From assembly GCF_017592555.1 (NCBI RefSeq), contig NZ_JAGFNS010000018.1, forward strand, positions 124,001 to 188,000: a stretch of 64,000 nt of DNA, in the 5' to 3' direction. The position numbers and the translations under genes are program-made. Shown here piece after piece: positions 1-64,000 of the stretch. The stretch comes from Actinoplanes flavus (GTDB lineage: Bacteria; Actinomycetota; Actinomycetes; Mycobacteriales; Micromonosporaceae). The notes under the pieces were generated by a model. It was not told the origin of the DNA, ran no database searches, and worked only from the letters and a program-made list of their open reading frames with translations. The first letter of the stretch is position 1; the number at the start of each line of letters is the position of its first letter.

Positions 1-2
1 AG

Positions 3-287
3 CTGCTGCCCGACGGCAGTGGCATCCGTCTCGAGGCGACCAACAAGATCGTCCTGGACCTCGAGAAGCTGTACGACACCACGGGCGAGGACCTCGCCTA
101 CGTGGCGCGTTACGCCCGGGCGATCCAGCAGCAGCGCGGCGACTACAACGGCCGCGTGCTCTCCATCCGCGCCGACGACCTGCGCGCGCTCGCCATCGTC
201 TACGACATCTCGCCGTCCGGCCTCATCGAGCGCCTGACCGAGCAGGGTGTCCTGGTGGCCGACCCGCGCGCGTTCTTCGCCAGCTGA
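3..287 (+). CDS. bldD: BldD, C-terminal part (5' end outside window)
   Basis: Global developmental regulator of actinomycetes, a DNA-binding repressor that dimerises through c-di-GMP held by its C-terminal domain. Only the last 94 residues are present, in frame from base 3 to TGA at 285-287. The c-di-GMP signature RxD-x8-RxxD is visible: RGD, then eight residues, then RADD. The end (VADPRAFFAS) is typical of the family. The neighbours nusB and efp on the opposite strand match the Streptomyces bldD locus, which supports the call. The N-terminal helix-turn-helix domain lies upstream of the window. Confidence 0.9.
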   Translation: MLPDGSGIRLEATNKIVLDLEKLYDTTGEDLAYVARYARAIQQQRGDYNGRVLSIRADDLRALAIVYDISPSGLIERLTEQGVLVADPRAFFAS

Positions 288-326
288 CGCTGAACAAAAT
301 CAGCTGACACTGAACAAAATCAGCAA
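281..326. repeat. 20-bp tandem direct repeat at the bldD stop
   Basis: Two near-perfect copies of CAGCTGACRCTGAACAAAAT, followed by the start of a third (CAGC), begin inside the last codons of bldD and run into its 3' region. The second copy repeats the stop codon region. There is no inverted symmetry and no known role. It sits just before the bldD terminator. Confidence 0.8.
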
Positions 327-349
327 CACCCAGTAGCGCCCCCCGTGAG

Positions 350-384
350 GCCCGCGTCCCCCGACGCGGGCTTTTGCGTCTTTT
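350..384 (+). terminator. Intrinsic terminator of bldD
   Basis: A 9-bp stem GCCCGCGTC/GACGCGGGC with a 4-nt loop is followed by TTTTGCGTCTTTT. It lies about 60 bp after the bldD stop, so it should end the plus-strand transcript before the convergent nusB operon. Confidence 0.8.
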
Positions 385-424
385 GAACTCGGGGAGCGCG
401 GTTCTCGTACCCCTGGGCATGAAG

Positions 425-456
425 AAACGGCCCGGACCAGACGATCCGGGCCGTTC
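425..456 (-). terminator. Intrinsic terminator of the nusB operon
   Basis: An 11-bp stem AACGGCCCGGA/TCCGGGCCGTT with an 8-nt loop lies directly after the nusB stop on the minus strand and is followed there by a T-containing tail (GTTTCTTC). It closes the efp-nusB transcription unit. Confidence 0.75.
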
Positions 457-463
457 CCATGGT

Positions 464-898
464 TCAGCGGGTCGCGAAAGCCGCGATCCGGTCCAGCAGC
501 CCGTTGAGGAAGCGGGGGCTGTCGTCGGTGGACATCTCCTTGGCCAGCTCGACCGCCTCGGTGATCGCCACCGGGTCGTCGACGTCGGCCTCGTAGAGCA
601 GCTCGTAGACCGCGATCCGGGCGAGGTTGCGGTCGACCACCGGCATCCGGTCGATCGTCCACCCCTCGGCGTAACTCGCGATCAGCTCGTCGATCCGGTC
701 GAGATGCTTCGCCACGCCGTCGATGAGCGTTTTCGAGTACTCCAGGTGCTCGGGGTGCGGCTTGGCGATCCGGTCCAGGTAGGTGAGCAGCACCTGGCTC
801 GGCGGCAGGTCACGCAGGTCGGCCTCGAAAAGGACGTCCAGCGCTCGCTTGCGGGCCTTGCGACGCGCGAGCCGTTCCTTCTTGGGACCTTCGGCCAT
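464..898 (-). CDS. nusB: Transcription antitermination factor NusB
   Basis: NusB is the small helical RNA-binding protein that with NusE (S10) binds boxA of rRNA leaders and prevents premature termination. The 144-residue product has the normal length, a basic N-terminus (RLARRKARKRALDVLFEADL) and the conserved C-terminal segment VVDRNLARIAVYELL...DDPVAITEAVELAKE. Its ATG overlaps the efp stop as TGATG, so the two are translationally coupled. The order efp-nusB beside bldD is conserved in actinomycetes. Confidence 0.95.
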   Translation of the reverse strand: MAEGPKKERLARRKARKRALDVLFEADLRDLPPSQVLLTYLDRIAKPHPEHLEYSKTLIDGVAKHLDRIDELIASYAEGWTIDRMPVVDRNLARIAVYELLYEADVDDPVAITEAVELAKEMSTDDSPRFLNGLLDRIAAFATR

Positions 899-1455
899 CA
901 GCTGCGGCCGAGGTAGCGGCCGTCGCGGGTGTCGACCTTGATCTTCTCACCGGTGGTGATGAAGAGCGGAACCTGGACGGTCGCGCCGGTCTCGACGGTG
1001 GCCGGCTTGGTGCCGCCGGTCGAGCGGTCGCCCTGCAGGCCCGGCTCGGTGTAGGTGACCTCGAGGAACACGCTGGTCGGCAGCTCGATGTAGAGCGGCA
1101 CGCCCTCGTGCAGGGCCACCGTGGCCTCGGCCTCCGGGAGCAGGTAGTTCGAGTTCTCACCGACCGTGCCGCCGGACACGTGGATCTGGTCGTAGGTGTC
1201 CAGGTCCATGAAGACGAAGTCCTCGCCGTCCTGGTACAGGTACTGCATGGTGCGCTTGTCCACGGTCGCGGTCTCGACCTTGGTGCCGGCGTTGAACGTC
1301 TTGTCGACGACCTTGCCGGACAGCACGTGCTTGAGCGTGGTGCGCACGAAGGCGGGGCCCTTGCCCGGCTTGACGTGCTGGAACTCAACGACGGACCACA
1401 GCTCCCCGTCGAGGTTGAGAACCAAACCGTTCTTCAGGTCGTTGGTGGAAGCCAT
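898..1455 (-). CDS. efp: Translation elongation factor P
   Basis: EF-P enters the ribosomal E site and relieves stalling on polyproline stretches. The 185 residues give the standard three-domain length. Domain I carries the loop [10 protein letters not shown], whose lysine tip (PGKG) points to the peptidyl transferase centre, and the C-terminus ends in the usual [11 protein letters not shown]. This host encodes proteins extremely rich in proline, notably the 1529-residue product at 13552-18141, so EF-P demand may be high (inference). The ATG at 1455 is preceded by an AGGCAGG Shine-Dalgarno. Confidence 0.97.
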
Positions 1456-1530
1456 GTCCTGCCTTGATCTTGATACGTATCGGTGACCGAACCACTCTAC
1501 CGGCGCGGCGCGGCTCGGAGCGAATCGGGC

Positions 1531-3158
<1,628 letters not shown>

Positions 3159-3187
3159 TCACGGCCGCAACGGGGGAGATCATCAAT

Positions 3188-4003
3188 ATGAGACTGAGTC
3201 GACGTGCCGCGCTGCGTGCCGCGCTGCTCACCGCCGGTGGGGCGGTCGGCGGCGTGGTGGGCATGGACGCGCTGTCACAGGCGTTCGGCTGGGACCGGCC
3301 ACCGGTCAGCGGCGGCTACGCGGCCGCCGCCGACGCGCCCGAGGCCCTGCGCACCGCCAACCTGACCATCCGGTACTTCGTGGAGACCACCGAGCCGGTG
3401 GTGGCGTTCACCTTCGACGACGGCCCCGGCCCGCAGTGGACGCCGATGGTGCTGGACGCGCTGGACCAGGCGAACATCCCGGCCACGTTCTTCATGGTGG
3501 GCCAGAACCTGGAGAAGCACGCCGACCTGGTCCGCGACCGGATGGGCCGGCACGAGATCGGCAACCACTCCTGGTCGCACGACGACCTGGCGACCCTGGA
3601 CCGCGCGGGCGTGGAGACCGAGCTGTCCCGCACCCACGACATGATCAAGAAGGTCTTCGGCCGGGAGACGACCCTGCTGCGCCCGCCGTACGGGCACCTC
3701 GGCGGGTCCACGGTGCTGGCCGCCGACCACTTCGGCTACGAGATCGTGCTGTGGTCGCACCTGATGCGGGAGAAGTACTTCCAGGACGACCCGGACGGCC
3801 AGGTCCGCGACATCGTCGACAACGTCCGCCCCGGCTCCATCATCCTGGCCCACGACGTCGGCAAACCGCACCGGCTGGTCTCGCTGCGCGGCCTGAGCGC
3901 CATGTTCAGCGGCCTCAAGGCCCGCGGCTTCCAATTCGCCACGGTCTCCGAGCTGGCCGCGCTGCAGACCCGTCCGAGCCCGCCGCCGCTCACTACCGCC
4001 TGA
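3188..4003 (+). CDS. Secreted polysaccharide deacetylase (NodB/CE4)
   Basis: A metal-dependent carbohydrate esterase that removes acetyl groups from amino-sugar polymers such as peptidoglycan or chitin. All CE4 motifs are visible: TFDDGPG (motif 1, Asp pair), [13 protein letters not shown] (motif 2, metal histidines), LRPPYGH (motif 3), VLWSHLM, and ILAHD (motif 5). The N-terminus [19 protein letters not shown] has a twin-arginine look, so export is likely, possibly by Tat. The ATG at 3188 follows GGGGGAGATC. The gene is 271 codons, reads opposite to the surrounding aro genes, and its last 11 bases overlap the end of aroK. Confidence 0.88.
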
Positions 4004-4496
4004 GAAGGGCGAGGACCTCGGCGGTGGTCTCGGACTCCTCGCGGCCGTCGGTGGCGACCGTGTGGGTGGCCACCTCGAGGTAGAGCGGGCGGCGCTGGTC
4101 CAGCAGGTGCCGCAGGGTGGCCCGCGGGTTGATCGCGAGCAGCGGACGGCCGGCGCCCAGGCCGACGCGCTTGATCGCGTCGGCCAGCTCGACCGAGAGG
4201 TAGACGACGGTGTGCCCGGTCAGCAGCTTCCGGGTGCCCTCGTCCAGGATCGCGCCGCCGCCCAGCGCCAGGACGCCGTCGAAGGTCGCCAGCGCGTCGG
4301 CGACGGTCCGCCGTTCCAGGTCGCGGAAGGCGGGCTCGCCGTCCTCCACGAAGATGTCCGGGATCGGCTTGCCGGCCCGGTCCTCGATGATCGCGTCGGT
4401 GTCGGCGAAGGGGACACCCAGCTCGGCGGCGACCGCCGCGCCGATGGTGCTCTTACCGGCGCCCATGACGCCGACGAAGACCGCGACCGGGGCCAT
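3993..4496 (-). CDS. aroK: Shikimate kinase
   Basis: Phosphorylates shikimate at the 3-position with ATP. The 167-residue P-loop enzyme shows the Walker A motif [11 protein letters not shown] near the start, the shikimate-binding DTD in [18 protein letters not shown], the GGG turn in [14 protein letters not shown], and the lid RPLL....[11 protein letters not shown]. The ATG at 4496 overlaps the aroC stop as TGATG. It is separated from aroB by the inverted deacetylase gene, whereas these genes are usually contiguous. Confidence 0.95.
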
Positions 4497-5674
4497 CAGT
4501 GGATGATCAGGTTGTCGAGGTACGACCGGAGGTTGCGCCGGATCTCGGCGACCGAGTCGCCGCCGAACTTCTCGGTCGCGGCCTCGGCCAGGACCAGCGC
4601 CACCATCGCCTCGGCCACGATCGCGCCGGCCGGGACCGCGCAGACGTCGGAGCGCTGGTTGATGGCGGTGGCCGGCTCGCCGGTGGTGATGTCGACGGTC
4701 TGCAGCGCCCGGTTGAGCGACGAGATCGGCTTGAGCGCGGCGCGGACCCGCAGCGGCTCGCCGTTGGTGATGCCGCCCTCCAGGCCACCGGCCCGGTCGG
4801 TGACCCGCTTCACCCCGTCCGGGGTCGGGACGATCTCGTCGTGCGCCACCGAGCCGCGCGAACGGGCCTGGGTGAAGCCGTCGCCGATCTCCACGCCCTT
4901 CACCGACTGGATCGACATGAGAGCGGTGGCCAGCCGGGCGTCGAGCTTGCGGTCCCACTGCACGTGCGAGCCGAGACCCGGCGGCACGTTGTAGGCCAGC
5001 ACCTCGACGATGCCGCCGAGGGTGTCCGCGTCCTGCTTGGCGGCGTCGACCTCGGCCACCATGCGGGCGCTGGCCTCCGGGTCGAGGCAGCGCAGCGGGT
5101 CCTCGTCGATCCGGTCGAAGTCGTCGGGGGTGGGGATGACGCCGGGCTTGGCGGCCACCGCGCCGAGCTCGATGACGTGCGACACGATGTCGATGCCGAG
5201 CGCCTGCTTGATCAGCTTCTTGGCGACCACGCCGACGGCGACGCGGGCCGCGGTCTCCCGGGCGCTGGCGCGCTCCAGGATCGGGCGGGCGTCGGTGTGC
5301 CCGTACTTCTGCATGCCGGCCAGGTCGGCGTGCCCGGGACGCGGGCGGGTCAGCGGCGCGTTGCGGGCCTGCGCGGCGAGCAGCCCCGGGTCCACCGGGT
5401 CGGCCGCCATGACGGTCTCCCACTTGGGCCACTCGCTGTTGCCCACCCGGATCGCGACCGGCGAGCCCTGGGTCACCCCGTGCCGGATGCCACCGATGAG
5501 TTCGAGCTCGTCCTGCTCGAACTTCATCCGGGCGCCGCGGCCGTACCCGAGGCGGCGGCGCACCAGATCACGCATGATGTCCGCGCTCGTCACCTCGATC
5601 CCGGCGGGGACACCCTCGAGCAGCGCGACGAGCGCCGGTCCGTGCGATTCACCTGCAGTAAGCCAGCGCAACAC
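4496..5674 (-). CDS. aroC: Chorismate synthase
   Basis: Last step of the shikimate pathway: anti-1,4-elimination of phosphate from EPSP to chorismate, using reduced FMN. The 392-residue product starts [21 protein letters not shown] with the conserved GESHG, then [18 protein letters not shown], and has the flavin-site blocks [14 protein letters not shown] and [21 protein letters not shown]. The C-terminal [23 protein letters not shown] is typical. It is coupled to aroK. Confidence 0.97.
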
Positions 5675-5809
5675 GGCAACAGTCTGGCACGGCGCCGGAC
5701 ACGGGCCGCGACAGGCCGCCCGTGTCCCGCTTTACGGACACCTTCCGGGGCGGCCGCGCGTACCGCGTACCCCGGCTCGTCGCTCTTGATCTTCGGGCTG
5801 GGAAGCCGC

Positions 5810-6715
5810 TCAGGCGCGGTTCGCGACCGCCTCGCCGAGAGCCTTGCGCATGGCCTCCTCGGGAGCCTCGGGCAGGCCGGTGAACTGCTCGAACTGGCTG
5901 AGCGCCTGGGCCAGCAGCAGATCGAGGCCGGAGAAGACCGGCACCTCGTGCGCGGTCGCGGCGGCGGCCAGCGGCGTCGGCCACGGGTCGTAGAGGGCGT
6001 CGAAGAAGACGCTGCCGGGACGCCAGGTCACCCGTTCGGCGAGCGGGTCGGCGGCACCCTTCGGGACGGTGGCGATGATCGCGTCGGCGTCGAACGCGCC
6101 GGCCGCGTCGTCCCAGGACACGCCGTCGAGGGTGATGCCCAGCGCGACGGCGACCGGGCCGAGCTCCTCGCGGGCCTCCGGACGGCGGGTGACCACGGTC
6201 ACCGTCTCGGCGCCGAGCTGGGCGGCCGCGCCGAGGGCGGCCCGCGCGGTGCCGCCGCCACCGAGCACGGTGATCCGGGGTGGGTCCACCTTGGCGGCGT
6301 GCCGGCCGGTGCCCGCGCCGAGCCCGGCCTCCCGCAGCACCTGGACCATGCCGATGACGTCGGTGTTGTCCGCGTGCCAGGTGCCGTCCGCCTGGCGGAC
6401 CAGGGTGTTGGCGCAGCCGACCGCGATCGCCAGCGGCGAGGCGGAGGACGCCAGCCGCAGCGCGGTCTCCTTGAGCGGCATGGTCAGCGACAGGCCGGCC
6501 CATTCCGGGCCGAGGCCGGCCACCAGGTCGGGCAGTTCGGACTCGGCGCACTCGATCGCCGAATAGGTCCAGTCGAGCAGGCCGGTCGCGGCGAAACCGG
6601 CGGTGTGGATGAAGGGCGAGAGCGAATGCGCGATCGGCTTGCCGCACACCGCGGCTTTCCGCGCGGCCGGGGTCTCCTCGGGCTTCTGCACGGGGCTCAC
6701 TCTACGGGTGGACAC
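5810..6715 (-). CDS. aroE: Shikimate dehydrogenase
   Basis: NADP(H)-dependent reduction of 3-dehydroshikimate. Substrate-site motif KPIAHSLSPFIHTAGF, catalytic Lys in LTMPLKETAL, NADP loop VLGGGGTARAALGAA, and the C-terminal LLLAQALSQFEQFTG are present. The start is uncertain: GTG codons lie at 6736, 6715 and 6700. I prefer 6715, which has GGTGAGGG about 10 nt upstream. The gene follows mltG copy 1 by a few bases, so it is probably read from the ruvX-mltG transcript rather than with aroC-aroK. Confidence 0.9.
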   Translation of the reverse strand: MSTRRVSPVQKPEETPAARKAAVCGKPIAHSLSPFIHTAGFAATGLLDWTYSAIECAESELPDLVAGLGPEWAGLSLTMPLKETALRLASSASPLAIAVGCANTLVRQADGTWHADNTDVIGMVQVLREAGLGAGTGRHAAKVDPPRITVLGGGGTARAALGAAAQLGAETVTVVTRRPEAREELGPVAVALGITLDGVSWDDAAGAFDADAIIATVPKGAADPLAERVTWRPGSVFFDALYDPWPTPLAAAATAHEVPVFSGLDLLLAQALSQFEQFTGLPEAPEEAMRKALGEAVANRA

Positions 6716-6745
6716 CCGCGGCACGCCCTCACCCACACGCGGGGC

Positions 6746-7927
6746 TCAGCAGTCGGACAACTTGATCCCGTTGTCGCAGGCCTTCTTCTTGTTCTTCTCG
6801 TGCTCGGCGTCGGTGGCGGCGAACGCGGAGTGCCCCGCCTTGTCGATCGCGACGAAGAACAACCAGGGCGCCACCGGCGGCTTCTGGGCGCCGGTCAGGG
6901 CGGCCTTGCCGGGGCTGTTGATCGGCCCGATCGGCAGCCCGACCACGGTCTCCGAGTTGTACGGGTTCTTCGGGTCGTTCATCTCGGCCTCGGTGAGCTG
7001 GCCCGAGTGCTTCGCCTTCTTGCCGTTGAGCTCCAGCCAGTAGTTCGTGGTGACGTCGAACTGCAACGGCATCTTCTTCTTGTACGCCCGGTTGTAGGCG
7101 ACCCGGGCGACCTTGGGCAGATCGTCGGCGTTACCGGCCTCGGCCTGCGCCAGCGACGCCACGATGAGCGCCTCGTACGGCGAGACGGCCAGATTCTTCT
7201 GCACCCCGTCGGCGAACCCGATCTCGCCGGTGACGGTGAGGAAGTGCTCGACCATCGTCTTGAGGACCTGCGAGGCGGTGGCCTTCGGATCGAACTCGTA
7301 CGTGTCCGGGAAGAGGAAGCCCTCGGCCGTCTTGGACACCGGCTTGCCGTCGGTGCGCTTGAACCACCAGTCCGGTACGCCGAGCGCCTCCGGATCCTTC
7401 GCCGCCTCCTCGAAGTCCTTGACCGGGATGCCGGTGGCCTTCGCGAGCAGCTCGAACGTCTGCTTGGCGGTCTTGCCCTCGGGGATGGTCACGCCCTTGC
7501 TGAGCCGGGTGTTCGGGTCGAGCAGCTGGGCGACCGCCTGATCGGCGGCCATCTGGCGGCGCAGCACGTAGGTGCCGGCCTGGATGTTCTCGCTGCGCGG
7601 CTCGGCGTCGGCGGCCTCCAGGAAGGCCTTGGTGCTCTTCACCACATCGGCTTTGACGAGCACGTTGCCGATCTCGGTGAGCGACGAGTTCTTGATGATC
7701 GTGACCTCGACCGGGGCGCTGCCGGAGCCCTCGTAGTCGGCCGCCACGAAGAAGCCGGCGACCTTGGTGTAGCCGAGGTAGATGCCGCCGCCGAGCACGG
7801 AGAACAGCAGGAGCGTCAGAACCAGGGCGACCGCGGAGCGGCCACGTCCTTTCCGGGCCCGGTGATCACGCCGGGAACCCTCTCCCTCGGCGTCCTCTTC
7901 GAACGCCACGTCCAGTTCGTCGATCAT
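6746..7927 (-). CDS. mltG: Endolytic murein transglycosylase MltG, copy 1
   Basis: YceG-like/MltG proteins cut nascent glycan strands at the membrane and act as terminases for peptidoglycan synthesis. This 393-residue copy has a charged cytoplasmic N-terminus, one membrane segment (about residues 32-55, AVALVLTLLLFSVLGGGIYLGY), LysM-like and YceG domains, and the catalytic-region motif SPYEALIVASLAQAEA, then ARVAYNRAYKK and the C-terminal GLPIGPINSPGKAAL. I choose ATG 7927 over the upstream GTG at 7981 because GGAGGCAGAC sits just before it and the length then equals that of copy 2. Confidence 0.9.
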   Translation of the reverse strand: MIDELDVAFEEDAEGEGSRRDHRARKGRGRSAVALVLTLLLFSVLGGGIYLGYTKVAGFFVAADYEGSGSAPVEVTIIKNSSLTEIGNVLVKADVVKSTKAFLEAADAEPRSENIQAGTYVLRRQMAADQAVAQLLDPNTRLSKGVTIPEGKTAKQTFELLAKATGIPVKDFEEAAKDPEALGVPDWWFKRTDGKPVSKTAEGFLFPDTYEFDPKATASQVLKTMVEHFLTVTGEIGFADGVQKNLAVSPYEALIVASLAQAEAGNADDLPKVARVAYNRAYKKKMPLQFDVTTNYWLELNGKKAKHSGQLTEAEMNDPKNPYNSETVVGLPIGPINSPGKAALTGAQKPPVAPWLFFVAIDKAGHSAFAATDAEHEKNKKKACDNGIKLSDC

Positions 7928-8104
7928 GTCGTCTGCCTCCGCTGCCCGTCCGGCCGACTCCGCGAGCACTGGGCGCACCATACCTACATCGATGGTCCGC
8001 CGCCCACCCCGGCGACTTTCCGTCGACCGGGCGGTGACGCGGCGTCCTTCCTAACGCGCGTGGCGGGGCGAGGAAACTCCACCCGGCCACGTCACACTAG
8101 CGGT

Positions 8105-9286
8105 TCAGCAGATCGGGATGCCGTTCTTGCACGCGACCTTGATGTTGGCGTTGTGCTCGTCGAACGTCTTGCCGTACGCCATCGTGCCCTTCTCGTCGAT
8201 GGTCACGAAGAAGAAATTCTGGCTCTTCGGCGCGTCGATGGCGCCCTTCAGGGCGATCTCACCGGGATTGCTGATCGGGCCGATCGACATGCCCGGCGCG
8301 TTGTACCGGTACGGGTTGTCCTCGCTGTGCATCTCGTCGATCGTCAGCTTCTCGGAGGATTTGCCCTGTTTGCCGTTCAGCCGCAGCCAGTAGTTGACCG
8401 TGCTGTCCAGCTGGAGGCAGCCGCACGGGAAGTCGCCCGAGTACGCCCGGTTGTAGAGGACCCGCGACACCGGGCCCATGTCCTCCGGGAGCAGCGCCTC
8501 CACCTGGGTGATCGACGCCGCGACCAGGGCCTCGTACGGTGAGATCTTGAGCTTGGACTTCGCCGTGGCCGCGAAGTCCAGCTTGTCCATCTCGGCGTTG
8601 AAGTTCTTGATGACGAGCTTGAGGACGTCGGTCGCGGTGGTCTTCTTCGGGATCTCGTAGGTCGCCGGGTACAGGAAGCCCTCGATGTTGGACTTGTCGA
8701 CCTTCTTGCCGTCGGTCCGCTTCAGCCATTCGGCCGTGACGCCGAGCTTCGAGATGTCCTTGGCGGCCTTCTCGAACTCCGCCACCGGGATGCCGGTGTA
8801 CTTGGAGAACGCCGCGAAGACCTGCATCTTGGTCCAGCCCTCGGGGATGACCACCCCGTTGACGGCGAGATTCTTCCGGTCCAGCAGCCACAAAACCGCG
8901 TCGCTGGCCTTCATCTGCTTGCGCAGCTTGTAGGATCCAACCTGAATGCCGGTACTGTCGGGATTGTCCTTGGCGGCCTCGACGAACGCCGCGGCACTCT
9001 TGACCACACCCGCCTTGAACAGGGTCTCGGCGATGGCGGAGGCGTACTCGCCCTTCTTGACCTCGACGATCACCTCACCACTGCCGGGGCCGTCGTAGTC
9101 GGCCGCGGTGAAGAAGCCGGACACCTTGTCGTAGCCGTACCAGGCTCCGCCACCGAGAACGCCGAACAGCACCAGGACCAGGACGAACGTGATGACCGAG
9201 CGGCCACCCTTCTCCCTCTTGCGATGTCTCCATCGCCCGGGATCGGGGTTGTCCTCGTACCTCAGGTCTTCTATCTCGCCGATCAA
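8105..9286 (-). CDS. mltG: Endolytic murein transglycosylase MltG, copy 2
   Basis: Tandem paralogue of the downstream gene, also exactly 393 residues. It has one membrane segment (SVITFVLVLVLFGVLGGGAWYGY) and the YceG core SPYEALVAASITQVEA, SRVLYNRAYSGDFPCG and GMSIGPISNPGEIAL. It starts at TTG 9286, with GGAGGCAGAC encoded by the last codons of ruvX as Shine-Dalgarno. Two cysteines (FPCGC) in the catalytic region and a C-terminal CKNGIPIC are not in the same arrangement in copy 1. Most actinobacteria keep a single mltG here, so one copy may be specialised. Confidence 0.9.
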   Translation of the reverse strand: MIGEIEDLRYEDNPDPGRWRHRKREKGGRSVITFVLVLVLFGVLGGGAWYGYDKVSGFFTAADYDGPGSGEVIVEVKKGEYASAIAETLFKAGVVKSAAAFVEAAKDNPDSTGIQVGSYKLRKQMKASDAVLWLLDRKNLAVNGVVIPEGWTKMQVFAAFSKYTGIPVAEFEKAAKDISKLGVTAEWLKRTDGKKVDKSNIEGFLYPATYEIPKKTTATDVLKLVIKNFNAEMDKLDFAATAKSKLKISPYEALVAASITQVEALLPEDMGPVSRVLYNRAYSGDFPCGCLQLDSTVNYWLRLNGKQGKSSEKLTIDEMHSEDNPYRYNAPGMSIGPISNPGEIALKGAIDAPKSQNFFFVTIDEKGTMAYGKTFDEHNANIKVACKNGIPIC

Positions 9287-9748
9287 TTAAGTCTGCCTCC
9301 GCTGCGCGTTGAGCCAGCCCTGCAGGATCTCCACGGCGGCCGCCTGATCCACGACCGCACGCTGGCGCTTGCCCTTGACACCCCGCTCGGAGAGCCGGCG
9401 GCTGGCGACGACCGTGGACATGCGCTCATCGGTCAACACGACCGGGACCGGCGCCAGCACCGTGCCGAGCCGCTCCGCGTACGCCCGGACGTGGCCGGCC
9501 GCCACACCCTCACGCCCGTTGAGCGCCACCGGAAGCCCGACGACGACCTCGATCGCCTCGTGCTCGGCGGTCAGCCGCGCCAACTCCGTCATGTCCTTCG
9601 GCGTGCCGTCGTCACCGGTCTCCCGGTCCCGCGGCACGGTCACCACCGGGCTGGCCAGGATCCCGTCCGGGTCGCACCTGGCCACCCCGACACGCACCTG
9701 ACCCACGTCCACACCCAGGCGGACGCCCCGAGTGAAGCGCTGAGTCAC
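9287..9748 (-). CDS. ruvX: RuvX/YqgF, predicted Holliday junction resolvase-type nuclease
   Basis: RNase H-fold protein of the YqgF family, linked to pre-16S rRNA maturation and junction resolution. The first motif GVDVGQVRVGVARCDP, the middle VVVGLPVALNGREG, and VVLTDERMSTVVASRRL, with a C-terminal DQAAAVEILQGWL, all match. The start is probably GTG 9748 (MTQRFTRGVRLGVDVG), with a possible earlier GTG at 9763. The gene order alaS-ruvX-mltG-aroE is the standard actinobacterial one. Its last codons provide the Shine-Dalgarno of mltG copy 2. Confidence 0.9.
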   Translation of the reverse strand: MTQRFTRGVRLGVDVGQVRVGVARCDPDGILASPVVTVPRDRETGDDGTPKDMTELARLTAEHEAIEVVVGLPVALNGREGVAAGHVRAYAERLGTVLAPVPVVLTDERMSTVVASRRLSERGVKGKRQRAVVDQAAAVEILQGWLNAQRRQT

Positions 9749-9982
9749 GCTCCCACCCTGCACAGCAGCAACACGCGTCTCCCGTCCCCGATCAAGATTT
9801 CGCTGCGAAGAGTAACGGCCGGGGCTTTCGCCCGCTTCGATGCCATCGCTCCGATCGCGCCCCGAAGCTTAACCGCACCGCTGGCCGATGCGCCGCCACC
9901 CTTTGCAAGGCCTAAAGATCCGCTAAGAAATGGAGTACCCACCATCAGCAAACGACTACCCAGAGCAATCATCGCGCATCGC

Positions 9983-10015
9983 GAAACGCCCCGGACAACC
10001 GTCCGGGGCGTTCCG
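9983..10015 (-). terminator. Terminator after alaS
   Basis: A perfect stem AACGCCCCGGAC/GTCCGGGGCGTT with a 4-nt loop, just after the alaS stop on the minus strand, followed by TTTCGCG. The 215 bp between it and ruvX is relatively AT-rich and probably carries the ruvX-mltG promoter, though I could not identify a convincing -35/-10 pair. Confidence 0.75.
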
Positions 10016-10028
10016 TCGAGAAGCGCTG

Positions 10029-12710
10029 TCAGGCCTTGTCGGCGACCGCCTGCTCGATCGCGGCCAGCAGACGCGGGGCCTCCCCAGCCGGCACGCCGCC
10101 GCCCTGCGCCAGGTCGGCGTTGCCGCCGCCCCGGCCGGACAGCGCCGCCCTGACCAGGTCCTGCGCGGACAGCCCGCGGGTCTTCGCGGCGCCGTTGATC
10201 GCGACGATCAGGGACGCCTTGCCGTTCGCCCGGGCGGTCACCGCGACCACCGCGGGCCGCGCCGCGTCGATCTTGCCGCGGATCTCCTGCGCCAGCGTCC
10301 GCACGTCGTTGCCGGCCGCGCCCTCCGGCGCCTCGGTGCCGACATACGCCACCCCGCGCACGTCCTTCGCCCCGGACGCGAGCGCCGCCGCCCCGCCCAG
10401 CACCATCTGCGCCCGCAGCTTGTCCAGCTCCTTCTCCGCGTCGCGCAGCGCCGTGACGGTCTGCTCGACCCGGTCGGCGACCTGCTCGCCCGGCACCCGG
10501 AACAGGTCGGCCAGACGGGACACCAGCAGGTGCTCCTTGGCCAGGAAACTGAACGCGTCCAGACCCACCAGGGCCTCCACCCGGCGCACCCCGGAGCCGA
10601 TCGACGACTCGTTGAGGATCTTCACGAGGCCGAGCTGGCCGGAACGGGCGACGTGGGTACCGCCGCACAGCTCACGGGCGTAGTCGCCGACCTCGACGAC
10701 CCGGACCTCGTCGCCGTACTTCTCGCCGAACAGCGCCATCGCGCCGAGCCGGCGCGCCTCCTCCTGCGAGGTGATGAACGCGTTCACCTCGAGGTCGCGC
10801 AGCAGCACCTCGTTGATCTGCTGCTCGACGTCGAAGAGCACCGACGGGTTCACCGCGCCGGGAGTGTGGAAGTCGAACCGCAGCCGGCCCGGAGCGTTCA
10901 GCGAACCCGCCTGGGTCGCCGACTCGCCGAGGAAGTTGCGCATCGTCTGATGCACCAGGTGCGTCGCGGTGTGCGACCGGGAGATCGCCTTCCGGCGGGT
11001 CACGTCGATCTCGGACAGCGCCGTCTCGCCCGCGCGCACCTCACCCCGGACCACCCGCGCCTTGTGCACGATCAGGCCCGGCAGCGGCTGCTGCACGTCG
11101 ACGATCTCCAGCCGGCCGCCACCGACGTTGATCACACCGGTGTCCGCCTGCTGGCCGCCGCCCTCCGCGTAGAACGGGGTGGTGTCCAGCACCAGCTCGA
11201 CGAAGTCGCCCTCGCCGGCCACCTCGATCCGGCCCTTCTCGCCGATCAGCGCCCGGACCCGGGACTCGCGGGAGATCTCCTGGTAGCCGGTGAACTCGAC
11301 CGGGCCGCCCGCGTCCAGCGCCGACCGGTACGCCGACAGGTCCGCGTGGCCGGTCTTGCGGGCCGCCGCGTCCGCCTTCGCCCGGTTCCGCTGGTCGGCC
11401 ATCAGCCGGCGGAAGCCCTCCTGGTCGACCTGGAGGCCCTGCTCCTGCGCGATCTCCAGGGTCAGGTCGATCGGGAAACCGTACGTGTCGTGCAGCTGGA
11501 ACGCCTTGTCACCGGACAGCTGCGTCTGGTTGGAGGCGCGCGTCTCGGTGATCGCGGTGTCCAGGATCGTGGTGCCCGCCTTGAGCGTGGAGAGGAACTG
11601 GTCCTCCTCCGCGTACGCGTACGTGGAGATCCGCTCGAAGTCGGTCGCCAGCTCCGGGTACGACGGGGACATGCAGTCCCGCGCGATCGGCAGCAGGATC
11701 GGCAGCGCCTTCTCCTGCCAGCCGAGCAGGCGGATCGACCGGATCGCCCGGCGCATGATGCGGCGCAGCACGTAGCCGCGGCCCTCGTTGGACGGGGTGA
11801 CGCCGTCGCCGATCAGCATCAGCGCGGTACGGACGTGGTCCGCGATCACCCGCAGGCGCACGTCGTCCGGGTGGCTCTCGGACGCCGCGTGGCCGGAGCG
11901 CTTGCCGTACTCCTTGCCGGTCAGCTCGGCGGCCTTGGCGAGGATCGGGCGGACCTCGTCGATCTCGTACAGGTTGTCGACGCCCTGGAGGATCGACGCG
12001 ATGCGCTCCAGGCCCATGCCGGTGTCGATGTTCTGCTTCGGCAGGTCACCGACGATCGTGAAGTCCTCCTTCGACTTCACGTCGGTGATCTCGTGCTGCA
12101 TGAAGACCAGGTTCCAGAACTCCAGGTACCGGTCCTCGTCGACCTCCGGGCCGCCCTCCTTGCCGTACGCCGGGCCACGGTCGTAGTACAGCTCCGAGCA
12201 CGGGCCCGCCGGGCCGGGGATGCCCATCGACCAGAAGTTGTCCTTCTTGCCGCGGCGCACGATCCGCTCCGCCGGCAGGCCGGTCTGCTTCCAGATCTCG
12301 ATGGCCTCGTCGTCGTCCAGGTAGACGGTCGCCCAGATCTTCTCCGGGTCCAGACCGAAACCGCCCTGCTCGACCGGCTTGGTGGACAGCTCCCACGCCA
12401 GCGGGATCGCGCCCGCCTTGAAGTAGTCGCCGAACGAGAAGTTGCCGTTCATCTGGAAGAACGTGCCGTGCCGGCTGGTCTTGCCGACCTCGTCGATGTC
12501 CGGCGTCCGGATGCACTTCTGCACGCTCGCGGCCCGCTGGTACGGCGGGGTCCGCTGCCCCAGGAAGAACGGGACGAACTGCACCATGCCGGCGTTGATG
12601 AACAGCAGGTTCGGGTCGTCGATAGCCGGCAGCGGGGCACTCGGGACCACCGTGTGCCCGTTCGCCTCGAAATGCGCCAGAAAGCGCCGCTTGACTTCCG
12701 CCGTTCTCAT
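10029..12710 (-). CDS. alaS: Alanyl-tRNA synthetase
   Basis: Charges tRNA-Ala and edits Ser/Gly mischarging. The 893-residue product starts [19 protein letters not shown] at ATG 12710, preceded by GGAGGGAAATCG. Class II motifs are visible in the N-terminal half ([46 protein letters not shown]). The editing domain has HTATHLV and [13 protein letters not shown] zinc ligands, and the C-Ala region is glycine-rich ([14 protein letters not shown]). The ATG overlaps the stop of the small upstream gene (ATGA). Confidence 0.97.
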
Positions 12711-12997
12711 CGATTTCCCTCCTGCGAGCCGGGCCACGCGTCGTCACGCAACTCGGCGAACTTGTCCTCATACAGCTCGCCCGCGGCGAACGCCTCGTGG
12801 ATCTGGTGCTCCCGCTCGGCCATCCCCTCGCGGACGTCTTCCACGAAGCTACGCAGCGACTCGACGAGCCCGCCAGCGGATTCCGACAGCGAGGTCGCGA
12901 TCCCGGTCGGGGTGAACTCGCTGGCCTTCTGGTTCAGCTTGCGAACGACGAGGGCGCCGACGGCCAAGCCGACGCCGAGCCACAGCAGGCGCTTCAT
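12707..12997 (-). CDS. Small membrane-anchored protein (DUF6167-like)
   Basis: A 96-residue protein with an N-terminal hydrophobic segment ([15 protein letters not shown]) followed by a charged, probably amphipathic tail with [24 protein letters not shown]. The same position upstream of alaS in Streptomyces holds a DUF6167 gene, and this looks like that family, but the function is unknown. The ATG at 12997 follows GAGAGG, and the stop overlaps the alaS start, so the two are coupled. Confidence 0.75.
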
Positions 12998-13022
12998 GAC
13001 GGCATTACCTCTCGATCGAAGA

Positions 13023-13472
13023 TCAGCGGGCGGCCTTGCGGCGCTGCTTGAGGGTGGCGCGGACCTCGCGCTCCTCCTCGGCGTGCCGTCGGGCGGCGGT
13101 GGCCTTGCGCAGGCCGTACCCGAAAGACGCGACCTTGACCAGCGGGTTGGCCGCGGCGGCCGACACGACGGTGACCAGGTTCGCGACATTGGCCGTGATG
13201 TTCTGAGCGTGCCCGGTCATCGTGTCGACCTTGGCGAGCTGGACGTTGACGCCGTCCAAAGAGACCTGAACCTGACCGAGCGCGGTGTTCACGTTCTCCA
13301 CCGTGACGTTCACGTTGGAGAGCAACGGTCCCGTCCGGTCGACCAGGTCGTTGATCGCGTTCGTCGTGGCGTCCACGGTGCGGCCCAACTTCAGGATGGG
13401 CACGGACAGCACGAGAACGAGCATGAGGAAGGCGCCCGCCGCGATCAGGCCTGCGATTTCTCCGGCATCCAT
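13023..13472 (-). CDS. DUF948 membrane protein
   Basis: 149 residues with one N-terminal membrane segment (about residues 7-28, AGLIAAGAFLMLVLVLSVPIL), then a heptad-like region (TVDATTNAINDLVDRTGPLLSNVNVTVENVNTAL) that may form a coiled coil, and a basic tail rich in Arg/Lys/Glu. This is the usual DUF948 layout. Function is unknown; the gene is conserved beside alaS in actinobacteria, between it and rarA. Confidence 0.8.
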   Translation of the reverse strand: MDAGEIAGLIAAGAFLMLVLVLSVPILKLGRTVDATTNAINDLVDRTGPLLSNVNVTVENVNTALGQVQVSLDGVNVQLAKVDTMTGHAQNITANVANLVTVVSAAAANPLVKVASFGYGLRKATAARRHAEEEREVRATLKQRRKAAR

Positions 13473-13551
13473 CTGGCGCGTCTCCTATTCGGGTGGTCAC
13501 GGATTCGGCGGGACAACTAGCAGACCCTACCGTCCGTGACCACCGCCCACG

Positions 13552-16500
13552 TCACGACGCCTGGGGTGTCGGCGAGAAGAGCGGATCATCGGTGGACAAC
13601 ACCGTGTCCGGAGTCACCCCGACCAGCCCCGGCGTGGTCTCCTTCTCACCCCGCCGGTCCTCGATCTTGTTCCACACCTTGATCCGGACCGTGGAGCCCT
13701 GGCACGCCCCCGGCTCCGGCAGCGCCTCCGCGGCGCCCGCCGTCGGGTTCTGCTCCGCCGAGATCTGATCCACCGCGCAGCCCGGCAGGCCCACCGCCAG
13801 GTCCAGGGTCAGCTCGTCCCGGCTCCAGCAGCTGTAGGTGCCCTCCTCCGGAGCGACCGGCGTCTCCGGGCAGCCCTCGACCTTCCGCTGCTTCCAGCCC
13901 GCCTTGGTCAGCGCCGCCGCGTAGACGTCGGCGGTCTCCTTGAACGGCCGGTCCGATTCGGCCTTCCGCTCCCGGAACGAACACTCCATGATGCACAGCG
14001 TGCTGCCGGTCTCCTGATTCTCCACATCCTTCGCGGCCCAGGACGGAACCTTCAGCGCCGCCAGCGAGGCCAGCACCGGATCGCTGCTCGCCGCACGCAA
14101 ACCGACGAACGCCGGCAGAGCCAGCAACACCAGCGCCGCCAGCGAGAACAGCGTGACGAGCCGCAGCCTCCGCTGCGTGCGCAGCTTGTGGCGCAGCTCG
14201 GCGAGGCCACCCTCGGCCGTTTCATCCTTCAGGGGTACGCCGTTCGCGTTCCCCCCGGACGCATCGCCGGGCCCCATCGGGCGTACCGAGCCGGTCGCGT
14301 TCGTGCCCGGGTCGTCCGGGCCGGGCTGACCGTCGGGGCCGCGACCGGGAACGGAGGCGCCACCACGTCCCGACCCCGGAACGGCGGCACCACCCCTCGC
14401 CGGACCGTCCACCCCGGGGACCGCGGCACCACCCCTGGCCGGGCCGTCAATGCCGGGAACCGCGGCACCACCCCTGGCCTGACCATCCATGCCGGGAACC
14501 GCAGCGCCACCCCTGGCCGGGCCGTCCACGCTCGCGGCGGCGCCCAGCGCCCGCGACGGCGCGCCGGGAACAGCGGCGCCGCCCCTGGCCGGACCGTCCA
14601 TGCCGGGAACCGCTGCGCCACCACGTGCCGGACCGTCCCCGCCGGGAACCGCGGCCCCACCACGTGCCGGACCGTCCATCCCGGGGACCCCGGCGCCACC
14701 ACGGGCCGGACCGTCCCCACCGGGAATCGCACCGCCGCGTGCCGGGCCGTCGACGCCCGGCGCGGCACCGCCACGTGCCGGACCGTCGAGTCCTGGGACT
14801 GCGGCCCCGCCCATCGGGCGGGAAGGTTTACCGGGAACGGCGACGCCTGCCCTCGCACGCGGAGCACCCGCGGCGCCGGGAACGGGCGCGCCACCCATCG
14901 CCCGAGAAGGACCGTCCGGGCCGCCCTGGGCCCTGTCCGGGCCACCCGGACCTCTGTCCGGGCCGCCCTGGCTCCTGTCCAGGCCGCCCGGGCCTCTGCC
15001 CGAGCCGCCCGGGCCTCGGGACGGGTCGCCCTCCGAACCGGGCATGCCACGTCCCGGGCCACCGTCCGGACCCGCCATGCCGCGTCCCGGGCCACCGTCC
15101 GGACCCGCCATGCCGCGCCCCGGGCCACCATCCGGACCCGCCATACCGCGCCCCGGACCACCATCCGGACCCGACGGGCCATGTCCGGGACCGCCTTCGG
15201 CACCGCGGCCGGGCAGCCCCGAAGGTCCGCCTTCCAGGTCTGCGGGTCCACGGCCGGGCACGGCAGCGCCGCCACGTGCGGGGCCACGGCCCGGAGCCCG
15301 CCCCGGAACCTGGGCGCCGCCTCGTGCCGGGCCACCGTTGGGACCGGGCACACCGCCGGGTCCAGCCATGCCGGCCGCACCACCTGGGCCGCCCGCGCCA
15401 CCCGGCATCCGACCGGGGCCACCGGCACCGGGGCCGGCCGTCCCCGGGCCGGGACCACCGCTGTGCTTTCCCACCGCGCCACCCGGACCGGGCGTGCCGG
15501 GACCGGTCATGGCACCCGGGCCGGAACCACCACCGTGCTTTCCGACCGCGCCACCCGAGCCGGGGCCGGGTACGCCATCCGATCCGGGCGGGCCGACCAC
15601 GGCACGGCCGGGAGCAGCGGCGCCCATCGCCTGTGCGGGCCCGCCACCCGAGACCGGCGCCACACGGCCGGAACCCTGGCCCAGGCCGCCACCGGAGACG
15701 GGCGCGGCACGACCGGGGCCGCCACCCGGAACGGGCGCGGCGCGACCGGGCACGGCCGCACCGGTCCGGGCACCGCCCGGGCCGTCCGGACGGGCACCGC
15801 CGTGCCGGCCGGTGTGCTCCTCCTCCGGCGCGAACGGTCCGGCGGCAGGCACATCGGCGCGGGCCGCGCGGCGGCCGGGGCCGGGCTGTTCGGGTACCGC
15901 CACGCCACCGGTGACGCCCTGGTCCTCGCCGGGCCGCGCCGGGCCGCCGGGACCCTGCTGGCCACGGCCGGGACGCTGGATCACACCGGAGGTGCTGTCC
16001 GCCATCGCGCCGGCACGACCCGGAACGGCCGGGGTGCGGGCACCCTGACGTCCGGGGACGACCGGCGGGACGACGGCGGCGGCCCGGACCGGGCGGCCGT
16101 CACCCGGGCCGATGCGGCGCGGGCCGGGCACGTCCGGGGTGCCGGTGAAGCCACCGATCTCCGGCTCGTCCGGGTCGGCGGAACGGCGTGCGGCACGGCG
16201 CCGGCGCGGCTCGCCGCCGGACCGTCCGCCGGCGCCGCCTCGGCCGTCCTTGCCGGGCTGTGCCCCGGGACCGGACCCACCGTCACCGGGGCGGCGGACG
16301 AACCCGACCGTGCCGGTGTCGTTCCCGGGATCGGGGAAACCGTCCGCGCGGACCAGCGAGTGCGAGCCGGTGCCGAAGTCACCCTCCGAAGGGCCACGCC
16401 TACCGGGTCGCTCGTCACCGGGCGGCGCGGCATGGCCGGGCCGGTGCCGCGGGTCGCCCTCCGGGGCGGCCCGCCCGGACCGGGTGCCACCGCCGTGCCG

Positions 16501-18141
16501 GCCGGTCGGCTCCTCGAAGGCGCCCGGCTCGTCGGCGCGGGACCGGCGGCCCCGCCCCGGCCGGTCGTCGGGCGCGCCCGGAACACCGTAGGCGCCCGGC
16601 GCGGCACGGCCGGCGCCCTGCTCGTACCCGTTCGGAAGGGCCCCGGAGCGATGCACGGCATCCTGCCCGCCGGGAACGGGACCGGAGTCATGGACCGGAT
16701 CGAAACCACCCTGCCCCGAACCAGGCCGCCGCCCACCCGGCACCGGACCGGAATCCTGAACCGGATCGAAACCACCCTGCCCCGAACCAGGCCGCCGCCC
16801 ACCCGGCACCGGACCGGAATCCTGAACCGGGTCGAAGCCGCCGGGGACCGGGCCGGAGCGGTGTGCGGCGCCACCCGGAATCGGGCCCGAGTCGTGCACG
16901 CCCGGAATCGGGCCGGAGCGGTGCACCGGGTCGTGCGCGCCCGGCTGAGACGCGGGGTCGTATCCGCCGGGCGGAGGGCCGGACCGTCCGGGCGAGACCG
17001 GGTCGGCGGGGCGGAAGCGGTCTCGCGCCGGGGCGGCCGGGGACAGCGGACGGATGCCCGGGCCCGCGGACCGGGGGCCCGGCGAGACCGGGCGCACGCT
17101 GGACGTGGTCGGCGGCACCCCGGGAACCTCGGGCGCGTTGCCGGAGAGCGGCACCGGCGCCTGGCCGGGGAACATCTGGCCGGACGGATCGACGTCCATC
17201 TGACGGCGGGCGTGACCCGCCTCGGGGGTCACCGCCGCGCGGCCGCCCTGCGGAGGTCCGGTCCGGCGGGCGCCCGGCGGTGCCTGTCCCGGCACCGCGC
17301 CGGGCGGGCCGGCGGGAGCTCCCGGTGGCATCTGAGCGGGCATGCCCGGCCCGGACCCCGGCGGCATCTGCCCCGGCATACGCGCTGCGGACCCGGGCGG
17401 TCCCGGTACGGCGCCCGGCGGCGTCCGGCCCGGGGCTCCGGGCGCGGCGCCCGGTCCCATCTGACGGGGAGGCGCTCCCGGGGGCATCTGACCGCCCGGT
17501 CCGGTCTGGCGGGGAGGAGTTCCCGGTGGCATCTGCCCCGGCATGCCCGGGGCGGCAGGCGCGGCGCCCGGCGGCATCTGGCCGCGCTGACGCCGCCCGC
17601 CCGGAGCACCGCCCGGCGGCATCGGGCCGGGCGAGGCCGGTCCAGCGGGCATCTGGGCGGGCGGCATCGCACCCGGCGGCATCGGAGGGGGCGGAACGGG
17701 CCCGCCCTGCGGACGACCGCCGGGTGGAACGGCCGCGGCACGCTGCCCACCCGGAGGAGACGCCGGGCCCGGGGGGCCGGGTCGTTGCCCCGGCCGCTGG
17801 CCCGGCTCGGCGTCCATCCGGTCGCCCGCCGCCGGGAGGCCCTCGCCGGGGCCGCCGGGAAACGCGAAGTCGTCGTCGGGCATGTCGTCCGGCCCCGGCG
17901 CGACCCGGCCGGACTTGCTGGTCCGGCCCTCCCCCGGCAGGGTGCCGGGGCCGATCGCGTTGCGTTCCTCTTTGGCCACCCGTAGGTCGTCGAGCCAGCC
18001 GGTCTCCTCGCGCGGGACCTCCTGGGGAACGGCCGGCTGATCGGCACGGCCGCCACGCCCGAAGCGCCGGCGGTTCTTCCCGCCCTGCTCCTCGCGCGAC
18101 CCCGCGTCGTCGTCGGGCCGATCGGCACCCCGCCCTGTCAC
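13552..18141 (-). CDS. Giant Pro/Gly-rich disordered single-pass membrane protein
   Basis: 1529 residues, not recognised as any named family. Residues 1 to about 1320 are low complexity, rich in Gly, Pro, Ala and Arg, with several tandem repeats: QMPPG-type units near 200-330, a 20-residue [20 protein letters not shown] unit near 440-480, an 11-residue [11 protein letters not shown] unit repeated four times near 985-1030, and a 13-residue [13 protein letters not shown] unit near 1100-1260. A basic stretch ([13 protein letters not shown]) precedes one membrane span (about 1325-1347), then a 180-residue domain with several cysteines (CIMEC...C...C). Positive-inside bias puts the repeats in the cytoplasm. 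The GTG start overlaps the rarA stop (GTGA). The long frames on the opposite strand are antisense shadows. Confidence 0.8.
14370..14830 (-). repeat. Coding repeats of about 39 bp in the giant protein
   Basis: Around a dozen degenerate copies encoding (M/V/I/G)[12 protein letters not shown] follow one another in frame; spacer length varies slightly between copies. The repeated DNA continues into shorter imperfect versions on both sides. Such arrays change length by slippage or recombination without breaking the frame. Confidence 0.85.
15045..15180 (-). repeat. 33-bp coding tandem repeats in the giant protein
   Basis: Four nearly identical 33-bp units encode [11 protein letters not shown] in frame, bounded by looser [15 protein letters not shown] units. 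They lie in the cytoplasmic disordered part, upstream of the 39-bp array. Confidence 0.85.
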
Positions 18142-19841
18142 CGCGTTTCCTCTCCGGCGCTGACGCCGCTGTCGTAGTCACTCTCGGCCTCGGTCTCCGC
18201 GGAAGCCCCGGTTTCCGGGGGATCTCCCACCCCACCGGAGGTGTCAGCCTCACCGGAGGCCACGGCCTCACCGGAGGCGTCCGCCCCGTCGGTGGCCGGG
18301 CTCTCCCCCGCCACCGCGGCCTCGACCGGTTCCGAGTCCGCCGACGACTGTGACTCATCGGCGGCCCGAGCACCACCCGCCGCGCGGTCCGGGGTACCCA
18401 CCGAAGCGGTAACAGTCCTGCCTACCCGCGCCGAGGAGGATTCGTCACCATCAGTGCGCGGCGCCGCGCCGAGACCGCGAACGATACGCCGGAGGCGGGG
18501 GACCCGCTCGGCCACCAGCCGTTCGGCGCCGTGGTCGGTCGGGCGGTAGTAGTCGACGCCGGTCAGGTCGCCGGGAGCGTACTGCTGGCGGACCACACCG
18601 CGCGGGTCGTCGTGCGGGTAACGGTAGCCACGGCCGTGGCCCAGCCCCCGCGAACCCGGGTAGTGGGCGTCGCGCAGATGCGGCGGAACGGGGCCGCCCC
18701 GCCCGGCCCGGACGTCCGCCATCGCCTCGCCGAGGGCGGTGGTGACGCTGTTCGACTTCGGGGCGGTGGCCAGGTGCACCACGGCCTGGGCCAGGTTGAG
18801 CCCGGCCTCGGGCAGACCCACGTTCTGGACGGCCTGAGCCGCCGCCGACGCCACGAGCAGGGCCTGCGGATCGGCCATGCCGACGTCCTCGCTGGCGAAG
18901 ATCACGATCCGCCGGGCGATGAACCGCGGGTCCTCCCCGGCGACCAGCATGCGGGCCAGGTAGTGCAGGGCCGCGTCCGGATCGCTGCCGCGCATGCTCT
19001 TGATGAACGCGCTGATCACGTCGTAATGGGCGTCGCCGTCCCGGTCGTAACGGACCGCGGCGACGTCGACCGCCTTCTCCGCGGTGGCGAGATCGATCTC
19101 CCCGACGTTCTGGGCCAGGGCGCTTCCGGCCGCGGCCTCCAGCGCCGTGAGGGCCTTGCGTACGTCGCCGCTCGCCAGTCGTACCAAATGGTCCTCTGCC
19201 TCGGCGGAAAGGGTGACGGCGCCGCCCAGGCCGCGCTCGTCGGTGATCGCGCGCCGGATGAGATCGCGCACGTCCTGCTCGTCGAGGGCGTGGAGGGTGA
19301 GCAGCACGCAGCGGGAGAGCAGGGGCGAGATGACCGAGAAATACGGGTTCTCCGTGGTCGCGGCCAAGAGGGTGACCGTGCGGTCCTCGACGGCGGCGAG
19401 CAGCGAGTCCTGCTGGGTCTTGCTGAAGCGGTGCACCTCGTCGATGAACAGGACGGTCGGCGGGCCGCCATAACGTCGCTCGCGGCGGGCCGTGTCGATC
19501 ACCGCGCGCACGTCCTTGACACCGGCGGTCAGCGCCGACATGGCGACGAACTTGCGATCCGTGGCGTTGGCCACCAGGTGCGCGATGGTGGTCTTGCCGG
19601 TGCCGGGCGGACCCCAGAGGATCACCGACATCGGACTCGCGCCGGTCACCAACTGGCGCAGCGGGGCGCCGGGGGCCAGCAGGTGCTTCTGCCCGACCAG
19701 CTCGTCGAGGGAGACCGGCCGCATCCGCACCGGGAGCGGCGCGTCACCGGAGGGCGAGCCGAATCCGGCGGTCCCGGCGGCGGCCGGACCAGCGGTCGGC
19801 GCCTCCGGTGAGGCGAGGGAGAAGAGCCCGTCCGTTTCCAT
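18138..19841 (-). CDS. rarA: RarA/MgsA-type AAA+ ATPase (replication-associated recombination)
   Basis: Clamp-loader-like ATPase that acts at stalled replication forks. The 567-residue product has Walker [10 protein letters not shown] (about residue 75), Walker [10 protein letters not shown], sensor 1 ATTENP, the arginine-finger region ISPLLSRC, and the C-terminal tetramerisation segment ([24 protein letters not shown]). An acidic, Ser/Thr-rich tail of about 110 residues follows and is longer than usual. ATG 19841 is chosen because the upstream extension is low complexity and lacks family similarity. It is coupled to the giant-protein gene by GTGA. Confidence 0.9.
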
Positions 19842-20016
19842 CACAAACGACAGTACCGGCCCCGGCGGCCCGATCCGCAATGCGGACCACCGCCCTGTGG
19901 AAACGCTCCCGAGCAGCCACGACGGCCTCACGCAGCGTGTGCAGACACGGCTGGAGGCCCGCCGGGGGAAGGCGGGCCTCCAGGGGCCGGAGGTCGCGGC
20001 CGAGCGGCCGCGGGGA

Positions 20017-20238
20017 TCAGCCGCGGCCGGGGCGACGGCCGTAGAAGCGGCGGCCGGAGCCGGTGCCCGCACCGGCACGCGGGCCGCTGCCGATGCCCGC
20101 CAGGTACAGCGAGACGAGCAGCAGGCCGAGCGACGCCATGGTCGGGAAGTTGAACAGGTCGGGAGCACCGAAGTTGGTGTCGAGCAGGTCGGCGAGAAGG
20201 TAGATGCCGAAGACGACGGCGCCTGCGATGGCGAGCAT
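20017..20238 (-). CDS. Small two-span membrane protein
   Basis: 73 residues starting [20 protein letters not shown] at ATG 20238, with a strong GGAGGAACC Shine-Dalgarno. Two hydrophobic segments (about 2-19 and 32-52, [17 protein letters not shown]) are followed by a short Arg/Gly tail ([11 protein letters not shown]). Not recognised; similar tiny proteins are common in actinomycetes. It stands alone between rarA and aspS. Confidence 0.7.
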
Positions 20239-20307
20239 GATGGTTCCTCCGGGGGGTGTCAGAGAGCCTGTGACCCGCTGATACCCGACCGGTGGGGTTC
20301 CTGAAAC

Positions 20308-20352
20308 GTGAGGGCCGGCCGCCGGGTTCATCCCCCGCGACCGGCCCTCACG
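20308..20352 (-). terminator. Terminator after aspS
   Basis: The arms GTGAGGGCCGG and CCGGCCCTCAC pair around a loop of about 22 nt, immediately after the aspS stop. No clear T tract follows, so this may be an actinomycete-type hairpin terminator. Confidence 0.6.
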
Positions 20353-20358
20353 ACCGAC

Positions 20359-22161
20359 TCAGTTGGAGTGCAGGACCGGAGCCGCCTGGCCGTCGGTGCC
20401 CGGGGTGCCGGCGGTGGCCTTCGGCTTGGCGTCGATGCCGGCCTCCAGGCGCTGCTGGGCGGTGATCGGCGTGGGCGCGGTGGTCAGCGGGTCGAAGCCG
20501 CCGCGGGTCTTCGGGAACGCGATGACCTCACGGATCGAGTCGTTGCCGCTGAGCAGCATGCAGGTCCGGTCCCAGCCGAGCGCGATGCCGGCGTGCGGAG
20601 GCGGGCCGTACTTGAACGCCTCCAGCAGGAAGCCGAACTTGTCCGCGGCCTCCTCCGGCGTGATGCCGAGCAGGTCGAAGACCCGGCTCTGCACGTCGGC
20701 GCGGTGGATACGGACGGATCCGCCGCCGATCTCGTTGCCGTTGACGACGATGTCGTACGCGTACGCGAGGGCCTGGTCCGGCGCCTCCTCGAAGCGCGCC
20801 TCCCACTCCTCGTTCGGCGAGGTAAACGGGTGGTGCACCGCGGTCCAGCCGCCGTCGTCGGTCTTCTCGAACATCGGCGCGTCCACCACCCAGCAGAACG
20901 CCCAGGCCGACTCGTCGATCAGGTTCGCCCGCTTGGCGATCTCGATCCGGGCCGCGCCGAGCAGCTCCTGCGCCTCCCGCCGTTCGGTCGCGGCGGCGAA
21001 GAAGACGGCGTCGCCCGGCTTCGCCCCGACCTGGTCGGCGAGACCCGCCAGGTGCTCCGGCGACAGGTTCTTCGCAACCGGGCCCTTCGGCTCGCCCGTC
21101 TCGGCGTCCAGCACCACGTAGGCCAGGCCACGGGCGCCGCGCGCCTTCGCCCAGTCCTGCCAGCCGTCCAGCTCCTTGCGGGTCTGCGCGGCGCCGCCCG
21201 GCATGACGACCGCGCCGACGTAGCCGCCCGCGTCGATCGCGCCGGCGAACACCCGGAACGCGGTGCCGCGCAGGTACTCGGTGAGTTCGACCAGCTCGAC
21301 GCCGTACCGGAGATCGGGTTTGTCGGATCCGTAGCGGTTCATCGCGTCGGTCCAGGTGATCCGCGGGATCGGCAGCTGCACCTGGTAGTCGGCGAGCTCG
21401 CTCCACAGACGGGAGACGATCTCCTCGCCGAGCGCGATGACGTCGTCCTGCGTCACGAACGACATCTCGATGTCGAGCTGGGTGAACTCCGGCTGCCGGT
21501 CGGCGCGGAAGTCCTCGTCGCGGTAGCAGCGGGCGATCTGGTAATACCGCTCCATGCCGGCCACCATCAGCAGCTGCTTGAACAGCTGGGGGGACTGGGG
21601 CAGCGCGTACCACGTCCCGGGTTGGAGGCGGACCGGGACCAGGAAGTCGCGGGCGCCCTCCGGCGTCGAACGCGTCAGCGTCGGCGTCTCGATCTCGTTG
21701 AAGTCGCGGGCGTGCAGCACCTCGCGGGCGATCTGGTTGGCGCGGCTGCGCAGGCGCAGCGCCTTCGCCGGGCCGGAACGGCGCAGGTCCAGGTAGCGGT
21801 ACTTGAGGCGGAGGTCGTCGGAGGCGGTGACCGTGTCGTCGACCGGCAGCGGCAGCGGGGCCGCCTCGGAGAGCACGGTCAGCTCGCTGGCGACCACCTC
21901 GATCGCGCCGGTGGCCAGGTCCGGGTTCTCGTTGCCGGCCGGGCGGGCGCTGACCTCGCCGACGACCTTCACACAGAACTCGTTGCGCAGCGCGTGCGCG
22001 TCCTCCTCGCGGAACACCACCTGCACCACGCCGGAGGCGTCGCGGAGGTCGACGAAGATGACGCCGCCGTGGTCGCGCCGACGCGCGACCCACCCGGCGA
22101 GCGTCACCGTCGTGCCGGCGTCGCTCGCGCGCAGAGTGCCGGCGTCATGGGTACGGATCAC
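20359..22161 (-). CDS. aspS: Aspartyl-tRNA synthetase
   Basis: Class II enzyme charging tRNA-Asp (possibly also tRNA-Asn if the organism uses the amidotransferase route). 600 residues: the N-terminal OB anticodon domain ([23 protein letters not shown]), motif 1 region, motif 2 [21 protein letters not shown], a bacterial GAD insertion domain, and motif 3 [13 protein letters not shown]. The start ATG 22161 gives the usual [11 protein letters not shown]. It marks the left end of the conserved core; the genes upstream are accessory. Confidence 0.96.
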
Positions 22162-22239
22162 GGAAACGTCTCCTAACAGAGTTCGCGGGGCGCACCCGAC
22201 ATTCTGTCAGGAGCGCCCGCGCCGCGTGGCACGGGCCGG

Positions 22240-23340
22240 TCACCGCCCTCCCGGCATCTGCCACGATGTGGCCCGCAGGCCGGCGCCGCCGGAGCCGCCG
22301 ACCTCCACGATCTCCACGAGCACCAGCGCGGCCGGCGTCGCCGTGGTCAGCACACAGAGCGCCGTACCCTTCGTGACCTCGACGCGCAGACCCTGCCCGA
22401 GCGGGCTGGTCCGGATCGCCCGGTCGCAACCCTCGGCGTCGGTGTCGGCACCGGCGTACCGGCTTCCCCGGGCCGCGCCGGCGCCGAGACTCAGCTGCGG
22501 CTGACGGCCGCCGCAGCGGTTCTCGTACCGCAGATCGGCCAGGTTCTCCGCGACCGCGGCGCGAGGTTCGTCGAGGTCCAGGTGGACGACCGCGGCGCAG
22601 GCCGGCTGGATCCGCAACGGCTCCTTGGCGTACGAGACCCGATATTCATCGGGACGGGCGGGGGCCGGGCTGGGCGTTTCCACCGCTGTGGATTCTTCGG
22701 TACGCCGTGCCTCTTCCGATTCTTTCGTACGCCAAGCGAGAACCACCGCCGCCACCGAGCCGGCCAGGGCCAGCAGACTCAGGAGTACGGCGAGGGCGAC
22801 CGTCGTCCGTCGTGGCGCCTTCCGCACCTTCGTCCTCGGCTCCTTCGCGGGGACCTTCGGCTCCTTGACCGGCTTGGCGTCCTCGGGCGCCGCTTCGGGG
22901 CGCGCCGTCTGTTCGTTCGCCGCCGCGGAACCCGGGGCGGGCGGTTCGGGCGTTCCCAGTGGCTGGGTGGGCCCTTCCGAGGCGGCCGGATCCGGCGCCG
23001 CCCAGGCGGCTCTCCCGTTCTGGCCCGGCGCACCGTGTTGCCTCGGGATCCGCGGCTCGCCGCTGTACTGCGAGCCGCGTGGATAGGCCGGTGCGCTCCC
23101 GCCGGCCGGTCCACGCTGGGGCGCCCCACCGGCGTACCTCGGCGCTCCGGGATGCGCGGAGGCGCTGCCGTAGGTGTGACCGGAGTGGCCGGCGGTGGGG
23201 TGCGCGCCACTCGGGTAGGTCGTACCGGAGGAGGGTCCGGCGGCCGGCCGGGGAGCGGCCCCGGGGTCCGGGGCCGCGCGGTCCGGCGGTGATGGCTGGT
23301 GGGCGGCGGGGTCGCTGGCGGCTGCGCGGAAAGCGGTCAT
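22240..23340 (-). CDS. Single-pass membrane protein with disordered N-terminus
   Basis: 366 residues, not recognised. Residues 1 to about 160 are Pro/Gly/Ala-rich and carry loose repeats with Tyr (YPSG, YGSA, YAGG, YPRG). A Lys/Pro stretch (KEPKVPAKEPRTKVRKAPRR) precedes a membrane span at about 178-201 (TVALAVLLSLLALAGSVAAVVLAW), then an extracellular domain of about 165 residues with cysteines in PACAAVV, NRCGG, AEGCDR and ALCVL. The layout matches the giant protein at 13552-18141 in miniature. It follows no operon partner; aspS lies downstream on the same strand. Confidence 0.75.
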   Translation of the reverse strand: MTAFRAAASDPAAHQPSPPDRAAPDPGAAPRPAAGPSSGTTYPSGAHPTAGHSGHTYGSASAHPGAPRYAGGAPQRGPAGGSAPAYPRGSQYSGEPRIPRQHGAPGQNGRAAWAAPDPAASEGPTQPLGTPEPPAPGSAAANEQTARPEAAPEDAKPVKEPKVPAKEPRTKVRKAPRRTTVALAVLLSLLALAGSVAAVVLAWRTKESEEARRTEESTAVETPSPAPARPDEYRVSYAKEPLRIQPACAAVVHLDLDEPRAAVAENLADLRYENRCGGRQPQLSLGAGAARGSRYAGADTDAEGCDRAIRTSPLGQGLRVEVTKGTALCVLTTATPAALVLVEIVEVGGSGGAGLRATSWQMPGGR

Positions 23341-23549
23341 ATATGACTCCGGCGACGCAGGTGAAGAAACCGGTCTATCAGTTGCTTAATCACCATAAAC
23401 ATCGTCGATCTCAGCGGCCATCCCCCGGTGAGGCGACTGATTACGGTCACACTCTCACCGGTTGCGCGGCCCGTGACTCTCCGCATGTCGGCCGGCTTCC
23501 CCCGCGCAACGCGGGAGCGCCACCACCGCACCGACTGGTGGTGCCTGCG
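23341..23549. other. Intergenic region, no supported gene
   Basis: A 209-bp stretch that is AT-richer than its surroundings (ATCAGTTGCTTAATCACC). It should contain the promoter of the minus-strand gene at 22240-23340. I see no gene or confident terminator; a 64-codon minus frame here lacks coding character. Confidence 0.5.
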
Positions 23550-24494
23550 CTATCCGTCTGCGGGGTCAAGGGTGTGCGGGCGGAACCAACCATCAGTCAG
23601 GACCGGGACCACAGTGCTCGCACCCGCATCGGCGGCGGTCGCGACGTCGGCTTCGAAACCCTTCGCGGTCAGCTCGCGCCCGGAGACGGACGCGGCCAGC
23701 GCGGCGGGCAGGTCGACGGCGACCGCCCGGTAGGCCGCGATCGCCGCACCGGCCTCGAAGGACACACCGTCCGGCTCCGGTGGACCGGCGACGAAAGCGT
23801 CGAGGAACGCGCCGGCGCCCCAGAGATCCTCGGCGGCCGGGCGCAGCGCATCGTCCGGCCAGCGTTCACCCGCCGCGACCACGGCGACCGGCCGCCCCGC
23901 CGCCCGGCGCCGAACCCAGGCGGCCGCGGCCGCGGCGTTGCGCAGGCTCACACCGACCACTGTGGCGCCGGTCGCCGCCATGCGGGCGGAGATCGCCGAA
24001 CCGTTGGGCGAGGGCAGAACCAGCCGCTCGATACGCCGGTGCGCCGCCGCCCGGGCGATGGTCGGCGGCGAGAGGCTGACGCTCGCCGCCGACCCCGCCT
24101 CCGACCCCGCCGCCGATCCCGCCGCCGATCCCGTCTCTGATCCCGCCGCCGATCCCACCGCCGATCCCACCGCCGATCCCGTCTCTGATCCCGCCGCCGA
24201 TCCCACCGCCGATCCCACCGCCGATCCCGTCTCTGATCCCGCCGCCGATCTCGCCGCCATGCGGCCGACCGCGAGTTCGGCCCGGTGCCGGGCGGCCGCG
24301 GAGACCGCCGACGCGTCCCGCCAGGGGTAGGGCAACACCGAGATGCCGTGCTCCGCCGCCACGGTGAGAGCCGTGGTGAAGGACAACACGTCCACGACAA
24401 CCACACAGGCGGCGCCGTCGGCGATCCGGTCCGCACCGGCCGGACCCCAGTCGAACCGCACTCGATAAGCGCCCTGCCCGAACACCTCCCTCAT
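23550..24494 (-). CDS. ComB-like 2-phosphosulfolactate phosphatase family protein with repeat insertion
   Basis: Family members hydrolyse 2-phosphosulfolactate in coenzyme M or sulfolactate metabolism; in actinomycetes the true substrate is unknown. Motifs: VVVDVLSFTTALTVAA, LPSPNGSAISA, VGVSLRNAAAAAAWV, VVAAGERWPDDALRPAAEDLWGAGA, and a C-terminal SGRELTAKGFEADV. 314 residues from ATG 24494. Residues about 81-134 are a Gly-Ser tandem repeat (GSETGSAVGSAVGSAA units) inserted between the first motif and the SPNGS block. The start overlaps the stop of the upstream gene (ATGA). Confidence 0.8.
   Translation of the reverse strand: MREVFGQGAYRVRFDWGPAGADRIADGAACVVVVDVLSFTTALTVAAEHGISVLPYPWRDASAVSAAARHRAELAVGRMAARSAAGSETGSAVGSAVGSAAGSETGSAVGSAVGSAAGSETGSAAGSAAGSEAGSAASVSLSPPTIARAAAHRRIERLVLPSPNGSAISARMAATGATVVGVSLRNAAAAAAWVRRRAAGRPVAVVAAGERWPDDALRPAAEDLWGAGAFLDAFVAGPPEPDGVSFEAGAAIAAYRAVAVDLPAALAASVSGRELTAKGFEADVATAADAGASTVVPVLTDGWFRPHTLDPADG
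24091..24252 (-). repeat. 48-bp/12-bp in-frame minisatellite in the ComB-like gene
   Basis: Perfect 48-bp period: GTCTCTGATC begins at 24133, 24181 and 24229 on the plus strand, with GATCCC(G/A)CCGCC 12-bp subunits between. It encodes GSxx tetrapeptides. The array is fully in frame. Confidence 0.95.
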
Positions 24495-24832
24495 CGGAAC
24501 TCGTGCACCACCTCGATGAGGCCGACGATGTGATCGTTGAACTCCTCGAGCTCCTCGGCCGGAACCCACAACTCGAGGATGCTGTCGCCACCGGCCTGCC
24601 GGACCGGGTACCGGGAAGCGAACCCGGCGTCGACCTCGAACCGGGTCACATACCCGGTTCCGGACGCCGGGACGTTCCAGTCCCTAGCGATCATGATCGC
24701 GTAATCCTCGTTCAGCACCGGATAGAAGATCGGCTGGTCCGGCAGGCGTGCCGGCCAGCGCCGCCATCCCGAGGAACGGACCAGGTCCAGCTCCCGCGGA
24801 CCGGTCGGCCGCCACAGGGTCAGGGTCGTCAC
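24491..24832 (-). CDS. Small conserved protein of the 'ADP-ribosylation/crystallin J1' type
   Basis: 113 residues from GTG 24832: TLTLWRPTGPRELDLVRSSG, then LPDQPIFYPVLNEDYAIMIARDWN, YVTRFEVDAGFASRYPVRQAGG and LWVPAEELEEFNDHIVGLIEVVHEFR. This matches small bacterial proteins often labelled ADP-ribosylation/crystallin J1; the name is historical and the function is unproven. No strong Shine-Dalgarno is seen before the GTG, and the frame stays open upstream to 25093. Its stop overlaps the start of the ComB-like gene, so the two are co-transcribed. Confidence 0.75.
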   Translation of the reverse strand: MTTLTLWRPTGPRELDLVRSSGWRRWPARLPDQPIFYPVLNEDYAIMIARDWNVPASGTGYVTRFEVDAGFASRYPVRQAGGDSILELWVPAEELEEFNDHIVGLIEVVHEFR

Positions 24833-25008
24833 AGGCGGCAGTCTGGCACGGCGATCTCCCACACGCTTCCCGTTTACCTCCCGCCCGCCCTCACCGATGT
24901 CGACCGGGAACGGGAGGCCGTCTCGATCGGGGTCGGCGCCCCGGCCCGCCATCTGCCGCTCTACCGCCGGTCGATGGAGAATGGCGCTCGCCTGCTGGTC
25001 GAACCTCC

Positions 25009-26199
25009 TCAGAAGTAGGTGTGCAGCACGTCGACCACCCGCCGCTGCTCGTCGACGACCGGGATGTCCCGCCACTTGTCGAAGGCGGTGCACGGATGCG
25101 AGATCCCGAACCGGACGAGATCGCCCGGCCCGAGAACGACCCCGTCGACCTGGAGATAGGTGTGGTGATCGTTCAGTTTCGTGACCCGCAGACCCTCCGC
25201 TGACTCGATCACCCCGTCTGGTCGCCGAATCTCCAGGGGAACCGGTAGTCCTTCGTCGAACGGGGCGTCCCGCTTGCCCATGCCGGCGAGCGCGAGCCCC
25301 GGCTCGGGCGCCGAGAGCACCTGGGCCCAGATCTCCAGGGCCGCGGCGAGCGGGCCCTCGTCGGGCACCCGGACGAACGGGGTCCGCTCCCGGTAGAAGC
25401 CGTCGTCATGGGTGACCGAGGCGCCACTGCGCAGAACGAGCCTGGCTGCCACGTCGAGGCCGGCCAATCTGTCGGCGACCCGGTCGAACCAGGCGCTGCC
25501 TCCGGCCGAGACGATCGGGCGCTCCGGCAGCAGACCGGCCCCGCTCAGCCGGGCCACACCGGCGACGAGCCGGTCCAGGAACGTGTCCACACTGTCCTGG
25601 TCGGGCAGCTGGCCCTCATACCCGGTGACCCCGGCGAGCTCGAGGCCGGGAGCAGCGGCGACGGCACGGGCCACCGTCTCCATCTCGTCGAGGGTCCGCA
25701 CCCCGGTCCGCCCGCCGGCGTGCCCCAGCTCGACGAGGACTCGCAACGGCCCACCCGTCGCGGCCGCCGCGTCCACACCGGCGACCGAGTCGACCTGGAA
25801 GTAGACCTCCCATCCGGCGGCGCTCTCGGTGGCCAGCCAGCGCAGCGCCGTCGGGTCGAGGATCTCGTTGGCGATCAGCACCCGTTCCACCGCGAGCCGC
25901 CGCATCACCAGCGCCTGATGGGGCGTGGCCACGGTCATCCCCCACGCCCCGGCCCGTAGTTGGGCGTCGAGCAGACCCGGGGCCATCGTCGTCTTGGCAT
26001 GCGGGGCGAACTCCAGTCCGTGCCGCCGGCAGTAGGCCGCCATCGTGGCGATGTTCGCCTCCACCGCGTCCCGCCGGACCACCAGCAACGGCCAGCTGAA
26101 GCCACCGTCGAAGATGCCGGGTCGTTCGGCCGCGAGACGGGCGGGATCCCACGCCTCGTCCGGAGCCCAGAAACCCTTGCTCCGCCAGTCGATCGTCAT
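25009..26199 (-). CDS. PLP-dependent D-threonine aldolase / D-serine dehydratase-like enzyme
   Basis: Fold-type III (alanine-racemase-like) pyridoxal phosphate enzyme. The PLP lysine is K69 in FAPHAKTTMAPGL. The C-terminal beta domain carries NDHHTYL and the metal-binding pair in ISHPCTAFDKW, as in eukaryotic-type D-serine dehydratases and D-threonine aldolases. 396 residues, cytoplasmic. The product of a D-serine-type dehydration is an enamine, and a RidA gene lies in the same cluster, which favours deaminase over aldolase activity (inference). ATG 26199 gives MTIDWRSKGFWAPD. Confidence 0.82.
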   Translation of the reverse strand: MTIDWRSKGFWAPDEAWDPARLAAERPGIFDGGFSWPLLVVRRDAVEANIATMAAYCRRHGLEFAPHAKTTMAPGLLDAQLRAGAWGMTVATPHQALVMRRLAVERVLIANEILDPTALRWLATESAAGWEVYFQVDSVAGVDAAAATGGPLRVLVELGHAGGRTGVRTLDEMETVARAVAAAPGLELAGVTGYEGQLPDQDSVDTFLDRLVAGVARLSGAGLLPERPIVSAGGSAWFDRVADRLAGLDVAARLVLRSGASVTHDDGFYRERTPFVRVPDEGPLAAALEIWAQVLSAPEPGLALAGMGKRDAPFDEGLPVPLEIRRPDGVIESAEGLRVTKLNDHHTYLQVDGVVLGPGDLVRFGISHPCTAFDKWRDIPVVDEQRRVVDVLHTYF

Positions 26200-26237
26200 T
26201 TCGCTCCCCTTCGCCGCCGGCTGCCAGACTGCACCTC

Positions 26238-27158
26238 ATGGTCGGTATCGCGCTCCCCGATTCGTTCGTCCGCAATGTCGAGGAATGCTGGGGCGAAGCC
26301 GGTACCCAGTGGCTGGCCGGATTGCCCGGCATCGCCGACCGGGTGATGCGCGACTGGGAGCTGCGGCCGGCCGGCCGCCTCCCGCTGAGCATGAACTGGG
26401 TGACCCGGGTCCGCCGCGCGGACGGAACGACCGCGGTCCTCAAATTGGGCGTCCCGGACAGCGACCACCTCCGGGACGAGGCGGCGGCGCTGGAGTGTTT
26501 CGCCGGTCGCGGGGCGATCACCGTGCTGGCCCGCGACGAGGTCCGGGGCGCTCTGCTGCTGGAGGAGGCCCGGCCCGGCACTCCGGTGAGCGCGCTCGTG
26601 CCGGCGCGGGACGAAGCGGCGACGGCCGCCCTGATCGAGGTCGCCAAGCGGCTGCATCGCCCGGCACCACCGGATGCGCCGCTGCCCGAGCTCGCCGATC
26701 GCAGCGCCTCCTTCGCCAGGCACCTGCGCCGCTTCCCCGGTGACGAGCCGCTGCCCCGGCACCTCGTGAAGCGGGCCGGAGGCCTTTTCACCGAGCTCTG
26801 CTCCAGCGCCACCGAGCGGGTGGTGCTGCACGGCGACCTGCACCACGACAACGTGCTGGCCGCGGAACGGGAACCGTGGCTGGCCATCGACCCGCACGGC
26901 GTGGTCGGCGATCCCGGTTACGAGATCGGCGCCATGCTCTACAACCCCGATCCGCTCGACCCGGACGACACCGTCCTCGATCTGGTTCCGGCTCGGATGG
27001 AACAGCTCGCCGACGGCCTCGGCATGCCGATGGACCGGGTGGTGGCCTGGGGCTTCGTGCAGGCGGTGCTCTCCGAGGTGTGGACCTTCGAAGGAGACGG
27101 GGTCATGACCGGCCGGCCGCTGCGACTGGCCCGGCGGCTGTTGCCGATGCTGTCCTGA
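26238..27158 (+). CDS. APH-family phosphotransferase (streptomycin 6-kinase-like)
   Basis: 306 residues with the kinase-like fold of aminoglycoside phosphotransferases: the catalytic loop HGDLHHDNVLAA (about 198-209), the metal motif WLAIDPHGVVGDPGYEIGAML, and an upstream ALLLEEARPGTPV. The segment after IDPHG resembles APH(6) enzymes. Whether it inactivates an antibiotic or phosphorylates an endogenous sugar cannot be told from sequence; its place inside an amino-sugar cluster makes the latter worth considering. It reads away from the PLP enzyme gene with a 38-bp gap. Confidence 0.82.
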   Translation: MVGIALPDSFVRNVEECWGEAGTQWLAGLPGIADRVMRDWELRPAGRLPLSMNWVTRVRRADGTTAVLKLGVPDSDHLRDEAAALECFAGRGAITVLARDEVRGALLLEEARPGTPVSALVPARDEAATAALIEVAKRLHRPAPPDAPLPELADRSASFARHLRRFPGDEPLPRHLVKRAGGLFTELCSSATERVVLHGDLHHDNVLAAEREPWLAIDPHGVVGDPGYEIGAMLYNPDPLDPDDTVLDLVPARMEQLADGLGMPMDRVVAWGFVQAVLSEVWTFEGDGVMTGRPLRLARRLLPMLS

Positions 27159-27169
27159 GACGGGCGCCG

Positions 27170-28798
27170 TCATGTCGCCACCCGCCGCAGGCCGGCGGTC
27201 ATCTCGTGCAGCTCGGCCAGCCGGCCGGCCAGGTCACGGGGATGGCCCGGGGCGTCGGGCCGGGCGTCCCACGGCCGGGGGCCGGTGAGCGGCCGATAGC
27301 CGACGCCGAGTGCGTCGAGACGGGCCAGATGGGCGGGCAGCCGCGCGGAGAATCCGGCGAAGTCCCGCTCGGGCGGCCCCCAGACCGTCTCGGCGAACGC
27401 GCAGAGCCGGGGGAAGGCCTGGTAGTCGACCCGGCGGGCGGACTCCAGATGCTCGGTCCAGACGTTGGCCTGCCCGCCGAGAACCAGGGCGGCCTCGGAC
27501 ACGCTGAGCCCGGCCGGGACGGGGTCGAACGCGAACACGTCGGCGAGGGTCAGCCGGGTGCCGACCGGTGTCGGCTCCCCGGGGTCGTCGGACTGCCGGT
27601 AGTCGAGGTAGACCGCGATGTCGGGACAGGCCACCACCTGATGCCCGGCGCGAACCGCGTGGGTGGTGGGCTCGCGCCCCCGCCAGGCGGCGACGACCGC
27701 GCCGGGCGGCGCCCCTCCGGCCAGGATCTCGTCCCACCCGAACAACCGGCGGCCCCGGCTGGCGAGATGCTCGGCCAGCCGTGCGGTGAACCAGGGCTGC
27801 AACTCGTGCGGGCCGGCCAGCCCCTCGGCGCTGATCCGCTCCCGGGCGGACGGGCTGTCCCGCCACTCCGTGGTCGGGCACTCGTCGCCGCCGATGCCGA
27901 TCAGCTCGCCGGGAAAGACGTCGCAGACGTGGTCGAGCACGGCCCGGCAGAAGTCGAGCGCCGCCGGGCCGACATTCAGGACGTGCTCGGATATCCCCCA
28001 GGCGGTGCGCACCGGGCCCGCGAACCCGTTGCCCAGCTCGGGGTAGGCCGCGATGGCCGCCTGCATGTGACCCGGCATGTCGACCTCGGGGACGACGGTG
28101 ATGTGGCGCGCGGCCGCGAACGCCACGATCTCGCGCAGGTCGTCGGTCGTGTAGTAGCCCCCGTGCGGCCGCCCGTCATAGCGCTCGTGGCCACGCGAGC
28201 CGAGCATGCTGGTGGACCGCCACGAGGCGACCTCGGTGAGCCGGGGCAGGCCGGGCACCTCGATCCGCCACCCCTGGTCGTCGGTGAGGTGCAGATGCAG
28301 CACGTTGAGCTTGTGGAAGGCGGCCAGGTCGATGAAGCGGAGCACGTCGGAGACGGGCATGAAGTGGCGGGCCACGTCGAGGAGCACGCCACGCCAGGCG
28401 AACCTCGGCTCGTCCGCGATCCGGTGAGCGGGGATCTCCCAGGGACCGGCCGAGATCGCCGCCCCGCGCAACGCCGCCGGGGGCAGGAGCTGACGCAACG
28501 TCTGCGCCCCGTAGAAGACGCCCGCGGCGGAACCGCCCGCGATGTGCACGCCGGCCGGGGCCACGTCGAGCAGGTAACCCTCGGCCGGGAGGTCCGGATC
28601 GAGACGCATCCGGATGCCGCCCTCGCCGGGTGACAGCAAGCACCCGGTCGCCGGGCCGAGCGCCGCCCGCAACCATCCGGAGACCGCCTCCGTCCCCGGA
28701 TCGGCTGACAGGCTGGTGGCGGTCTCGAGCCGGAAGGCCCCGGCCGAGGAGGTCACCGCCCGCGGGAGCGGGATCAGGCTCGTAACTGGTTCGTTCAC
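27170..28798 (-). CDS. Beta-N-acetylhexosaminidase, GH20
   Basis: Removes terminal GlcNAc/GalNAc by substrate-assisted catalysis. 542 residues with an N-terminal GH20b-like domain and the TIM barrel: RGVLLDVARHFMPV, NVLHLHLTDDQGWRIE, VPEVDMPGHMQAAIAAYPEL, and the catalytic pair in GIGGDECP (about residues 299-304, Asp-Glu). No signal peptide is visible, so it probably acts in the cytoplasm on imported oligosaccharides or wall fragments. It starts at GTG 28798 with AAGGAGGTTCC. It is divergent from the regulator gene at 28873. Confidence 0.93.
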   Translation of the reverse strand: MNEPVTSLIPLPRAVTSSAGAFRLETATSLSADPGTEAVSGWLRAALGPATGCLLSPGEGGIRMRLDPDLPAEGYLLDVAPAGVHIAGGSAAGVFYGAQTLRQLLPPAALRGAAISAGPWEIPAHRIADEPRFAWRGVLLDVARHFMPVSDVLRFIDLAAFHKLNVLHLHLTDDQGWRIEVPGLPRLTEVASWRSTSMLGSRGHERYDGRPHGGYYTTDDLREIVAFAAARHITVVPEVDMPGHMQAAIAAYPELGNGFAGPVRTAWGISEHVLNVGPAALDFCRAVLDHVCDVFPGELIGIGGDECPTTEWRDSPSARERISAEGLAGPHELQPWFTARLAEHLASRGRRLFGWDEILAGGAPPGAVVAAWRGREPTTHAVRAGHQVVACPDIAVYLDYRQSDDPGEPTPVGTRLTLADVFAFDPVPAGLSVSEAALVLGGQANVWTEHLESARRVDYQAFPRLCAFAETVWGPPERDFAGFSARLPAHLARLDALGVGYRPLTGPRPWDARPDAPGHPRDLAGRLAELHEMTAGLRRVAT

Positions 28799-28838
28799 GG
28801 AACCTCCTTGACCACGCTGTCGTCATGGAGGACGCTAA

Positions 28839-28860
28839 TACGCACCACATACGAACCACA
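28839..28860. promoter_or_regulatory. Tandem 11-bp direct repeat in the divergent promoter region
   Basis: TACGCACCACA is followed directly by TACGAACCACA (10 of 11 identical). The spacing is one helical turn, and the repeat lies in the 74-bp region between the GH20 and regulator genes, just upstream of the regulator's AGAGGAG Shine-Dalgarno. It is a candidate operator for the adjacent regulator. Confidence 0.5.
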
Positions 28861-28872
28861 AGAGGAGCGGCG

Positions 28873-30411
28873 ATGATCATCGGTTTGGTGGTGCACGCCG
28901 GCCACCGGGAGCGTTTCGCCGAGGCCGCGCGCACGCTCACCGGAGTCTCCTTCTCCTGGGCCGTCTACGAGAGCGAGGAGCAGATCCGTGATCGGGTCGG
29001 CGAGCTGCTGGCCACCGGCGGGCTCGACGGACTGCTGCTCGGCCTGGTCCCCTGGTCGCGGGCCCGTGACCTGATCCCGGCCGGCCTGCCCGTCGCGGTC
29101 ACCCGGTCGGCCGCTCTCGACCTGGCCCTGGCCTGGGCCCGGGCTCGCGGCAACGGCTGGCCGGCCACCCCGGTCAGCATCGACACGTTCGCCACCGAGA
29201 CGGTCGACGAGGTCGCCGCGGCGCTCGATCTCGACCGGTCCGCCGTCGCCACGCTGCCGTTCGATCCGGAGCAGTCGCTCGCCGAGGTGGTGCGGTTCCA
29301 CCGCGCCCATCTGGAGAGCACCGGCGCGAGCTATGTGATCACCGTGCGGACCGGTGTCGCCGCCGCCCTCGACGGCCGCGCCGCCGTCCTGCACGCGCTG
29401 GCCACCCCGGGCACGATCCGCGCCGACCTGCACGAGCTGGCTCTGCGGATCCGCCGGCGGCGGGCCGACGAGCAGCGGTTCGCGGCCGCCGTCTTCCGCT
29501 CCCCGGAGACGGGCGCGCGGGCCGCCCTGCGCCGGGCCCTGGCGGAGGTCCCGGAGCTGAGCGACGCCTGGATGGAGGAGCACAGCACACGTGACGTGGT
29601 GGCGTTCGCGCCGGCCGCCGTCTTCGAGAGGTTCACCCGGCACTGGGTGACGGCCCCGGTCTCCTGGCACGACACCACCGAGCGGGAGGGCGGGCCGGTG
29701 GGCGCGTTCGCCGGGTTCGGCATCGGCCCGTCGGCCCGGCACAGCGTGTCCCTCGCCGAGCAGGCGGCCGACCGGGCGGAGCGTGACGGTGCCCCCACCG
29801 CCTATCTGATCACCGACGACGGCGTGATGATCGGCCCGATGGGCGGTGCGGGCGGATCGCCGCTCACGTATACGTATCGTCAGCACGGCGGCCTGGAAGA
29901 GCTGGCCGGCCGGGCCGGCCTGAGCCCGGCCACACTGTCCCGTCTCACCGCGCTGGAGCGTTCCCTCGCAGGCCGGCCGGTCTCACCCGGCGAGGTGGCG
30001 GAGGCGCTCGGCATCACCGACCCGAGCGGCCGGCGGCTCATCCGCAAGCTCACCGAGGCGGGCTTGGCTGTCGCGGAGGGCAGCACCCAGCCACATCACA
30101 AGGGCCGCCCCGCACGCCTCTACCGCCTGGCGATCACCGCCGCACTCACCGCGAGCCGCACCGCCGCGCCGCCGGACACCGACCACCCCGCCAACGCTCA
30201 GCACGACCGTCCTCCCACCGCGAGCCGCACCCCCACACCGCCGGACATCGATCACCCGGCCAACAGTCAGCACGACCGCCTCCTCACCGAGGCCGAGCCG
30301 GGCTCTCTCCGCCACCCGCTCCTCTCCGCTCGGGACGCCGGCACCCCGGCCGTGTCATCACCCGACGGCGCCGAGGGGACCGGCCATGTGGTGGGCGGTG
30401 CTCGCGGATGA
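28873..30411 (+). CDS. Multidomain regulator: sensor, GTP-cyclohydrolase-III/GGDEF-like core, winged helix
   Basis: 512 residues, family name not certain. The N-terminal ~200 residues (IIGLVVHAGHRERFAEAARTL...LLLGLVPWSRA) resemble a PrpR-type sensor fold. The middle part VGAFAGFGIGPSARHSVSLAEQAADRAERDG...AYLITDDG has the small-residue pattern of GGDEF-related nucleotide cyclase folds. The following region (LSRLTALERSLAGRPVSPGEVAEALGITDPSGRRLIRKLTEAGLA) is a winged helix. The C-terminal ~85 residues are disordered with an internal duplication (DTDHPANAQHDRPPTASRTP). The ATG at 28873 follows AGAGGAG, and the stop overlaps the amidohydrolase start (ATGA), so it probably controls that operon. Confidence 0.7.
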   Translation: MIIGLVVHAGHRERFAEAARTLTGVSFSWAVYESEEQIRDRVGELLATGGLDGLLLGLVPWSRARDLIPAGLPVAVTRSAALDLALAWARARGNGWPATPVSIDTFATETVDEVAAALDLDRSAVATLPFDPEQSLAEVVRFHRAHLESTGASYVITVRTGVAAALDGRAAVLHALATPGTIRADLHELALRIRRRRADEQRFAAAVFRSPETGARAALRRALAEVPELSDAWMEEHSTRDVVAFAPAAVFERFTRHWVTAPVSWHDTTEREGGPVGAFAGFGIGPSARHSVSLAEQAADRAERDGAPTAYLITDDGVMIGPMGGAGGSPLTYTYRQHGGLEELAGRAGLSPATLSRLTALERSLAGRPVSPGEVAEALGITDPSGRRLIRKLTEAGLAVAEGSTQPHHKGRPARLYRLAITAALTASRTAAPPDTDHPANAQHDRPPTASRTPTPPDIDHPANSQHDRLLTEAEPGSLRHPLLSARDAGTPAVSSPDGAEGTGHVVGGARG

Positions 30412-31619
30412 GGTTCGACCTGCTGCTGACCGGCGGCGATCAGGAGCTGGGAATCCGCGACGGGCGAATCGCGGCGGTCGGTGCCGGGCTGCCCCGCGAC
30501 GCACGCCGGGTTGTCGACGTGACCGGCTGCCTGGTCACCCCGGGCCTGATCGATCTGCACACGCATGTCGGACCGGGCTACTGGGGGATCGATCCGGATG
30601 CCGTCGCCTGGCGATCCGGGGTCACCACCTGGGTGGACGCGGGCTCGGCGGGGGCGTTCACGCTGGCCGGGCTGCGGCGCACCGCCGAGTCGGCCGCCGT
30701 GCGGATCCCCGCGCTGCTCAACATCTCCGCGGTGGGGCTGGCCGGGCGCACCGGCGAGTGCCGTGACCTGGCGAACTGCGACACCGCCCTGGCGATCGAC
30801 ACGATCCAGGCGAACCGCGATCTACTGGTCGGGGTGAAGGTCCGCATCGACGCCGACACGGTGGGCGACAACGGCGTGGAGCCGCTGCGCCGCGGGCTCG
30901 CGGCAGCGGACGCCTGCGGGGTGCCGGTCATGGTCCACGTCGGCACGCCCCCGCCCTCCTTGGCGGAGGTGCTCGATCTGCTGCGCCCGGGCGACATCGT
31001 GACGCACTGCGCGAGCGGCATCGCCACGCCGCTGGGCCCGGCGATCCGGGCGGCCGCCGACCGCGGTGTCCTGCTGGACATCGGCCACGGTTCCGGTGGG
31101 TTCGCCTTCGACGTGCTGGAGGCCCAGCTCGAGGCGGGGCTGCGCCCGTTCACCGTCTCCACCGACCTGCACGCCCGGTCCCTGCACGGGCCGGCCTTCG
31201 ACCTGCCGACCACCATGGCGAAACTGCTCGCGGCGGGGATGACGCTGCCCGAGGTGGTGGCCGCGGCGACCACCCATCCGGCGCGGGCGCTGGGCCTTCC
31301 CGGCGGTTCACTCACGGTCGGCGCTCCAGCCGACTTCGCGATCTTCGAGGTACGGGACGAGCCGTTCCCGGTTTCCGACGCGCACCGCCAGGTCCGGATC
31401 TCCCCGTTCCGCCTGATCAACCGGTCCACCTATGTGGACGGCCGTCCACTGCCGCCGAAGCTGTCCGCGCCACCGGCGCCGTGGATCCCCCTGACCGACG
31501 CGCAGCACGCCGCCCTGGCGCGCCGCGATCACGACATCCGTGCCCTGCTCACCACGCCGCTCGTGGATGTGGACGGGCTGGCCGATCAGTTCCCGAGACC
31601 GAAACCGAGGAGTTCCTGA
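30408..31619 (+). CDS. Amidohydrolase/deacetylase metallohydrolase
   Basis: 403 residues of the dihydroorotase-like amidohydrolase group, as in EF0837-type deacetylases. Metal motif HTHVG (H51, H53), a probable carbamylated lysine in LVGVKVRIDAD, then VMVHVG and VTHCASG histidines and the catalytic Asp in VSTDLHA. N-terminal and C-terminal beta-sandwich parts (GLIDLH; GAPADFAIFEV) are present. A likely substrate is an N-acyl amino acid or N-acetyl amino sugar, inferred from the neighbours. It is coupled to the regulator upstream (ATGA) and to ridA downstream (TGATG). Confidence 0.83.
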   Translation: MRFDLLLTGGDQELGIRDGRIAAVGAGLPRDARRVVDVTGCLVTPGLIDLHTHVGPGYWGIDPDAVAWRSGVTTWVDAGSAGAFTLAGLRRTAESAAVRIPALLNISAVGLAGRTGECRDLANCDTALAIDTIQANRDLLVGVKVRIDADTVGDNGVEPLRRGLAAADACGVPVMVHVGTPPPSLAEVLDLLRPGDIVTHCASGIATPLGPAIRAAADRGVLLDIGHGSGGFAFDVLEAQLEAGLRPFTVSTDLHARSLHGPAFDLPTTMAKLLAAGMTLPEVVAAATTHPARALGLPGGSLTVGAPADFAIFEVRDEPFPVSDAHRQVRISPFRLINRSTYVDGRPLPPKLSAPPAPWIPLTDAQHAALARRDHDIRALLTTPLVDVDGLADQFPRPKPRSS

Positions 31620-31999
31620 TGCCCAAACGCGCTGTGATGACCGACAAGGCGGCACCCGCCGGCGGCCCCTACTCGCACGCCGTCGTCGCCGGCGACACGA
31701 TCTATCTGGCCGGGGCGATCCCCGCGCTGCCGGACGGCACCCGGGTGACCGGCAGCTTCGCCGAGCAGGCTCACGCGGCGTTCCGCAATCTGGCGGCGGT
31801 GGCCGAGGCCGCCGGGTCGAGCCTGGACGACGCCGTGCGGGTGGGTGTCTACCTGCGCGACTTCGGCGACTTCGCGGAGATGAACGAGATCTACCAGGAG
31901 TACATCAAGGGGGAACACCGTCCCGTGCGCACGACGCTGCCCGTGCCACTGGTCGGCTTCGACATCGAGATCGACGCTGTTCTCTACACCGGGCCATGA
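31619..31999 (+). CDS. RidA family enamine/imine deaminase
   Basis: 126 residues of the YjgF/YER057c/UK114 family, which hydrolyses reactive enamine/imine products of PLP dehydratases. Typical blocks: GGPYSHAVVAGDTIYLAG, FRNLAAVAEAAGSSLDDAVRVGVYLRDFGDFAEMNEIY, and the active-site arginine in HRPVRTTLPVP. It ends the three-gene operon and overlaps the amidohydrolase stop by one base (TGATG), with CGAGGAG as Shine-Dalgarno. Its presence suggests that the PLP enzyme at 25009-26199 releases an enamine. Confidence 0.9.
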   Translation: MPKRAVMTDKAAPAGGPYSHAVVAGDTIYLAGAIPALPDGTRVTGSFAEQAHAAFRNLAAVAEAAGSSLDDAVRVGVYLRDFGDFAEMNEIYQEYIKGEHRPVRTTLPVPLVGFDIEIDAVLYTGP

Positions 32000-32043
32000 C
32001 CGCGGACGGATAGCCCCGAACTCTCCTGGGTAGAGGGACATTC

Positions 32044-34188
32044 ATGCCTCACCCCGGAGAGTTGCTCGGCGGACGTTACCGGCTGGACGACCGCATCGCC
32101 TCCGGCGGCATGGGCGAGGTCTGGCAGGCGACCGACACCGTTCTGGGACGGGCCGTCGCGGTCAAGACCCTGCTCGCCGACCGGGCCAGCGATGCCGGCT
32201 TCCAGCGACGATTCCGGCACGAGGCGCGGGCGCTCGCGGCCCTGCGCCACCCCGGTGTGGTCGCGGTGTACGACTTCGGCAGCACCGGCACCGAGGACGC
32301 CTACCTGGTCATGGCCCGGGTCGACGGGCAACCGCTGAACCGGATTCTGGCCGAGCGCGGTCGCCTCACCCCGGCCGAGACCATGTCGCTCGTGGCGCAG
32401 GCGGCCTCGGCCCTGGCGGCAGCACACGCCGCCGGGATCGTGCATCGGGACGTCAAACCGGGCAACCTGCTGGTCGAACCGGACGGCACGGTGGTCCTGG
32501 TCGACTTCGGGGTGGCGCGCTCCGCCCATTCCGGCACCCTGACCGGGGCGCGGGAGGTGGTCGGGACTGCCCTCTACATCGCGCCGGAGCAGGTGACGAA
32601 GCAGGAGGCCGGTCCCGCCGCGGATGTCTACGCGCTGGGCGCTCTGGCGTTCCACTGCCTCGCCGGGCACCCGCCGTTCCTCGGCAAGAACCCGATCGCG
32701 ATCGCCCTCCAGCATCTCGACCAGGAGCCGCCGCCGCTGCCGGACGACGTGCCGTCCGCGGTGAGCGCGCTCGTCCGTACCGCGCTGGCGAAGGATCCGG
32801 CGGCACGCTTCCCGTCCGCCGAGGCCATGGCCGAAGCCGCCTCGGCAGCGGCCACCGAACTAACGAACCAGGCCGGCAAATCAGCGGCCACAAAACTCCC
32901 GGACCAGGCCGGGAGTTCAGCAGCCACCGGGCTCGCGGGCCCGGCCAGGGAACCAGCAGCCACCGAACTCACAAGCCAAGCCGGGGAAACAGCAGCCACC
33001 GAACTCACGGGCCAGGCCACGGAACCAGCAGCCACCGGGCTCGCGGGTCAGGCCGGGGAAACGCCCGCCGCGAGGCTCGGAACCCAGGCTGGGGGAACGC
33101 CCGCCGCAGCCCCCACAGGTGGGATCGTGACCGGCCCTGCCCCGGTGGCGCCCGACGACGGCCTCGCGAAGACGAGGACCGGGGCGCCCTGGTTCGGCAT
33201 CGCCGGAGTCGTCCCCATCGGGACGTCCTCGGAGGAAAGCGGAGCCATCGAGCCGGACTCGACCGGCGGGGGTCCCGCCGTTCCCGCGCAACGCTCACCC
33301 GCGACGGCAGGCACGCCGACCGTGCCGACCACGGCGGCGACGGAGGCTCACACCGCTGGTGCTACAACGGCCGCAGCGCTGGGTGGGGCCGCCACGGTCG
33401 GCGAGACCGCCACGGTCGGCGAGACCGCCACGGTCGGCGAGACCGCCGCAGTGGGCGGGGCCGCAGCGGCGGGTGAGACCGCCACGGTCGGCGGGAACGC
33501 CGCAGTGGGCGAGACCGCCGCGCCGAGACCGGCCCCGTCAGAGGGCCAAACCCCTGGTCGAGCCATGGCCGGGACGGAGGGCTGGGCCGCCGCGCCGGGT
33601 ATGGCCGCGGCTGGCGGAGGCGCCGGTGCGGGCGTAGGTGGGACGGCCGGGGATCGGAGTGGAGACTCCGGGGGAAGGATGCGACGGCGGCAGCGGGTGC
33701 TCGCGGTGGCGGCGGCCGTGGTTCTCGGGGTGGCCGGTGTGGTCGCCGCGGCGGATCCGTTCGGGCTCTTCGGTGGCCGGGAGAGGATCGACCGGGTCGT
33801 GCCTGATGCTCCGGCGAGTTCGGCGCCGCGGACCGTGGAGCAGAAGGACGACAAGGGCGGACCGGACAACAAGGCCGACTATCAGGAAAAATCTCCGAAA
33901 CCGAAGAAGTCCTCCGCCGAACCGAGCCGGACGCCGACCCGGCCCGCGGAGAGTCAGGCCGGGCCGACCGCCGGGCCGACCACCGAGCCGACGGCCGGGG
34001 AGACGTCCACACCGGAGCAGACTCCCGACGGCGACGAAACCAGCGAGCCCGGTGAAGACGAGACCGAACCCGGCGCGAACGAGACTGAACCCGGGGAGAA
34101 CCAGGCTGAAAGCGGCGAGATCCAAGCGGAGACCGGCGACAACCAAGCCGCAAGCGGCAAGAACCAAGCCGAAACCAAGGCGCCCTAG
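32044..34188 (+). CDS. Transmembrane Ser/Thr protein kinase 1, repeat-rich
   Basis: 714 residues. Kinase domain about 12-270: GGMGEVW glycine loop, AVKTLL lysine, HRDVKPGNLLVEPDG catalytic loop (about 134), VDFGVAR, and APEQVTKQEAGPAADVYALG. The cytoplasmic linker holds seven 12-residue AATxLxxQAGxx repeats and then ATVGET hexapeptides. One membrane span (about 551-570, RVLAVAAAVVLGVAGVVAAA) leads to an outer tail rich in Thr/Pro/Glu ending in ENQAESGEIQAETGDNQA-type repeats. There is no PASTA domain. The first acyltransferase gene follows about 300 bp downstream on the same strand. Confidence 0.9.
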   Translation: MPHPGELLGGRYRLDDRIASGGMGEVWQATDTVLGRAVAVKTLLADRASDAGFQRRFRHEARALAALRHPGVVAVYDFGSTGTEDAYLVMARVDGQPLNRILAERGRLTPAETMSLVAQAASALAAAHAAGIVHRDVKPGNLLVEPDGTVVLVDFGVARSAHSGTLTGAREVVGTALYIAPEQVTKQEAGPAADVYALGALAFHCLAGHPPFLGKNPIAIALQHLDQEPPPLPDDVPSAVSALVRTALAKDPAARFPSAEAMAEAASAAATELTNQAGKSAATKLPDQAGSSAATGLAGPAREPAATELTSQAGETAATELTGQATEPAATGLAGQAGETPAARLGTQAGGTPAAAPTGGIVTGPAPVAPDDGLAKTRTGAPWFGIAGVVPIGTSSEESGAIEPDSTGGGPAVPAQRSPATAGTPTVPTTAATEAHTAGATTAAALGGAATVGETATVGETATVGETAAVGGAAAAGETATVGGNAAVGETAAPRPAPSEGQTPGRAMAGTEGWAAAPGMAAAGGGAGAGVGGTAGDRSGDSGGRMRRRQRVLAVAAAVVLGVAGVVAAADPFGLFGGRERIDRVVPDAPASSAPRTVEQKDDKGGPDNKADYQEKSPKPKKSSAEPSRTPTRPAESQAGPTAGPTTEPTAGETSTPEQTPDGDETSEPGEDETEPGANETEPGENQAESGEIQAETGDNQAASGKNQAETKAP
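32848..33099 (+). repeat. 36-bp coding tandem repeats in kinase 1
   Basis: Seven in-frame units of 36 bp encode AAT(E/K/G)L(T/P/A)xQAGxx in the juxtamembrane linker. A separate array of 18-bp ATVGET-coding units runs from about 33391 to 33530. Confidence 0.9.
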
Positions 34189-34310
34189 GTCGAAACCGGG
34201 GAGAACCAAGCCGTAAGCGGCAAGAACCAAGGCGAGACCGAGGCGCCCTAGGTCGGCACCGAGAGAACAAGCCGTAAGCGGCGAGAACCAAGCCGAAACC
34301 GACGGGACTC
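34126..34310 (+). repeat. 63-bp tandem repeats spanning and duplicating the kinase 1 stop codon
   Basis: The unit ending ...AGGCGCCCTAG at 34188 is followed by a second 63-bp unit ending in the same GCGCCCTAG at 34251, then a third, more degenerate copy with a 1-bp frame slip (CAAGCCGTAAGCGG shared). The reading frame downstream of the stop remains repeat-like (VETGENQAVSGKNQGETEAP). The rest of the stretch up to 34484 shows decayed repeat and then the acyltransferase leader, with a possible -10 TAAGAT near 34431. Confidence 0.9.
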
Positions 34311-34484
34311 GGGCCGAAACCGGGAGGACCAGGCCGAACAGGGTGATAACCAGGCCTCCGACCTAGCCGACCGGCTCGTGAACAGCCGATGAAAGAGCTG
34401 TGTGCAAGCTTTGGGATCGATATGTAAGATCTCTCAGCTAACCCTCCGGGCGGACCGGCGGCACTGAGTTCCCTTAGGCAGGAC

Positions 34485-36617
34485 ATGTCGGTTATCCACG
34501 ACACGCAAACCGCAGCGCTCCGACCGGAGAACGAGGTCAAGCCGGCTCAGCCACATCTCAGGTTCCGGCCGGACATCGAGGGCATGCGAGCCGTCGCGGT
34601 GACTCTCGTGGTGCTGTCGCATGCCGGGATCGCGGGGCTGGCCGGGGGCTACGTCGGCGTCGACGTGTTCTTCGTGATCTCCGGCTTCCTGATCACCACG
34701 CTGCTGCTCAAGGAGCTCACCCGGACCGGCCGGATCTCGCTGGCCACCTTCTACGCCCGGCGCGCCACCCGGCTGCTGCCGGCGTCGACCCTGGTCCTGC
34801 TGGTCACCGTGGTGGGCAGCTGGCTGTGGCTGCCGGCGACCCGGTTCTCGTCGATCGCCTCGGACGCGATCTACGCCACCTTCTACGGGATCAACTGGCG
34901 GCTGGCGCACGAGGGCGTCCAGTACATGAACGCCGACGCCGCCCCGTCGCCGCTCCAGCATTTCTGGTCGCTCGCGGTGGAGGAGCAGTTCTACCTGGTC
35001 TGGCCGCTGCTTCTGCTGGTCTTCGCGCTGGTGTGGGGCAAACGCCGGGCCGCGGTGGTGGTCACCCTGTGCCTGATCGTGGTGGCGTCGCTGATCACCA
35101 GCGTCCAGGTGACCGAGTCGTCGGCGCCGTGGGCGTACTTCGGGGCGCACACCCGTGCCTGGGAGCTCGGTATCGGCGCCCTGGTGGCGATCGGCGCGAG
35201 CCGTCTGGCCGCCCTGCCCCGGGCGCTGGCCGCCGGCCTGACGTGGGCGGGTCTCGCGGCGGTGGTGACCTCGGCGCTGATGTACGACGAGGCGACCCCG
35301 TTCCCCGGTTCGGCCGCCGCCCTGCCGGTGCTGGGCGCCGCGGCGATCATCGCCGGTGGTTGTGCGGCGCCCCGCGGCGGCGCCGTGGCCCTGCTCGGCA
35401 CCTGGCCGTTCCAGCAGATCGGCAAGTATTCGTACAGCTGGTACCTGTGGCACTGGCCGGTTCTGATGATCGTCCCGTCCATGCTGGACGTGGAGCCGAA
35501 CGTACCGCTCAACCTGGGTCTGTCGGCCGGCGCGCTGGTGCTGGCGATCGGCTCGTACCACCTGGTGGAGAACCCGGTCCGGAACCACGCGTGGGTCAAG
35601 AAGGGCGCCCGCCGGGGCATCGCGGTCGGCCTGGCCCTGTCGATGACCGCCGCGCTGGTCGCGCAGGTCGGCGCCATGAACCCGCCGCAGCTGGCCCGGG
35701 GCGACGCGGCCGTGAACACCGCCAAGGCGGTGGCGGCCGCCGCCGACCCGGAGGCGGAGCTCAGGCGGATCATCGCCGAGTCCGCCCGCCTGGGTGAGCT
35801 GCCGGCGAACGTCACGCCGAAGGTGCAGCGCGCCCACTACGACCTGCCGGCGTACTACAAGAGCAAGTGTCACCTGGACTACGCGGACGTGACCGCCCCC
35901 GGCGAGTGCGTCTTCGGTGACCCGGCCGGCAAGCAGACGGTGTACCTGTTCGGCGACTCGCACGCCGCGCACTGGTATCCGGCCATGGACGCGATCGCCA
36001 AGAAGCGCGGCTGGAAGCTGATGGTCCGCACCAAGAGCGCCTGCCAGGCGCCGCTGGTCCGGACGTACGCCCAGGTCTTCAAGCGCCCGTACGACGAGTG
36101 CAGCCAGTGGCGTGACACCGTCCTCGCCGAGATCAGGCAGACCCGCCCGAAGCTGGTGGTGATCGCCTCGAACGGCAACAACAACGGCGGCCTGCTGGAC
36201 GCGGCCGGCAACCGGATCGACGAGGGCGCCGCCGAGGAGCGGGACGCGCTGTGGGCGGCCGGCTGGACCGCCACCTTCAAGGCCGTCCGTGCCAAGGGCA
36301 CCGCGCTCGTGATGATCGAGGACACCCCGTGGCCGGGCAAGGACGCTCCGGAGTGCCTGGCCGCCCACTCGAACCGGGCGTCGAAGTGCGCCCGCCCGGC
36401 GGCCGAGGCGTTCGCCTTCCCGCCGCGGCAGGCGCTGGTGTCGCAGGCGGCCCGTGGCAACGGGGTCACGGTGATCGAGACCCGGCCGTGGTTCTGTGAC
36501 GGTGACGTCTGCCCGGCCGTGGTCGGCAACATCCTGACCTGGCGGGACAGCAGCCACATCACCACCCGGTACGCCGCGATGCTGGCCCCACTGCTGGAGG
36601 CCCGCCTTCCGATCTAG
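34485..36617 (+). CDS. Membrane O-acyltransferase with SGNH domain, copy 1
   Basis: 710 residues, OafA/YrhL type. The acyltransferase-3 part (about 25-380) has about ten membrane spans and the motifs [43 protein letters not shown] and [12 protein letters not shown]. The C-terminal outer SGNH domain shows the nucleophile block [12 protein letters not shown] and WRDSSHITTRYA with the Asp/His pair. Such enzymes move acyl groups across the membrane onto surface polysaccharide or peptidoglycan. It starts at ATG 34485 in CTTAGGCAGGACATGTCGGT, nearly the same leader as in copy 2. Kinase genes lie on both sides. Confidence 0.9.
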   Translation: MSVIHDTQTAALRPENEVKPAQPHLRFRPDIEGMRAVAVTLVVLSHAGIAGLAGGYVGVDVFFVISGFLITTLLLKELTRTGRISLATFYARRATRLLPASTLVLLVTVVGSWLWLPATRFSSIASDAIYATFYGINWRLAHEGVQYMNADAAPSPLQHFWSLAVEEQFYLVWPLLLLVFALVWGKRRAAVVVTLCLIVVASLITSVQVTESSAPWAYFGAHTRAWELGIGALVAIGASRLAALPRALAAGLTWAGLAAVVTSALMYDEATPFPGSAAALPVLGAAAIIAGGCAAPRGGAVALLGTWPFQQIGKYSYSWYLWHWPVLMIVPSMLDVEPNVPLNLGLSAGALVLAIGSYHLVENPVRNHAWVKKGARRGIAVGLALSMTAALVAQVGAMNPPQLARGDAAVNTAKAVAAAADPEAELRRIIAESARLGELPANVTPKVQRAHYDLPAYYKSKCHLDYADVTAPGECVFGDPAGKQTVYLFGDSHAAHWYPAMDAIAKKRGWKLMVRTKSACQAPLVRTYAQVFKRPYDECSQWRDTVLAEIRQTRPKLVVIASNGNNNGGLLDAAGNRIDEGAAEERDALWAAGWTATFKAVRAKGTALVMIEDTPWPGKDAPECLAAHSNRASKCARPAAEAFAFPPRQALVSQAARGNGVTVIETRPWFCDGDVCPAVVGNILTWRDSSHITTRYAAMLAPLLEARLPI

Positions 36618-36650
36618 GCGAACGGGCCATCGATCGTAGAAGATGAGTCC

Positions 36651-37925
36651 ATGCCCGGACCGGGAGATTCGCTCGGCGGGCGATACCGGTTGGAGGACCG
36701 GATCGCCGCCGGGGGCATGGGCGAGGTCTGGCGGGCCACCGACACCGTCCTGGGCCGTCCGGTCGCGGTGAAGATGCTGCTGGCCGGTACGGCCGGGGAG
36801 GCGAGTTTCCGGCGGCGCTTCGAGCACGAGGCGCGGGCGATGGCCGCGCTGCGGCATCCGGGTGTCGCCGCGGTGTACGACTACGGCAGCACCGCCGAGG
36901 GCGCGTTCCTGGTGATGGCCCGCATCGACGGCCAGTCCCTGGATCAGCGGCTGACCGAGCGCGGCCGGCTGTCGCCCGCCGAGACCATGGCGGTGGTCGC
37001 TCAGGCGGGCCGGGCCCTGCACGCCGCGCACCGGGCGGGCATCGTGCACCGGGACGTCACGCCGGGCAACCTGATCGTCGAGCCGGACGGCAACGTGGTG
37101 CTGGTCGACTTCGGGGTGGCCCGGTCGGCGACGTCGCAGACGCTGACCGGCGCCCGCAACGTGGTGGGTACGGCCTGCTACATCGCCCCCGAGCAGGTGT
37201 CCAAGCAGGTGGTCGGCCCGGCCGCCGACCTGTACGCGCTGGGCGCCGTCGCCTACCACTGCCTGACCGGGGCTCCCCCGTTCACCGGCGACGACGCCGT
37301 CACGATCGCGCTGCGTCACGTCTCGGAGGAGCCGCCGCCGCTGCCGCCGGCCATCCCGGCGCCGGTCCGCGAGCTGGTCGAGCAGGCCCTCGCGAAGGAT
37401 CCCGGCGCCCGGGCCCCGTCCGCCGCCGCGATGGCCGCCGCGGCGACGAACGCGGCCGGTGGCGAGGCGGCGGTCCGTGCGGCGCTTCTGGCCACCGAGC
37501 CGGTCACCACCCCGATCCCGCGCCGGCCGTCCGTCCGGACACCCGTCGACGAGAGCCCGGCGATCCCGGCGGGGCCCGCACGCTGGCTGCCGGTCCTCAC
37601 GGTCGCGCTGACGGTGCTCGCCGTCTCGATGTTCGCGCTCGCCGCGGCCCAATGGTTCGGCTGGTTGCCGGCCGGCCGCGCGACGCCCTCGCCCACCCCG
37701 GCCGGTTCACCGAGCCCGGACGGGCTTCCGAGCGTGTCCGTCACCCCGTCGCCGTCGGCCTCCACCGGCCGCAAGCCTCCGCCCGCGACCCGCACGCGTT
37801 CTCCGCGCCCGTCGGCCACCAGCCCGTCCGCCGACGGCAGTGTCTCGCCCGTCCCGTCGACGAGCGTGTCGCCGGACGCCCCGGCGAGCCCTCCTCCGGC
37901 CGGCCCGTCCGCTGACGCGGGCTGA
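36651..37925 (+). CDS. Transmembrane Ser/Thr protein kinase 2
   Basis: 424 residues. Kinase domain about 12-270, with GGMGEVWRATDTVLGRPVAVKMLL, HRDVTPGNLIVEPDG (about 133), VDFGVAR, and APEQVSKQVVGPAADLYALG. The lysine of the usual HRDxKxxN is Thr here. One membrane span (about 311-338, WLPVLTVALTVLAVSMFALAAA) leads to a short Ser/Pro/Thr-rich outer tail. The N-lobe is very like kinase 1, suggesting a duplication. It begins 33 bp after the acyltransferase stop, so it is probably co-transcribed with it. Confidence 0.9.
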   Translation: MPGPGDSLGGRYRLEDRIAAGGMGEVWRATDTVLGRPVAVKMLLAGTAGEASFRRRFEHEARAMAALRHPGVAAVYDYGSTAEGAFLVMARIDGQSLDQRLTERGRLSPAETMAVVAQAGRALHAAHRAGIVHRDVTPGNLIVEPDGNVVLVDFGVARSATSQTLTGARNVVGTACYIAPEQVSKQVVGPAADLYALGAVAYHCLTGAPPFTGDDAVTIALRHVSEEPPPLPPAIPAPVRELVEQALAKDPGARAPSAAAMAAAATNAAGGEAAVRAALLATEPVTTPIPRRPSVRTPVDESPAIPAGPARWLPVLTVALTVLAVSMFALAAAQWFGWLPAGRATPSPTPAGSPSPDGLPSVSVTPSPSASTGRKPPPATRTRSPRPSATSPSADGSVSPVPSTSVSPDAPASPPPAGPSADAG

Positions 37926-37974
37926 GACCGAAGATCAAGGTCAAGACCCGGCGACGGTACGGCGACCGAAGACG

Positions 37975-38013
37975 ATCCGTGGCGCCGGCCCGGACCGGCC
38001 CGGCGCCACGGAA
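37975..38013. terminator. Bidirectional terminator between kinase 2 and the P450 gene
   Basis: A perfect stem CCGTGGCGCCGG/CCGGCGCCACGG with the loop region GCCCGGACCGGCCCGG lies between the two convergent genes. Flanking T tracts are weak. Confidence 0.6.
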
Positions 38014-38018
38014 TCCGG

Positions 38019-41000
38019 CTAGGCGAAGACGTCCTGCTGGTAGCGGCCCGCCGCTTCCAGGGAGCTGAGCCACGACTCCGCCTGTTCGGCCGTCGCGCCG
38101 GTGTGGCGGCGGAAGATGGCGTAGAGCTCGTCGCGGACCGCCGGCGCCATCCGGGCCCCGTCGCCGCACAGGTAGATGTGGCCGCCGCGTTCCAGCAGCT
38201 CCCACACGGCGTCGCCCTGTTCGGCGAGGGCCTCCTGGACGAACCGGTGCGGGTGGTCCGGCACCGCTGAGAAGGCCAGGTGCAGGTCGGCCACCCCGTC
38301 GGCGGCCCACTGCTCCATCTCCTCGCGGTACAGCCAGTCGTGCTCCGGGTGCCGGCAGCCGTAGAACAGCTTGGCGGGACCGCGGCCGGGCTGCAGCGCC
38401 CGTTCCTGGAGGAAGCCGCGCAGCGGGGCGAAGCCGGTGCCCGGACCGATCAGGATCATCGGCGTGGCCGGGTCGGCGGGCAGCCGGAAGGGCGGCGCCG
38501 GCACCCGGACGTGGCCGTAGAACACGTCGCCGGGCGACAGGCGGGCCAGGTATTGGGAGCACATGCCCCGGTACCGGCCGTTGCCGGTGCGGGACGGGCC
38601 GTCCACCAGGCCGACGGTGATCGTCACGAGTGACGGGTCGACGGCGGGCGACGAGGAGATGGAGTAGAACCGCGGCCGGATCGTGCCGACGAGCTCGAGG
38701 AACACCCCGAACGGCAGCTCGACCGCGGGGAACCGCTCCAGCAGGGAGAGCACCGACACCCGCTTCGCGAGGATCTCGTCGGCGTACGCCTGGCGCGCCT
38801 CGGGGGTGTCGGCGGTCCAGAGGGCCAGCTGCCGGGTGGTCCACGGGCACGGGGTGTGCTCGGCGAGGACCCCGATCTGGCCGCGGGTGGCCGGTTCCTG
38901 GAGTTCCACGAAGTCGGTGAGCAGCAGGCCGGCGGTGACCGGGATCCCGATCGGCAGTCCGCTGGGCCGCTCGCCGTCCTGGCCGAGACGGATCACCAGG
39001 TCGCGGGACACCCGGAGCGTGTGCAGCGCCCAGTCGACGAGTTCCGGGTCGTTCTTGGCGTAGACGGCCAGGTGGTCGCCGGCGGTGTACTCGACCCCTT
39101 CGGGCAGCTGGACGGTGATCGCCTTGACGCCCGGCCGGGGCGCCTCCCGGGTGAAGTCCCACAGCCCGGTGGGGTCGCCGACCAGCTCCTCCACCGACAT
39201 GATCATGACGGGGTGGGCCTGCCCGGACACCACGGCGGGCCGGATCTGGTCCTCGCCGAGGACCTCGACCGAGTAGCGCGGCCCGGTGCTGGCGGCCGTC
39301 GCGGTCCCGTAGGCGGCGGCGAGCGCCGTCCACAGCCCTTCCAGCCAGGTGGTGGCCATGCCGTCGAAGTCGCCGGAGGCGTCGGTCTCGCCGCGTTCGA
39401 CGACCGGTTCCGCGCCGGCCGCCGCGAGCTTCTCGAAAACCCGTTTCGGGTACGCCTGGTAGGTGGCCCATTGCGTGTTGCCGTTGCCGAGGACCGCGAA
39501 CCGGACGCCGTCGAGCGCCCCGGCCGGGATGTCGAGGTCGTCGAAGGCCTGCGCATTGTCCGGCGCCTTGCCGTTGTAGCTGGACGTGACGACGGTCAGC
39601 AGCCCCTCGCCGGGCAGGTCGGCGGCCAGCTCGTCGAGGGTCTGCACGGTCACCTCGAACCCGGAGCGCCGGGCCCGGTCGGCGATCTGCTGGGCGAGGT
39701 CCTCGGAGGTGCCCAGGTTGGACCCGTAGGCGACGCGCATCCGTACCCCCGAGGCCTGAACCTCGACCTCGTCGGTGACGGCGGCGGCCGACGGCGCGGA
39801 GGTGGCGATGCGCTCGTGCTCGTGGCGCCGGCGCAGCCGGAGCCGGAAGTCCTCGGGCTTGATGGTGAGGGTCTGCTTGATGGTCAGCTCGTGGCCCTGC
39901 GGGTCGGAGAGCGCGAACCGTTGCAGGATCATGGCGAGCGCGAGCCGGGCCTCGGTGAGGGCGAACTGGCGGCCGATGCAGGCCCGCTCGCCGTTGCCGA
40001 ACGGCTTGTACGCGTGCGGGTGGTGCGACGCCTTGTGCTCCGGCAGCCACCGGTCGATGTCGAAGGTCTCCGGGTCGCTCCAGGCCGCCGGGTGGGTGTG
40101 CAGCGGCTTGAGCACCACCGCGATCTTCTGGTTCGCCTCGATGGCGTAGCGCCCGCCCAGCGTGGTCGCCTCCCGGGCGGCCAGGCCGATCGCGGTGATC
40201 GGCGAGTGCAGGCGCAGCGTCTCGTCGAGGATCCGCGGGATCACGTCGAGCTTCATGATCAGCTCGTAGGTGGGCACGGTGTCGCCGGGCAGGATCCGGT
40301 CGACCTCGGCGTAGGCCTGGGCCAGCACGTGCGGGTTGCGCATCAGGTGGTGCAGCGCGAAGGAGAGGGTGCCGCTGGTGGTCTCGTGCCCGGCGATCAG
40401 GAAGGTGAGCACCTGGTTGCGGATGTTCTCGTCGGACAGCCGCCCGCCGGTGACCGGGTCGGACGCCTCGAGCATCAGGCCGAGCAGGTCGTTCAGCTTC
40501 TCGCCGGAGGCCCGGCGGACGCGGATCACCTCGTCGACCGTCTCCTGCATGACGGAGATGTCCGACCGGTAGAGCGCATCGGCCTTCTTCTTCAGGCCGG
40601 TGACCATCGGGAGCTGGCGGGTCCGGTTCATCGCCTCGGTCAGCGCGCTGCCCATGGCCTGGAGGAACGGGTGCAGCTCCGGCTGCTCGAAGGAGCGGAA
40701 CCGCTGCCCGAACCCGGCGAGCGTGATGGTGTCGAGGGCGAGCCGGGTCATGTCGTCGGTGACGTCGACCTCGTTGCGGCCGGCCCACGCGGTCGTCAGG
40801 TTCTCGGCGATCTCCAGCATCTGCGGGAAGTACGCCTTCATGGACCGCTGACTGAACGCGGGCAGCAGGATGCGGTGCGCCTGGCCCCACACCTCCTCGC
40901 CCTCACGGGCGGTGAACAGGCCGTCACCGGCGAAGTCGCGGACGTGCGCGAGCGGCGGGTCGATCGGCTTGTAGAAGCGGCTCTCGTCACAGACCTCGGC

Positions 41001-41177
41001 GACCAGGTCGGGGTCGTAGACGAAGACGACGTGGCGGCCGGCCAGGTTGAGCTTGAAGAGCCCGCCGGGATGCTGTGCGGCCAGCTCGGCGAAGAACCGA
41101 TGTGTGCCCTCCACCGGGACCTGCAGTCCATTGCCGACGATCGGCAGTCCGCGCGGGGTGGGAATCGGGGCGGTCAC
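38019..41177 (-). CDS. Self-sufficient cytochrome P450/NADPH-P450 reductase fusion (CYP102/BM3 type)
   Basis: 1052 residues that carry a complete fatty-acid hydroxylase system in one chain. P450 part: I-helix AGHETTSG (about 261), ETLRLHSP (ExxR, about 313), heme loop FGNGERACIGRQFAL with Cys about 397. FMN domain from about 475 (VAYGSNLGTSEDLAQQIADRA). FAD part RFYSISSSPAV (about 833). NADPH part IGPGTGFAPLRGF (about 908), ending in the usual aromatic-poor ...RYQQDVFA. It starts at GTG 41177 behind GAGGAGGACC. It is divergent from a TetR gene 47 bp away, as expected for a repressor-controlled detoxification or lipid-hydroxylation enzyme. Confidence 0.95.
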   Translation of the reverse strand: MTAPIPTPRGLPIVGNGLQVPVEGTHRFFAELAAQHPGGLFKLNLAGRHVVFVYDPDLVAEVCDESRFYKPIDPPLAHVRDFAGDGLFTAREGEEVWGQAHRILLPAFSQRSMKAYFPQMLEIAENLTTAWAGRNEVDVTDDMTRLALDTITLAGFGQRFRSFEQPELHPFLQAMGSALTEAMNRTRQLPMVTGLKKKADALYRSDISVMQETVDEVIRVRRASGEKLNDLLGLMLEASDPVTGGRLSDENIRNQVLTFLIAGHETTSGTLSFALHHLMRNPHVLAQAYAEVDRILPGDTVPTYELIMKLDVIPRILDETLRLHSPITAIGLAAREATTLGGRYAIEANQKIAVVLKPLHTHPAAWSDPETFDIDRWLPEHKASHHPHAYKPFGNGERACIGRQFALTEARLALAMILQRFALSDPQGHELTIKQTLTIKPEDFRLRLRRRHEHERIATSAPSAAAVTDEVEVQASGVRMRVAYGSNLGTSEDLAQQIADRARRSGFEVTVQTLDELAADLPGEGLLTVVTSSYNGKAPDNAQAFDDLDIPAGALDGVRFAVLGNGNTQWATYQAYPKRVFEKLAAAGAEPVVERGETDASGDFDGMATTWLEGLWTALAAAYGTATAASTGPRYSVEVLGEDQIRPAVVSGQAHPVMIMSVEELVGDPTGLWDFTREAPRPGVKAITVQLPEGVEYTAGDHLAVYAKNDPELVDWALHTLRVSRDLVIRLGQDGERPSGLPIGIPVTAGLLLTDFVELQEPATRGQIGVLAEHTPCPWTTRQLALWTADTPEARQAYADEILAKRVSVLSLLERFPAVELPFGVFLELVGTIRPRFYSISSSPAVDPSLVTITVGLVDGPSRTGNGRYRGMCSQYLARLSPGDVFYGHVRVPAPPFRLPADPATPMILIGPGTGFAPLRGFLQERALQPGRGPAKLFYGCRHPEHDWLYREEMEQWAADGVADLHLAFSAVPDHPHRFVQEALAEQGDAVWELLERGGHIYLCGDGARMAPAVRDELYAIFRRHTGATAEQAESWLSSLEAAGRYQQDVFA

Positions 41178-41192
41178 GTGGGGTCCTCCTCA

Positions 41193-41229
41193 GCCATACG
41201 GTGTATGGCGCTACCATACGGCGTATGGC
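41193..41229. promoter_or_regulatory. Two palindromic TetR-type operators
   Basis: GCCATACGGTGTATGGC (41193-41209) and CCATACGGCGTATGG (41214-41228) share the core CATACGGYGTATG. Their centres are 20 bp apart, i.e. two helical turns. Together they fill most of the 47-bp space between the P450 and TetR starts, and the second contains the ATG of the TetR gene. Binding of the TetR product here should block both genes. Confidence 0.8.
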
Positions 41230-41794
41230 TGGAAACGGAAGGCAGAGTGATCCACGTCTAACGAAGGACGTGATCCTCCTGCGCGCGCTCAGGATCATCG
41301 ACGCCGAGGGCGTGGGGGCACTGAGCATGCGCCGCCTGGCGGGCGACCTGGGCGTCAATCCGATGTCGCTCTACCACCACGTGCACAACAAGGCCGCCCT
41401 CCTGGACGGCGTGACCCGGCTGGTGACCGAGGGCGCCCGGCACATCATGGTCGCCGAGGGCACCTGGCAGGAGCAGCTGCGCCGCCTGGCGTACGAGTTC
41501 CGGGCGCTCAGCCTGGCCCACCGCAACCTGATCCGGCACGCCTTCGCCTCCGACGACTTCATCCAGAGCGACGGCCCGATGTGGCGCTCGCTCTGCGCCG
41601 TCCTGCGCTCCGCGGGACTCCTGGAGAGTGAGGTCGAGCGGACCGGCGCGGTGCTCGCGGTGCTCGTCGGCGGACTGCTGCACACCGAGGTCAACGGCAC
41701 CATGGGCCGGCTCATCGGGGTCGGCGAGGCGGACGACACCGGGTTCGCCCTGGCCGTGGATCTGTTGATCGACGGGGTCGCCGCGCGCGTGTGA
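41225..41794 (+). CDS. TetR-family repressor, divergent from the P450 fusion
   Basis: 189 residues. The N-terminal helix-turn-helix is ALRIIDAEGVGALSMRRLAGDLGVNPMSLYHHVHNKAALLDGVTR (residues ~20-64), and the C-terminal ligand domain is all-helical and ends in a TetR_C segment (LVGGLLHTEVNGTMGRLIG). The ATG at 41225 lies inside the second palindrome and only a few bases remain for a leader, so the mRNA may be leaderless. It probably represses both itself and the CYP102-like gene, by analogy to Bm3R1 of Bacillus. Confidence 0.88.
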   Translation: MAGNGRQSDPRLTKDVILLRALRIIDAEGVGALSMRRLAGDLGVNPMSLYHHVHNKAALLDGVTRLVTEGARHIMVAEGTWQEQLRRLAYEFRALSLAHRNLIRHAFASDDFIQSDGPMWRSLCAVLRSAGLLESEVERTGAVLAVLVGGLLHTEVNGTMGRLIGVGEADDTGFALAVDLLIDGVAARV

Positions 41795-41912
41795 GGTTTC
41801 CTCGCCATGAAAGCGTGATGAACCAGCTGTGGATCACCCATGTCGTGACGGGTACGATCGGCGACCGATTACCCGGCGGGTGCCGTCGCCCTTCAGCAGG
41901 CTTAGGTAGGAC

Positions 41913-44036
41913 ATGTCGGTTTCGTACGACACACAACTCCACAGCGCCCGCCCGGAATCCTCTCCGGGAGCGCCCACACGCTCACACCTAGGTTTCCGAC
42001 CGGACATCGAGGGAATGCGGGCGATCGCGGTCACCCTGGTCGTCCTGTCGCACGCGGGCCTCTCCGGCCTGGCCGGCGGCTATGTCGGCGTCGACGTGTT
42101 CTTCGTGATCTCCGGCTTCCTGATCACCACGCTGCTGCTCAAGGAACTCACCCGGACCGGCCGGATCTCGCTGGCCACCTTCTACGCCCGGCGCGCCACC
42201 CGGCTGCTGCCCGCCTCCACAGTGGTGCTGCTGGTCACCGTGACGGCGAGCTGGCTGTGGATGCCGGCCACCCGGTTCAAGTCGATCGCCGCCGACGCCA
42301 TCTACGCGACCTTCTACGGGATCAACTGGCGGCTCGCGAACGAGGGCGTGCAGTACCTCAACGCCGACGCCGAGCCCTCCCCGCTCCAGCACTTCTGGTC
42401 GCTGGCCGTGGAGGAGCAGTTCTACCTGGTCTGGCCGCTGCTCCTGCTGATCTTCGCGCTGGTGTGGGGCAAACGGCGTACGCCGGTGATCGTCACCCTC
42501 GTCCTGGTGGTCGCCGCCTCACTCACGGTGAGCATCACGCAGACCGCGTCCTCCGCCCCGTGGGCCTACTTCGGAGCGCACACCCGCGCCTGGGAGCTGG
42601 CCGTGGGCGCGCTGGTCGCGGTCGGCGCGGCCCGGCTCGCCGGACTCCCCCGCGCCCTGGCCGCCACCCTGACCTGGGCCGGACTGGCCGCCGTGCTGGT
42701 GTCGGCGTTCCTCTACACCGAGGAGACCCCGTTCCCCGGCTCGGCCGCCGCCCTGCCGGTGCTCGGCGCCGCGGCGATCATCGCCGGTGGCTGCGCGGCG
42801 CCCCGCGGCGGCGCCGTGACCGTGCTCGGCACCTGGCCGTTCCAGCAGATCGGCAAGTATTCCTACAGCTGGTACCTGTGGCACTGGCCGGTCCTCATGA
42901 TCGTTCCGCACATGCTGGACGTCGAACCGACCATCCCGCTCAACCTCGGGCTGGCGGCCGGTTCCCTGGTGCTGGCGATCGGCTCCTACCACCTGGTGGA
43001 GAACCCGGCCCGCAACCAGGCATGGGTGAAGGCCCGGTCCCGTCGCGGCCTGGCCGTCGGCCTGGCCCTGTCCTCGCTGGCCGCACTGGTCGCGCAGGTC
43101 GGCGCCATGAAGCCGCCGCAGCTGGCCAAGGGCGACCCGGCGATCGACACCACCCGGGTGGTGTCGGCCGCCGCCGACCCGGAGAGCGAGCTGAGCCGGA
43201 TCATCGCGGCCTCGGTCGGCACCGGGAAGCTGCCGGCCAACACCACCCCGCGGGTGCAGAACGCGCGCAAGGACAAACCGTCGTACTACAGCACCAACTG
43301 CCACCTGGAATACCTGGAGACGGTGGTGCCCGGGCCCTGCGTGTTCGGCGACCCGGCCGGCAAGCGGACCGTCTACCTGCTCGGCGACTCGCACGCCGCG
43401 CACTGGTTCCCGGCGGTCGACGCGATCGCGAAGGAACGCGGCTGGAAGCTGATGGTCCGTACCAAGAGCGCCTGCCACGCCGCCTCGGTGAACACCTTCA
43501 GCACCGCCCTCAAGCGTGCCTACACCGAATGCCCGGCCTGGCGCGAGAAGGTGCTCGCCGAGATCGGCAAGGCCCGGCCGTACCTCGTGGTGATCTCGTC
43601 GAGCGGCAACGACGGCAACCCGCTGCTGGACGAGAACGGCCACCGGGTGACGTCCGGCGCCGACCAGCGCTGGGCGGACGGGTGGGCGGCCACCTTCCGT
43701 ACGATCAAGGCGCCCAGGACGAAGCTGGTGCAGATCCGGGACACGCCGTGGCCCGGGCACAACGCGCCGGAGTGCCTCGCCGAGCACTCCCGCAAGATCT
43801 CCCGGTGTGTCGCCCCGGCCGGCGACGCGGTCCAGATCCCCGCCCGGCAGCAGCTGGTCGACCAGGCCGCGAAGGCCGGCGGCGTCCAGGTGATCGACCC
43901 GACCGCCTGGTTCTGCACCGCCGAGGACTGCCCCACCGTGGTCGGCAACCTCCTGGTGTGGCGCGACGACGACCACATCACCACCCGGTACTCGGCCATG
44001 CTGGCCCCGCTGCTGGGAGCACGCCTGCCGAAGTAG
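41913..44036 (+). CDS. Membrane O-acyltransferase with SGNH domain, copy 2
   Basis: 707 residues, the close paralogue of the gene at 34485. Same order: [40 protein letters not shown], about ten spans, [16 protein letters not shown], then an outer SGNH domain with [12 protein letters not shown] and [12 protein letters not shown]. The leader CTTAGGTAGGACATGTCGGT matches that of copy 1 at 19 of 20 positions. One 128-bp stretch differs by a single base between copies. It reads away from the TetR gene and ends at a strong terminator before the urease operon. Confidence 0.9.
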
Positions 44037-44050
44037 TCCGGGAAACGAAC

Positions 44051-44106
44051 GGAAACGGCCACGCCACCGTGCGGAAGCACGGAAGGCGTGGCCGTTCCGT
44101 GTTTTG
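44051..44106 (+). terminator. Terminator after acyltransferase 2
   Basis: The outer stem AACGGCCACGCC/GGCGTGGCCGTT encloses a second small hairpin (CCGTGC..GCACGG) and is followed by CCGTGTTTTGA. It separates the acyltransferase from the urease operon. Confidence 0.8.
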
Positions 44107-44117
44107 ATCCTCATAGG

Positions 44118-44133
44118 TTCACACGTCCGAAAC
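44118..44133 (+). promoter_or_regulatory. GlnR-like box upstream of ureA
   Basis: TTCAC-ACGTCC-GAAAC fits the actinomycete GlnR half-site gTnAC-n6-GAAAC with one mismatch (first base). It lies 42 bp before the TTG start of ureA and just after the terminator. Urease genes are known GlnR targets in Streptomyces, so nitrogen control is plausible; only one box is visible. Confidence 0.45.
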
Positions 44134-44175
44134 TTCCACCTGCGAGCATTCCGGAGCGCTAACAGGAGGTTCCCT

Positions 44176-44478
44176 TTGTTCCTCAGCCAGCACGAGCAGG
44201 AACGCCTGCTCATCCACGTCGCGGCCGACGTCGCCCGGCGGCGCCGCGAGCGGGGCCTGCGGCTCAACTATCCGGAGGCCACCGCGATCATCACCGCGTT
44301 CCTGCTGGAAGGCGCCCGCGACGGGCGGACCGTGGCCGAGCTGATGGACGCCGGGCGCCGCGTGCTCACCCGTGACGACGTCCTCGACGGGGTGCCCGAG
44401 ATGCTGGCCGAGGTGCAGGTGGAGGCCACCTTCCCGGACGGCACCAAGCTCGTCACCGTGCACGGGCCGATCTCGTGA
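44176..44478 (+). CDS. ureA: Urease gamma subunit
   Basis: The small structural subunit of urease (urea to ammonia and carbamate). 100 residues, the standard length, starting at TTG 44176 behind [55 protein letters not shown], with C-terminal [24 protein letters not shown]. It is the first gene of a six-gene operon; the stop overlaps ureB by 4 nt (GTGA). Confidence 0.96.
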
Positions 44479-44882
44479 TCCCCGGCGAGGTCCTGTACGG
44501 CGAGGGCGCCATCGAGATCAACGCCGGCCGTCCCACGGTGACCCTGACCGTCCGCAACACCGGCGACCGGCCGGTCCAGGTCGGCTCGCACTTCCACTTC
44601 GCCGAGTCCAACGCGGCCCTGGAGTTCGACCGCGCCGCCGCCTGGGGGCACCGGCTGGCCGTCCCGGCCGGCACCTCAGTCCGGTTCGAGCCCGGCATCC
44701 CCCGCGACGTGACCCTGGTGGCGCTGGCCGGCGAGCGCATCGTGCCCGGCCTGCGCGGCCTCGCCGGCGGACCGCTCGACCGGGCGCCGGCCGTCCCCGG
44801 GCCCGACCCCACCGACATCGAGCCGGCCGGTTCCCTCGACGAGGACGAAGGCGACGGCGAGCACAACGGGAGCCCGCGGTGA
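44475..44882 (+). CDS. ureB: Urease beta subunit
   Basis: 135 residues beginning at GTG 44475 ([17 protein letters not shown]). Family blocks: [46 protein letters not shown], and [17 protein letters not shown]. It has a C-terminal acidic extension of about 35 residues ([24 protein letters not shown]) beyond the usual end at about 100. The stop overlaps the ureC start (GTGA). Confidence 0.95.
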
Positions 44883-46597
44883 CCTTTCTGGAGCGCGACC
44901 GGTACGCCGCCCTGTACGGACCCACCGCCGGCGACCGGATCCGGCTCGCCGACACCAACCTGCTGATCGAGATCGAGGAGGACCGCAGCGCCGGGCCCGG
45001 TCCCGGCGACGAGGTCGTCTTCGGCGGCGGCAAGGTGATCCGCGAGTCGATGGGCCAGTCCCGCGCCACCCGCGCCGAGGGCACCCCGGACACCGTCATC
45101 ACCGGCGTCGTGGTGCTCGACCACTGGGGCATCGTCAAGGCCGACGTCGGCATCCGCGACGGCCGGATCGTCGCCGTCGGCAAGGCCGGCAACCCGGACA
45201 CCATGGACGGTGTGCACCCCGGGCTGGTCATCGGCGCGGGCACCGAGATCATCGCCGGGAACGGCAAGATCCTCACGGCCGGGGCGATCGACAGCCACGT
45301 GCACCTGATCAGCCCGACGATCCTGGACACCGCGCTGGCGGCCGGCATCACCACGATCATCGGCGGCGGCACCGGCCCGGCCGAGGGCACCAAGGCCACC
45401 ACGGTCACCCCGAACGCCTGGCACCTGGCCCGGATGCTGGAGTCCCTCGACACCTGGCCGGTCAACGTGCTGCTGCTCGGCAAGGGCAACACGACGTCCA
45501 CCGAGTCGATGTGGGAACAGCTGCGCGGCGGGGCCGGCGGCTTCAAACTCCACGAGGACTGGGGCACCACCCCGGCCGCGATCGACGCCTGTCTGGGCGT
45601 GGCCGACGCGTCCGGCGTCCAGGTGGCGATCCACACCGACACGCTGAACGAGGCCGGCTTCGTCGAGGAGACGCTGCGGGCCATCGCCGGACGGTCCATT
45701 CACGCCTATCACACCGAGGGCGCGGGCGGCGGGCACGCGCCGGACATCATCACGGTGGCCGCGCACCCCAACGTGCTGCCGTCGTCGACCAACCCGACCC
45801 GGCCGTACACCCGCAACACCCTCAGCGAGCACCTCGACATGCTGATGGTCTGCCACCACCTCAACTCGGCCGTACCGGAGGATCTGGCCTTCGCCGAGAG
45901 CCGGATCCGGCCGTCCACCATGGCCGCCGAGGACTACCTGCACGATCTCGGGGCGATCTCGATGATCGGGTCGGACTCGCAGGCCATGGGGCGGGTGGGT
46001 GAGGTCGTCACGCGTACCTGGCAGACCGCGCACGTGATGAAGGCGCGCACCGGAGCCCTGCCGGGCGACGGGGCCGCGGACAACAACCGCGCGAAACGCT
46101 ATATCGCGAAATATACGATCTGCCCGGCGGTGGCGCACGGCATGGCCGCGCAGATCGGCTCGATCGAGCCGGGCAAGCTGGCCGATCTGGTCCTCTGGGA
46201 TCCGGCCTTCTTCGGGGTACGCCCGGCGCTCGTCCTCAAAGGCGGCATGATCGCGTACGCGCAGATGGGCGACGCGAACGCCTCCATCCCGACCCCGCAG
46301 CCGATGCTGCCCCGGCCGATGTTCGGCGCGTACGGCGTGGTCCCGGCCCAGACGTCCCTGGCGTTCGTCGCCCCGGCCGCCATCGACGCGCTGCTGTCCG
46401 ACCGGATCGGCGTCAAACGGGCGCTGGTGCCGGTCGCCGACACCCGTTCGGTGGGCAAGGCGGACATGCCGCTCAACGACGCGATGCCGCGGATCGAGGT
46501 GTCGGCGGACACCTTCGAGGTACGCATCGACGGCGCCGTCATCGAGCCGGACCCCGTCGCCGAACTGCCCATGGCCCAGCGCTACTTCCTGTTCTGA
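44879..46597 (+). CDS. ureC: Urease alpha (catalytic) subunit
   Basis: 572 residues from GTG 44879, with the complete dinickel site: HVH in [11 protein letters not shown], carbamylated Lys at about 222 in [10 protein letters not shown], His in [10 protein letters not shown] and [13 protein letters not shown], the flap VCHHLN, and the catalytic Asp in GSDSQAMGR. The C-terminus PMAQRYFLF is the family hallmark. Nickel loading requires the UreF-UreG-UreD proteins encoded next. Confidence 0.98.
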
Positions 46598-46637
46598 TGG
46601 CGGAGTCACGCCCGGTGGGCCGGTGGTGGGGCGCGAC

Positions 46638-47285
46638 ATGAGTCTGGCCACGTTGGTGCTGCTCGCGGATGGGCGGCTGCCCTCCGGTGGGCACGCGCAT
46701 TCCGGCGGGCTGGAGCCGCAGATCGCCGCCGGGCGGGTGCGTGACATCCGGGAACTCGACGGGTTTCTGCGCGGGAGGCTCGCCACCGGTGGGCTCGTGT
46801 CGGCGGCGTTCGCGGCCGCGGCCTGCGGGGACGTGGGGCGGGCCGCCGAACTGGACGCCGGGCTCGATGCCCGGACTCCCTCGCCCGCGCTGCGCAGGGC
46901 CTCCCGGGCGCAGGGGCGCGCGCTGCTACGGGCCGGGCGGGCGATGTGGCGGCTGGCCTCGCTGCCGTCGCGGGAACCCCATCAGCCGGTCGCGCTCGGC
47001 GCGCTGGCCTCGGCTGCCGGGCTGACGCCCGTCGAGGCGGCGGTCGCGGCGGCGCACGGCACGATCTCCGGCTCGGCCGGCGCGGCGGTCCGGCTTCTCG
47101 GTCTTGATCCGTACGCGGTGCACGCGCTCCTGGCGCGGCTCGCCCCCGAATGTGACCGGATCGCGGCGCTCGCCGCGCGACGGCACGGCGACCCGGTCGA
47201 CGACCTGCCGGCCGCGGGCGCTCCCCTGCTCGACATCGGCGCCGAGCACCACGCCACCTGGGAGGTGCGTCTCTTTGCATCCTGA
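46638..47285 (+). CDS. ureF: Urease accessory protein UreF
   Basis: 215 residues, all-helical. The ATG at 46638 gives [32 protein letters not shown], with the conserved LPxGGxxHSxGLE motif. It ends [17 protein letters not shown], typical of actinobacterial UreF. It acts with UreD and UreG as the GTPase-regulating part of the maturation complex. An alternative ATG at 46623 adds five residues. It overlaps ureG by 11 bp. Confidence 0.93.
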
Positions 47286-47997
47286 ACTGCCTCATCAGCA
47301 CGAACACGGCCCCGGCGAGGCCCCCCACACCCACCCGGAACCCGGCGTGGACCCGCACGAGCCACTGCACACCGGCGCCCGCGCGCTGCGCGTCGGCATC
47401 GGCGGGCCGGTCGGGTCGGGCAAGACCGCCCTGGTCGCGGCGCTGTGCCGGGCCCTCGGCGAGGAGTTGCGGCTGGCCGTCGTGACCAACGACATCTACA
47501 CCACCGAGGACGCCGACTTCCTGCTCCGCAACGGCGTGCTCCCGGCCGAGCGGATCCGGGCCGTGGAGACCGGCTGCTGCCCGCACACCGCCATCCGCGA
47601 CGACATCTCGGCCAACCTGGACGCGGTCGAGGACCTGGAGGCGGCGCTCGGGCCGCTGGACCTGGTGCTGGTGGAGAGCGGTGGCGACAACCTGACCGCG
47701 ACGTTCAGCAAGGGCCTGATCGACCGGCAGATCTTCGTGGTCGACGTGGCCGGCGGCGACAAGGTCCCGCGCAAGGGCGGCCCCGGTGTCACCACCGCCG
47801 ATCTGCTGGTCATCAACAAGACCGACCTGGCGCCGCTGGTCGGCGCGGATCTGTCGGTGATGGACCGCGACGCGAGGGCGCGCCGTCACGACCTGCCGAC
47901 GGTCTTCCTGTCCCTGGCCGAGGACCGGCGGGCCACCCCGGTGGCCGACTGGATCCGTGCCCTGGTGGCGACCCGAACCGCCGTCGCCGGTGCCTGA
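47275..47997 (+). CDS. ureG: Urease accessory GTPase UreG with His-rich N-terminus
   Basis: SIMIBI GTPase that delivers nickel. 240 residues from TTG 47275 (GGGAGG nine nt upstream). P-loop [14 protein letters not shown], the metal motif [26 protein letters not shown], and [13 protein letters not shown]. The first ~34 residues hold eight histidines ([20 protein letters not shown] and beyond), a likely nickel-storage tail as seen in some other UreG and HypB proteins. It overlaps ureD by eight bases. Confidence 0.95.
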
Positions 47998-48925
47998 CCT
48001 CGCCGAACCGGGGCTCCGCCACCCGCACCCACCCGGGGCCGGCCGGGCTGGGGCGGGCCGCTTCATGCGGGCGAGCGCGGCCGTCGTGGCGGAGACCGAC
48101 GGGCGGGGCGGGACGCGGCTGGCCGTGCTGCGGGGTGAGTCGCCGCTGCTGCCGCGCCGCACCGGGCCACGAAGCGCCGGCGGCGCGACGGTGCACCTGG
48201 TCGGCGGCGCGGCCGGGCCGCTGCGCGGCGACGATCTGCGGCTGGACATCGAGGTGGGTCCGGGCGCCACGCTGGAGATGTTCAGCGTGGCGGCATCGCT
48301 CGCCCTCCCCGGCCGGCCCGGGCCGCCGTCCCGGCTGACGATCACCGCGAGGGTCGCGGCCGGGGCCACGCTGCGCTGGCTGCCGGAGCCGCTGATCGCG
48401 GCGGCCGGGTGCGACCACGTCGCGGTGACCCGGGTCGAGGTCGCCGCCGGCGGCACCCTGCTCTGGCGTGACGACCTGGTCTGCGGGCGGCACGGCGAGC
48501 CGTCCGGCGCGGTCCGGGCGGACACCACGATCCGGTACGCCGGAGTCACCCTCCACCGGCACGAACTCGCGGTCGGGCCGGGCGCTCCCGGCTGGGACGG
48601 CGCCGCCGTGCTCGGCGGCGGCCGCGCGGTGGGCACGCTGGTGGCCGCCGGTCCCGGCCTTCCGAATACGGGCATGGCCGGCCTTCCGAATACGGGCATG
48701 GCAGGCCTTCCGGGAGCGGGCGTGGCCGGCCTTCCGGATACGGGCGTGGCCGGCCTTCCGGATACGGGCGTGGCCGGCCTTCCGGATACGGGCGTGGCCG
48801 GCCCGAACGCCGCGGTGATGCCGATGGCCGGGCCGGGCGTGCTGGCCACCGCGGTCGGCGCCGACATCCGCGAGGTGCGGGCCGCCCTCGATCCGCTCTG
48901 CCGCCGCCCGGCCGTCGCGTTCTGA
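47990..48925 (+). CDS. ureD: Urease accessory protein UreD (UreH) with 8-residue repeats
   Basis: 311 residues from GTG 47990. The family pattern is visible in [83 protein letters not shown] and [21 protein letters not shown]. After that, residues ~223-270 are six 8-residue units GLP(N/D)TG(M/V)A, inserted before the conserved C-terminal end. The insert is foreign to the family; the gene is otherwise intact. It closes the operon. Confidence 0.9.
48656..48799 (+). repeat. 24-bp minisatellite inside ureD
   Basis: Six 24-bp units, all in frame, encode GLPNTGMA (twice), GLPGAGVA (once) and GLPDTGVA (three times). Units 4-6 are identical to each other. Confidence 0.97.
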
Positions 48926-48957
48926 GGAGCACGGAGCACCCGGCGCCGTGGACGGGG

Positions 48958-49629
48958 TCAGGCGTGGGTGGACAGACCGTCGAGGACCCGGCGCAGACCC
49001 CACAGATACTGCTCGGTGCCGATCCAGGTGGCGGTGACGTCGACCGCGGCCGCCGTGCGCGGGAACATCGCGGCCGGCACCTGGGACATCGCCGCACGCC
49101 GGGCGGCGATGCGGTCCCGCTCCGGGGCCAGCGCGCCGGCCCGCGGCACGTCGGCCACCTCCAGGGCGATCGCGCCCAGGACATAGCTCATGATCAGGTA
49201 CGCGCCGCGCGCCGCCTCCGTCGCGGCGAGCCCCGCGCGGTCCAGCAGGTCGAGTAGCCGCTCGCCGAGCAGCAGCGCCTCCGGCCCGTTCATCGCGCCG
49301 CCGAGCAGCAGCGGAACGGCTCCCGGATGGGCGGTGAGCCGCCGCCGCAGGTCGAGGGCGAGCGCCTCCAGGTCGGCCCGCCAGTCGTCGCCGCCCGGTG
49401 CGGCCCGGTTCAGGTCGCCGAGCAGGCGTTCCACCAGCGCCTGCTCGATGGCCGACTTGTCCGGGAGATACGTGTAGACCGAGTTCGGCGACACGCCGAG
49501 GGCCGCCGCGATCCGCCGGATCGAAGCCGCGCCGGGCCCGTCGGTGTCCAGCAGGGTCAGCGCCGCGTCGAGCACCGCCTCCTCGGTGAGCGCGCGTTTC
49601 GGTCCGGGCCGGCGTCTGGGCTCGGTCAC
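48958..49629 (-). CDS. TetR-family repressor
   Basis: 223 residues from GTG 49629 (TEPRRRPGPKRALTEEAVLDAALTLLDTDG), preceded by AAGGGGG. The HTH is PGAASIRRIAAALGVSPNSVYTYLPDKSAIEQALVERL. The C-terminal half is a TetR_C domain. The gene is divergent from a DUF4386 membrane protein with 48 bp between starts, which suggests local control. It is convergent with ureD and no strong terminator is seen between them. Confidence 0.88.
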   Translation of the reverse strand: MTEPRRRPGPKRALTEEAVLDAALTLLDTDGPGAASIRRIAAALGVSPNSVYTYLPDKSAIEQALVERLLGDLNRAAPGGDDWRADLEALALDLRRRLTAHPGAVPLLLGGAMNGPEALLLGERLLDLLDRAGLAATEAARGAYLIMSYVLGAIALEVADVPRAGALAPERDRIAARRAAMSQVPAAMFPRTAAAVDVTATWIGTEQYLWGLRRVLDGLSTHA

Positions 49630-49677
49630 AGGACAACCCCCTTGACTTATCTCCGCACACCGTACAGCATTCGCTGC

Positions 49678-50415
49678 ATGAAGACTCTGCACGGCGTACA
49701 GAATTGGGTCGGCGGCCTTCTGCTGGCCTCGGCGGCGGGATTCACGGTGGCCTCCGGCGTGCTGTCGTCCACCTTCGACTGGCCGGACATCCTGCGCGAA
49801 CCGGCCCCGGTGGTGCTCGCCTCGTTCCACGCCGGGGGCCCGTCGCTGGTCTGGACATGGTTCGCCGTCGCGTGGACGTACGCGCTGGTGGGCGTACCCA
49901 TGTCGATGATGTCGGCGGCCCTGGGGCGCGGCACGGACCCGGTGTTGCGGACGGCCGGCGCGATCGGCGCGGCCTCCGCGCTGCTGTCCCTGATCGGCTT
50001 CCTGCGCTGGGTGTTCGTGGTGCCCGCGCTGGCCGGCTCGTGGGCGGCGGGCGACACGGCGGCCCGGCCGGCGATCGAGGCGGCCTGGACCGCGCGACAC
50101 CAGTTCGGCGGCGCGCTGCTCGGCGAGCATCTCGGGCAGGTGCTGGCGATCGTGTGGTCGGCGACGGTGAGCGTGGTGGTGCTGCGGTCCGGCGCGCTGC
50201 CCCACTGGATCGGCTGGTCGGGGCTGGCCGCGTCGGCGCTCTACCTGCTCAACCAGGGTGACGTCCTGGCCACCGCGGTGCCGGGCGTCCCGGTGTGGGA
50301 GCCGGCCGGCCTGATCGGCGGCACCGCCTGGGGCCTGTGGGTGGCCGCCGTCGGGGTGGTCCTGATCGCTCGGCGGCACAGCGCCTCGACCGGCTCGATC
50401 CGCGTCGCCCGGTAG
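49678..50415 (+). CDS. DUF4386-like integral membrane protein
   Basis: 245 residues with about six to seven hydrophobic segments (for example GGLLLASAAGFTVASGVL, FAVAWTYALVGVPMSMMSAAL, SALLSLIGFLRWVFVVPALAG, ALYLLNQGDVLA). Sequence traits such as FLRWVFVVP and HQFGGALLGEHLG occur in DUF4386 proteins; the function is unknown. No classical Shine-Dalgarno precedes the ATG at 49678, so a leaderless mRNA is possible. A TTGACT sits at 49642-49647, in the position of a -35 box. Confidence 0.75.
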   Translation: MKTLHGVQNWVGGLLLASAAGFTVASGVLSSTFDWPDILREPAPVVLASFHAGGPSLVWTWFAVAWTYALVGVPMSMMSAALGRGTDPVLRTAGAIGAASALLSLIGFLRWVFVVPALAGSWAAGDTAARPAIEAAWTARHQFGGALLGEHLGQVLAIVWSATVSVVVLRSGALPHWIGWSGLAASALYLLNQGDVLATAVPGVPVWEPAGLIGGTAWGLWVAAVGVVLIARRHSASTGSIRVAR

Positions 50416-50464
50416 CCCGGTGAGCGGCGCCACCGGGTCGGCGATCGGTGTCCATCGTGACCGC

Positions 50465-50520
50465 CGCGGGGATCGGGGCGCCGGTGGACCGGCGCGGGGA
50501 TCGGGGCGCCGGTGGACCGG
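50465..50520. repeat. 28-bp perfect tandem duplication
   Basis: Two perfect copies of a 28-bp GC-rich unit (CGCGGGGATCGGGGCGCCGG followed by eight more bases) lie between the DUF4386 gene and the sigma factor gene. They are not coding in a supported frame. It may be a recent duplication. Confidence 0.85.
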
Positions 50521-50578
50521 CCGCAACACAGCCACTGTCCGATCGCGACGCGGCGGGCCACGGAGGAGGCGGGATACG

Positions 50579-50621
50579 AAACGGGCGCGGAACGCCGGCC
50601 CAGCCGGATCCGCGCCCGTCG
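50579..50621 (-). terminator. Terminator after the sigma factor gene
   Basis: An 11-bp stem ACGGGCGCGGA/TCCGCGCCCGT with an internal GGC/GCC-rich loop lies just after the sigma stop on the minus strand and is followed by TTTCGT. It could also stop plus-strand transcripts from the DUF4386 gene. Confidence 0.65.
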
Positions 50622-50627
50622 GTGACC

Positions 50628-51530
50628 TCAGGCGGCGACCGCGATCGGCACGCCGTGACTGTCGGTCAGCGCCAGCCGGGTGTGCAGGCTCCCCTGCTGA
50701 GCCACCTTCGCGAAGTACTCGCTGCGCCGCCGCTGGAGACAGCCCTTCCGCGTCCGGGGGCCTCCCGCGGCCACGGTGAGCAGTTCCGGCGCGAGCGACG
50801 AGTTGAGGCCCTCCCGCAGCAACCGCAGCGCCTCGGTGCGCAGCTGCGAGATCCGCGACTCGGTGACACCGAGCCGGGCGGCCACCTCGCTCAACGGTTG
50901 TTCCTGGAGGAACGACTCCTCCACCACCTGCCGCAGCCGTTCGGGCAGCGCCTGGATGGCCTGGTGCAGATAGCCGAGGCGTTCCCGCTTGAGCAGCAGG
51001 TCCTCGGGTCCCTCGGAGGTCTCCGGCACCATCTCCTCCGCCGCGCCGGTGGGGAAGCCCTGGAGGCTGAGCAGGGAGGCCTTCTGGACGTCGTCCTCGA
51101 CGCTGGCCAGTTCGGAGACGCCGATGCCGAGCATCTCGGCGACCTCGGCGTCGCTGGGGGTGCGTCCCAGAGCCGCGGTGAGTTCCTGACGTGCGGTGGC
51201 GGCACGCCGGGCCCGTGCCCGTACCGACCGGCTGGCCCAGTCCTGTCCGCGGAGTTCGTCGAGCAGGGCGCCCCGGATCCGGACGGCGGCGAAGCGGTGG
51301 AACGGGATGCCGCGGGTCACGTCGAAGGAGCGCGCGGCGCCGAGCAGGGCCGCGAAACCGGCGGACGAGAGGTCGTCCGCGTGGACATGGCCGGGCACCC
51401 GGTTGAGAAGCTCCCGGACCAGATGGCCAACCATCGGCATGTTTTCGCGGATCAGGTCCTCGATGTCGTGCGCCGACGGCGCATCGTGGGCGGTGCCGAT
51501 GGTGGCGGGGAGTTCGGTCGTGGCGGTCAC
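50628..51530 (-). CDS. RNA polymerase sigma factor, FliA/WhiG family
   Basis: 300 residues. Region 2: ENMPMVGHLVRELLNRVPGHVHADDLSSAGFAALLGAARSFDVTRGIPFHRFAAVRIRGALLDELRGQDWASRSVR. Region 3: TAALGRTPSDAEVAEMLGI. Region 4: LPERLRQVVEESFLQEQPLSEVAARLGVTESRISQLRTEALRLL. This is the FliA/WhiG pattern; in sporangium-forming actinomycetes such factors drive flagellar or spore genes. GTG 51530 is chosen because GAGGAGGACTAC precedes it. A C-terminal tail of about 40 residues after region 4 (RTRKGCLQRRRSEYF...) is not part of the family. No flagellar gene is in the window. Confidence 0.88.
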   Translation of the reverse strand: MTATTELPATIGTAHDAPSAHDIEDLIRENMPMVGHLVRELLNRVPGHVHADDLSSAGFAALLGAARSFDVTRGIPFHRFAAVRIRGALLDELRGQDWASRSVRARARRAATARQELTAALGRTPSDAEVAEMLGIGVSELASVEDDVQKASLLSLQGFPTGAAEEMVPETSEGPEDLLLKRERLGYLHQAIQALPERLRQVVEESFLQEQPLSEVAARLGVTESRISQLRTEALRLLREGLNSSLAPELLTVAAGGPRTRKGCLQRRRSEYFAKVAQQGSLHTRLALTDSHGVPIAVAA

Positions 51531-51699
51531 GTAGTCCTCCTCGCTTGGTACGAACCGGCTGATGAAACCGGCTGACAAGGAGAACAGTGGCCGCCGTAAG
51601 GTGCAGCGGCGGCCGAACTCGGTTGCATTTGTGGAGTTTTTTCATGAAAAACCTCAGGCCGGTGGGGACCATCACGGACCAGGGAGGTTCAAACACGGA

Positions 51700-51729
51700 A
51701 CCCGGCCGCGATCACGGCCGGGTTCACGA
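51700..51729 (-). terminator. Hairpin after the small gene at 51742
   Basis: The stem AACCCGGCC/GGCCGGGTT with a short loop (GCGATCAC) lies 13 bp after the stop of the minus-strand gene. The remaining 170 bp up to the sigma factor start hold its promoter region; an AT-rich TTTTTTCATGAAAAA segment near 51640 is the only notable feature there. Confidence 0.65.
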
Positions 51730-51741
51730 CGAGGGGGCTGG

Positions 51742-51996
51742 TCAGTGCAGCACGGGCACACGCGGTGGGGCCAGCACCTCGGCCAGCGCCGCGTGCACCC
51801 ACGCCATCCGCCGCACCGCGGCCTCCGGGTGGTCGCCGAACTCGGTTGCCACACCGGCGGCACAACCGTCACTGCCGTGGCGCAGGATCATCATGGTGAT
51901 CGCCTGCTCCAAGGACGCCCGGGTGGGGCTCTCGGACGGCTGCAGATACGAGACGAACAACGCCTCGGCGGCCAGGTCCTTCACTGTGCTGATCAT
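51742..51996 (-). CDS. Small conserved actinobacterial protein, unknown function
   Basis: 84 residues: MISTVKDLAAEALFVSYLQP, then SESPTRASLEQAITMMILRHG, GCAAGVATEFGDHPEAAVRRMAWVHAAL. Mostly helical, no membrane segment or metal site. Similar short proteins with LAAEALFVS.LQPSE and GCA..VA.EFGDHPE.A occur widely in actinomycetes without assigned function. It lies alone between the sigma factor and a kinase gene on the same strand. The 243 bp upstream contain no gene I can support. Confidence 0.75.
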   Translation of the reverse strand: MISTVKDLAAEALFVSYLQPSESPTRASLEQAITMMILRHGSDGCAAGVATEFGDHPEAAVRRMAWVHAALAEVLAPPRVPVLH

Positions 51997-52239
51997 TTGT
52001 CGAACTCCCCGATGTCGACGACCTGCTGAGAATCGGCTGACACCACGTGGTAGCCGGACTCTCGCCCATCATCCACTCGGGTGCCACATGGGCCGGCAGC
52101 CACGCCGCGCCAAAATGCCGCAATCCGGATGGCCGGAGTGGAGCAGAAGCGCCTGTCGGTCCCGTTCACCGTAACGCGGTCGCCGGCTCGCCGGCCTGTG
52201 GTTTTCCGGGCCGAACGGGCCGAACGGCCCGTCTTTCGG

Positions 52240-54225
52240 TCATCCGCCCCCGGTTCCTCCGGCGCAATCCGGATCCGCCGAGTCGCAATCCTCGTCGAGC
52301 GAGGTGCCCGGGGCCGGCGGCGGCGTGGTCGGCTCGGTCGTGTCGACGACGCCGCCCGGATGCGACGGGCCCTCGGACGACGGCACCGACGGTTCGATGG
52401 TGTCCGACGGGTCGGTGCCGCCCGGAGTCGTGGTCTTCGTGGTGCTGGTCCCCGGGTCCGGCTTGACCGTCGGCTTCTTCGAGATGGTCCGCGACGGCGC
52501 CGGCGTGGTGGTGATGTGCACGCTGCCACTGGGCCCGATCGAGATGCCCGGCGAGGTGGTCGGGTCGCCCAGGCGCACCTGGCCGTCGGAGAGGATCTCC
52601 ACCGGACGGGACGGCTCGCCGGGTTCGGACGACACGTACGTCTCGCAGGTCTGGTCGTTGAGCTTGAAGACCAGTGGAGCCTGGTTGCTCTCCGTGTAGC
52701 TCCCGGTGATCTGCATCGTGGTGGTGCGCTGCGGCGCGATCACCGTGTTCGAGGTGACCCGGATCGCCCGATCGTCCTGCGTGAGCGCGATCCGCCCGTT
52801 TCCGGTGAGGACCTGGTCGCCGTTCATCAGGAACCACAGGCTCCATCCGTCGACCGGGATGTCGTCCCGGTTGGCGAGCGTCACCTGGGCCTTGAACCGG
52901 CCGCCGGTGTCCGACCAGACGGCGTAGCTCACCACGCACTGACCGGCCGGGGGCACCACGGTGGGCTGCGGTGTCGACGCGCCCGCCGGGGTCTTCTCGG
53001 ACTGGCCGATCGCCGTCCAGCCGTAGGTGAGGCCACTCAGCACGGCGACCGTGCCGGCCACCACCACGACCCGGCGCAGATGGACGTGGTTACGGTTGGT
53101 GGGACGGTCACCGGACGGGACCGGCGGTGGACCGCCCGCGCCGGGCCGCAACGGCGGCGACGAGGAGGCCCGGGCGGGCGTCCTCTCGAACGGCTTCGAC
53201 GACGGCTCGGTGGGGCCCGCCGGGACGGTCGGGCCGGGCGAGTCCGGGTCGGTCGCCTCACCGGCCGCCATCGCCGCCGCCGCGGCCGCCGGGCCGAAGC
53301 CGGAGTACGGGTACCCCGACGGCAGGATGAAGGTGTCCTCGCCGTCCTCCCAGCCCGCCTCGAAGCCGGAGGTGACCATCGGGGCGCTCGCCGAGGCGCC
53401 GGCCAGCACGTGCGCCAGCTCGGCACTGGACGGCCGGTCCGCCGGGTGCTTCTCCAGGCAGCGGGCGACCAGCGCCTCCACGCCGGACGGCAGGCCCTCG
53501 ACCGGCGGCAGCGGCTCGGGCTCGGTGTACTGATGGGCGCGCAGCAGTGCCGTGGTGGTGCCGACGTCCCACGGCAGCTGGCCGATCAGCATCCGGTAGA
53601 TCAGCAGGCCGACCGCGTAGACGTCGGTGGCCGGGCTGACCACGCCGCCCTCCAGGCGCTCCGGCGCCAGGTAGGCCGGGGTGCCCATCAGGCTGCCGTC
53701 GGGGTCGGTGTCGTTCTCCCCGATCAGCGCCGAGATGCCGAAGTCCACCACCTTGGCGCCGCTCGGGGTGAGCATCACGTTGGCCGGGGTGACGTCACGG
53801 TGCACGATGCCCCGGGCGTGTGCCGCCGCCAGGGCCGCCGCGACCTCCGCGGAGATCCGCACGGCGGTCGGCCATTTCAGCATCCGCACCCGGGCCAGGA
53901 CGGCGGCCAGGGACTCACCGTCGACGAGTTCCATCACGACATAGGGCACCGGCTCGCCATCCACCGTGGTGGCCTCGCCGTAGTCGTACACATTGGTGAT
54001 ATTGGGATGCGTCAGGCGGGCGGCGGCCTGGGCCTCCGCGCGCAGCCGGCGCCGGAACGAGGGGTCCGCGCTCGTCGACGGCGGCAGGACCTTCACGGCG
54101 ACCTGCCGCCCGAGCACTTCGTCGAACCCTCGCCACACCACTGACATCCCGCCGGCACCGAGGCGCTCGACCAGTCGGTACCGACCGGCGAGCAGCCCCG
54201 AACCGGGCAGGTCCGTCGTGCTCAT
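52240..54225 (-). CDS. Transmembrane Ser/Thr kinase 3 with extracellular CBM2-like domain
   Basis: 661 residues from ATG 54225 (an ATG at 54327 would add 34). Kinase domain about 11-275: GAGGMSVVW, AVKVLPPS, HRDVTPANVMLTPSG (about 143), VDFGISALIGEND, and GTPAYLAPERLEGGVVSPATDVYAVG. A Pro/Ser linker leads to a membrane span (about 382-402, VVVVAGTVAVLSGLTYGW). Outside, about residues 427-525 run Cys to Cys with the CBM2 pattern: CVVSYAVWSDTGGRFKAQVTL, VDGWSLWFLMNGDQ, TTMQITGSYTESNQAPLVF, LNDQTC. A Thr/Pro-rich tail ends it. As in kinase 2, the HRDxK lysine is Thr. Probably a receptor for a glycan. Confidence 0.88.
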   Translation of the reverse strand: MSTTDLPGSGLLAGRYRLVERLGAGGMSVVWRGFDEVLGRQVAVKVLPPSTSADPSFRRRLRAEAQAAARLTHPNITNVYDYGEATTVDGEPVPYVVMELVDGESLAAVLARVRMLKWPTAVRISAEVAAALAAAHARGIVHRDVTPANVMLTPSGAKVVDFGISALIGENDTDPDGSLMGTPAYLAPERLEGGVVSPATDVYAVGLLIYRMLIGQLPWDVGTTTALLRAHQYTEPEPLPPVEGLPSGVEALVARCLEKHPADRPSSAELAHVLAGASASAPMVTSGFEAGWEDGEDTFILPSGYPYSGFGPAAAAAAMAAGEATDPDSPGPTVPAGPTEPSSKPFERTPARASSSPPLRPGAGGPPPVPSGDRPTNRNHVHLRRVVVVAGTVAVLSGLTYGWTAIGQSEKTPAGASTPQPTVVPPAGQCVVSYAVWSDTGGRFKAQVTLANRDDIPVDGWSLWFLMNGDQVLTGNGRIALTQDDRAIRVTSNTVIAPQRTTTMQITGSYTESNQAPLVFKLNDQTCETYVSSEPGEPSRPVEILSDGQVRLGDPTTSPGISIGPSGSVHITTTPAPSRTISKKPTVKPDPGTSTTKTTTPGGTDPSDTIEPSVPSSEGPSHPGGVVDTTEPTTPPPAPGTSLDEDCDSADPDCAGGTGGG

Positions 54226-54628
54226 GTGCCCCCACATGCGCGCTTCGAGAAGATCGCCGGACCGCACCGCCATGCCGCCCGACGCCGGGCGAGTCGGGCC
54301 CACCATCGGACTCCGAGCATCCCCCATCGACGGCGAGGATGTTAGTCCCTATCGGTCACCAGTTCGACCTGTCACAAGCCGATCTACCTGGGCATCATTA
54401 CCGTCCGTTCGGTTACGTGAGCCCGCTTGTACAGACTTTCGCACCGTGCGGGAAAGGGCTTTCCGCCACCAGGCCGCCACATAGCGCCACGACGATGCGG
54501 AGCGAATGCCCGCTTCGTCGGAACTTTCACTCTCAACCTTCCGGGTGAGTCCACTCCGGAGGCGTTCACGATCGGTCAACACTTCACTACGGAGAGAGAT
54601 CAAGTCTGTCCATGATCTGTCAACCTCG
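54226..54628. other. Non-coding stretch between kinase 3 and cphA
   Basis: About 400 bp without a supported gene. Relatively AT-rich for this genome. It should hold the promoter of kinase 3 on the minus strand (TAACAT near 54340 is a possible -10) and the 3' end of the cphA transcript. Short frames on both strands overlap one another and lack codon bias or ribosome binding sites. I see no clear terminator. Confidence 0.5.
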
Positions 54629-57373
54629 TCACGCTCGCGCGGGCAGTCCGGTAAGCTCGCGGGCCACGTGCGGAGCCGCCCCCGCGGCCCGCGACAGGGC
54701 CGTGATCCCGCTCAGCACCGGCGCCCCGCCGCCCGGCACCGCGCCCAGCTCGGCGAGGTGGGCGCGCATCGGCTCCCACTTCTCGTAGATCACCAGGACC
54801 ACCTCGCCGGGCCCGGCCAGCCGCAGCGCCGCCGCCACCGCCGCGCGGTAACCGTCCGCCCGCACCGCGGTCAGCTGGGGGCGGCGGGCCCGCATCTCCC
54901 GCTCGACGAGCGCCGCGACCTCACCGGCCGGGCGGCCCAGCCGGTCCTCGTCCTCGTAGAGCACCACCCGGGTCAGGCCGTCGGCCAGAACCTGCGCCGA
55001 GGCGGCCAGCAGGTCCTCACGACGGTTCCCGGGCAGCGTGACGGCGGCCACGCAGCGGTCGGCGCCCCACAGCCGGTGCAGGGTCCGCAGCGTGGCGGCC
55101 AGCGCGGCCGGGTTGTGCGCGTAGTCGACGAACACCGAGACGTCGCCGACCCGGAACAGGGTGCCCCGCCCGGGGTTCTCCACGCTCGGGTCGAACTCGG
55201 CGAGCCGGTCGGCCAGGTTCTCCGGGCGGGCGCCGAGAGCCCGGGCCGCGGCGATCGCGGCGAGCGCGTCGGCGGCCACGTGCAGGGCCGCACCGCCGTA
55301 CGCGCCCGGCACCTCCGTCAACCGCACCAGCGGAGTGCGCCGCGCGCCGGTCGCCTGCACCAGCCAGCCGTCGTGCAGCACGTACGCCGCCCCGCCGCGG
55401 GCCAGATGCTCCCCGAGCACCGGATTCTCGACGTCCAGACCGAACCAGATCAGGCGCTTGCGGTCCGCCCGTACCCGGGGCCGGCCGGCCAGGCAGCGCA
55501 CCCACGGATCGTCGACGTTGAGGACCAGCGTCCCGCCGTCCCGGACCCGCTCGGCCACCACCGCCTTGACGTGCGCCAGGTCCTCGATCGAGTCGAGCCC
55601 GTCCTGGCCCAGGTGGTCGGCGGTGATGTTGGTGATCACCCCGACGTCGGTCCAGTCGTAGCCGAGCCCGCGCCGCAGCAGCCCGCCCCGGGCCGTCTCC
55701 AGGACCGCCACCTCGACCTGCGGGTCGCCGAGCACCATCTGCGCCGACCGTGGCCCGGTGGCGTCCGCGACCTGGATGATCCGGCCGTCGATGCAGACCC
55801 CGTCGGTGCTGGTCATGCCGACCCGCATGCCGCTGCCGCCGAGCAGGTGGGCGGTCAGCCGGGTCACCGTCGTCTTGCCGTTGGTGCCGGTGATCGCGAC
55901 GGCCGGGATCCGCCCGTCCGAACCGCCCGGGAACATGGCCCGGACGATGGCGTCGCCCACGTCGCGGGCCCGGCCGTGCACCGGCGCCAGGTGCATCCGC
56001 AACCCGGGTACGGCGTTGACCTCGATCACCCCGGCGGCGGCCTGCTCCCCGGTGGGCGGCACCGGCGCCCCGATGTCCGGCAGGCGCAGATCGATCCCGG
56101 CGATGTCCAGGCCGACCAGGGCGGCCACCCGCCGGCAGAGCCGGTTCACGTCCGGGTGCACCTGATCGGTGACGTCCCGGCTGGTGCCGCCGGTGGACAG
56201 GTTCGCGGCATCGCGCAGCCAGACGACCCGGCCCTCCCCCGGGACCGACTCCGGTGTGTGCCCGGTGCGGCGCAGCACCTCCTCCACCGCCTCGTCGAGG
56301 ACGATCCGGGTGAGCACCCGGGAGTGGCCGGCGCCCCGGCGCGGGTCGGCGTTGACCCGCTCGACCAGTTCGGCGATCGTGGCCCGGCCGTCGCCGACGA
56401 CGTGCGCGGCGACCCGTTCGGCGGCCGCCACCACCTCGCCGGACACCACCAGCACGCGGTAGTCACGGCCGCCGAGGTGCCGCTCCACCACCACCTCGCC
56501 GCCGATCGCGGCCCAGGCCCGCTCGACGGCGCCCGGGGTGTCCAGGTGCAGCGCCACGAGATGCCCCTGCCGGCCGTGGCGGGGTTTGACCACCACGGGG
56601 GCGCCCAGTTCGCCGAGGAGGCGGACGGCGTCGGCGGCGGTGGCGGCCACGCCGCCGGGAGCGACCGGGATGCCCGCCTCGTCGAGCAGCCGCCGGGTGA
56701 CGTGCTTGTCCCCGGCGATGTCCACGCCCACGGCGCTGGTCCGGTCGGTCATGGCCGCCCAGGCCAGCCGCCGGCGGTGGCCCCAGCCCAGCCGCACCAG
56801 GCTGAGGTCGTCGAACCGTTCCACCGGGATGCCACGGCGGCGGGCGGCCGCCATGATCGACCGGGTGCTGGGCCCGGTCGCCTCCCGTTCGGCCAGCTCG
56901 GCCAGCCCGGAGAGCCGCTCGGCCAGGGTGCCCGCCGACGGCCCGGAGCCGCTGTGCACCTCCAGGACCAGGCCGATCGCGGCCTCCAGCAGTTCGCCCG
57001 GCACCGACGACTCGGGCGACTCGTCGACCGGGCACTCGATGATCACGTCGTAGACCCCGGGCCGGTCGGCCGCTACGGTCCGCCCGAAGCTGATGTCCCT
57101 TCCGATGAGCTGGGACAACTCGATGCAGACGTGCTCGCTGACGTGGCCGAAGTAGGTGCCGTTGCGCAGCCGGCTCACGAACCCGCCGGGCACTCCGGCG
57201 GCGCAGTGGTGCTCGGCCAGGCCGGGCACCGCCCGCAACAGGCGTTCGGTGAACCCGGTGACGTCGGTGGTCTCCACGCCGGCGAGCTCGCCGAGGTCCA
57301 CCCGGGCCACCACGGCGGGCCGGGACAGGTAGACGTTGGGTCCGCGCAGGCGGCGGAGGCTTTCGATCTTCAT
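54629..57373 (-). CDS. cphA: Cyanophycin synthetase
   Basis: Polymerises Asp and Arg into multi-L-arginyl-poly-L-aspartate, a nitrogen store. 914 residues: N-terminal CphA domain (MKIESLRRLRGPNVYLSRPA), ATP-grasp domain (about 200-460; GVDIAGDKHVTRRLLDEAGIPVAPGGVA, VVVKPRHGRQGHLV, GVIEVNAVPGLRMH), and a Mur-ligase-like C-terminal half with AITGTNGKTTVTRLTAHLL (about 490), VITNITADHLGQDGL, and VFVDYAHNPAAL. It overlaps cphB by ATGA, so degradation and synthesis genes are one operon. Confidence 0.95.
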   Translation of the reverse strand: MKIESLRRLRGPNVYLSRPAVVARVDLGELAGVETTDVTGFTERLLRAVPGLAEHHCAAGVPGGFVSRLRNGTYFGHVSEHVCIELSQLIGRDISFGRTVAADRPGVYDVIIECPVDESPESSVPGELLEAAIGLVLEVHSGSGPSAGTLAERLSGLAELAEREATGPSTRSIMAAARRRGIPVERFDDLSLVRLGWGHRRRLAWAAMTDRTSAVGVDIAGDKHVTRRLLDEAGIPVAPGGVAATAADAVRLLGELGAPVVVKPRHGRQGHLVALHLDTPGAVERAWAAIGGEVVVERHLGGRDYRVLVVSGEVVAAAERVAAHVVGDGRATIAELVERVNADPRRGAGHSRVLTRIVLDEAVEEVLRRTGHTPESVPGEGRVVWLRDAANLSTGGTSRDVTDQVHPDVNRLCRRVAALVGLDIAGIDLRLPDIGAPVPPTGEQAAAGVIEVNAVPGLRMHLAPVHGRARDVGDAIVRAMFPGGSDGRIPAVAITGTNGKTTVTRLTAHLLGGSGMRVGMTSTDGVCIDGRIIQVADATGPRSAQMVLGDPQVEVAVLETARGGLLRRGLGYDWTDVGVITNITADHLGQDGLDSIEDLAHVKAVVAERVRDGGTLVLNVDDPWVRCLAGRPRVRADRKRLIWFGLDVENPVLGEHLARGGAAYVLHDGWLVQATGARRTPLVRLTEVPGAYGGAALHVAADALAAIAAARALGARPENLADRLAEFDPSVENPGRGTLFRVGDVSVFVDYAHNPAALAATLRTLHRLWGADRCVAAVTLPGNRREDLLAASAQVLADGLTRVVLYEDEDRLGRPAGEVAALVEREMRARRPQLTAVRADGYRAAVAAALRLAGPGEVVLVIYEKWEPMRAHLAELGAVPGGGAPVLSGITALSRAAGAAPHVARELTGLPARA

Positions 57374-58188
57374 GCGGCTCGTTCCCGTTCTGGGGGCGGG
57401 CCGGTGCCCGGTCGGCGGCCCGAGAGGTGAAAGGTGCAGCCGGCCGGCAGCACGTGGATGCGGGCGCCGGCGAGCGTGATCGGCCCGGCCGGCGGAACCC
57501 GGATGTCGGTGGCGGCGCCGGCGTCGACCACCGTCACCGCCCCGCTGCCGAGGACCTCGAAGGTGTCGCCCCCGGTCAGGATGGCGGTGTCCTCGTCGAT
57601 GCCCACGCCCAGTTCGTGCGGGTAGCGGGCCACCGCGCTGAGCAGCCGGTTGAGCCGGCCCCGCTCGGCGAAGTGCTGGTCGATCAGCACGCACGGCAGG
57701 AATTCGAGCCCCGGGCCGGTGCGCACGCTGTCCGCGGCCACGCCGGGGCGCTCCCCGCCGGTGATCATGGTGGCGGACATCATCGCGGCGCCCGCGCTGG
57801 TCCCGGCGAGCACCACCCGTCCCTCCCCGACCAGCCCGTGCAGCAGCGTGTCGGTCGCGGTGCCGCCCAGCACGCCGGTGATCCGCTCCTGGTCCCCGCC
57901 GGTGAAGAAGACACCGGTCGCGGCGCGCAGGACGGACTCGGTCTCCGGCGCGTTGGCGGCGGCCCGGTCGTCGAGCCGCAGGGCGCGGACGTCACCGGCG
58001 CCGAGGGCGGCGAATCTCTCCCGGTAGGCGGACTCGGCGCTCTCCGGGGACTCGCTGGCGGTGGCGATGACCACGATCCGCGCGGCCCTCGATCCGGCGA
58101 GCTCCACGAACCTGCCGAGCAACTCGGAGCCGGCGGCGCCACCCATGATCAGCAGCCGGCCGCGGTGCGGATCGGCGCCTCCGTCCAC
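57370..58188 (-). CDS. cphB: Cyanophycinase
   Basis: Serine exopeptidase that releases beta-Asp-Arg dipeptides from cyanophycin. 272 residues of the peptidase S51 fold: RLLIMGGAAG, TGVFFTGGDQERI, the nucleophile in LAGTSAGAAMMS (Ser about 128), LPCVLIDQHFAERGRLNRL, GVGIDEDTAILTGG. It starts at GTG 58188 with GAGGAGGAG. It is the first gene of the cphB-cphA operon. No secretion signal, so it is an intracellular enzyme. Confidence 0.94.
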   Translation of the reverse strand: MDGGADPHRGRLLIMGGAAGSELLGRFVELAGSRAARIVVIATASESPESAESAYRERFAALGAGDVRALRLDDRAAANAPETESVLRAATGVFFTGGDQERITGVLGGTATDTLLHGLVGEGRVVLAGTSAGAAMMSATMITGGERPGVAADSVRTGPGLEFLPCVLIDQHFAERGRLNRLLSAVARYPHELGVGIDEDTAILTGGDTFEVLGSGAVTVVDAGAATDIRVPPAGPITLAGARIHVLPAGCTFHLSGRRPGTGPPPERERAA

Positions 58189-58231
58189 CGCTCCTCCTCA
58201 GCAGAGCTTCGCGCTACTGTTGAGGTTAATC

Positions 58232-58247
58232 GGAACAAATCCGAAAC
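58232..58247 (-). promoter_or_regulatory. GlnR-like box upstream of cphB
   Basis: On the minus strand GTTTC-GGATTT-GTTCC, i.e. GGAAC-AAATCC-GAAAC on the plus strand, fits gTnAC-n6-GAAAC with one mismatch (second base). It is centred about 50 bp before the cphB start and overlaps a perfect inverted repeat TCGGA-ACAAA-TCCGA (58230-58244). Either may be an operator. Confidence 0.45.
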
Positions 58248-58285
58248 AACCGCCTAATTCAGATCCGCCTCATCCGCGAGGCCGC

Positions 58286-59242
58286 TCAGGCGTACCGGTG
58301 GTTGCGGGCCTCTCTCCTCTGCTCGAAGCGCGCCGCCTGCGTCTCCAGCTCGCTCATCTGTGCCGCGAGTTGCTCGCGTGCCCGCTCGCCGTCACCACGC
58401 AGATCGGTACGGTCCCAGACGTTCCACTGGCGCAGCACCGGCGCCAGCACCTCGTCCCGGTGCTGGCGCAGGTCGTAGATGCCGGCCAGCGCGATGGCGA
58501 CCGCCTTGCGCCCGAAGCCCGCGATGTTCGCCCCCGGCATCCGGAAATCGGCGGCCACATCGGCGACCGCCCGCATGGCCCGGTCCGGCTCCAGGTCGAA
58601 GGCCGCGCTGAGCAGGTTGCGGTAGAAGACCATGTGGAGGTTCTCGTCGGCGGCGACCCGGGCCAGCAACTGCTCGGCGATCGGGTCGCCGGTGGCCCGG
58701 CCGGTGTTGCGGTGCGAGATCCGGGTGGCGAGCTCCTGGAAGGCGACGTACGCGATGGAGTGCAGCACGTCCTCGCCGTGCCGGTTGACGTAGCCGGACT
58801 GCATGTGGTCCATCCGGGCGCGCTCCAGCTCGACCGGGTCCACGCCGCGGGTGACGGTCAGGTAGTCACGGATCGCGATGCCGTGCCGGCCCTCCTCGGC
58901 GGTCCACCGGTGCACCCAGGTGCCCCAGGCGCCGTCCCGGCCGAACAGGGTGGCGATCTCGTGGTGGTACGAGGGCAGGTTGTCCTCGGTGAGCAGGTTG
59001 ACGATCAGCGCGGTACGGGCGGCGTCCGGAAGCTTCGAGTCGTCCGGACGCCACGCCTCGCCGCCGAGGAGACCGTCGAAGGTGCGGCCCTCGCTCCACG
59101 GCACGTACTCGTGCGGGAACCACTCCTTGGCGAGTGCCAGATGCCGGTCGAGGTTCGCGGCGACGACGGGCTCCAACTCCAGGAGCAGGGCGGTCTGGTC
59201 CAGCGGCATCCCCTCAAGGTAGCCGCCGGACCGTCCCGACAT
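58286..59242 (-). CDS. Acyl-[ACP] desaturase (DesA-like, soluble diiron)
   Basis: Soluble ferritin-like diiron enzyme that introduces double bonds into acyl-ACP, as DesA1/DesA2 of mycobacteria. 318 residues. Iron ligands sit in LLTEDNLPSYHHEIA, HRWTAEEGRHGIAIRDYL, FQELATRISHRNTG and VAADENLHMVFYRNLL, giving two ExxH motifs. The ATG at 59242 lies nine bases after the hisS stop, so the gene probably rides on the hisS transcript. A second ATG at 59209 (MPLDQTALLLELEP) is an alternative start. Confidence 0.88.
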   Translation of the reverse strand: MSGRSGGYLEGMPLDQTALLLELEPVVAANLDRHLALAKEWFPHEYVPWSEGRTFDGLLGGEAWRPDDSKLPDAARTALIVNLLTEDNLPSYHHEIATLFGRDGAWGTWVHRWTAEEGRHGIAIRDYLTVTRGVDPVELERARMDHMQSGYVNRHGEDVLHSIAYVAFQELATRISHRNTGRATGDPIAEQLLARVAADENLHMVFYRNLLSAAFDLEPDRAMRAVADVAADFRMPGANIAGFGRKAVAIALAGIYDLRQHRDEVLAPVLRQWNVWDRTDLRGDGERAREQLAAQMSELETQAARFEQRREARNHRYA

Positions 59243-59251
59243 GACTCTAAG

Positions 59252-60562
59252 TCAGCGCGCGGACACGTTCGGGTGGAGGTCGCCGGGCGCCGGCTGCCAG
59301 GTCTCCGCGTCCGCCTCGACCTGCTCACCGGAGCGGATGTCCTTGACCGTGTCCGGCTCGCCGGGGAACCACACGTACGGAATCCCGCGCCGGTCGGCGA
59401 ACTGGATCTGCTTGCCGAACTTCGCGGCGGTCGGCGCCACCTCGGTCGGGATCCCCCGTTTACGCAGGGCCGCCGCGATCCGGTCGCACTCGGCGCGCCG
59501 GTCGTCGCTGGGCAGGGCCACCACCACGCAGGTCGGCACCGACCGGGAGACGGTCAGCGCGTCCTGGCCGAAGAGCAGGCCGAGCAGGCGGGACACCCCG
59601 ATGGAGATGCCGACGCCGGGGAAGCGGGTGTTGCCCACCGACGCCAGGTTGTCGTAGCGCCCACCGGACGTGATCGAACCGAACCGCTCGTAGCCCTCCA
59701 GCAGGGTCTCGTAGACCGTGCCGGTGTAGTAGTCCAGCCCACGGGCGATCTTGAGTTCGGCGCGGACCAAGCCGGGCGCGTGCTCGTTGGCCGTCTCCAC
59801 CACCTGGAGCAGCTCGGCGAGACCCTCGTCGAGCATCGGGTCGGTGACGCCGAGAGCCCGGACCCGGTCGGCGAACCAACCGTCGGTGGCCGAGATCTCC
59901 GCGAGCCGCAGGCACTGCGCGGCCTGGGAGTCGGTGGCGCCGGCGGTCTCCACCAGGGCGGCCGCCACCTTCTCCGGGCCGATCTTGTCGAGCTTGTCGA
60001 CCGTACGCAGGACCTGTGCCGTGTCCTCGAGACCGAGGCCGCGGTAGAAGCCCTCACAGATCTTGCGGTTGTTGACCAGGATGGTGGCCCGCGGGATCGG
60101 CAGCGACCGGAACACGTCCCCGATCACCAGCGGCATCTCGGTGTCGAAGTGGAACGGCAGCGTGTCCCGGTTCACCACGTCGATGTCGGCCTGGAGGAAC
60201 TCGCGGTAGCGGCCCTCCTGCGGGCGCTCGCCGCGCCACACCTTCTGGATCTGGTAGCGCCGGAACGGGAACTGGAGCTTGCCGTGGTTCTCCGTGACGA
60301 ACCGTGCGAACGGGACGGTCAGGTCGAAGTGCAGGCCGAGCTGGTCCTCCCGCTTGGCACCCTCCTCCTCCTGGAGGCGGTGCAGCAGGTAGACCTCCTT
60401 CGACGTCTCGCCCTTGGACAGCAGGATGTCCAGCGGCTCGACGGCGCGGGTCTCCAGGGGGGCGAAGCCGTACAGCTCGAAGGTGGACCGGATCCGGTCG
60501 AGCACCCGCTGCTCGATGATCCGCTGCGACGGCAGCCACTCGGGGAAACCGGAAATAGGCAC
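59252..60562 (-). CDS. hisS: Histidyl-tRNA synthetase
   Basis: 436-residue class II enzyme. Motif 2 region YQIQKVWRGERPQEGRYREFLQADIDVV, histidine-site motifs FDLTVPFARFV and ARGLDYYTGTVYET, motif 3 PGVGISIGVSRLLGLLF, and a C-terminal anticodon-binding domain. N-terminus MPISGFPEWLPSQRIIEQRV is typical for actinobacteria. The MBL hydrolase gene lies 11 bp upstream on the same strand, as in Mycobacterium and Streptomyces. Confidence 0.96.
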   Translation of the reverse strand: MPISGFPEWLPSQRIIEQRVLDRIRSTFELYGFAPLETRAVEPLDILLSKGETSKEVYLLHRLQEEEGAKREDQLGLHFDLTVPFARFVTENHGKLQFPFRRYQIQKVWRGERPQEGRYREFLQADIDVVNRDTLPFHFDTEMPLVIGDVFRSLPIPRATILVNNRKICEGFYRGLGLEDTAQVLRTVDKLDKIGPEKVAAALVETAGATDSQAAQCLRLAEISATDGWFADRVRALGVTDPMLDEGLAELLQVVETANEHAPGLVRAELKIARGLDYYTGTVYETLLEGYERFGSITSGGRYDNLASVGNTRFPGVGISIGVSRLLGLLFGQDALTVSRSVPTCVVVALPSDDRRAECDRIAAALRKRGIPTEVAPTAAKFGKQIQFADRRGIPYVWFPGEPDTVKDIRSGEQVEADAETWQPAPGDLHPNVSAR

Positions 60563-60573
60563 GTCAGAATCTC

Positions 60574-61260
60574 CTACAGGAAGCGGCCGGGCGCGGCGAT
60601 CAGATCCCGCAGGTACGGGTTCGACGCGCGCTCACGGCCGATGGTGGTGGCCGGTCCGTGGCCGGGCAGCACGACGGTCTCGTCGGCCAGCGGCAGGATC
60701 TTGTCCCGCAGGCTGGCCATCATCGTCGGGGTGCTGCCGCCCGGCAGGTCGGTGCGCCCGATGGACCCCGCGAAGAGCACGTCCCCGGAGAAGCAGATCT
60801 CCTCCGACGACTCGCCCGGCAGGCGGAACAGCACCGACCCGCCGGTATGGCCGGGTGCGTGGTCGACCGTCACCTCGACGCCCGCGAGGGTCAGGGTCGC
60901 GCCGTCGGTGAGTTCCGCGACGTCGTCGGGTTCGCTGTACGGCAGGCGGCCGCCGAACATGGCGGTCAGGTCGGCGCTCAGCCCCTTGGCCGGATCGGCG
61001 AGCATCTCCCGGTCGCCGGGGTGCACGTAGGCCGTGATGCCGCGAGCCCCGCAGACCGGCGCCACCGAGAAGGTGTGGTCCAGGTGACCGTGGGTGAGCA
61101 GCACCGCGGCCGGTGACAGCCGGTGCTCGGCGAGGATCTCCTCGAGCTGGTCCAGCACGCCGATCCCCGGATCGATGATCAGGCACTGCTCCCCCGGACC
61201 GGCGGCGACCACATAACAGTTGGTGCCGAAGGCCTGGGCCGGAAAGCCGGTGACGAGCAC
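60574..61260 (-). CDS. MBL-fold hydrolase (glyoxalase II-like)
   Basis: 228 residues from GTG 61260 (LVTGFPAQAFGTNCYVVAAG), with GAGAGG upstream. Metal motif THGHLDHTF (residues ~55), then DHAPGHTGGSVLF, CFSGDVLFAGSIGRTDLPGG and a C-terminal VLPGHGPATTIGRERASNPYL. This is the conserved partner of hisS in actinobacteria. The thiol-ester substrate is unknown, with mycothiol-linked chemistry a possibility. Confidence 0.9.
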   Translation of the reverse strand: MLVTGFPAQAFGTNCYVVAAGPGEQCLIIDPGIGVLDQLEEILAEHRLSPAAVLLTHGHLDHTFSVAPVCGARGITAYVHPGDREMLADPAKGLSADLTAMFGGRLPYSEPDDVAELTDGATLTLAGVEVTVDHAPGHTGGSVLFRLPGESSEEICFSGDVLFAGSIGRTDLPGGSTPTMMASLRDKILPLADETVVLPGHGPATTIGRERASNPYLRDLIAAPGRFL

Positions 61261-61408
61261 GAGGTCAGCCTCTCGCGGGGGTGGGTGCGAATCGTAACGA
61301 GAGTAGCCGGGCGGGCGCACGCCACTTTCTCAGGAGGTACCCGTACACTCTTGCGGGTCGTGTGGCGTGCCGCACCCCTTGACATGTACCGGGAAGGGAC
61401 AGCGTTCG

Positions 61409-62269
61409 GTGGCTTCCAGCAAGGACCGGCAGCGCAAACTCGCGCGGGCGAAATACGAGCGGCAGCAGGCCCGCCGGGCTGAGCGCGAGCGCCGCCGTCG
61501 CCGGATCTCGGCGGGCGTCGGCGCCACTCTGGCGGTGCTCCTCATCGCCGTCGGCGGCGCCTGGATCGGTGGCGCGTTCGACAGCGAGGAGCCGGCCGAC
61601 ACCACCGCCTCGGACGTCTGCCTGTGGACCCCGCAGAACCCACAGACGAACCCCAACCTCAAAGAGGTCGGCACCCCGCCCACCAAGGACCTCCCCGAGG
61701 AGGGCACCGAGACGATGACGGTCACCACCGACAAGGGTGAGCCGATCGTGATGAGTCTCGACGTGGCCAGCTCCCCGTGCGCCGCGGCCAGCTTCACCTA
61801 CCTGGCCGGGCGGGCCTTCTTCGACAACACCGAGTGCCACGAGCTCACCACCGAGGGCGCGCTGCGCTGCGGTGACCCGAGCGGCACCGGTCAGGGCGGG
61901 CCGACCTACAGCTACTACGACGAGAACCTTCCGGTGCGTCCGGAGCCCGCGCCCAGCGCGAGCGCCGCCCCGCCCGCGACGGTGGTCTACCCGAAGGGCA
62001 CGGTCGCTGTGATCGGCAACCCCAAGGGCAGCAACGGCAGCCAGTTCCTGATCTTCCACAAGGATTTCACCCCCACCGACGAGCCGCAGTACTCGATCAT
62101 CGGTCAGGTGACCGGCGGTCTCGACACGCTGGCCGCCATCGCGAAGATCCCCACGATCGACGACGCGGCTGGTAACAAGGTCAAGCCCAAGGACAAGATC
62201 ACCATCAAGACGCTGACCGTCGGAGCGGCAGCCGCCAGCGCGGCCCCCTCGGCGAGCGCGCAGTCGTGA
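61409..62269 (+). CDS. Membrane-anchored cyclophilin-type peptidyl-prolyl isomerase, copy 1
   Basis: 286 residues from GTG 61409 (ASSKDRQRKLARAKYERQQARR). A very basic cytoplasmic N-terminus is followed by a membrane span (about 34-53, SAGVGATLAVLLIAVGGAWIGG) and an extracytoplasmic cyclophilin domain: FTYLAGRAFFDNTECHELT, GDPSGTGQGGPTYSYYDENL, GTVAVIGNPKGSNGSQFLIF. The catalytic Arg of human cyclophilin A is not obvious here (ECHELT replaces HRV/HR-type). It ends with Ala/Ser-rich repeats. It stands 38 bp before copy 2. Confidence 0.85.
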   Translation: MASSKDRQRKLARAKYERQQARRAERERRRRRISAGVGATLAVLLIAVGGAWIGGAFDSEEPADTTASDVCLWTPQNPQTNPNLKEVGTPPTKDLPEEGTETMTVTTDKGEPIVMSLDVASSPCAAASFTYLAGRAFFDNTECHELTTEGALRCGDPSGTGQGGPTYSYYDENLPVRPEPAPSASAAPPATVVYPKGTVAVIGNPKGSNGSQFLIFHKDFTPTDEPQYSIIGQVTGGLDTLAAIAKIPTIDDAAGNKVKPKDKITIKTLTVGAAAASAAPSASAQS

Positions 62270-62307
62270 CTTCTATGAAGGACGAGAGCAGCAGCATGGA
62301 GGAGACC

Positions 62308-63132
62308 GTGTCGTCGATCAAGGACCGGCAGCGCGCGGCGGCGCGGGCCCGGCTCGAGAAGGAGATGGCCGAGCGCTCGGCGGCCGCACGCAAGCGCCGG
62401 CAGCGCCAGGCGATCGTCGGCTCGGCAGCCGCGGTGATCCTCATCGCCGGCGCGGCGTTCTTCGTCTTCCGCGCCCTGAAGAAGGACGAGAAGACCGAGG
62501 CCGGCGGCCCGCCGGCGGGCACGGTGAACTGCACCTGGACCCCGGCCGACGAGGCCAGCGGCGGCAAGGTGAAGGACGTCGGCCTGCCGCCGGTCAACGT
62601 GCCGAACACCGGTAAGAGTGTGCTCACCTTCGACACCGGCGTGGGCCTCATCGAGGCCGACATCGATCTCTCCAAGGCCCCGTGCACCGGTGCCAGCTAC
62701 AAGCACCTGGCCGCGCAGAAGTTCCTCGACAACACCAAGTGCCACCGCCTGGTGAACAAGGAGGGCTTCAAGGTGCTCCAGTGCGGTGACCCGTTCGCCA
62801 CCGGCGAGGGCTACCGCGACACCGACGGTCAGGGCGGCCCGAGCTACACCATGGCCGAGGAGAACCTGCCGACCGACGCCCAGACGCCGTACCCGGCCGG
62901 CTCGATCGCGATGGCGAACACCGGCATGCCGAACAGCACCGGCAGCCAGTTCTTCATCGTCGCCGAGGACACCCAACTCCCGGCGAACTACACGCTGCTC
63001 GGCACCATCACCAAGGGCCTCGACGTCGTCCAGGACGTGGTCAAGGCCGGCGACGACGGCAAGTTCGAGCCGAACCCCGGCGGTGGTCGCCCGAAGAAGG
63101 AAGTCCTCATCAAGACGATGACGGTCTCCTGA
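62308..63132 (+). CDS. Membrane-anchored cyclophilin-type peptidyl-prolyl isomerase, copy 2
   Basis: 274 residues from GTG 62308, chosen because ATGGAGGAGACC precedes it and the product then starts SSIKDRQRAAARARLEKEM like copy 1; ATGs at 62275 and 62296 are alternatives. Membrane span about 37-55 (AIVGSAAAVILIAGAAFFVF), then the cyclophilin domain: HLAAQKFLDNTKCHRLVNKEGFKVLQCGDP, GQGGPSYTMAEENL, GSIAMANTGMPNSTGSQFFIVAED, YTLLGTITKGLDVV. CHRL keeps the catalytic-site arginine, which copy 1 lacks. Confidence 0.9.
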   Translation: MSSIKDRQRAAARARLEKEMAERSAAARKRRQRQAIVGSAAAVILIAGAAFFVFRALKKDEKTEAGGPPAGTVNCTWTPADEASGGKVKDVGLPPVNVPNTGKSVLTFDTGVGLIEADIDLSKAPCTGASYKHLAAQKFLDNTKCHRLVNKEGFKVLQCGDPFATGEGYRDTDGQGGPSYTMAEENLPTDAQTPYPAGSIAMANTGMPNSTGSQFFIVAEDTQLPANYTLLGTITKGLDVVQDVVKAGDDGKFEPNPGGGRPKKEVLIKTMTVS

Positions 63133-63141
63133 CCCGAGCTC

Positions 63142-63182
63142 AGCGAAAAGGGCGACCCCCGGCGGGGGTCGCCCTTTTCGCT
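63142..63182. terminator. Strong bidirectional terminator
   Basis: The 19-bp perfect arms AGCGAAAAGGGCGACCCCC and GGGGGTCGCCCTTTTCGCT surround a 3-nt loop, giving A- and T-rich flanks on both strands. It ends both the cyclophilin transcript and the convergent relA transcript. Confidence 0.92.
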
Positions 63183-63195
63183 GCTTCGGTACGGG

Positions 63196-64000
63196 CTACG
63201 CGCCCGACGTGACGCGGTAGGCGTCGAACACGCCGTCCACCTTGCGGACCGCCGCCACCAGGTGACCCAGGTGCTTGGGGTCGGCCATCTCGAAGGTGAA
63301 GCGGCTCACCGCCACCCGGTCGCGGGTGGTGGTGACCGTCGCGGACAGGATGTTCACCCGCTCCTCGGACAGCACCCGGGTCACGTCGGCCAGCAGCTTG
63401 TGCCGGTCCAGCGCCTCCACCTGGATGGCCACCAGGAAGGTTGACGCCGACGTCGGCTTCCAGCTGACCTCGACCATCCGCTCGGCCTGCTCGCGCAGGT
63501 CCTCGGCGTTGGCGCAGTCCTCCCGGTGCACGCTCACGCCGCCGGAGCGGGTGACGAAGCCGAACACCGCGTCGCCGGGCACCGGGGTGCAGCAGCGGGC
63601 CAGTTTCACCCAGACGTCCGAGACGCCCTTCACCACGACGCCCGGATCCTGCGCGGAGCTGCGGTTGCGCGGCGGCCGGGTGGCGACGGCGGTCTCGGCG
63701 ATGTCCTCGACCGCGCCCTCCTCGCCGCCGAAGCCGGCGACCAGCTTCTGGACGACCGACTGGGCGGAGACGGTGCTCTCACCGACCGCGGCGTACAGCG
63801 AGGCCACGTCGGCCAGGTGCAGGTCGCGGGCGATGGTCATGAGGTTCTCGCTGGTCAGCATGCGCTGCAGGGGCAGGCCCTGCTTGCGCATCGCCTTGAC
63901 GATCGCCTCCTTGCCGTCCTCGATCGCCTCCTCGCGCCGCTCCTTGTTGAAGTACTGCCGGATCTTGGTCCGGGCGCGCGGGCTCTTCACGAAGCCGAGC
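63196..64000 (-). CDS. relA: RelA/SpoT (p)ppGpp synthetase/hydrolase, C-terminal part (5' end outside window)
   Basis: Bifunctional stringent-response enzyme. Only the last ~268 residues are present. The frame is open to the window edge and begins just after the TGS domain ([20 protein letters not shown]). Visible parts are the helical linker, the conserved-cysteine/zinc-finger region ([33 protein letters not shown]), and the ACT domain ([34 protein letters not shown]). The catalytic HD and synthetase domains lie beyond base 64000. Confidence 0.95.

Follow-up and report, generated by a model that had tools for sequence, protein, structure and literature searches.

What does a gene of 1529 codons encode when most of it is a monotonous succession of Gly, Pro, Ala and Arg, and what might so long a chain do at a membrane? 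This question is raised by a locus in the window, the whole 64,000-nt stretch of Actinoplanes flavus DNA that was analysed. The frame is present as the preliminary description had it, and lies on the minus strand, which that description did not state. Neighbours identified are rarA, a DUF948 gene, alaS, and an aspS-like gene. The parts of the locus discussed here are:

18138..20168, minus strand: rarA (MgsA/RarA AAA+ ATPase, by its match to the RarA/MgsA families), upstream, with a stop that overlaps the start of the long gene
13552..18141, minus strand: whole reading frame, 1529 aa, whose GTG start overlaps the rarA stop (GTGA)
18046..18075, minus strand: basic cluster, residues 23-32
17944..18009, minus strand: N-terminal conserved motif, residues 45-66, a candidate docking site
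14212..17886, minus strand: low-complexity tract, about residues 86-1310, rich in Gly/Pro/Ala/Arg and without Cys
17122..17154, minus strand: internal conserved motif, residues 330-340
16048..16068, minus strand: internal motif PPVVPGR, residues 692-698
Residues 1317-1327, minus strand: basic stretch before the span
14098..14166, minus strand: single predicted membrane span, residues 1326-1348 (hydropathy candidate 1324-1342)
13555..14088, minus strand: predicted extracytoplasmic alpha/beta domain with six conserved Cys, residues 1352-1529
13023..13472, minus strand: DUF948 gene (Pfam), downstream
898-1455: EF-P, about 12 kb from the long gene

Of the first 1330 residues, 904 are Gly, Pro, Ala, or Arg, which bears out the roughly 1320 repetitive residues reported earlier, except that the first ~85 are not of low complexity and contain a conserved motif. 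The single hydropathy candidate with basic residues ahead of it, the six Cys at 1383-1480 after the span, and the start/stop overlap agree with the membrane anchor, the small outer domain, and the coupling to rarA that had been described. EF-P was correctly recognized, though at its distance “near” was a loose word.

Openness of the frame is by itself weak evidence of translation, because the opposite strand carries an open frame of 1265 aa. Codon usage fails to separate the two; openness combined with codon usage was therefore rejected as proof, the antisense frame being open too and scoring higher. Third-position GC in the tract gave no consistent signal. The case for translation comes instead from comparison across genomes. 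The N-terminal motif and the span share one open frame, over 975-5046 nt, in 72 of the 80 motif-bearing loci, the other eight having frame breaks that are either sequencing errors or real. When 14 pairs of tracts were aligned as DNA, blind to frame, substitutions at codon positions 1, 2, and 3 numbered 810, 754, and 2195, with the third position highest in every pair, and 88-99.8 percent of aligned bases per pair stood in the same phase (one or two pairs near 92). This third-position excess implies that the tract is under protein-level selection and, together with the open motif-to-span frames kept across genomes, leads us to conclude from sequence comparison that the 1529-aa frame is real and translated. 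Stops occur inside 6 of 138 domain matches (two of those six were fetched for inspection).

The loci compared are those of the window's own genome and 100 others, from 137 genomes with a match in this family of soil bacteria. Counts involving rarA leave out L077, L079, and L131, which have no rarA in view, and counts of composition and starts leave out frame-broken, truncated, and duplicate loci. One apparent duplicate, L032 (A. aureus), has the same protein length and start as L035, so that the 80 motif loci amount to 79 distinct ones. The gene is dispensable, since 9 of the 13 family genomes that gave no first match lack it behind rarA. A class-wide profile search, limited in most genomes to scoring the first 10 candidates and so liable to miss remote relatives, gave two weak matches beyond the family, at E 4.7e-4 and 6.9e-4, to one-span proteins of another kind, in the span region only. 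The window protein matches no Pfam or NCBIfam family, as the preliminary description had anticipated in naming none, and a search of part of the literature found no description of it.

Near the free N-terminus, the motif core GW[LI]x[DE]LR is present in 80 of 100 family loci. The invariance of GW..LR is circular because the search pattern fixed these letters; letters outside the pattern are also kept, namely E at -3 in 79 of 80, A at +8 in 78, and K at +9 in 74. Two long proteins lack the pattern, L101 (731 aa) and L130 (1363 aa). Within the tract, [VILM]PxSGNAP occurs in 51 of 78 long loci from 11 genera (mean 0.00 loci in 50 shuffles) and is missing from 27, and PPVVPGR occurs in 25 of 78 loci from 4 genera. 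The region thus combines fast evolution with short conserved motifs, as membrane-tethered disordered scaffolds do. Searching the window's own genome with DNA patterns, we found the internal motif (VPxSGNAP) in this gene alone, and the N-terminal motif in this gene and at one place unlike the motif. The first 86 residues match no PDB sequence at E <= 1. By eye, (K)GRRWGRGR often occurs in relatives at the site of the basic cluster. The preliminary description had overlooked the N-terminal and internal motifs, as well as the short and lipoprotein-like forms described below.

One hydropathy span adjoins the tract in 101 of 101 members, giving the membrane attachment that such scaffolds have; a crude positive-inside test favours a cytoplasmic N-terminus in 80 of the 101 only. 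Beyond the span, five of the six Cys never vary among 50 aligned members and the sixth hardly does, and they presumably form disulphides. Searches with this domain of Pfam, NCBIfam, and PDB sequences gave no convincing family, in line with the preliminary description; the best stray match was NF058595 (E 0.0029, in 1 of 15 members). An AF2 model of the domain (pLDDT 86.0) aligns best with PA1624 (Z 8.1, rmsd 3.5, 107 residues aligned), EagT6 (Z 7.8, rmsd 2.8, 93 residues), PA94, SciW, and DcrB (Z 7.2, rmsd 3.8, 104 residues), the whole group spanning Z 7.2-8.1 over 93-107 residues; these scores are tied within about 1 and are usual for models without a clear match. Most of these five proteins we take to share one fold with Mog1 and PsbP, and on the model we tentatively call the ectodomain Mog1/PsbP/DcrB-like. 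Foldseek returned nothing at E <= 0.001 (best CalU16, E 0.056), and Mog1/PsbP/DcrB-like Pfam families are absent from the matches of 50 members at E <= 0.1 and from those of two short and two lipoprotein-like forms at E <= 5.

Short forms of the protein have 175-205 aa. On a RarA tree, long and short forms split once, with no short form among 85 long-clade rows; the outgroup lacks the gene, so the tree does not fix the polarity of this change. In two genomes, rarA is followed by a gene for a protein of 131-132 aa that has a lipobox-like LTGC and an ectodomain related to this one (21-24 percent identical, two of the six Cys kept); a profile search found one of the two proteins at E 0.0011 and did not find the other. 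Because these two relatives have a lipoprotein-like version, the predicted topology with the C-terminal domain outside gains support.

The reading we prefer, and to which we give about an even chance, is that the protein crosses the membrane once and acts from this anchor as a flexible tether, offering docking motifs to a partner in the cytoplasm. Its N-terminus would be cytoplasmic and its C-terminus outside, where the small Cys-rich ectodomain may bind or sense something in the envelope. Some 1300 residues long, the arm, which we infer from composition to be disordered, would be soluble and non-sticky, with an rms size of about 38 nm as estimated for a random coil and a contour of about 475 nm. 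Near its free tip, the conserved motif around GW[LI]x[DE]LR probably catches a partner protein, and one or two internal motifs (VPxSGNAP, PPVVPGR) may serve as further docking sites in many genera; the arm could so recruit a partner in the cytoplasm, as far as tens of nanometres from the membrane, and link it to the envelope site. More tentatively, and with rather less confidence, we suggest a lineage-specific transmembrane tether, its ectodomain fixed in the envelope and its cytoplasmic part an entropic chain, several hundred to about 1700 residues long, with a capture motif at the end. Such a tether would tie an envelope site of Micromonosporaceae, across tens of nanometres, to a machine that is cytoplasmic or bound to the nucleoid. 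Should the tip motif prove to have a partner, this would be a new envelope-cytoplasm link in Gram-positive bacteria. In dozens of diverged orthologues, arm length and sequence vary freely while charge sign, absence of Cys (71 of 72 tracts), and tip motif are kept, as is the internal motif in most of them; this set is therefore well suited to the question of which features of a long disordered region are kept by selection.

The arm could instead be mostly passive, a minisatellite-like in-frame expansion that is harmless and tolerated, with only the ectodomain of consequence. Tandem arrays in the tract, the spread of lengths in a single genus (1165 to 1938 aa), and the occurrence of short and lipoprotein-like forms fit such an origin, as does the finding that only 175 of the 359 gaps in the 14 pairwise alignments are multiples of three. 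It is nonetheless unlikely in view of the third-position excess, the motifs kept at the tip and inside, the long clade without any short form, a net charge that is positive (weakly basic) in 72 of 72 tracts, and the depletion of PPP (229 vs 581 in shuffles, with 64 of 72 tracts below expectation). The earlier suggestion that the locus is linked to EF-P through polyproline translation was set aside on the same PPP counts. An arm that drives a membrane-attached condensate, also proposed before, would suit a tract so long, so rich in Arg/Gly/Pro, and tethered to the membrane, and the window copy does exceed its shuffles in PARGG (11 vs 0.2) and RGG (14 vs 8.7). Stickers, that is aromatics and RGG, drive such condensates. 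Over the 72 tracts, however, RGG is not above shuffles (358 vs 359), aromatics account for 1.4 percent on average, and the mean net charge is +0.03 per residue, which is not the sticker-rich composition of RGG/aromatic condensate proteins; with so few of these stickers, the condensate is unsupported and we judge it quite improbable.

Anchoring of RarA at the membrane, with the basic arm binding an acidic RarA tail and so holding a fork-repair factor near the envelope, would make sense of the gene order and of the tails. Of 90 counted loci, 77 have the start of this gene at -8..+3 nt relative to the rarA stop; the window RarA has an acidic C-terminal tail of 115 aa (net -17), and the median tail is 52 aa (net -3) in 83 long-form rows, whereas 17 short-form rows (range 5-16) and 29 outgroup loci (range 5-40) each have a median of 9 aa. 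This difference, however, reflects a single evolutionary change, the medians of 23 genera show no significant correlation (rho 0.34, p 0.11), 15 of 81 long-form rows have tails of 20 aa or less, and genus g13, with tails of 39-43 aa, lacks the gene downstream of rarA. Among 29 loci outside the family, about a dozen have, by eye, a DUF948-like gene behind rarA, and in at least three of the 29 (L151, L152, and L167) such a gene overlaps the rarA stop likewise, so the overlap says little about function. RarA is thus an unproven partner, and we find its anchoring by this protein doubtful. Still less probable is a role in signal transduction, as a one-span protein akin to anti-sigma factors or receptors, in which the N-terminal motif would hold a regulator, the ectodomain would sense, and the arm would be a linker: the N-in topology, the small Cys ectodomain, and the cytoplasmic motif beside a basic patch are compatible with it, but the identified neighbours (rarA, DUF948, alaS, and aspS-like) include no regulator, the window protein has no family match, and transducers of this sort are not known to us with so long a linker.

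The flexible tether that we favour works most like RNase E, the scaffold of the RNA degradosome and a membrane-tethered disordered hub. The two share a long, membrane-attached, disordered, and fast-evolving region with short docking motifs; the likeness is one of working only, as the present protein has no catalytic domain and, unlike RNase E, has a true span and an ectodomain. LpqN lipoproteins (PF10738) are likewise extracytoplasmic and actinobacterial, and share the Mog1/PsbP fold. Kinship with them was rejected at an hhalign probability of 0.2 percent (13 of 17 LpqN matches used), and PF10738 has no match in the window's own genome. In the same genus, SspA of Actinoplanes missouriensis (AMIS_68180; PMC13293333) is a surface-related protein of 191 aa, also predicted to be disordered, with a signal peptide and a sortase signal; it was rejected as the same gene, and its topology is different. 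In place of the LPXTG, span, and basic tail of sortase anchoring, which are absent here, the span is followed by a 178-residue domain ending PTPQAS.

The gene for the 1529-aa protein starts at a GTG codon that overlaps the stop codon of rarA, which bears out the coupling to rarA claimed in the preliminary description. The features concerned are these:

10029-12737: alaS, downstream of the long-protein gene
13023-13472: DUF948 gene, downstream of the long-protein gene
18141 down to 13552, minus strand: long-protein reading frame of 1529 codons, from frame search
residues 86-1310 of its product: Gly/Pro/Ala/Arg-rich tract, hereafter the arm
14188-17985, plus strand: antisense open frame of 1265 aa, from frame search
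18138-20168, minus strand: rarA, whose product matches the MgsA/RarA families

On the other side, upstream of rarA, is an aspS-like gene. The EF-P gene, described earlier as close by, is indeed present (898-1455) but lies ∼12 kb from the long-protein gene. The host genome measures 9.68 Mb, and two named relatives turned up, Actinoplanes sandaracinus and A. aureus. Assignments to family and genus are those of the database used, with Micromonosporaceae as the family name implied by Actinoplanes.

At 80 percent GC an open frame can arise by chance. Both third-position GC and codon usage were indecisive for translation of the long-protein frame. Comparison between genomes decides where these measures cannot, and on that basis we take the tract to be translated and selected as protein. 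We fetched 100 of the 136 other Micromonosporaceae genomes with a match; motif counts refer to 100 loci in which rarA is visible, made up of 97 fetched ones, the window, and two named loci. The motif [GA][WY][LI]x[DE]LR directly follows rarA in 80 of these, and in 72 of the 80 it shares one open frame with the membrane span, at spacings from 975 to 5046 nt, the chance expectation for a shared phase being one third. Of the eight exceptions, seven have motif and span in different phases, and stops interrupt the frame of the other, which contains a run of N; the frame breaks fall at differing places. In 14 close tract pairs, aligned as DNA blind to frame, substitutions at codon positions 1, 2, and 3 numbered 810, 754, and 2195, with the third highest in every pair. 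A coding antisense frame should give an excess at position 1, whereas the observed excess is at position 3; we take the 1265-aa antisense frame to be a shadow of the GC-rich tract. The gaps in these alignments are less clear-cut in length (175/359 are multiples of three), yet aligned bases are mostly phase-matched despite the gaps. In one genus (g31), motif and span are out of phase by an identical remainder in four of five fetched loci (L047, L059, L064, and L074), which may reflect sequence errors, real breaks, or frameshifting.

Conservation in kind extends over residues 1-85, which run from an RGADRPDDD-type start through a basic cluster to the motif around GW[LI]x[DE]LR, often with AK and IGP downstream. 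The GW..LR letters were set by the search pattern itself, but the flanking letters were free, and E (79/80), A (78/80), and K (74/80) recur there. The pattern is missing from 20 of the 100 loci, namely 17 with short forms plus L101, L130, and L132; within the genome that holds the window, a DNA version of the pattern finds the long-protein gene and one place unlike the motif. Two further motifs lie inside the arm: [VILM]PxSGNAP in 51 of 78 long loci, spanning 11 genera (mean of 0.00 loci in 50 shuffles), and PPVVPGR in 25 of the 78, spanning four genera.

The preliminary description is also supported as to one membrane anchor and a small cysteine-containing outer domain: all 101 loci show a single hydropathy span, followed by a six-cysteine domain in which C64, C68, C119, C136, and C161 are invariant among 50 aligned members and C105 nearly so. 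AlphaFold2 models this ectodomain as an alpha/beta domain of strands and helices (mean pLDDT 86.7 with the span, 86.0 alone). Foldseek gave no match to the model at E ≤ 0.001. A second structural aligner placed PA1624, EagT6, PA94, SciW (three entries), and DcrB at the top (Z 6.7-8.1), then Mog1 (Z 5.2-5.6) and a photosystem II chain, PsbP (Z 5.0); a further run gave a similar picture. The modelled likeness to the PA1624/EagT6/DcrB group is a lead, because models that lack a clear match commonly score in this Z range. Kinship with LpqN fails on profile comparison. Pfam, NCBIfam, and PDB sequences yielded no family covering the long protein, in keeping with the earlier remark that no named family has this layout, and no convincing family match for its C-terminal domain. 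No paper among those listed in our literature search describes the protein. A membrane-tethered disordered scaffold is known as a general idea from RNase E, which the long protein would resemble to that extent. As far as we could see, a layout that joins a very long cytoplasmic chain to a tip motif, a single span, and a cysteine ectodomain is a new variation on that idea.

Of 150 family genomes, 137 carry the C-terminal domain (6 of 138 matches contain stops). In a class sample of 296, with few candidates scored per genome, it appeared only in the three members of the same family, plus two chance matches. Of 29 loci outside the family, about a dozen have rarA followed by a DUF948-like gene, judged by look; in the others alaS or other genes take that place. 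Of the 150 family genomes, 13 gave no match at first. Nine of these lack the long-protein gene, with a DUF948-like gene adjoining rarA (by look); one locus is cut by a contig end with the motif visible, and one genome has no rarA match. In the remaining two (L140/L185 and L181), the gene directly after rarA encodes a lipoprotein-like protein of 131-132 aa that bears LTGC and a divergent ectodomain; it shares 21-24 percent identity with the domain of the window protein and retains two of the six cysteines. Profile search recovers one of these forms (E 0.0011) and misses the other, so position and alignment jointly make the case for their kinship. Since a lipoprotein works outside the cytoplasm, this form supports a topology with the cysteine domain outside and the arm inside.

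In a RarA tree, built with and without 12 added rows, the family divides a single time. On the side with support 85 are 17 short forms (175-205 aa), a form of 410 aa, both lipoprotein-like forms, and five rows lacking the gene. The opposite side, with support 95, comprises 81 long forms plus four rows in which the whole gene is lost. With this single split and no short form inside the long clade, one change explains the arm, either gain on one side or loss on the other. Within the long clade, in the sample studied, the arm is never dropped on its own.

The preliminary description suggested that the arm may form condensates. Its composition across 72 long tracts argues instead for a soluble random coil: rich in Pro, Gly, Ala, and Arg, it has few aromatics (1.4 percent), 0.2 percent lysine, no cysteine in 71 of 72 (the sole exception has an uncertain start), and a near-neutral net charge per residue of +0.031 (s.d. 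0.014), positive in all 72. PPP is depleted in these proline-rich tracts to ∼40 percent of expectation (229 versus 581 in shuffles), and PPG stands at 483 versus 588. We favor a model in which the long protein would act as a membrane-anchored flexible tether with candidate docking motifs at its tip and within the arm, whose reach by random-coil estimate is ∼38 nm rms (∼475 nm contour).

RarA is a candidate partner for such a tether. It shares an operon with the long-protein gene, and in long-form genomes it ends in a longer, acidic C-terminal tail (median 52 aa, versus 9 in short forms and outgroup). However, the tail difference amounts to one change, tails measure ≤20 aa in 15 of 81 long-form rows, and they span 39-43 aa in a genus that lacks the long-protein gene. 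Many long-form genomes have long tails, compared with 5-16 aa in short-form genomes and 5-40 aa in the outgroup; that of the window RarA is a 115-aa acidic low-complexity stretch (residues 562-676, net −17).
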